A DNA stretch of 33,326 bases from Dysgonamonadaceae bacterium (GTDB taxonomy: Bacteria; Bacteroidota; Bacteroidia; Bacteroidales; Dysgonomonadaceae), in NCBI GenBank assembly GCA_031272205.1, contig JAISUH010000078.1, positions 1 to 33,326 on the forward strand. The letters are read 5' to 3'. The translations under genes were made by a program, and so were the position numbers. Every line of letters begins with the position of its first letter. The first letter of the stretch is position 1. Under the pieces are notes generated by a model, which had not been told where the DNA came from, did not search any database, and saw nothing but the letters and a program-made list of their open reading frames with translations. Positions 1 to 33,326 of the stretch are shown here, piece by piece.

Positions 1-1476
1 GCGGTAACCCGTGGGGCAGGGATTCCAATCGTTGGCGGTTGTATTGGGTTTCGCGCTGTTGTAGGAGAAATCCGTTTGCTTAGTATATCCGCCACCATTG
101 CCCCACATATTGGATTCTTCATCGTCTGAAGCGCACCACCAAGAAGTAGTAGTACCCCACGCAAATTTATGGTCGTTTATTGGGTCGTAGGAAGGATATT
201 GCGCGTTTTGGAAATGTTCCGTATCACTTGCCGAATATGGGTCGCGCAGCGAGTGTTCCGCATCCTTTCTTCCCCACTGCCACAGGCCTCCATAGACGCG
301 AATATTCTTATCATCGCTGAATGGGTAGGCCATCTGTTCTTTGGGCGAGAGTTCGGGGTCGGCGCCCAGATTGTAGGTCAGGAAGGTGAGCTCGTCAACG
401 TGTTGGGAATCTCCGTTTTTATCCGTATAATTGTATCCGTTTGCTCCCAGCGGGATGGTACATTCGTAGCCATAGCCCGTTTTTCCGGCGTAAGGGTAAT
501 AATCGCCCTTGCTGGCCTCCATACGCATATTGAGCGTATAGGAATAACCGCCCAGCAGCACGGTAGAGAATGTTGCCACGGGATTCGTGAGTGTTTTGTC
601 GCCCGAAGGAGCTTTTATAACCACATTGCCATTAAATTTCAGCCTCACCGGGTTGTTTGCATCCGTGTCGGGACCCGTAAAAACAAAACGGGAGTTGTCG
701 CTTGTCGCCTTCTGTGCGCCGGGCGATCTTGGCAGGCTGAACTCCTGCGGCGAAGCTCCGTCGGTTGTCTCCATAGCCCCATTGGAGCGAAGCGTCAGCA
801 CGCCTCTGTGAGCGGGAGTCAGCGTGGCGGTGGCCGGCAATTCGATGATATTGTTGCCCGTGAGCGAAGCGTCCACCTGCACACTCAGTTGCGTAAAGCG
901 GTGTTTAAAGGCTATTTCCACCTCCGGAGCCGAGCCTGAAGTCAGATTCACTTCGCCCGTCCAATGAAGCAAGTCTTTCGACGGATCGACGGTTACGGTT
1001 ACGGCCGACGAGCCTACCGTTGGGGGAGCCTCGGTCGTTGAGTTGTAGGAGATGGCTACTACTTTGTACTTCTTATAGTCCAAACCGGTAATCCGTCCGG
1101 TCTCTCCGGCCTTAAACACTGCCTGTGTAACGTATTGGCCGTCTTCTTCGTAAACAATAACGAGGTACTGCGTATTTTCCGCCATTGAAGAGGATGCGCG
1201 GGTGGCGGTTATCGGGTCAAGCGAGAGGGTATAAACAATGCTTGTACCGTCGCCTAAATCCTGAGTCAGTGTTTGGGGCTCCATTTGGGCGCGGGTCAGT
1301 ATTTCAGCGCCGACCTGCGCGATACCGCCCACATTGAAAACGAGCGTGCCGGGACCCGATAATATCCTGCCGCCCAACTCGTCGGAGCAGGAGGCAAGGC
1401 CGTAAGCCAATAAAGCGGCTAAGCAGCAGGCCAATAACCGGCGGCATTTTGTGCCTTTTTGAAATGTGATGTTCAT
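1..1476 (-). CDS. Fimbrillin-like / FISUMP-domain lipoprotein, 3' end truncated by the window edge
   Basis: Not in the ORF track because it runs off base 1. Reverse-strand translation from ATG at 1476: MNITFQKGTKCRRLLACCLAALLAYGLASCSDELGGRILSGPGTLVFNVGG..., lipobox LASC, then ...LTFLTYNLGADPELSPKEQMAYPF...VYGGLWQWGRKD...NPCPTGYR, typical of FISUMP-type (major paralogous domain) proteins. Frame open in all parts I translated. Confidence 0.85.
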   Translation of the reverse strand, partial: MNITFQKGTKCRRLLACCLAALLAYGLASCSDELGGRILSGPGTLVFNVGGIAQVGAEILTRAQMEPQTLTQDLGDGTSIVYTLSLDPITATRASSSMAENTQYLVIVYEEDGQYVTQAVFKAGETGRITGLDYKKYKVVAISYNSTTEAPPTVGSSAVTVTVDPSKDLLHWTGEVNLTSGSAPEVEIAFKHRFTQLSVQVDASLTGNNIIELPATATLTPAHRGVLTLRSNGAMETTDGASPQEFSLPRSPGAQKATSDNSRFVFTGPDTDANNPVRLKFNGNVVIKAPSGDKTLTNPVATFSTVLLGGYSYTLNMRMEASKGDYYPYAGKTGYGYECTIPLGANGYNYTDKNGDSQHVDELTFLTYNLGADPELSPKEQMAYPFSDDKNIRVYGGLWQWGRKDAEHSLRDPYSASDTEHFQNAQYPSYDPINDHKFAWGTTTSWWCASDDEESNMWGNGGGYTKQTDFSYNSAKPNTTANDWNPCPTGYR

Positions 1477-1490
1477 GATCTATTCTTTAT

Positions 1491-1560
1491 ATATACAGTT
1501 CTAACTTCCAATTTTCCATTTCTAACTTCCAACTTCCAACTTCTACCTTCTAACTTTTTG
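1491..1560. repeat. Degenerate 7-bp tandem repeat (AAGTTRG on the minus strand) between the 58-aa ORF and the FISUMP gene
   Basis: Minus-strand read: AAGTTAG AAGGTAG AAGTTGG AAGTTGG AAGTTAG ... AATTGG AAGTTAG. Confidence 0.7.
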
Positions 1561-1737
1561 TTACAGTCCGAAGATGATATCATCGTCCACGACGTCGCCG
1601 TTTTCCAGATCCTCTATTTGGGGTGTTGTTCCCACATTGAGAGAAGTTGCAAAAACAGGTTCGACCTTGATGTGGGTTACTCCCACAATTGGCGACATGT
1701 AGAGAATCCTTTCCCCAAAAAGTGTCTTTGTGTACAT
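1561..1737 (-). CDS. Small hypothetical protein (58 aa), co-oriented with and upstream of the FISUMP lipoprotein gene
   Basis: Below the ORF-track length cutoff. Translation: MYTKTLFGERILYMSPIVGVTHIKVEPVFATSLNVGTTPQIEDLENGDVVDDDIIFGL*. Acidic C-terminus, no competing gene. Confidence 0.5.
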   Translation of the reverse strand: MYTKTLFGERILYMSPIVGVTHIKVEPVFATSLNVGTTPQIEDLENGDVVDDDIIFGL

Positions 1738-2147
1738 AGTTTTTAGCGTTTTTTTAACGTCGAATTTTGTTGATTATATAAATAGCTGAAAGGTATTCCG
1801 CTCCCTTCTGCCATCAATCAGGCACAAGGTCGGGGAAAACCATTAAGATATCATAAATTCACGAATACAATTTGGGGATAGATGTCGATCGGCAAACTTA
1901 ATATGCAAAAATCCACGCTGGCTTTCAAACTTATTCGTCCGGCAAAAATACGGGCTTTTTTTAAAGAGGGCATCAAAAAAAAGCGAGAAAAAATATCCAT
2001 TTTTGACACAAAATAAAAACCCTGCTTGCGCATTTCGCAAATTTTAGGCAGTCAAACACAAAATTTGTGCATTTTTTGACACACTTTCAATCGAAATGCT
2101 GAAAAAGTTGCGCAATGCGCAAATCCGGCATAGGTTAAAAATACGTA

Positions 2148-2182
2148 AAGAGACGGCCAACATTCTCTGGTGGCCGTCTCTT
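2148..2182 (-). terminator. Hairpin terminator downstream of the DJ-1/PfpI gene
   Basis: Perfect 12-bp stem AAGAGACGGCCA (2148-2159) / TGGCCGTCTCTT (2171-2182), 11-nt loop, 8 nt past the stop codon at 2191. Confidence 0.7.
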
Positions 2183-2190
2183 GATGATGC

Positions 2191-2721
2191 TTACTGTTTC
2201 AACACCTTCAGAACTTCGGGTATCAACAAAAGCAGGCAGGCCTCGCTTTGGGCCGTGTAGAAGTTTCCATCCACAACGCAGGCTTCATCGGTGGCGATTG
2301 CCGTTTTGACGGCGTCTTTCACAAACGGGTGCAAGGCCAAGCGTCTGCCCGACGCAATACCGGCGATATCGAACAGCAGACCGCCGACGCAATGCCCGAT
2401 AATCAGTTTTCCTTTGTCGCCAAATGTTTTGATTACCGTCAGCAGATCTCGATATTCGGGGCGCCCTGCATTCTCGGAGAATTTAGGCATCGCATTCCCG
2501 CAGGCAAACACAAGGGCGTCAAACTCGCTTTCTGCGCCTTTGAGATTGGCGACAACATCATCTGTTTGCAGAGAAATGCCCGAATTGGTTTTAATCGCTG
2601 TGGTTTCGGCAACGGCGAATACCTTATAGGCAATGCCGTTTTCGAAAAACGCTTCCAAATACCGGAACAAGCCAAATCCGTTTACCGGATTTACGGCTAA
2701 AATTGCAACTTTCTTTGCCAT
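2191..2721 (-). CDS. DJ-1/PfpI family (type 1 glutamine amidotransferase-like) protein
   Basis: MAKKVAILAVNPVNGFGLFRYLEAF...; nucleophile-elbow-like GHCVGGLLFDIAG; ElbB/DJ-1-like layout. Confidence 0.75.
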   Translation of the reverse strand: MAKKVAILAVNPVNGFGLFRYLEAFFENGIAYKVFAVAETTAIKTNSGISLQTDDVVANLKGAESEFDALVFACGNAMPKFSENAGRPEYRDLLTVIKTFGDKGKLIIGHCVGGLLFDIAGIASGRRLALHPFVKDAVKTAIATDEACVVDGNFYTAQSEACLLLLIPEVLKVLKQ

Positions 2722-2892
2722 AATTACTGATTTAATCTGAATTTAATAAATAAAATTACTTACTTTTACGCTGTCATGCGATAAATGTGCTGTAAAGATA
2801 TAATGGTTAGAAGCGAAAAGCAAGTAGGTACTGAAATGTAAGGCGCTTACTTTTAGGTAATTATTATTGATAATCAGCGAAAAAAATTTCAG

Positions 2893-3243
2893 ATGATGGA
2901 AAAAAATTTTTGTCCCATTCGGGATATATTGGATCGTTTTGGAGATAAATGGTCAATTTTGATGTTGTGGACCTTACACGAAAACGGGGTCATGCGTTTT
3001 GGCGAACTGGGGCGCAGCATACCCGATATTTCACAAAAAATGCAAACCGTAACGTTGCGGATGCTCGAAGAAGACGGTCTTGTAACCCGAAAGATTTATC
3101 CCGAAATTCCGCCGCGAGTGGAATATTCGCTCACGGAAACAGGCGAATCGTTAATTCCTCACATTCAGGGATTAATTGATTGGGCGCTGCAACACCAAGA
3201 GACCGTTCTGTCTTCAAGAGTAGGGTTTAGAAAGAAAAAATAA
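2893..3243 (+). CDS. HxlR-family winged-helix transcriptional regulator
   Basis: CPIRDILDRFGDKWSILMLWTLHENGVMRFGELGRSIPDISQKMQTVTLRMLEEDGLVTRKIYPEIPPRVEYSLTETG is a canonical HxlR pattern. Confidence 0.92.
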   Translation: MMEKNFCPIRDILDRFGDKWSILMLWTLHENGVMRFGELGRSIPDISQKMQTVTLRMLEEDGLVTRKIYPEIPPRVEYSLTETGESLIPHIQGLIDWALQHQETVLSSRVGFRKKK

Positions 3244-3263
3244 AAACGCTTGCCGGGGTATTT

Positions 3264-3851
3264 TCACCTTTCGCCCTTTGCTTCTTTGTTGTAGCACAGG
3301 CGGCAAAGCGGCTGGTATTCCTGCATTTCGCCCAACATCAGCTGTTTATCGTTGGCGACGAGGCGAAAAGAATAATTGGCTAAACGACCGCAGCGAACAC
3401 AAACAGCATGTACTTTGGTTACATCGTCGGCAATGGCGCACAGGGCGGGCATTGGCCCGAAAGGGACACGCCGGAAATCCATATCGAGCCCGGCAACAAT
3501 CACGCGGACGCCCTGATCGGCAAGTTGCTGGCACACATCCACCAATCCTTTGTCAAAAAACTGGGCTTCATCGATGCCTACCACCTCCACCTCGGACGAC
3601 AGCAAAAGGATATTGCTCGAATGTTCTACGGGTGTGGAGGGAATGGAATTTTTGTCGTGGGAAACGACTTCTTCCTCGGAATAGCGCACATCGACGGCCG
3701 GTTTGAAGATTTCCACTTTTTGCCGTGCAATTTTCGCCCGTTTCAGTCGGCGCAGCAGTTCCTCGGTCTTGCCCGAAAACATGGAGCCGCAGATCACTTC
3801 GATACTGCCGCGCCTTTGCATTTCATCTCTGTTTTTTTCGCCGTAAAACAC
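3264..3851 (-). CDS. tdk: Thymidine kinase
   Basis: [35 protein letters not shown] (P-loop), [32 protein letters not shown] zinc cysteines. Start may be the internal Met at MQRRGSIEV. Confidence 0.93.
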
Positions 3852-3913
3852 TGTTTATGAATAATTAAAAATTGAATACATGAAAGATTTTCACAGGTCA
3901 TTTGTCTGTTCGT

Positions 3914-6532
3914 TTAGGGCTTCCCTTTTACGATTTTCTTTATTTCGTTCAGTTTATACAAGGCTTCGAGAGGGGTGAGATTGTTCACGTCGAGATTAAG
4001 GATTTCGTCGCGTACCTGACTCAACACCGGATCATCCAACTGGAAAAAGCTCAGCTGGTATCCTTCTCTTTTTTCCACAATATCGTTAATCGGTTTGTTT
4101 ATGCCCTCTCTGCGGTTGTTCGACTCCATTTCTTTCAGAATGGTATCGGCGCGTTTGGTGATGCTCTGTGGCATTCCCGCCATCTGCGCCACATGAATAC
4201 CGAAACTGTGTCCGCTTCCGCCCGGAATAAGTTTCCGCAGGAAAATGATTTTATTGTCGATTTCCTTCACCGCTACATTGTAATTTTTTATTCGTTTGAA
4301 GGATTTTTCCATCTCGTTCAACTCGTGGTAGTGCGTGGCAAAAAGCGTTTTGGCGCGAGCTCTGGGGTGTTCATGGATGTATTCCACGATGGCCCAGGCG
4401 ATGGAGATGCCGTCGTAGGTGCTGGTACCGCGCCCCAGTTCGTCGAAAAGCACCAAACTTCGGTCGGAAAGGTTGTTGAGGATGTTGGCGGCCTCGTTCA
4501 TTTCCACCATAAAAGTGGATTCGCCGAGCGAGATGTTATCGGATGCGCCCACGCGCGTAAAAACCTTATCCACTATCCCTATTTTTGCCGAATCGGCCGG
4601 CACGAAACAGCCGATTTGCGCCATGATGACAATAAGTGCAGTTTGGCGCAACAAGGCCGATTTACCTGCCATATTGGGGCCGGTAATGATGATGATCTGC
4701 TGTTTTTCGCTATCGAGATACACATCGTTCGCAATAAAAGGCTCATCGGGGGGGAGTTGTTTTTCGATAACCGGGTGTCGCCCGTTTTTGATGTCTATCT
4801 TATCCGAATCATTTAGTTCGGGACGGATGTATTTGTTGGTTTGCGAAACATTGGCAAATGACAACAGGCAATCGGCACGCGCAATGATATTCGCATTGAT
4901 CTGAATCACCGGAATGTATTCAATCAGACTTTCGACAAGCGCATTGTAGATTTGCGTTTCCAACGAAAGGATTTTCTCTTCGGCGCCAAGTATCTTGTCT
5001 TCGTATTCCTTCAATTCTTCGGTGATGTATCGTTCTGCGCCTACCAGCGTCTGTTTGCGGATCCAGCTTCCGGGCACTTTGTTTTTGTGCGTGTTGCGTA
5101 CCTCGATGTAATACCCGAAAACATTGTTGAATCCGATTTTGAGCGAGGTGATTCCCGTTTTTTCGCTTTCCTGCTGTTGAAGTTGCAGCAGGTAATCTTT
5201 TCCCGAATAAGCGATTTCGCGTAAATCGTCCAATTCCTTGTTCACGCCTTTGCGGACAATGCCGCCTTTATTGAGCTGCGATGGCGGGTCGGCGACGATT
5301 TCCCGTTCGATCCGGTTGCGGATGACGGGGCAAGCGTTCAATTTTTCGCCCATTTCGCGCAAGCTGCCGTTTTCGGAAGAGAGGAAAGCTTCGCAAATGG
5401 GTTCGATGGCGGCCAAGGCCACTTTCAACTGCACCACTTCGCGCGGCGAGATGCGCCCGACGGCTGCTTTTGAGATGATACGCTCCAGATCGCCGATGAG
5501 TGATATTTTTTCTTCGAGCAGTTTTTTCAGTTCCGGTTCGCGGAAGAAATTTTCCACCACGTCCAAACGGCTTTCGACGGCTTTTACGTCTTTCAGCGGG
5601 AATACAACCCATCGGCGGAGCAGGCGAGCGCCCATCGGCGAGATGGTTTTGTCGATAACATCGAGCAGCGATTTTCCTCCTTCGTTCATTGTGGATAGCA
5701 ATTCCAAGCTGTGGACCGTGAATTTATCGAGCCGCACGTAACGGTCTTCTTCGATGCGGCGGAGCGAAAGGATGTGCCCGATGTTTGTGTGTTGCGTGAG
5801 GTCGAGGTAATGCAAAATCGCCCCCGAAGCAATAACCCCCAGCATCAGGTTGTCCACGCCGAACCCTTTCAGGTTTTTCGTTTTGAAATGCTTCAGCAGA
5901 CGGTCGTTGGCTGCATTTTCGGTAAAGACCCAGTCGTCGAGTTCGAACAGGAAATACGACGGTCCGAAATGCTCTTCAAATTTTTTCTTGTGTCCCCGTT
6001 CTATCAGGATTTCCTTCGGCGAGAAATTGGAAAGCAGTTTATCGATGGTGTCCCGCGAGCCTTCGGTTGTCAGAAATTCCCCCGTGGAAACGTCGAGAAA
6101 CGATATGCCGAACAGGGAATTGTTCGCCGAATAAACCGAGCAAAGGAAGTTGTTCTCCTTGTGGTTGAGGATATTATCATTAATAGAAACGCCCGGCGTT
6201 ACCACTTCGGTGATGCCGCGCTTCACAATTTTTTTCGTCAGTTTGGGGTCTTCCAACTGGTCGCAAATCGCCACCCGTTTGCCTGCACGCACCAATTTGG
6301 GAAGGTAGGTATCGAGGGCATGGTGAGGAAATCCCGCCAGCTCCACATGCTGAGCAGCGCCGTTTGCGCGGCGCGTGAGTGTAATCCCCAATATTTCGGA
6401 TGTCGCGATGGCATCCTCCGAAAACGTTTCGTAGAAATCGCCTATCCGAAACAGCAAAATGGCGTCGGGATGCTGTCTTTTAATCTCGTCGTACTGCTTC
6501 ATCAGTGGTGTTTCCACAACATTCTTGCTCAC
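3914..6532 (-). CDS. mutS: DNA mismatch repair protein MutS
   Basis: 872 aa; N-terminal [31 protein letters not shown], Walker [32 protein letters not shown]. Confidence 0.97.
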
Positions 6533-6651
6533 GTTCCTACTCCTTATATTTTAAAAAAATGAATAGCAAAGATAAAAAAAAGAATGATAGTGCAACGAGA
6601 AAAAAGAACAAAAACTATCCACAAAACATCAACGGCCAACAACAAAGTTGG

Positions 6652-7392
6652 TCATTCGGATAGTCCTTTCCGCAATATTTCTGTCAGTTCTCTCACCCCT
6701 TCCGACGCGCCCTTTTTCAGGAAACGAATATCGTTTCGATAGGTGTTGACCTCTTTGGGATCAATCAGATATACGGGTATGCCTTTCGGTACGTAATTGA
6801 GCAGTCCGGCGGCCGGATATACGTTTAACGAGGTGCCGATAACGACGAAGATATCGGCCGATTGCGCTGTTCGCACGGCTTCATCGAACATTGGCACGGC
6901 TTCGCCAAACCAGACGATGTGCGGACGCAGCTGGAATCCTTTCTCGCATTTGTCGCCTATTTTCACGTCGTATTTATCGGGCGGCAATTCGTAAATCAAG
7001 GATTCATCGCCTGTGGAGCGCACTTTAGTCAGTTCGCCGTGCAAATGCAATACCTGCGAACTTCCGGCGCGTTCGTGCAAATTGTCCACATTTTGTGTAA
7101 TGATGCGGACGTCAAAATCTTTTTCGAGCGCGGCTATACCGAGGTGGCCTTCGTTCGGCTTTACGTTCAACAGTTCTTTACGCCGTGTATTGTAAAAATC
7201 CAGCACCAATTGCGGATTTGCCGCAAAACCTTCGGGCGTGGCAACCTGTTCAACCGGGTATTTATCCCACAGCCCGCCCGAATCGCGAAAAGTGGAGATT
7301 CCGCTCTCGGCGCTCATTCCCGCACCTGTAAGCACAACCAAGCGTTTTTTCATTTTTATGCTCTGTTTAATGTGTTTGAATGATGTTTTCAC
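6652..7392 (-). CDS. Sir2-family NAD-dependent protein deacylase
   Basis: VLTGAGMSAESGISTFRDSGGLW, ITQNVDNLHERAGS, LHGEL, RPHIVWFGEAVP, GTSLNVYPAAGL. Probable start is the internal MKKRLVVLTGAG. Confidence 0.93.
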   Translation of the reverse strand: MKTSFKHIKQSIKMKKRLVVLTGAGMSAESGISTFRDSGGLWDKYPVEQVATPEGFAANPQLVLDFYNTRRKELLNVKPNEGHLGIAALEKDFDVRIITQNVDNLHERAGSSQVLHLHGELTKVRSTGDESLIYELPPDKYDVKIGDKCEKGFQLRPHIVWFGEAVPMFDEAVRTAQSADIFVVIGTSLNVYPAAGLLNYVPKGIPVYLIDPKEVNTYRNDIRFLKKGASEGVRELTEILRKGLSE

Positions 7393-7445
7393 AACAAATT
7401 TACTTTTTTATTATTTAAAATAGAGGTTTATTCGTAATAAAATAG

Positions 7446-7453
7446 TATTTTTG
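7446..7453 (+). promoter_or_regulatory. Candidate Bacteroidetes -7 element upstream of the FKBP pair
   Basis: TATTTTTG fits TAnnTTTG. No well-placed -33 TTTG seen. Confidence 0.35.
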
Positions 7454-7515
7454 TCCGCAATTATTTAAAGATAAGCCCGTAACAGCGGGTATTATTCAGA
7501 AAAAGAAAGGAGTCG

Positions 7516-8100
7516 ATGGATAAATTGAGTTATGCCTTGGGGATGAGTTTGGCTTCCAACCTCATTCAATCGGGGATTAAAGAGATAGATATAGAATCGT
7601 TTGTAAAAGCCTTTTCGGATATGATGACCCGTTCGAAACCCGATATGAGTCCCCAAGAAGCCAATCAAACCATACAAGCCTATTTCAGCCAAAAGCAGGG
7701 AGAAGCCTCTGTAAAAAACAAAGAAGAAGGAGAAGCTTTCCTTGCGCAAAACAAGGATAAGGAAGGCGTTACCACCTTGCCGAGCGGATTGCAATATGAA
7801 ATATTGAAAGAAGGCAATGGTCCGAAACCAAAAGCTACCGACCGCGTAACAACGCATTACCACGGCACGCTGATTGACGGCACCGTTTTCGACAGTTCCG
7901 TGCAAAGAGGACAACCCGCCACCTTTGGCGTGAATCAGGTCATCAAAGGATGGGTGGAAGCCTTGCAATTGATGCCCGTAGGTTCGAAATGGAGACTCTA
8001 TATCCCCTCGGAGTTGGCTTATGGTACACAGGGCGCGGGCGGCAGCATCGAGCCCAATTCGGCATTGATTTTCGACGTCGAACTTCTCGGAATAGAATAA
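7516..8100 (+). CDS. FKBP-type peptidyl-prolyl cis-trans isomerase without signal peptide
   Basis: MDKLSYALGMSLASNLIQSGI...LPSGLQYEILKEGNGPKPKATDRVTTHYHGTLIDGTVFDSSVQRGQPATFGVNQVIKGWVEALQLMPVGSKWRLYIPSELAYG. Confidence 0.93.
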   Translation: MDKLSYALGMSLASNLIQSGIKEIDIESFVKAFSDMMTRSKPDMSPQEANQTIQAYFSQKQGEASVKNKEEGEAFLAQNKDKEGVTTLPSGLQYEILKEGNGPKPKATDRVTTHYHGTLIDGTVFDSSVQRGQPATFGVNQVIKGWVEALQLMPVGSKWRLYIPSELAYGTQGAGGSIEPNSALIFDVELLGIE

Positions 8101-8148
8101 AAAAAGAAGATTAACAAATAAAATTCATTAAAAAACAAAGATTTAAGT

Positions 8149-9168
8149 ATGAAAAAGAATTGTTTCTGCGCACTTGGCGCGTTATTAATCGGAGGGTTGG
8201 CCCTTGTATCTTGCAACGGAACCGCACCGAAAGCATCCCTCAAAAATTCGGTTGACAGCCTTTCTTACGCTTACGGCGTCAATTTGACCACACAGGGAGG
8301 ATTGCAGCAATATCTCGAACGAACCGAAATATTGACCAGCACCTCGAGCATTGATTACGAATATCAAATGAAAATCGCCGGAGCCGACTCTACCCAGAAA
8401 ATCGGGTTAGAAAAGGAATACAAAGCCAAATTGGATTCGGTGAAGAAAATCAGCGCACCCAAATTAGCCCAATTCCTTAAAGGTTTGACCGAAGCGTTCA
8501 ACAACGGAAAAGAAAAATCGGCTTACTACCAAGGGTTAAGCATCGGACAACAAATTTCGCAACAAATGGTGCCCCAATTCAATGAGTCCATATTCGCCGA
8601 CGACACCACAAAAAAAGCCAACAACAGCCAAGTCCTCGCCGGTATTCTCGAAGTGTTGAAAAACGACAAATTAGCCATTGAACAATCTGTTACAGCCGAG
8701 CTTATTCAATCGACCGCTAAAGCAGCAGAAGAAAAAGCTCAGGCGAAACGCGAAGAAGAACTCAAGGTACAGTACAAAGATTCCATTGCCGCCGGCGAAA
8801 AATTCTTGGAAGAAAATGCAAAACGCCCCGAAGTTGTTACTTTGCCCAGCGGATTGCAATATGAAATCCTCAGAAAAGGCAACGGCCCCATCCCCACAGA
8901 GACCGACCGCGTGGTTGTGGATTATCACGGAACGCTGCTCAACGGTACCGTGTTCGACAGCTCCGTACAGAGAAAACAACCCGCTACCTTTGGCGTAACC
9001 CAAGTGATCAAAGGATGGACGGAAGCCTTGAAATTGATGCCCGTAGGTTCGAAATGGAAACTCTATGTTCCTTATGACCTTGCTTACGGCGCACAAGACA
9101 GGGGTACCATCAAACCTTTCTCTACTCTTATTTTTGAAGTGGATTTGAAAAGCATCGAAAAGAAATAA
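8149..9168 (+). CDS. FKBP-type peptidyl-prolyl cis-trans isomerase, predicted lipoprotein
   Basis: Signal/lipobox MKKNCFCALGALLIGGLALVSC, FkpA-like N-terminal region, C-terminal FKBP domain nearly matching the upstream gene. Confidence 0.92.
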   Translation: MKKNCFCALGALLIGGLALVSCNGTAPKASLKNSVDSLSYAYGVNLTTQGGLQQYLERTEILTSTSSIDYEYQMKIAGADSTQKIGLEKEYKAKLDSVKKISAPKLAQFLKGLTEAFNNGKEKSAYYQGLSIGQQISQQMVPQFNESIFADDTTKKANNSQVLAGILEVLKNDKLAIEQSVTAELIQSTAKAAEEKAQAKREEELKVQYKDSIAAGEKFLEENAKRPEVVTLPSGLQYEILRKGNGPIPTETDRVVVDYHGTLLNGTVFDSSVQRKQPATFGVTQVIKGWTEALKLMPVGSKWKLYVPYDLAYGAQDRGTIKPFSTLIFEVDLKSIEKK

Positions 9169-9200
9169 TAAATCGTTATAGATTGATTATTAGTGATATA

Positions 9201-9240
9201 AAAAATAAGAGGTGGCTTTGTAAAGTCGCCTCTTATTTTT
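9201..9240 (+). terminator. Rho-independent terminator for the FKBP pair
   Basis: AAAAATAAGAGGTGGCTTT-GT-AAAGTCGCCTCTTATTTTT: 19-nt arms, 17 Watson-Crick matches by eye plus two wobble-compatible positions, with T tract. Confidence 0.85.
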
Positions 9241-9311
9241 TATGCGGCCTATCGAGGCGCTATTCTAAAGACGAGGCACGCTAAGTCTTTACCGTTGGAC
9301 GGTTACGAAAA

Positions 9312-9346
9312 CAACCCCGAAATCGGCACAGCCAATTTCGGGGTTG
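9312..9346 (-). terminator. Hairpin terminator of the BCAA operon (after ilvC)
   Basis: Perfect 12-bp stem CAACCCCGAAAT (9312-9323) / ATTTCGGGGTTG (9335-9346), followed on the minus strand by TTTTCGT. Confidence 0.7.
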
Positions 9347-9374
9347 CGATGATCGAGGGCTTAAAAACCTTTTA

Positions 9375-10421
9375 TCAGTTATTTTCCGGCCGCAATTTGC
9401 GAACTACGGCTCCCGTGCGCCACATTTCACTGTCGCGGAGGGCTTTCAACTCTTCTTCGAGTTTCACGCGGTAATCGGGTTGCGAATTGGAGTCGATAGA
9501 ACGTTGCGCCTCGTTTCCGCTGGCTACTTCGTTGTACAGCTTTTCAAAAACGGGCTTGGCCGCATCGTGGAAAGGACCCATCCAGTCGAGCGCTCCGCGT
9601 TGTGCGGTGGTCGAGCAGTTGGCGTACATCCAATCCATCCCGTTGGCGGCGAAAAGCGGCATAAGCGACTGGGTCAGTTCTTCTACGGTTTCGTTGAAGG
9701 CTTCCGACGGGGTGTGGCCGTGTTCGCGAAGCACTTCGTATTGTGCCAATAGCAAACCCTGTATGGCGCCCATCAGCGTACCGCGTTCGCCGGTCAAATC
9801 GGAATAAACTTCGCGTTTGAACGTTGTTTCGAACAAATAACCCGAACCGACGCCGATACCCAAGGCGATAACGCGGTCTTTGGCTTTTCCGGTTGCGTCT
9901 TGGAAAATAGCGTAGCTGGAGTTCAACCCTCTGTTTTCGAGAAACATGGTGCGGAGGCTTGTGCCCGAACCTTTCGGGGCGACGAGGATTACATCCACAT
10001 CGGCCGGAGGGATAATTCCTGTGCGTTCTTTGAAGGTGATGCCGAAACCGTGCGAAAAATAGAGGGCTTTACCCGCCGTCAGATGTTTTTTTACGGTCGG
10101 CCAAACGGTAATCTGTGCCGCATCGGACAACAAATATTGAATGATTGTGCCGCGCTTGCAAGCTTCTTCGATTTCGAAAAGCGTTTCACCCGGCACCCAG
10201 CCGTCGGCAACGGCTTTGTCCCATGTTTTGCTGTCTTTGCGTTGGCCGACGATAACATTAAAACCGTTATCGCGCAGGTTGAGCGATTGTCCCGGACCTT
10301 GTACTCCGTAACCTATAACGGCTATCGTTTCGTTTTTAAGCACTTCACGCGCTTTACTCAAAGGAAATTCCTCGCGGGTAACGACGTTTTCTTCTATCCC
10401 GCCAAAATTCATTTTTGCCAT
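9375..10421 (-). CDS. ilvC: Ketol-acid reductoisomerase
   Basis: IAVIGYGVQGPGQSLNLRDNGFNVIVGQRKDSKTWDKA; LVAPKGSGTSLRTMF; 348 aa; in BCAA operon. Confidence 0.95.
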   Translation of the reverse strand: MAKMNFGGIEENVVTREEFPLSKAREVLKNETIAVIGYGVQGPGQSLNLRDNGFNVIVGQRKDSKTWDKAVADGWVPGETLFEIEEACKRGTIIQYLLSDAAQITVWPTVKKHLTAGKALYFSHGFGITFKERTGIIPPADVDVILVAPKGSGTSLRTMFLENRGLNSSYAIFQDATGKAKDRVIALGIGVGSGYLFETTFKREVYSDLTGERGTLMGAIQGLLLAQYEVLREHGHTPSEAFNETVEELTQSLMPLFAANGMDWMYANCSTTAQRGALDWMGPFHDAAKPVFEKLYNEVASGNEAQRSIDSNSQPDYRVKLEEELKALRDSEMWRTGAVVRKLRPENN

Positions 10422-10485
10422 GTTTGTTTGTTTTTAAAGCCGTTTCCCGACACAAAGCCGAAACGCGGCAAGATATATTAAAAAT

Positions 10486-11043
10486 TTAATGTTTGTGCTC
10501 TTTCTTTTCTTCTTCGCGTTTGGAAAGCATATCGCTCAATCGTTCGACCTTCGATTTGGTGATGGCCACACGCCCCGAACGGATAAACTGCAATACGCCA
10601 ATACTTTGGCTTAACTCTTCGAACAAAGCCTGTGTGTCTTTGTAATGCCCTGTTTTTTGAATGACGGTCGCATGTTCGCTAACGTCTAAGATACGGGCAT
10701 TGTGTTTGCGCACCAATTTTTCCACCATATTGGTAGCCAACAGCTTGGATGTTTCTATCTTATAAAGCGCAATTTCCTGATGCACCAATTCGGCGTTGAT
10801 ATTGTAATATGCTTTCAAGATATCGACGCGCTTATCGATTTGGCGCACCAATTTTTTCATCGCTTCTTCGGATTCGGAAAACGCGGTGATGGTGAACTTA
10901 TGAATGCCTTGTATGGCGGAAGGCGATACCGATAATGTTTCGATATTGATCTGCCTGCGCGTGAAGATGGTGGTAATCTGGTTCAAGACGCCGACTGCGT
11001 TTTCGGAGAAAACCGTAATGGTATATAAAGTTTTTTCTTCCAT
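10486..11043 (-). CDS. ilvN: Acetolactate synthase small (regulatory) subunit
   Basis: ACT domain YTITVFSENAVGVLNQITTIFTRRQINIETLSVSPS; directly downstream of ilvB. Confidence 0.93.
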   Translation of the reverse strand: MEEKTLYTITVFSENAVGVLNQITTIFTRRQINIETLSVSPSAIQGIHKFTITAFSESEEAMKKLVRQIDKRVDILKAYYNINAELVHQEIALYKIETSKLLATNMVEKLVRKHNARILDVSEHATVIQKTGHYKDTQALFEELSQSIGVLQFIRSGRVAITKSKVERLSDMLSKREEEKKEHKH

Positions 11044-11055
11044 AATCGTAAAATA

Positions 11056-12780
11056 TTAAATCGTATGACCGTTTCCCAACAAAATATTGGTTACGCAAGT
11101 ACCGGCAGGAATCATCGGATAAACCATTCCTTTTGTTTCCACCTCAACGTCGAGCAGGTAAGACCCTTTGTGAGTCAGCATCTCTTCGATAGCGGCATCC
11201 AAATCCTTACGCTCGGTAACCTTTTTCCCTTTTATCCCGTAAGCATCGGCTATCTTGATGAAATCGGGGTTTTTCATGCGTGTTTCCGAATAGCGTTCGT
11301 CGAAGAACAACTCCTGCCACTGGCGCACCATTCCCAGAAAATTATTGTTCAGCAAAATAATTTTCACGTCAACGCCATGTTCCATAATGGTTCCAAATTC
11401 CTGAATGGTCATCTGCAATCCGCCGTCGCCTACGAAAACGCAAACCGTACGGTCGGGCGCTCCGTATTTCGCGCCGATTGCGGCGGGTAATCCAAATCCC
11501 ATTGTTCCCAAACCGCCGGAGGTAACCATGCTTCGCGTCTGAGTGTATTTGAAATAGCGGGTTCCCATCATCTGGTTTTGCCCCACGTCGGTAACACAAA
11601 TGGCCTTGTTTCCGGTGGATTCCGTTACTTTATTGACTACTTCGCCCATTTTTATCGCCCCTTCCGCCGGATACAATTCTTCTTTAATCACACAATCGTA
11701 CTCTTTCTCGTAGAGCGGTTTAAATTCGTCGATCCAGTCGGTATGGGAATTTTCTTCCATCAAAGCGCTTACCAAAGGTAAGGTTTGTTTTGCGTTGCCG
11801 AGAACTTTTACCGTAGTTTTCACATTTTTGTCCATTTCGGCGCGGTCGATATCGAAATGGATGACCTTCGCCTGCTTGGCATAAGTATTCAAATCGCCTG
11901 TAACGCGGTCGTCGAAGCGCATTCCGATAGCGATCAGCACATCACATTCGTTTGTCTTCAGATTGGGGGCGATGTTTCCGTGCATCCCCAGCATCCCCAT
12001 GTTCAGCGGATGATCGGACGGAAGGGCCGATAAGCCCAAAATGGTGGAACCGAAGGGGATATTCCCTTTTTCGAGGAAAGCGATCGTCTCTTTTTCGGCA
12101 TTGCCGAGGATGACGCCTTGTCCTACCAAAGCCAAAGGCTTTTTTGCTTGGTTGATGAGTTCGGCCGCCTGTTTTATCTTTTCCAAACACGGTTCGGTTT
12201 CGGGTTGATAACTGCGCAGGAAGGTCGTTTTCTCATACGCATAGCCGCACTTTTGGGTTTGCGCGTCTTTTGCGATGTCGAGTACTACGGCTCCGGGTCT
12301 TCCGCTTGAAGCGATATAAAAAGCCCGCGATACCGCCCACGGGATATCTTCCACGCGCCGGATTTGATAGGCCCATTTCGTTACAGGCTGCGTTACTCCG
12401 ATAACATCTGCTTCCTGAAAAGCGTCGGAACCCAATAGCGAAGATGAGACCTGTCCGGAAATAACCACCAAGGGCGTACTGTCCATCATTGCATCGGTAA
12501 TGCCGGTGATGGCATTGGTTGCGCCGGGTCCCGAAGTTACAAGCGCCACTCCTACTTTTTTAGAAACCCTCGCGTAGCCCTGCGCGGCATGCAAAGCGCC
12601 CTGCTCGTGGCGGACAAGTATGTGCTTTATGTCGTTTTTGTGATCGTACAACGCATCGAATACGGGCATGATAGCGCCGCCCGGATAGCCGAAAATGGTA
12701 TCTACCCCTTCGGCCAACAGCGAACGAATCAGAGCTTCGCTGCCCGATAAAACGGGATGGTTCGTATGTTCTTCTTTCAT
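11056..12780 (-). CDS. ilvB: Acetolactate synthase large (catalytic) subunit
   Basis: GSEALIRSLLAEGVDTIFGYPGGAIMPVFDALYD...RHEQGALHAAQGYAR...SGPGATNAITGI; ThDP motif GDGGLQMTIQEFGTIMEHGVDVKIILLNNN. Confidence 0.96.
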   Translation of the reverse strand: MKEEHTNHPVLSGSEALIRSLLAEGVDTIFGYPGGAIMPVFDALYDHKNDIKHILVRHEQGALHAAQGYARVSKKVGVALVTSGPGATNAITGITDAMMDSTPLVVISGQVSSSLLGSDAFQEADVIGVTQPVTKWAYQIRRVEDIPWAVSRAFYIASSGRPGAVVLDIAKDAQTQKCGYAYEKTTFLRSYQPETEPCLEKIKQAAELINQAKKPLALVGQGVILGNAEKETIAFLEKGNIPFGSTILGLSALPSDHPLNMGMLGMHGNIAPNLKTNECDVLIAIGMRFDDRVTGDLNTYAKQAKVIHFDIDRAEMDKNVKTTVKVLGNAKQTLPLVSALMEENSHTDWIDEFKPLYEKEYDCVIKEELYPAEGAIKMGEVVNKVTESTGNKAICVTDVGQNQMMGTRYFKYTQTRSMVTSGGLGTMGFGLPAAIGAKYGAPDRTVCVFVGDGGLQMTIQEFGTIMEHGVDVKIILLNNNFLGMVRQWQELFFDERYSETRMKNPDFIKIADAYGIKGKKVTERKDLDAAIEEMLTHKGSYLLDVEVETKGMVYPMIPAGTCVTNILLGNGHTI

Positions 12781-12805
12781 TGAAATCTATTGAAACTTGT
12801 TTTTT

Positions 12806-14656
12806 TTAATCCATTATTCTAATTGCTCCCAAATCGGCCGAGCTGACAAGGGCGGCGTATGCTTTCAGGGCTTTCGACACCTGTCTGTCGCGCACCGGTT
12901 TGAACGCTTTATTTCCTTTTATGTTTTCCGCTTCCCTGCGTTTGTCGAGTTCCTCATCGGATATTTTCAGGTTGATGCTTCGCTTGGGAATATCGATCTC
13001 AATCGTATCGCCGTCCCTCACCAAACCGATAGCGCCGCCGGCCGCTGCTTCGGGCGAAATGTGACCGATGGACAAGCCCGATGTACCGCCGGAAAAACGC
13101 CCGTCGGTGATCAACGCGCACTCTTTGCCCAAATGGCGGGCTTTGATGTATGAAGTAGGGTAGAGCATTTCCTGCATTCCGGGACCGCCTTTGGGCCCTT
13201 CATACACAATAACGACCACATCGCCCGACTGCACTTTCCCGTTGAGGATACCTTCGCAAGCGTCGTCCTGCGAATGAAAAACTTGGGCTGTGCCGGAAAA
13301 TTTCCAGATGCTCTCGTCCACACCGGCTGTCTTGACGACGCAACCGTCGAGGGCGATGTTTCCTTTCAGGACAGCCAACCCGCCGTCTTTGCTGTAAGCA
13401 TGTTCCAAGTCGCGGATGCAACCGTTCTCGCGGTCGGTATCGAGCGCGGCATAGCGTTCGTTTTGCGACCCCATCACCAAATTGAAACGCTGTGCGGGCG
13501 CCGAAGAATAAATATCTTTTGCATCTTCCGATACGTCCTGTGTTGTAACGGAATATTTTTCGGCGGCCTCTGCTAACGACATCCCATCGACGCGCCCCGC
13601 CGATGTGTCAATCAAACCGCCTTTGGCCAATTCGCCAAGGATATTCAAAATTCCACCGGCACGGTTCACATCCTGAATGTGGTATTTTTTTGTGTTGGGC
13701 GCAACCTTGCAGATGCAGGGAACTTTGCGCGACAAAGCGTCTATATCGTCCATTGTAAAAACGACTTCCGCTTCACGGGCAATTGCCAACAGATGCAGAA
13801 TGGTATTGGTGGAACCGCCCATCGCAATATCGAGCGACATGGCATTGAGGAAAGCGTTCCGCGAGGCAATGCTTCTCGGTAAAACGCTCTCGTCGCCGTC
13901 GGCATAATAACGATACGCATTTTCTACGATTTGCCGCGCCGCTTTTTTGAACAGTTTTATCCTGTTGGCGTGTGTAGCAACGATGGTGCCGTTTCCGGGC
14001 AAAGCCAAGCCGATAGCCTCGTTCAGGCAGTTCATTGAATTTGCCGTGAACATTCCCGAACAGGATCCGCAGGTAGGGCAAGCCAAGCGTTCGAGATCCA
14101 GCACTCGTTTATCGGAAACGGATTCGTCGGCCGACTCAATCATAGCGTCAATCAAATCCACTTGTTGGCCGTCTATTTTCCCGGCTTCCATCGGCCCTCC
14201 CGATACAAAAATCGAAGGAATGTTCAGTCGCATGGCCGCCATGAGCATTCCCGGAGTTATCTTGTCGCAATTGCTGATGCAAACCAAAGCGTCGGCCTTG
14301 TGCGCATTGACCATGTATTCCACCGAATCGGCGATTAAGTCGCGCGACGGAAGTGAGTACAGCATGCCGTCGTGTCCCATGGCAATGCCGTCGTCCACGG
14401 CAATCGTATTAAACTCGGCGGCAAAACACCCCAGTTTCTCAATTTCGGCTTTCACCACCTGCCCTATTTCGTGCAGATGCACGTGTCCCGGCACAAATTG
14501 CGTGAACGAGTTCGCTATTGCGATAATCGGTTTACCCATTTGTTCTTCGGTCATGCCGTTGGCATGCCAAAGCGCCCGCGCTCCCGCCATAAGACGCGAA
14601 GAACGGTCGCCCCTGAAAGGTTTTTTATTCGTAGATGAATGCTCCTTGTCTGCCAT
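12806..14656 (-). CDS. ilvD: Dihydroxy-acid dehydratase
   Basis: [77 protein letters not shown]. Confidence 0.97.
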
Positions 14657-14691
14657 ATTCTTAATTATTCAAATAATTGATATTGTGATAA

Positions 14692-15762
14692 TTAAAGCGC
14701 ATGTATGAATTTTACAATCCATTCGCCGACTTCGCTTGTCGAGTAGGCTGTTGCACCGTCGGCAATATCTTCGGTAACGATGCCGGCATCCATACTGGCG
14801 GTTACGGCCTGACGGATAACGGTAGCCTCTTCCGTCCGGTTAAAGGCATATTCGAACATCAACGCGGAAGAAAGGATGGTGGCTAACGGATTCGCGATAT
14901 TTTTTCCTGCGGCTTGCGGATAAGAGCCGTGAATGGGCTCGAAAACCGAGGTGTGCAGACCGATGGACGCCGAAGGCAACATGCCCAGCGATCCGGTAAT
15001 AACGGATGCCTCATCGGTAAGGATATCGCCGAAGAGGTTTTCGGTAACCAGCACATCGAAACTTTTCGGCCATTGAATGATGCGCATGGCTGCATTGTCC
15101 ACAAACATAAATTCGGTCTCTATTTCGGGATATTGCGGGGCAATTTCCTGCGCGATTTGCCTCCACAGCCGCGACGTGGCGATAACGTTCGCCTTATCGA
15201 CAACGGTAACTTTCTTGCGGCGTTGTCCGGCAAATTTGTAGGCCAAGTGCAGGATGCGCTCCACCTCTTCGCGGGTATAAACGCAAGTGTCGTAAGCGGT
15301 GTTACCGTCTTCGCTGCGTCCTTGCGGACGGCCGAAATACATTCCGCCGGTCAGTTCGCGGATGCAGACAAAATCGGCACCGTTTACCAAGTCGGCGCGA
15401 AGCGGCGATTTATGAATCAGCGACGGGAAAGTACTGACGGGGCGGATGTTGGCATACAATCCCAAATTTTTGCGCATTTTCAGCAAACCTTGTTCGGGTC
15501 GGACTTTGGCATTCGGGTTGTTATCAAATTCGGGCGATCCGATAGCGCCGAAAAGCACCGCGTCGGACTCCATACAGATTTTATGCGTCTCATCGGGATA
15601 CGGATTTCCCGTTTGGCGGATGGCGCAGGCGCCGACAATTCCTTCTTTATACGTTAATTCGTGTCCGAATTTTTCACAAACGGCTTTTGTTACGTCCAAA
15701 GCCTGTTTCACAATTTCAGGGCCGATTCCGTCGCCCGCAAGCACAGCTATATTTAATTTCAT
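14692..15762 (-). CDS. leuB: 3-isopropylmalate dehydrogenase
   Basis: [21 protein letters not shown]...[11 protein letters not shown]...LTGGMYFG...[27 protein letters not shown]...[17 protein letters not shown]. Confidence 0.96.
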
Positions 15763-15780
15763 TATGATAGATATTTTTTG

Positions 15781-17334
15781 TTATGGCAATTGAAGATTTT
15801 TAAACGTCGGGATATTTCCGCTCTCAATCATATTCAGCATTTTCATCGTCGCCTTAATGGCAGCGGCGGTTTGATCGACATCCAATCCCCTTGTTTTAAA
15901 GACTTTACCGTCGAACCTCCAGGTGATGATGGTTTGCACGTAGGCATTTGTTTTCCCTCCCGGAGGAATAACAACCACATAATCGAGCAAATCGGGAATG
16001 GGTTTACCCAGCGATTGGTAAATTTTATACATTGCTTTCGAAAATGCGTGGTATTGTCCATCGCCCGCCGCGGTCTGCTGATATTCCTCCCCTTTTATGG
16101 AGAGTTTCACGGTCGCTGTAGGGCGCAGTCCGTCGGTCAGCGTCAGCGAATAATTGAGCATGCGGATATCCTGATTTTCGACGCCGTTTTTCAGGATGTC
16201 GGAAATGATATAGGGCAATTCGTCGATGCTGACCGATTGTTTTTTGTCGCCCAGTTCGATAACGCGGGCGGTTACTTTTTTCATCGTATCTTCATCAATA
16301 TCGATACCCAATGCTTGGAGATTTTTGATGATATTCGCTTTGCCGGATGTTTTCCCCAAGGCATATTCGCGTTCACGGCCAAAGCGTTCGGGTGAAAGAT
16401 AGCTTGCGTACAGGTTTCTTTTTTTGTCCCCGTCGGCATGAATTCCCGCTACCTGCGTGAAAACATTGTCGCCTATGACCGGTCGGTTGTTGGGGATGCG
16501 CACGCCCGAATAACTCTCCACAATCTTGCTGATGTGGTAAACGTTTTGCTCCTTGACCTTGGTTTGCAGTTTCAAATGGTCGTGAATGACCGCGATAACG
16601 CTGGTCAGCGGCGCGTTTCCGGCACGTTCTCCCAATCCGTTCACAGTTACATGCACGCCGTGAACGCCCGCTTTTACGGCTTCGAAAACGTTAGCCACAG
16701 CAAAATCGTAATCGTTATGGGCATGAAAATCGAAATGCACTCCGGGATAACGGGAAATCATTTTTTTGCAAAATTCTGCCGTGTCGTCAGGGCTCAGAAC
16801 GCCAAGCGTATCGGGGAGCATGAAACGAAGCACGGGCTCATTTTTCAACCCGTCCATCATCTGAAAAACGTAATCTTGCGAATCGCGCATCCCGTTCGAC
16901 CAGTCTTCAAGATAAATATTCACCTTGATTCCCATCCGCTGCGCATAACCTATCACCTCTTTGATATCTTTGAGATGATCCTCGGCCGTCTTCCCAAGTT
17001 GGTATTTGCAATGCTTTTCGGAGCCTTTGCAAAGGAGATTTACCACGCGGCATCCGGCATTTTTTATCCATTCGAGCGAAACGGTGCCATCTACAAAGCC
17101 GAGGACTTCCACCCGATCGAGGTGTCCATGCTCGGTAGCCCATTGCACGACTTTTTTCACCGATTCGTATTCGCCGTCCGACACGCGGGCAGACGCTATT
17201 TCTATTCGGTCCACGCACAATTCTTCGAGCAACAGGCGTGCGATACTGACTTTTTCGGGGGAAGCGAAAGATACTCCCGAAGTCTGTTCGCCGTCGCGAA
17301 GCGTGGTGTCCATAATTTCAACCGAAGTCTTCAT
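15781..17334 (-). CDS. Second alpha-isopropylmalate synthase / (R)-citramalate synthase-like protein
   Basis: [57 protein letters not shown]...HFDFHAHNDYDFAVANV. ORF track starts at 17379, which overlaps leuD; the internal ATG at 17334 removes the overlap and is the more likely start. Confidence 0.85.
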   Translation of the reverse strand: MKTSVEIMDTTLRDGEQTSGVSFASPEKVSIARLLLEELCVDRIEIASARVSDGEYESVKKVVQWATEHGHLDRVEVLGFVDGTVSLEWIKNAGCRVVNLLCKGSEKHCKYQLGKTAEDHLKDIKEVIGYAQRMGIKVNIYLEDWSNGMRDSQDYVFQMMDGLKNEPVLRFMLPDTLGVLSPDDTAEFCKKMISRYPGVHFDFHAHNDYDFAVANVFEAVKAGVHGVHVTVNGLGERAGNAPLTSVIAVIHDHLKLQTKVKEQNVYHISKIVESYSGVRIPNNRPVIGDNVFTQVAGIHADGDKKRNLYASYLSPERFGREREYALGKTSGKANIIKNLQALGIDIDEDTMKKVTARVIELGDKKQSVSIDELPYIISDILKNGVENQDIRMLNYSLTLTDGLRPTATVKLSIKGEEYQQTAAGDGQYHAFSKAMYKIYQSLGKPIPDLLDYVVVIPPGGKTNAYVQTIITWRFDGKVFKTRGLDVDQTAAAIKATMKMLNMIESGNIPTFKNLQLP

Positions 17335-17341
17335 CTTCTTT

Positions 17342-17938
17342 TTAGTAAGCGAATACACGCTGTTTTTCGTAGGATTCAATTTTGTTTTTGTTCGACAGCA
17401 GGAAGTCGATATCGTCTAACCCGTTGAGCAAACACGTTTTTTTGTAGGAATTTATTTTGAACGATTCGCTTTTTCCTGTTTTGTTGTCCGTGATGGTTTG
17501 CGCTTCGAGATTCACAGTCAGCGTTGTTTTGGGGTCTTCTCCGATGCTCGTAAATATCCCGGCCAAAAATTCGGGACTGATGATAACGGGCAATATACCG
17601 TTGTTTAGCGCATTATTGCGGAAAATGTCGGCAAAGAAACTCGATACAACGACTTTGAATCCGTATCCGGCTATTGCCCATGCGGCATGTTCGCGGCTGG
17701 ACCCGCTGCCGAAATTTTTTCCGGCAACCAATATTTGTCCGCTGTACAGAGGGTTGTTTAACACAAAATCTTTTTTAGGTTCACCCGACTTTTCGTAACG
17801 CCAATCGGCAAAAAGATTGTTACCAAAACCATCGCGGGTTGTAGCTTTGAGAAACCGGGCAGGAATTATCTGGTCGGTATCGACATTCTCGATAGGCAGC
17901 GGCACGACTGTACTTGTCAGTTTTGTGAATTTTTGCAT
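17342..17938 (-). CDS. leuD: 3-isopropylmalate dehydratase small subunit
   Basis: [28 protein letters not shown]...[46 protein letters not shown]. Confidence 0.96.
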
Positions 17939-17995
17939 ATTGTTTTTATTTTATGGATTCTATGAATCAGATGTTTCATTGATTATCTTAATCAA

Positions 17996-19414
17996 CTAAA
18001 ACGCTCTGGGGTCAGTAATCTTACCCGTAACTGCTGCTGCTGCGGCAACCAAAGGTCCGGCCAATATTGTGCGGGCGCCCGGACCTTGACGTCCTTCAAA
18101 ATTGCGGTTGGAGGTCGAAACGGCATATTTTCCGGCCGGCACTTTGTCGTCGTTCATCGCTAAACAAGCCGAGCAACCGGGTTGACGCAGTTCGAAACCG
18201 GCCTCTTCGAGAATTTTATCGATGCCCTCCGCCTCGATTTGTTTGCGTACCTGCCAACTTCCCGGAACAAGCCATACCGTTACACGGTCGGCTTTGCGTT
18301 TTCCCTTTACGAAGTTGGCGAAAGCGCGGAAATCTTCGATGCGCCCGTTAGTGCAACTGCCGACGAACACGTAATCAATGGGTTTGCCTTCGAGTTTTTC
18401 GCCCGCAGAAAAACCCATGTATTGCAGCGATTTCTCGAAGGATTTCTTTCCGGCCTCGTCAATATCTTTTAAGGCCGGAATAGAGCCGTTTATCGACATT
18501 CCCATTCCGGGATTGGTGCCGTAAGTGATCATCGGTTTTATTAAAGCGCAATCGAAATGCACTTCCTTATCGAAATTCGCGCCTTCATCCGTTTTCAGCG
18601 TTTTCCAATACGCTAATGCGGCTTCCCATCTTTCCCCTTTCGGGGCAAATTCGCGCCCTTTCACGTAATTGAAGGTGGTATCGTCGGGTGCAATCAACCC
18701 GCCGCGGGCGCCCATCTCGATACTCAAATTGCACAGTGTCATGCGTTCTTCCATCGACAAACCGCGGATAACGGATCCCGAATATTCCACAAAATATCCG
18801 GTTGCGCCGCCTGTGGTCAGTTGGGAAATCATATACAAGGCGATATCTTTTGCGCCGACACCGTCCTGCAATTTACCCTCGAAATGGATGCGCATGGTTT
18901 TCGGACGGGTTTGCAGGATGCATTGCGATGCAAGCACCATTTCCACCTCGCTGGTGCCGATACCGAAAGCTATGGCGCCAAAAGCTCCGTGAGTGGAGGT
19001 GTGGCTGTCGCCGCAGACGATGGTCATGCCCGGCTGGGTATAGCCGTTTTCGGGGCCGACAACATGAACGATTCCGTTTTTCGGATGGCCCAACCCGTAG
19101 TAGGTCAGCCCAAAATCCGCAGCGTTTTTAGCCAATGTATCCACCTGAAAACGGGAAACTTCGTCGCGGATAGGCCGGTCTTGATTCATCGTTGGGATGT
19201 TGTGGTCGGCGGTCAATGTGGTCTGTTGCGGACGAAAAACGTTCAGCCCGCGCTTGCGCAATCCCGCAAAAGCCTGTGGGCTGGTTACTTCGTGACACAA
19301 GTGACGGTCGATATACAACTGTGTTGGCCCGTCTTGGACGCTTGTAACCACGTGAGCGTCCCATATCTTATCGAAAAGGGTTTTGGCGGTTTTATTTTCT
19401 GATTCTGATGTCAT
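17996..19414 (-). CDS. leuC: 3-isopropylmalate dehydratase large subunit
   Basis: [14 protein letters not shown]...[20 protein letters not shown]...[31 protein letters not shown]...[18 protein letters not shown]...[10 protein letters not shown]. Confidence 0.97.
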
Positions 19415-19453
19415 AATACAATAAATATTAGCAATTTTACAACGGATGTCTGA

Positions 19454-20941
19454 TTATTCTACAAATTTATTTACGGCGTCAATAAACGCTTCGACCGATG
19501 CGGCAACGATATCGGTGTTGGCCGAGAAGCCGTAAAACAGCGAGCCTTTGTGTTCCACCTGCATGTGCACTTTCCCCACATCGTCGCTGCCGCGATTGAT
19601 GGCTTGTATCAGAAATTCCTGAATAACGGTTTCGCGGCTGATAATTTTCTTTACCGCTTTGATAGCCGCATCCACCGGCCCGTTTCCGGTTGCGGATGCT
19701 TCGAAATGTTCCCCCGCAATATTTAATCCGATGCTGGCCACGTGGCGAATACCGACGCCACAGGTTACTTGCAGGTACTCCACTTTGATGCGGTGCGATT
19801 TGGTTTGGCGGCCAATCATGGAAAGAATGTCGTCGTCTTTGATGTCTTTTTTCTTGTCGGCCAGTTCGAGGAATTTCTGGTAGGCATCGTCCAATTCGTC
19901 GTTTTCGAGATGAACGCCCAGCAGGTTCAGACGGCTTTTCAATGCCGCGCGGCCGCTGCGTGCGGTGAGCACAATGGCGTTATCGTCGATGCCTACGTCT
20001 TTCGGATCGATGATCTCATAAGTTTGCACGTTTTTCAACACGCCGTCCTGATGGATTCCCGATGAGTGAGCGAAAGCGTTGCGCCCTACAATCGCCTTAT
20101 TCGGCTGTACAGGCATGCTCATCAACGCCGACACCAAACGGCTGGTGGAATATATTTTCTGTGTGTTGATATTGGTGTCGTAACCCAGTTCTTTGTGGCT
20201 TTTCAATGCCATCACGACCTCTTCGAGCGAAGTGTTTCCGGCGCGTTCGCCAATACCGTTAATGGTGGCTTCCACCTGCCGGGCGCCGTTCAACACGCCG
20301 GCCAACGAATTAGCGGTAGCCATACCCAAATCCTGATGGCAATGGGTGGAGAGGATGGCGTTCTTCATATCCACGTGGTCGATAAGGTATTTTATTTTTG
20401 CGCCGTATTCCTGCGGAAAGCAGTAACCCGTAGTGTCGGGAATGTTTACCACGGTAGCTCCTGCATCGACAACGGCCTGCACCACACGCGCAAGGTATTT
20501 GTTCTCGGTGCGTCCGGCATCTTCGGCATAAAATTCCACGTCGTCCACATAATTACGCGCAAGTTTCACGGCGTAAACGGCGCGTTCGATGATCTCTTCG
20601 GGATTGGAGTTGAACTTATACTTAATATGGAAATCGGAAGTCCCGATTCCCGTATGAATGCGTTTGCGCTTGGCATATTTAAGGGCTTCGGCCGCCACTT
20701 CGATGTCTTTGTCCACAGCGCGTGTAAGGGCGCAGATCACCGGCCATGTAACCGATTTGGAAATTTCCACTACGGAATTGAAATCGCCCGGACTCGAGAT
20801 GGGGAAACCCGCTTCTATCACATCAACGCCCAACAATTCCAATGCCTTGGCAACCTGAATCTTCTCAATCGTATTCAATTGACATCCGGGAACTTGTTCT
20901 CCGTCCCGCAAAGTGGTGTCAAAAATATATACTTTTTCCAT
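19454..20941 (-). CDS. leuA: 2-isopropylmalate synthase
   Basis: [50 protein letters not shown]...[41 protein letters not shown]-terminal regulatory domain present. Confidence 0.96.
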
Positions 20942-20984
20942 TTTATAATTTTATTTTATTTTCGTCTCCCGTGTAAGAAAAAAA

Positions 20985-21010
20985 CCTTCCCCACATGTGT
21001 GTGAGAAAGG
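20985..21010 (-). terminator. Attenuator terminator hairpin in the leuA leader
   Basis: Transcript sense: CCUUUCUCACA-CACA-UGUGGGGAAGG then UUUUUUUCUU. 11-bp stem with two G-U pairs, 4-nt loop, T7 tract, about 44 nt before the leuA ATG. Confidence 0.85.
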
Positions 21011-21063
21011 CTTCAATCTTTTCAACTATATCATCTTCATATTGATACGTCAATCTCACACAC
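20997..21063 (-). promoter_or_regulatory. Candidate antiterminator, mutually exclusive with the leader terminator
   Basis: Transcript-sense GTGTGTGAGA (21063-21054) is perfectly complementary over 10 bp to TCTCACACAC (21006-20997), which includes most of the terminator 5' arm. Confidence 0.75.
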
Positions 21064-21121
21064 TGAATGACTCCAGTAGTAGAATGGAAATGACGAGAAT
21101 ATCAATATTATTGTTGTTCAT
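21056..21121 (-). CDS. BCAA operon leader (attenuator) peptide, 21 aa
   Basis: ATG AAC AAC AAT AAT ATT GAT ATT CTC GTC ATT TCC ATT CTA CTA CTG GAG TCA TTC AGT GTG TGA = MNNNNIDILVISILLLESFSV*; 10 of 21 residues are Ile/Leu/Val; located between the putative promoter and leuA. Below ORF-track cutoff. Confidence 0.8.
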   Translation of the reverse strand: MNNNNIDILVISILLLESFSV

Positions 21122-21158
21122 AATCGGTTTAAAACACTTTATTTTTTTGAATTGGATG

Positions 21159-21189
21159 CAAAGTAAAAGCAAAAAAACCAAACTGCAAA
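21159..21189 (-). promoter_or_regulatory. Bacteroidetes-type promoter of the BCAA operon
   Basis: Minus strand TTTG (21189-21186) - N19 - TTACTTTG (21166-21159), against consensus TTTG-N19ish-TAnnTTTG (one mismatch in the -7 box). Confidence 0.6.
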
Positions 21190-21267
21190 ATGTTTTTCTC
21201 TTTTTTCTCTGTTAAAATTACATTTTTCTTATTTTACCGTCCCGCAAGTTACAATTTTTGATTTATC

Positions 21268-22539
21268 TTATCCGAAATCGTCGAACATCAACATTTCGGG
21301 CGGAACGCCAAGATTGTCGAGCATCCCCTTCACGGCGTTAGCCATCGGACCGGGGCCGCACATGTAGTATTCGATATCTTCGGGCTCGTCGTGGTTTTTC
21401 AGGTAATTGTCGAAAATGACCTGATGCACAAAACCCGGAGTATATTTCACGCCTGCTGCGTCGGCGGCGGGATCGGGACGGTCGAGCGCAAGGTGGAACG
21501 AGAAATTCGGAAAATCTTTTTCCAACTGCAAAAAGTCTTCGAGATAGAAAACCTCATTCAACGCGCGTGCGCCATAGAAATACGACATTTTGCGATCGCG
21601 AACTTGAAGGGTTTTGGTCAAATGCATAATCTGTGCGCGAAGGGGCGCCATTCCCGCACCTCCGCCAATCCACATCATCTCTCTTTTGGAATCGAAAATG
21701 GGGTGAAAATCACCGTAAGGCCCGCTCATGAGTACTTTATCGCCCTCTTTGAGCGAGAAAATAAACGACGATGCGATACCCGGAGGAACCTGTTTGAACG
21801 AGCCTGTGGCGCGGTCGAAAGGCGGCGTTGCGATGCGTACATTGAGTGTAATGCGGTCGCCCTCTGCCGGATAGTTTGCCATCGAATAGGCGCGGATGGT
21901 TTCGGCGGTGTTGGTGCTGGTCAAATCCCACATCTTGTTTTTGTCCCATTCGGGGCGGAAACGGTCTTCCACAGCGTAATCGCGGTACGAAACGCTGTAT
22001 TTCGGGATTTTTATCTGCGCATAACTGCCCGGCACGAAATTCATGTGCTCGCCCTGCGGCAGCGCAACGATAAACTCTTTGATGTAGGTCGAAACATTGC
22101 GGTTCGACACGACTTCGCACTCCCATTCTTTGACGCCAAAAACCTCTTCGGGAATCAAGACGGACAAGTTTTCCTTTACCTTCACCTGACAACTCAAACG
22201 CCAATGCGCCTGTTGTTCTTTCCGACTGAAATGGCCTTTTTCCGTCGGCAAAATCTCTCCACCGCCTTCTATCACCCGGCAACGGCATTGCCCACAGGTT
22301 CCGCTGCCGCCACAGGCAGAAGAAAGGAAGATATTTTGTGATTGCAAGGTGTTCAACAATGTACCTCCCATTGGCACATCCAAATCTTTCGAACCGTTGA
22401 TTCCGATATTCACATTACCGGACGGTATCAATTTCGATTTGGCCACCAAAATAATCACAACGAGAATCAGGATGATCACCAAGAAGACCACAACGCTTGC
22501 AACAATCGTCAATCCTGCCGCATTCAACAATACACTCAT
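21268..22539 (-). CDS. nqrF: Na+-translocating NADH:quinone reductase subunit F
   Basis: 2Fe-2S ligands SACGGSGTCGQCRC; FAD/NAD(P) reductase module RAYSMANYP...GGGAGMAPLRAQIMHL...YMCGPGPM. Confidence 0.96.
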   Translation of the reverse strand: MSVLLNAAGLTIVASVVVFLVIILILVVIILVAKSKLIPSGNVNIGINGSKDLDVPMGGTLLNTLQSQNIFLSSACGGSGTCGQCRCRVIEGGGEILPTEKGHFSRKEQQAHWRLSCQVKVKENLSVLIPEEVFGVKEWECEVVSNRNVSTYIKEFIVALPQGEHMNFVPGSYAQIKIPKYSVSYRDYAVEDRFRPEWDKNKMWDLTSTNTAETIRAYSMANYPAEGDRITLNVRIATPPFDRATGSFKQVPPGIASSFIFSLKEGDKVLMSGPYGDFHPIFDSKREMMWIGGGAGMAPLRAQIMHLTKTLQVRDRKMSYFYGARALNEVFYLEDFLQLEKDFPNFSFHLALDRPDPAADAAGVKYTPGFVHQVIFDNYLKNHDEPEDIEYYMCGPGPMANAVKGMLDNLGVPPEMLMFDDFG

Positions 22540-22590
22540 TTCTTATTATTTATTTGCAATCTTTTTTTACTCTATTTATTTGAAATTCGC

Positions 22591-23205
22591 CTAAATGTTT
22601 ATTCCTGAAAAGCTCATGAATCCAATCGCCATCAGAGCGGTGATGATGAAGGTTATACCCAGACCTTTCAGGGGCTTGGGTACATTGGAATACTCCAACT
22701 TTTCGCGAATAGCGGCCATGCCGACAATCGCCAGCAGCCAGCCGATACCGGAACCGAAAGCGTAAGCGGTGGCTATGCCGATGTTGGGAAACTCGCGCTG
22801 CTGCATGAAGAGCGACCCCCCCAGTATGGCGCAGTTCACGGCGATGAGCGGCAGGAATATTCCCAACGATAAATACAAGGCCGGACTGAAACGCTCGATA
22901 ATCATCTCTACGAGCTGCACAACCGATGCGATGACCGCAATAAAAATCAGAAGGCTGAAAACGCTCAAATCCACATCTTTATACTCATCGCCAAACCAAG
23001 CCAGCGCCCCGCCTTTCAATACGTAATTTTCAATCAGGTAATTCAACGGCAAGGTCAGCACAAGCACAAACGTTACCGCTATACCTAATCCCAAGGCCGT
23101 TTTTACATTTTTCGACACAGCCAAAAACGAACACATACCCAAAAAGTATGCGAAAACCATGTTATCGACAAATATTGACCGTACAATTATATTAATGGCA
23201 TCCAT
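22591..23205 (-). CDS. nqrE: Na+-translocating NADH:quinone reductase subunit E
   Basis: Membrane protein, IIVRSIFVDNMVFAYFLGMCSFLAVSKNVKTALGLG; position in nqr operon. Confidence 0.95.
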   Translation of the reverse strand: MDAINIIVRSIFVDNMVFAYFLGMCSFLAVSKNVKTALGLGIAVTFVLVLTLPLNYLIENYVLKGGALAWFGDEYKDVDLSVFSLLIFIAVIASVVQLVEMIIERFSPALYLSLGIFLPLIAVNCAILGGSLFMQQREFPNIGIATAYAFGSGIGWLLAIVGMAAIREKLEYSNVPKPLKGLGITFIITALMAIGFMSFSGINI

Positions 23206-23219
23206 ATCCGATATTTATA

Positions 23220-23852
23220 TTAGTTTGACTCCTCCTGAAGGTCTTTGTTTCGGGCGCGGTGTATCCAAATGATACAGGCCACAATCAATATCGCCATCGG
23301 GGCGAGCATCATTAATCCGTTGTCTTTGTATCCGGCGTCGTAAACACATTGGGGTATTACCTTGTGTCCGAAAAGCGATCCCGAACCGAGCAATTCGCGG
23401 AAAAAACCGACAGCGACCAAAATCCAGCCGTAACCCAACCCGTTTCCGATTCCGTCCAAAAACGACGGCCACGGACCATTCCCCAATGCAAACGCTTCGA
23501 GGCGTCCCATCAAAATGCAATTGGTAACGATCAAGCCCACGAAAACCGATAACTGCTTGTTCACATCATAAGCAAAGGCTTTCAGAACCTCGCTCACAAG
23601 GGTAACAAGCGCGGCGGCAACCACTAACTGCACGATAATCCGGATGCGGTTGGGGATGGTTTTCCGCAACAACGAAATGATAACGTTGGCAAAGGCAACC
23701 ACAACCGTAACGGATATAGCCATGACTACCGCCGGTTCGAGCTTGGATGTAACCGCCAAAGCCGAGCAAATGCCGAGCACTTGCACGATGACGGGGTTAT
23801 TTTTATTCAGCGGCCCCAGAAGAACCTCTTTTGTTTTATTGGATAAAGCCAT
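23220..23852 (-). CDS. nqrD: Na+-translocating NADH:quinone reductase subunit D
   Basis: GPLNKNNPVIVQVLGICSALAVTSKLEPAVVMAISVTVVVAFANVIISLLRKTIPNRIRIIVQL. Confidence 0.95.
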   Translation of the reverse strand: MALSNKTKEVLLGPLNKNNPVIVQVLGICSALAVTSKLEPAVVMAISVTVVVAFANVIISLLRKTIPNRIRIIVQLVVAAALVTLVSEVLKAFAYDVNKQLSVFVGLIVTNCILMGRLEAFALGNGPWPSFLDGIGNGLGYGWILVAVGFFRELLGSGSLFGHKVIPQCVYDAGYKDNGLMMLAPMAILIVACIIWIHRARNKDLQEESN

Positions 23853-23885
23853 AATTCAATTTCTTTATAAACGTCTTTTTGCGAA

Positions 23886-24596
23886 TTATTGAGCCGAATG
23901 TAATTTCAGTAAAAAATCTTTGTATTTTCCCACACTATCAAGCAACATGTCGTCAACCCCCCTGCTGGTAATGGTTCCCCCGGAGATACCATCGACATAA
24001 TCGCGGTCGGACACCGAACGCCCCGGTTTTACCACGGCGACGGACGAAAACCCGCCGGCATTGAAGAGATGCTTGCCTTCGAACTGATTGCGGAAATGGG
24101 GTGTTACAATTTCAGCCCCAAGACCGGGCGTTTCGGAGGCATGGCTGAAGTCTGCCCCGTAAATCGAATTGCCGTCGGCGTCAATGGCAAGGTATCCCCA
24201 AATAAGTCCCCACAGCCCTTTCCCGGCCATTGGGATGACAAATTTTTTCACGCCGTCTATCTCTGCTTCAAAAACGGGAAGCCCTTTGCTGGCGTCTTTC
24301 GCAATATCGGTTCCAAAAGCGGGATCATTAGCGCCTACGCCCTCCGTGCCTTCCTCTACTGACCCGTCGGCTTTTATCAGATAGGCATTTTTTATCACCT
24401 CATTGTATTTCGCTTCGGCAGAATTTGCGGGGATATCCAAACGCAACGAACGGAGTATCTGTTGCATTTTATCGATATTCTCGTTTTTGATTTGCTTATC
24501 TTTCAACACTTGGTGCGTGAAAGCCAGCGCCACGGCAACAATAATCACCATAACGGAAGCGTAAACGATCGTATATGTACTGCCTTCTCTGTTCAT
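23886..24596 (-). CDS. nqrC: Na+-translocating NADH:quinone reductase subunit C
   Basis: N-terminal TM, FMN-binding domain, DGISGGTITSRGVDDML near the C-terminus (flavinylation-type motif). Confidence 0.94.
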   Translation of the reverse strand: MNREGSTYTIVYASVMVIIVAVALAFTHQVLKDKQIKNENIDKMQQILRSLRLDIPANSAEAKYNEVIKNAYLIKADGSVEEGTEGVGANDPAFGTDIAKDASKGLPVFEAEIDGVKKFVIPMAGKGLWGLIWGYLAIDADGNSIYGADFSHASETPGLGAEIVTPHFRNQFEGKHLFNAGGFSSVAVVKPGRSVSDRDYVDGISGGTITSRGVDDMLLDSVGKYKDFLLKLHSAQ

Positions 24597-25840
24597 TTTT
24601 CAACTCCTTTCCGGTTTTTCACGGCAACCCTCTTCATGCGCCGTTTGATATTGGCATCCACCACGTAGAAATCAATGAGCGGGGCAAATGCGTTCATCAG
24701 CAATATCGACAACATCATCCCTTCGGGATATCCGGGATTAAATACGCGGATCGTTATGGCGATCAACCCGATGAGGAATCCGTAAATCCATTTGCCTTTC
24801 TCCGTCCGCGCCGAGGTAACGGGATCCGTAGCCATAAACACGGCTCCGAATGCAAAACCGCCCAGCAGGAAATGATATTCCATCGGCATTTCCATGATGG
24901 CGTTTGAGGCGAACAGATTGACTGAAACGATAGCGACTACACCTCCAATAAAAACAGAAAGTATTGTTTTCCAGCTTCCTACGCCGGTAACAATAAGGAT
25001 AAACGCCCCCAGCAGGATGGCAAACGTGGAGACCTCGCCTGCCGAACCGGGGATGAATCCCCAAAACATATCGCTTAGCGACAAAGGTTGTCCCACAGCA
25101 TTCGTGAAGCTAAACGACACGAAGCTGTCCGCTCCGGTGGTGGCAATCTGCCCCAGCGGCGTTGCACCGGTAAAACCGTCAACGGTTTGGGCTACGCCAT
25201 TCGCCATTTCGGGATTACCTGCTCCGAAAGAGCCTTGGGTGCGGATCCAAACCTTGTCGCCCGACATTTTCGACGGATAGGCGAAAAACAAAAAGGCACG
25301 CGCCATCAACGCAACGTTAAAAATATTATAACCCGTTCCTCCGAACACTTCTTTGGCAAAAATCACCGAGAAAGCCGTGGCTACAGCTATCATCCAGAGC
25401 GGCGTATCGACGGGCAAAATCATCGGGATGAGGATCCCCGAAACAAGAAATCCTTCGGCAACCTCCTCCTTTTTGTATTGCGCCGAAGCAAATTCGATTC
25501 CCAGTCCCACAACGTAGGCTACGATGATTTGCGGCAGCATCGACAACAGGCCGTAAAAGAATGTTTCCAAAAAACCGGCCTTGGCCCCTATCACCAAAAA
25601 ATGCTGGTATCCGATGTTATACATCCCAAACAGCAGGGCCGGTATCAAGGCCAAGATGACGATACTCATCGTCCGCTTTGAATCGCGGGCATCGTGAATA
25701 TGGACTCCCGAACGCGACGTGGTGTCGGGTACGAAAAGGAAAGTCTCGAAAGCCTCGAATACGGAATGAAAGGCCTGAAACTTACCCCCTTTCTCGAAAT
25801 GGGGCTTTATTTTTTCTATGTATTTCCTTATCACCTTCAA
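24593..25840 (-). CDS. nqrB: Na+-translocating NADH:quinone reductase subunit B
   Basis: Polytopic membrane protein; VDGFTGATPLGQ flavinylation-type motif; overlaps nqrC start by 4 nt. Confidence 0.95.
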   Translation of the reverse strand: MKVIRKYIEKIKPHFEKGGKFQAFHSVFEAFETFLFVPDTTSRSGVHIHDARDSKRTMSIVILALIPALLFGMYNIGYQHFLVIGAKAGFLETFFYGLLSMLPQIIVAYVVGLGIEFASAQYKKEEVAEGFLVSGILIPMILPVDTPLWMIAVATAFSVIFAKEVFGGTGYNIFNVALMARAFLFFAYPSKMSGDKVWIRTQGSFGAGNPEMANGVAQTVDGFTGATPLGQIATTGADSFVSFSFTNAVGQPLSLSDMFWGFIPGSAGEVSTFAILLGAFILIVTGVGSWKTILSVFIGGVVAIVSVNLFASNAIMEMPMEYHFLLGGFAFGAVFMATDPVTSARTEKGKWIYGFLIGLIAITIRVFNPGYPEGMMLSILLMNAFAPLIDFYVVDANIKRRMKRVAVKNRKGVEK

Positions 25841-25882
25841 TTATGATTGATTTATCTGTTATCTGTATGATTATCAAATGTT

Positions 25883-27229
25883 TTATTCCATCTCTTTGCG
25901 GAGCAAATCCAGTCCCTTGCGAACGATGCGCTGAATTTCCAACTTCGAAGTATCGACAAATTCACAAAGGGCGAAATCTTCGGGGGCAACTTCGTAAATC
26001 CCCAGATTCTCCATCTTGTCGATGTTGAACGCGATAATGGATTTGAGCAAGGGTTCGGGATAGATGTCCATCGGGAACACTTTATCGTATTCGTTGGAAA
26101 CGATGATAGCGCGGGAACCACCCAAAATACGTGCATCGAGACGGTATCTCTTTTTCAAATGCGGATAGGTGCAGCCCGCGCTGTAGCGATTCGGCGAGAG
26201 CGAAGCCCATCCCAGCGTTTCGTGAACGTTTTTCCCTTCGGGTATCACGGTTATTTGTGAATCGTAGGCGCGGAGCGAGCCGTCTCTGTCTATCTTTGTG
26301 CCGGTCAGCACGTTACCGCTGATATACCGCAGGGGTATCCCTTCGGTTACATTGTCTTCGAAAAGCGAAGAAAGCTGTGTGCCGACAGCTATTCTATAAT
26401 ATCCGGTATGTTTCACTTCCGAACCGGAAAGGGCGACTACGCGGGTCAAATCTACGATTCCTTTATTAAACAGTCTTCCAATAACGGCAACATCTAACGC
26501 ATTCAGTGTCCAAACCGTTTCCCCTCGGTTTACCGGTGAAAGATGATTGATTTGAACGCCAACATTTCCCGCGGGATGCGGGCCGTCAAATTCCGTAACC
26601 ACAACGTTTTTTGCACGGCGCAAATCTTCGTTTTTCGTTTGCGACCGGATGGAAAGATAGACTTTCCCCGGCGTCAGTTTCGCCAAAGCATCCAATCCTG
26701 TTTGCAAATCGGCCTCCTGCCCGGCTATGATGAAATCGTATGAAGGAGCTAAAGGAGACGAATCAAATCCGGTAACAAAGATGTCGCGGGGCGTTTTATC
26801 GGGGTTGGCTATCACGTCGTAGGGGCGTTGCTTGATTAAAAACCAAATACCTGCTTCCGAAATAGAAGCCTTTACGTCGTCAGCCGAAAGGGCAGAGACC
26901 GATTTTTTCCCGAAATCGCGGTACGCTATATCTTCGTCGGCTTTAATTTCTATATACAGAATCCGGCGTTTTTCGCCTCGTTCCACTGCCGCAACAACGC
27001 CGCTGACGGGCGAAGCAAACAACAGATCGGGGTGATTCTTGTCGTAAAACAAGGCCGAACCGGCTTTCACCTGCTCTCCTGCTTTAACCGTCATTTTGGG
27101 TGTTACGCCATGGAAATCTTCGGGGTAAATCCTGACGATATCGCTCTTTATGATACCTCTAAATACCTCTTGCGGCTCTCCCAACAATGGAATCTGCAAA
27201 CCTTTTTTTATTTTGATTTTATGGGCCAT
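25883..27229 (-). CDS. nqrA: Na+-translocating NADH:quinone reductase subunit A
   Basis: MAHKIKIKKGLQIPLLGEPQEVFRG... ; ORF track extends to 27361 but the N-terminal Phe/Leu-rich extension looks like upstream AT-rich DNA; ATG at 27229 is the family-typical start. Confidence 0.95.
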   Translation of the reverse strand: MAHKIKIKKGLQIPLLGEPQEVFRGIIKSDIVRIYPEDFHGVTPKMTVKAGEQVKAGSALFYDKNHPDLLFASPVSGVVAAVERGEKRRILYIEIKADEDIAYRDFGKKSVSALSADDVKASISEAGIWFLIKQRPYDVIANPDKTPRDIFVTGFDSSPLAPSYDFIIAGQEADLQTGLDALAKLTPGKVYLSIRSQTKNEDLRRAKNVVVTEFDGPHPAGNVGVQINHLSPVNRGETVWTLNALDVAVIGRLFNKGIVDLTRVVALSGSEVKHTGYYRIAVGTQLSSLFEDNVTEGIPLRYISGNVLTGTKIDRDGSLRAYDSQITVIPEGKNVHETLGWASLSPNRYSAGCTYPHLKKRYRLDARILGGSRAIIVSNEYDKVFPMDIYPEPLLKSIIAFNIDKMENLGIYEVAPEDFALCEFVDTSKLEIQRIVRKGLDLLRKEME

Positions 27230-27535
27230 ATCCGGTACAAAAACTTTGCCTTTATTTAAAAAAAAACAGAAAGATAGTATTTTTCCGTTTTTCGCGGCGA
27301 AGATATACTTTTTTAGGGTAAAAAACAAGAAAAAGAGCAGATATAGACTTAAAAAAATCACAAAACACAGTTTTTCTGTTGTGTTTATTCATTTCGAATA
27401 GACAAAAAAATGTGAAACGTCGGCTTCCGATAAAACAGTCTTAACCCTTTTTTTTTGTTTTTTTGTCGTGTAATACAAAGGATTTTTATACCTTTACTGA
27501 TATTTTCAATGTAACATTTCTAAAATCTCAGCAAA

Positions 27536-28327
27536 ATGAAAAAATTTTTCTTCTCTACATTATCAAGCGTATTCGCGCTCTCTCTCATTTTTTACTCGTG
27601 CGAAATAGAGGATGACGGTAATTCGCCCGAAGACAATAGCCATTCGGAATGGCCAACCACGACGGTCAATTCTTCCATGCCTGCCGGAAAATTAACATTC
27701 CTCGCTTTTAATCTTGGTGCAGATAAGACCATGACTGTTGAAGAACAAATTGCCTACGAACCGATCGATAAATACGACGCAACGGTTTACGGCGATCTCT
27801 ATCAGTGGGGCAGAATTACCGATGGACACGAGAAACGCACAAGCGGAACAACTTTTACTCAATCGCTAACGGACATTCCCGGACACGGGGATTTTATTCT
27901 GGGAAATGGTGCTCGTGGACCAATGAATTGGCGCTATTTGGGGAATGATTATTTGTGGGGTGCTACAAAAACCCCCTACGATCCTTGTCCCGATGGGTTC
28001 CGTGTTCCAACGCAAGAAGAATGGGCCAGCATTTACGGCGACGAAAGCGGGAATATAGGAGAATGGACAGGAAACGGCTATAAAATTTCCACCGACGGCG
28101 GAACAAGCTATACGATGTTTCTGCCCGCAGCCGGATACAGGCACTACGACTACGAATACTCCGGCGGCTTGTTGTACGATCAGGGTGTTGATGGCTCCTA
28201 TTGGAGTTCTACGGCTCCACTCAAATCGGAAGGTGCTTTTCTTTTTACTTTCACTGATAGAGGCGTGGCTCCGAAAGATTATGGATATCGAGCGCTTGGA
28301 TTTTCGGTGCGTTGTGTAGCCGACTGA
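27536..28327 (+). CDS. FISUMP-domain lipoprotein
   Basis: Lipobox MKKFFFSTLSSVFALSLIFYSC; LTFLAFNLGADKTMTVEEQIAYEPIDKYDATVYGDLYQWGRITDGH...DPCPDGFRVPTQEEWASIYGD...YWSSTAPL...ALGFSVRCVAD. Confidence 0.88.
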   Translation: MKKFFFSTLSSVFALSLIFYSCEIEDDGNSPEDNSHSEWPTTTVNSSMPAGKLTFLAFNLGADKTMTVEEQIAYEPIDKYDATVYGDLYQWGRITDGHEKRTSGTTFTQSLTDIPGHGDFILGNGARGPMNWRYLGNDYLWGATKTPYDPCPDGFRVPTQEEWASIYGDESGNIGEWTGNGYKISTDGGTSYTMFLPAAGYRHYDYEYSGGLLYDQGVDGSYWSSTAPLKSEGAFLFTFTDRGVAPKDYGYRALGFSVRCVAD

Positions 28328-28346
28328 AATTCAGTCAATAACCTTA

Positions 28347-30566
28347 TTATTTTTTCCATTTCAACCTCAAACTGTTGCTCACTACGCTCACGCTACTGAG
28401 GGCCATAGCTGCTCCGGCAATCATCGGATTCAGCAGAAATCCGTTTATGGGATACAAAATACCGGCTGCAATGGGGATGCCGATAAGGTTATAGATGAAA
28501 GCCCAAAACAGGTTTTGTTTGATGGTCGTTACCGTCGATTTCGAAAGCCGGATCGCCTCCGGAATCTTGGTCAAATCAGACGATATAAGGGTTGTTTTCG
28601 CCACATTCATGGCGATATCGCTGCCCTTGCCCATCGCGATGCCCACATCGGCTTGCGCCAAGGCGGCGCTGTCGTTTATGCCGTCGCCCGCCATTGCGAC
28701 AATCTTCCCCCGCGATTGCAATTCTCTGATGTAATCCGCCTTTTGTCCGGGCAAAACGCCCGCCTCGAAACGGCGGATTCCGGCTTTGGCGGCAATCGCT
28801 CTTGCCGTTGTTTCGTTGTCGCCCGTAAGTAAATGGACTTCGATACCCAAATTTCGCAATTCAGCCACCGCTTTCTCCGACGACGGTTTTATGCGGTCGG
28901 CAACGGCCAACGCCGCTATCGCCCTCTTGCTGTCGCCAAACAGAATAACCGTTTTTGCTTCGTCTTCCCACAGAAGCGCCTTTTCCCTAATTGAAGGGGC
29001 GATTTCGATGTTGTTTTCTTCCAACAATCGGCTACTGCCGACAAAGTAAGTTTCACCTTCAAATAAGGCTTTCGCCCCTTTCCCCGTAATACTCTCGAAT
29101 TGCGAAACCGAAGAGGCTTCCTCATCCCGCAAATATGCCGCTACAGCTTCGGCAAGCGGATGCTCCGACTGTCTTTCCATTCCGAGAAACACTCGTTTCC
29201 ATTTCGGATGGACGCCCCAGCCATACTCGTCGGTTACCTCCGGTTTGCCTTCGGTAACGGTTCCCGTTTTATCCAACACGATCGCATTAATCTTCCGCAA
29301 TACTTCGAGACTCTCGGCGTCTTTTATCAAAATGCCTTTTTCGGCTCCCTTGCCCATCCCAACCATTATCGCCGTAGGTGTGGCCAAGCCCAATGCGCAA
29401 GGGCAGGCGATAACCAATACCGTAACCGATGCCAGCAAACCCTGTGTAAAACCGTTGTCGCCGCCCCAAATATTCCAGACGATGAACGCGACGAGCGCTG
29501 TTGCTATAACCACCGGAACAAAAATTCCCGCAACTTTATCAACCAATTTCTGCACCGGAGCTTTGCTGTCTTGCGCCTCCCGAACTGTCTTTATGATTTG
29601 GGCAAGCAGGGTGTCGCTCCCTACTTTATCGGCCCGAAACCGGAAACTGCCTTTCTGATTGATTGTTCCGGCAAACACTTTGTCTTTTTCCTGCTTCAAT
29701 ACGGCCACAGGCTCGCCGCTCAACAGGCTTTCGTCCACGTATGAAGATCCGCTTTCGACCGTTCCGTCCAATGCGATTTTTTCGCCGGGTTTTACCAAAA
29801 TGATTTCACCTGCGCCGACCTGTTCAATTGGAGTCTGCATCGGGACACCATCTTCACGAACAACCGTAAGCGTTTTTGGCTGCAACTCCATCAGTTTTTT
29901 TATGGCGGAAGAAGCGCTCTCTTTTGCCCTTTCTTCCAATACTTTGCCTAAGAGAACAAAAGCAATAACAACGGCAGCTGCCTCGAAATACACGTGCGGG
30001 TGCAATCCTTTATTCATCCAAAATTGAGGTAACAGCACATTGAAAACGCTGAACAGATACGCAACGCCCGTACTCAACGCAACTAAGGTATCCATGTTTG
30101 CCGAACGGTGTTTGGCCTGTTTCCATGCATTGATGAAGAAATCGCGCCCGGTCCAGAGGACAACGGGCGTGCTCAACGCCCACATCATATCATTGGCGCA
30201 GGGAATGTTCATAAAAAACATGCCTGTCGCCGCTACGGGAAGGGTCAAAACGCTTGCCCAAACGGCTTTTGTCTTTAATTGTTTGAATTTTTGTTGATGG
30301 ATGGACTCCAAATTTTCCCCGTCCGAAAGGCTTTCATCGATGATTAAATCATAGCCCGCGGACTGTACGGCTTTCCGCATCTCATCGGGACAAATAAGGG
30401 TAGGGATGTATGTTATGCTAACTTCGGCGGTCGCTAAATTAACGCCGGCATCAATTACCCCCGTAAGCGAGGACAATGTTTTACCTACATTCGCGGCGCA
30501 CGAAGCGCAGGCCATATCCAATACAGGAAATGTTTTCTTTATTGTCGGATTGTTTTGCGCTGCCAT
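28347..30566 (-). CDS. copA: P1B-type (copper) cation-translocating ATPase
   Basis: N-terminal HMA motif MACASCAANVGK; CPCALGLATPTAIMVGMGKGAEKGILIKDAESLE; DKTGTVTEGKP; GDGINDSAALAQADVGIAMG. Confidence 0.93.
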   Translation of the reverse strand: MAAQNNPTIKKTFPVLDMACASCAANVGKTLSSLTGVIDAGVNLATAEVSITYIPTLICPDEMRKAVQSAGYDLIIDESLSDGENLESIHQQKFKQLKTKAVWASVLTLPVAATGMFFMNIPCANDMMWALSTPVVLWTGRDFFINAWKQAKHRSANMDTLVALSTGVAYLFSVFNVLLPQFWMNKGLHPHVYFEAAAVVIAFVLLGKVLEERAKESASSAIKKLMELQPKTLTVVREDGVPMQTPIEQVGAGEIILVKPGEKIALDGTVESGSSYVDESLLSGEPVAVLKQEKDKVFAGTINQKGSFRFRADKVGSDTLLAQIIKTVREAQDSKAPVQKLVDKVAGIFVPVVIATALVAFIVWNIWGGDNGFTQGLLASVTVLVIACPCALGLATPTAIMVGMGKGAEKGILIKDAESLEVLRKINAIVLDKTGTVTEGKPEVTDEYGWGVHPKWKRVFLGMERQSEHPLAEAVAAYLRDEEASSVSQFESITGKGAKALFEGETYFVGSSRLLEENNIEIAPSIREKALLWEDEAKTVILFGDSKRAIAALAVADRIKPSSEKAVAELRNLGIEVHLLTGDNETTARAIAAKAGIRRFEAGVLPGQKADYIRELQSRGKIVAMAGDGINDSAALAQADVGIAMGKGSDIAMNVAKTTLISSDLTKIPEAIRLSKSTVTTIKQNLFWAFIYNLIGIPIAAGILYPINGFLLNPMIAGAAMALSSVSVVSNSLRLKWKK

Positions 30567-30657
30567 GTTTTTTATGCCTTTCTAACCGAATTATAAAGTA
30601 AACAACAGCGGAAGCGGAAAGTTTCACGTATGTTCAGTTTTCCGCACAAAAAAAGGA

Positions 30658-30692
30658 AGGCGGCTTAAAGGAAAGATTCCCTCAAGCCGCCT
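30658..30692 (-). terminator. Rho-independent terminator of the Ser-rich lipoprotein gene
   Basis: AGGCGGCTT / AAGCCGCCT 9-bp stem; on the minus strand followed by TCC then a T8 run. Confidence 0.75.
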
Positions 30693-30719
30693 CCGGAATT
30701 TTATGAAAAATGGAATAAA

Positions 30720-32375
30720 CTATCTGCTGCGGGTCGAAGATCTTGAACTCGTTGAGTTTGAACTGCTACTGCTGCGGGAAGATGTTGTGGTTCCGCTGCT
30801 GCGGGTAGAAGAACTCGACGATGTGCTTACGCTGCTGCTTTTTTCGCTCGAAGATGAACTGCGGGTCGAAGAAGAGCTTGCAGCGGCATTATTGCTTCGG
30901 GATGAAGCGCTCACGCTTGAGCTTTCCGAATTACCCGAACTTCTCGAAGAAGATGTCGCAGCGCTGTTGCTACTCTTAACGGAGGAAGAAGTGGCTGTCG
31001 CCGGCGTTCTCGTCGAAGACGAACTGCTGCTCGAACTTACCGCTGAACGACTGCTGCCACTGCTCGAAGAAGTAGAGCTATTGCTGTTCCTGACGGAAGT
31101 TGAAGTGGTTGTCGCCGGCGTTCTCGTCGAAGACGAACTGCTGCTCGAACTTACCGTTGAGCGGCTGCTGCCGTTGCTCGAAGAAGTCGCCGTAGTAGTA
31201 GTACCATTGCTGTTTCTGACAGAGGAATAGCTGGTTGCCGCCGGCGTTCTCGTCGATGACGAACTGTTTGACGAACGACTGTTTTCGTTGTTAGAAGAAG
31301 TGGTCGCCGAACTGTTTGACGAACGATTGCTTTCGCTGTTCGAAGAAGTGGTCGCCGAACTGTTGTTGTTTCTGTTGGTCGTTGTATTGGTCGTTGTCGG
31401 AGTTCTTGTCGAGGATGAATTGCTGTTCGAGGTTCCCGACGAACGGCTGCTTCCGGAAGAACTGCTGTTGGTTGTTCCTGTATTGCGGGATGTCGAACCG
31501 GATGTACTCCTTCCCGTCGTCGAACTCGATGTTGAACTTGAGCGGCTCGAACCGGAAACCGACGAGTTCGACGTTCCGGACGTCCGGCTTGTTCCGCTGG
31601 AACGGGGTTGAATCGTGCTCGCACTCGAAGTCTTGGAAACTTCGGGACGATAGACGCTTACCGAGCGGCTGCTAACCGACGAACGTCCGGCGCGGCTTGA
31701 GCTCTCCAAACGGCGAACGGTTACGCTGCGCCCCGTAGTATTGCGGTAATCATCGGCGCTGGGGCCGCTGAAATAGCGGTTGTTGTTGTAAATGTACGTG
31801 TTATTGATGATCGTTGTACTTCTGTATAGGTTATCGCGATAAGCGACTCCTGCATAATAGCGGTACATATTGCTGTTGTACATATATCTGTTGGGCAGGA
31901 ATACCCAATAATGCGAGGGCAAGTTGATATTGATGCTGATACCGATACCGGGACCCATCGGAGCCCAGCCGTAATATCCGCCGCCGCTTCTCCACGATAC
32001 CCATGCAGGCGCCCATTCGTAGCCGGGAATCCATGCCCAGCCGTAATAATTGTCGTAATACCAGCGGCCGTAGTGGAACGGAGCCCAACCCCACGAATAA
32101 TTGGAAATCCAAGTGTTTCCGTAATCGGTCATCGTCCAGTAACCATTCGTGGCATAAGGATGAAAACCGCTCGCCACACGAGGAACCCAAACGTATCCGT
32201 AATCGTAGTTTTCTATCCATGTCCCGTGAGGATACAGATTATCGTAAAAGGTCTGGAAACTGATGGTACCGTCGTCGTAATACGACCGCGAATAAGCGCT
32301 GTCGTAGAGAGACATGCAGGACGAAAACGCAAGCATCAGCGATGCAATAATGAGTGTATGCTTAATTGTTTTCAT
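30720..32375 (-). CDS. DUF6600-like Trp/Tyr-rich lipoprotein with long Ser/Thr/Asn-rich C-terminal repeat tail
   Basis: Lipobox MLAFSSC; FYDNLYPHGTWIENYDYGYVWVPRV...GYWTMTDYGNTWISNYSWGWAPFHYGRWYYDNYYGWAWIPGYEWAPAWVSW; then a tail of several hundred residues of repeated SSSSSTRTPATTTSTSVRNSNS... units. Confidence 0.85.
   Translation of the reverse strand: MKTIKHTLIIASLMLAFSSCMSLYDSAYSRSYYDDGTISFQTFYDNLYPHGTWIENYDYGYVWVPRVASGFHPYATNGYWTMTDYGNTWISNYSWGWAPFHYGRWYYDNYYGWAWIPGYEWAPAWVSWRSGGGYYGWAPMGPGIGISININLPSHYWVFLPNRYMYNSNMYRYYAGVAYRDNLYRSTTIINNTYIYNNNRYFSGPSADDYRNTTGRSVTVRRLESSSRAGRSSVSSRSVSVYRPEVSKTSSASTIQPRSSGTSRTSGTSNSSVSGSSRSSSTSSSTTGRSTSGSTSRNTGTTNSSSSGSSRSSGTSNSNSSSTRTPTTTNTTTNRNNNSSATTSSNSESNRSSNSSATTSSNNENSRSSNSSSSTRTPAATSYSSVRNSNGTTTTATSSSNGSSRSTVSSSSSSSSTRTPATTTSTSVRNSNSSTSSSSGSSRSAVSSSSSSSSTRTPATATSSSVKSSNSAATSSSRSSGNSESSSVSASSRSNNAAASSSSTRSSSSSEKSSSVSTSSSSSTRSSGTTTSSRSSSSSNSTSSRSSTRSR
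30950..31390. repeat. Imperfect tandem coding repeat (114-bp and 126-bp spacing) in the Ser-rich tail
   Basis: GTCGCCGGCGTTCTCGTCGAAGACGAACTGCTGCTCGAACTTACCG near 30997 and 31111, related GCCGCCGGCGTTCTCGTCGATGACGAACTG near 31237. Confidence 0.75.
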
Positions 32376-32587
32376 AACTGTAAATTTTTAAAGGTTTACG
32401 AACTTCTTTATTTTGTTAATATGACGAAAAATAGCCGGAAAGGTTTAACGTTTCGGAAAAAGCATTGCAATTTCTTGATGGTTATCCATAGTTTATAGTT
32501 TTTAGTTCTTCGGGGGACAGCCTCTTTGATAATCGAAAAATTCGTAGGATTTTCATATCAATAGAATGGCAAGGCGCCCCACCAATG

Positions 32588-32605
32588 CAACCCCGTACGG
32601 GGTTG
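32588..32605. repeat. 18-bp perfect palindrome
   Basis: CAACCCCGTACGGGGTTG. Confidence 0.8.
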
Positions 32606-32672
32606 AACGATATTTAGCCCCTTGGTTTCTATGGATATGAATGGCCTGCGGCCAAAAACCTTCCTCAAAATT

Positions 32673-32773
32673 CCCTTAGTAGCCCAAGGCGCCACACATC
32701 GATTGCCCTTATTTTCCTGATAAATAATGGAATAAGGGCGAGAATAGGGGGATAAATTCGTGGCTACTAAGGG
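32673..32773. repeat. Nested inverted repeat element of 101 bp
   Basis: Outer arms CCCTTAGTAGCC (32673-32684) / GGCTACTAAGGG (32762-32773); inner arms GCCCTTATT (32705-32713) / AATAAGGGC (32731-32739). Confidence 0.75.
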
Positions 32774-32782
32774 GTAGGCAAA

Positions 32783-32816
32783 AAACTTTCCAAGTTTTCG
32801 AAAACTTGGAAAGTTT
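32783..32816. repeat. 34-bp perfect palindrome, copy 1
   Basis: AAACTTTCCAAGTTTTCGAAAACTTGGAAAGTTT. Confidence 0.9.
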
Positions 32817-32866
32817 ATCCCTCTTTACCACGTGCCGCCCCTCGGCGGGACTTGTATGGTATTTTT

Positions 32867-32894
32867 GTAGAGACGCGGCATGCCACGTCTCTAC
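32867..32894. repeat. 28-bp near-perfect palindrome
   Basis: GTAGAGACGCGGCA / TGCCACGTCTCTAC, one mismatched pair. Confidence 0.85.
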
Positions 32895-32947
32895 GATTAG
32901 CAATGCCGTATCTGTATGGCTGAAAGCCTTTTTGAACGGAGGTATTC

Positions 32948-33110
32948 TTGTCTCGTTAGAGACAAAATGTTGGTAGAAGACAGGTGAATAATCGCCTCAC
33001 CGTCCCGTCAGGGACGGAATGTGAAAAAACATATACATATCGCGTACCTGACGGCACGCTGGGATTGTGGGGGCGTCTCAATTCTACCAACATAATGTGC
33101 TTGACGGCAC
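32948..33110. repeat. Composite REP/MITE-like segment with inverted flanks
   Basis: TTGTCTC-GTTA-GAGACAA hairpin (32948-32965); ATGTTGGTAGAA (32967-32978) inverted as TTCTACCAACAT (33082-33093); CCGTCCC-GTCA-GGGACGG hairpin (33000-33017); TGACGGCAC direct repeats (33049-33057, 33102-33110). Confidence 0.7.
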
Positions 33111-33159
33111 ATATAGCGACTTTACACCCAGCTCTGAAAGCCCGCAAGCAATGAAAGAA

Positions 33160-33200
33160 GTGCTGCCCATTCGGGCAGTTGGTTGGTGATTTCGCAGCAC
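33160..33200. repeat. Overlapping alternative inverted repeats
   Basis: CTGCCC-ATTC-GGGCAG (33163-33178) inside GTGCTGC (33160-33166) / GCAGCAC (33194-33200); the two stems are mutually exclusive. Confidence 0.6.
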
Positions 33201-33229
33201 CGCAGGTAACGCTACAACAACCTGTTATT

Positions 33230-33262
33230 AAACCTGTTAGGTTTAAAAAACCTAACAGGTTT
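33230..33262. repeat. 15-bp perfect inverted repeat
   Basis: AAACCTGTTAGGTTT-AAA-AAACCTAACAGGTTT. Confidence 0.9.
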
Positions 33263-33288
33263 GATTCGGGTGGTTACAAATACATTTC

Positions 33289-33321
33289 AAACTTTCCAAG
33301 TTTTCAAAACTTGGAAAGTTT
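33289..33321. repeat. Second copy of the AAACTTTCCAAGTTTT palindrome
   Basis: AAACTTTCCAAGTTTT-C-AAAACTTGGAAAGTTT, same arms as 32783-32816. Confidence 0.9.
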
Positions 33322-33326
33322 ACTCA

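Follow-up and report, generated by a model that had tools for sequence, protein, structure and literature searches.

A nine-gene operon for branched-chain amino acid (BCAA) synthesis, leuACD-cimA-leuB-ilvDBNC, is very probably controlled by a ribosome-mediated transcription attenuator that senses the supply of charged Leu, Ile, and Val tRNAs. The operon lies in a 33,326-nucleotide contig of a Dysgonamonadaceae bacterium (JAISUH010000078.1; hereafter, the window), and the source genome assembly is 83% complete. The mechanism that we propose is of a classic, already known type and is strongly supported by comparative evidence. The anatomy of the leader, its conservation, its covariation, the spacing of its codons, and its predicted folding behavior are shown here for the window and its relatives.

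An Ile/Leu/Val-rich leader and a competing terminator precede leuA

All features described here are on the minus strand. As the first-pass annotation had proposed, the nine genes are co-directional and separated by short gaps. The first gene is leuA, encoding 2-isopropylmalate synthase (19454-20941; TIGR00973, 657 bits). It is followed by leuC (17996-19414), leuD (17342-17938), a LeuA-like or citramalate synthase (CimA-like) gene (15781-17379; NF042433, 650 bits, below the cut-off of 950), leuB (14692-15762), ilvD (12806-14656), the genes for the large and small subunits of acetolactate synthase, ilvB (11056-12780) and ilvN (10486-11043), and ilvC (9375-10421). The leu and ilv operons are fused behind a single leader in the window. 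A GTDB sister genome, a Dysgonamonadaceae metagenome-assembled genome, encodes a LeuA that is 95% identical.

The leader region, with its ORF, pairing arms, and terminator, occupies positions 21121-20978 between nqrF and leuA. Its ORF of 21 codons, MNNNNIDILVISILLLESFSV, runs from 21121 to 21056 and ends in a TGA stop codon at 21058-21056. Ile, Leu, or Val make up 10 of the 21 residues (P = 0.008 for this richness by itself), including the control run I-L-V-I-S-I-L-L-L, which contains rare CTA Leu codons. There are no Trp codons in the ORF. The 5' arm of the antiterminator, GTGTGTGAGA (21063-21054), overlaps the leader stop codon and is perfectly complementary to the 3' arm, TCTCACACAC (21006-20997), 47 nt away. 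The 3' arm is itself part of the 5' arm and loop of an intrinsic terminator, CCTTTCTCACA-CACA-TGTGGGGAAGG followed by T7 (21010-20978), in which 21010-21000 pair with 20995-20985 to form an 11-bp stem with the loop CACA. This terminator was found by a terminator scan, for which the expectation from shuffled sequence was 0.1 per shuffle. The folding z score of the leader was -4.4. The three codons of the Leu run, CTA CTA CTG, start 19, 16, and 13 nt 5' of the antiterminator arm. Thus, the elements read from the sequence in the first pass were borne out, namely, the Ile/Leu/Val-rich ORF before leuA, an arm at its stop codon complementary to a site 47 nt downstream, an 11-bp terminator overlapping that site, and a Leu run about 11 to 19 nt before the arm.

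The gene directly upstream of the leader, nqrF, is co-directional and ends at 21268, and a terminator would be expected there. We therefore weighed whether the terminator just ends readthrough from the nqr genes, with leuA having its own start and the leader being nonregulatory. We regard this as highly improbable. A promoter-like element is present between nqrF and the leader, consisting of TTTG (21189-21186), 20 nt, and then TACTTTGC (21165-21158), which we take to resemble the Bacteroidota TTTG/TAnnTTTG promoter consensus. Comparison of upstream sequences showed -7 elements like that of the window 5' of the leaders in relatives as well. In addition, leuA begins only about 40 nt after the terminator, the arrangement recurs 5' of leuA in many genera, and covariation links the upstream arm to the terminator region.

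The position of the leader also bears on whether the leader peptide sets leuA expression through translational coupling or reinitiation, without transcription termination. Short leader ORFs do occur near start codons in Bacteroidetes, and a role in aiding reinitiation has been proposed for them (PMC4833913). However, the distances in that report peak at 11 to 14 bp, whereas the leader stop codon in the window lies 114 nt before leuA, and a strong intrinsic terminator stands between the two. We consider this explanation less probable still than readthrough from nqr.

The leader is conserved upstream of leuA in relatives

For 80 relatives, found in GTDB genomes and in a few cases taken from whole genomes, we compared up to 400 nt 5' of leuA; leaders were called by an automated search, and the loci that it missed were then inspected. 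An Ile/Leu/Val-rich leader and a terminator are kept in about 74 of the 80 LeuA relatives, and the layout was found in Dysgonomonadaceae, Bacteroides, Phocaeicola, Parabacteroides, and Apibacter, the last of which is a flavobacterium. The core of the peptide differs by group: ILVISILLL in Dysgonomonadaceae, IIISSLILLW in Dysgonomonas, HILLCGIIILL in Bacteroides, and NILGIILIL in Apibacter. A recognizable leader was absent from six of the 80 upstream regions (L085, L086, L107, L112, L099, and L101), the last two having only about 145 nt of upstream sequence, and the antiterminator arm is damaged in L081. In L112, a promoter-like element is joined straight to the terminator before leuA, and the leader ORF and antiterminator arm are missing; to judge by its sequence, this locus appears to have lost the attenuator through a natural deletion.

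The alignment shows constraint on both the peptide and the RNA. Toward the start of the leader, most insertions and deletions have lengths divisible by three. Divergence in the core was 0.28 per synonymous site and 0.14 per nonsynonymous site, only about a twofold gap, since constraint also acts on the RNA. All 43 aligned sequences carry the same core terminator string, CCTTTCTC, and the GTGAG of the arm is almost invariant. Within the terminator, CCTTTCT (21010-21003 in the window, and also in relatives) is identical to the 3' end of 16S rRNA in Bacteroidota; its invariance in the window and relatives exceeds what pairing needs. Conservation of the leader ORF and of the competing stems in close relatives had been named at the outset as one of two observations on which the proposal would stand or fall, and both are conserved in the leuA upstream alignment. 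On this comparative evidence, the device is conserved across much of Bacteroidales.

The antiterminator helix covaries

The same 43-sequence alignment was examined for covariation, as had been suggested in the first pass, and the antiterminator helix does covary. Six of its 10 pairs have changed on both sides. Two-sided changes filled 43 cells, compared with 15.6 expected, a count reached by none of 500 shuffles. The shuffles ignore the relatedness of the sequences, so more weight rests on a control in which helices slid by 1 to 3 columns gave 1 to 17 two-sided cells and on lineage-specific examples. The arm and its partner are GTGTGTGAGA and TCTCACACAC in the window, GGAAGTGAG and CTCACTTCC in Bacteroides, AGGATGAG and CTCATCCT in Apibacter, and GAAGCGGG and CTCGCTTC in L114. 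The TTCC half of the Bacteroides partner sits in the terminator loop, where constraint is possible only through antiterminator pairing. The terminator helix showed zero covariation in this alignment because it hardly varies. These patterns argue that the mutually exclusive antiterminator is maintained by selection.

Rare Leu control codons and a nearly constant codon-to-arm spacing

CTA accounts for 38% of Leu codons in the leaders, compared with 1.5% in the genes of the window and 2.8% in the leuA genes of relatives, an enrichment of more than tenfold. GTC and ATT are likewise enriched in the leaders. Rare CUA Leu control codons are also a feature of E. coli leuL. RNA pairing may contribute to this codon bias.

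In the 72 distinct leaders, the distance from the last Ile, Leu, or Val codon to the arm core GTGAG has a median of 17 nt, with quartiles of 17 and 18, a measure that is independent of any assumed ribosome footprint. The spacing from the last Ile or Leu codon to the arm is 17 to 19 nt in most relatives; in Bacteroides, spacing was often scored from an isolated Val codon (10 nt) and is 19 nt when taken from the Leu run. The end of the stop codon varies in position, between 6 nt before and 29 nt after the start of the arm core. From these positions, it seems that a fixed distance to the arm has been selected for the control codons and not for the stop codon.

Predicted folding of nascent RNA switches with the position of the ribosome

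We folded nascent RNA with the transcript ending in the terminator loop and with the positions covered by a ribosome masked. We assumed a footprint reaching from 15 nt upstream of the A site to 13 nt downstream, and the folding results depend on this choice. In the window, the antiterminator probability was 0.91 to 1.00 with the A site on codons 5 to 16 and at most 0.01 from E17 to the stop codon; L16 is the last residue of the Leu run. Across the 72 distinct leaders, the mean antiterminator probability over the Ile, Leu, and Val codons exceeded 0.8 in 56. With a ribosome at the stop codon, it was below 0.1 in 70 of the 72, which is largely a consequence of the masking itself; L113, which fails this test, was probably misanchored in scoring. 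Five leaders (L036, L044, L052, L072, and L080) have a weak predicted antiterminator even with a stalled ribosome. In these constrained models of nascent RNA, the proposed behavior was reproduced: a stalled ribosome frees the arm, and a ribosome at the stop codon hides it.

When the complete terminator was present in the window RNA, equilibrium folding gave the terminator at every ribosome position. The switching expected from folding with the 5' arm masked was thus recovered at the predicted codons in nascent RNA but not in full-length RNA at equilibrium. Since the terminator wins at full-length equilibrium, a working switch would have to be kinetic, or cotranscriptional.

The description of the leader as a minimal two-structure version of attenuation did not hold in the window. 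In free window RNA, a third, long hairpin is predicted to take in the arm (21108-21072 paired with 21067-21039), and the antiterminator probability is 0.00. Not every leader shows such masking: the ribosome-free probability was below 0.2 in 39 of the 72 leaders but exceeded 0.8 in 25. With such a sequestering, or anti-antiterminator, hairpin, an untranslated leader would terminate transcription by default, as classical three-structure attenuators do.

We propose the following model, in which translation of the leader, coupling of RNA polymerase to the ribosome, a response to amino acids, and actual termination are inferred. When charged tRNAs are scarce, the ribosome would stall in the Ile/Leu/Val run, especially at the rare CTA Leu codons, and would cover the 5' strand of the sequestering hairpin, leaving GTGTGTGAGA free. 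The free arm would then pair with the emerging TCTCACACAC ahead of synthesis of the terminator 3' arm, and RNA polymerase would enter leuA. With an ample supply, the ribosome would reach the stop codon and cover the arm, and the terminator would form. If the leader were not translated, it would fold onto the arm, and termination would again be the default.

Related leaders occur upstream of other amino acid operons

We built a covariance model from the leader alignment and searched 396 genomes of the class. There were matches at an E value of at most 0.001 in 79 of the 396 genomes, many of the weak ones being bare terminators. The window's own genome held no second strong match. Its weak matches L166, L167, and L169 had no leader or a terminator alone, and L005, a second DNA match, had no leader or terminator nearby and was rejected as a chance match.

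Reading the matched loci revealed this layout at ilvD in genomes resembling Bacteroides and Dysgonomonas, in which the leu operon and the ilv operon each have a leader, and at ilvE, ilvB, thrA, hisG, and trpB in other Bacteroidota. The codons fit the operon: Thr and Ile at thrA, HHHH at hisG, WW at trpB, and Ile and Val at ilvD. The ilvD attenuators of this family (L146-L148 and L150-L155) have Ile/Val/Leu-rich leaders before a separate ilv operon. Among L158 and L176-L179, a thrA-type aspartokinase gene is preceded by a Thr/Ile-rich leader, MTINNTTIITIITTGI..., and hisG by a four-His leader, MNTLAINMHHHHYFCA. The window's own genome has a trpB leader with WW, MNRILLNEYWWRPCNFQQVVR (G000:C98:28992-29121; L170), which scored 39.7 bits with the Bacteroid-trp model, below the cut-off of 49.

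Some loci carry two leaders in succession. In L187, L188, and L189, which belong to one family, two Asn-rich leader ORFs, e.g., MKKLNNNNLFNNQF and MKNMKTNINNNLNNNPPPEEGK, each with its own terminator downstream, precede asnA, encoding aspartate-ammonia ligase; from their sequences, these are apparent tandem asparagine attenuators. In the related genomes of L192, L193, and L194, a sulfite/nitrite-reductase-like gene is preceded by two leaders that contain Met codons and CCCC (Cys) runs; each leader has its own terminator, and the two are apparent tandem cysteine attenuators. L173 and L186 have tandem Ile-rich leaders, MKNIINIAVIIIIIIIR and then MKNSIQNSIIISIIIIRIT, before ilv genes.

The Rfam search that the first-pass annotation had called for gave no matching family for the window leader. 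With the window and eight relatives, no credible family was found at gathering or relaxed thresholds; a Phe_leader match scored 15.6 bits (cut-off, 55), which is at chance level. Leu_leader (RF00512) did not match the window at the gathering threshold or at E values up to 5, and Bacteroid-trp (RF01692) did not match the window leu leader at gathering or relaxed thresholds.

These results bear on whether the same stems serve a ribosome-independent element, such as a riboswitch, a protein-binding leader, or a T-box-like element, with the ORF being incidental. A competing terminator and antiterminator would suit any sensor, and the almost invariant CCTTTCTC and GTGAG could mark a binding site. 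However, none of the riboswitch, T-box, or leader families in Rfam reached threshold in the window and eight relatives, whereas the ORF, its Ile/Leu/Val content, its rare codons, and the codon-to-arm spacing are all conserved. Moreover, related leaders switch their codons with the amino acid of the operon. This explanation is a little more probable than readthrough from nqr and is itself very unlikely, and we favor attenuation by a translating ribosome.

We lean toward a broader reading of these loci, held with less confidence than that of the window leader, in which leaders before leuA, ilvD, ilvE, ilvB, thrA, hisG, trpB, asnA, and the sulfite/nitrite-reductase-like gene, including the tandem Asn- and Cys-rich leaders, would form an underdescribed attenuator regulon across much of Bacteroidota. 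Its common layout would be an amino-acid-rich ORF, an arm at or immediately after the stop codon, and often a CCTTTCTC-like terminator, and the window leader would be its Bacteroidales leu member.

Relation to known attenuators and implications

The enteric leu, ilvGMEDA, his, and thr attenuators share with the window leader a peptide rich in the regulated amino acids, an antiterminator and terminator that exclude each other, and an arm that is sequestered when the leader is untranslated, which in the window is a prediction. They differ from it in that there is no sequence or Rfam match, that the window has one mixed Ile/Leu/Val ORF for a fused nine-gene leu-ilv operon, and that its antiterminator arm spans the leader stop codon. 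Experiments support BCAA attenuators in Listeria (Rli60; PMC5864092) and Corynebacterium (the ilvBNC leader; PMC11857589), and an ilv attenuator has been reported in S. aureus (PMC5794164). These leaders also combine a BCAA-rich peptide with a terminator/antiterminator switch for ilv-leu genes, but they come from other phyla and have other sequences, and the window leader is a prediction from sequence.

In the literature that we found, the nearest precedents within the phylum are the Bacteroid-trp leader RNA motif (Weinberg 2010; PMC2864571) and a prediction for Flavobacterium psychrophilum (PMC9723704). The former is likewise a Bacteroidota leader with an amino-acid-rich peptide and a terminator but has Trp codons and another sequence. 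The latter describes, in general terms, strong clues for leader peptide attenuation before amino acid biosynthesis operons, in a flavobacterium rather than in Bacteroidales. We found no paper on Bacteroides leu or ilv leaders; a comparative survey by Lopatovskaya et al. 2010 (cited in PMC4833913) may already list some.

This group has no BCAA leader in Rfam. Conservation of a leu/ilv attenuator among Bacteroidales of the gut and the environment, Bacteroides fragilis among them, would account for the way in which these bacteria tune BCAA synthesis. It would also imply transcription-translation coupling, which has been little studied in Bacteroidota.
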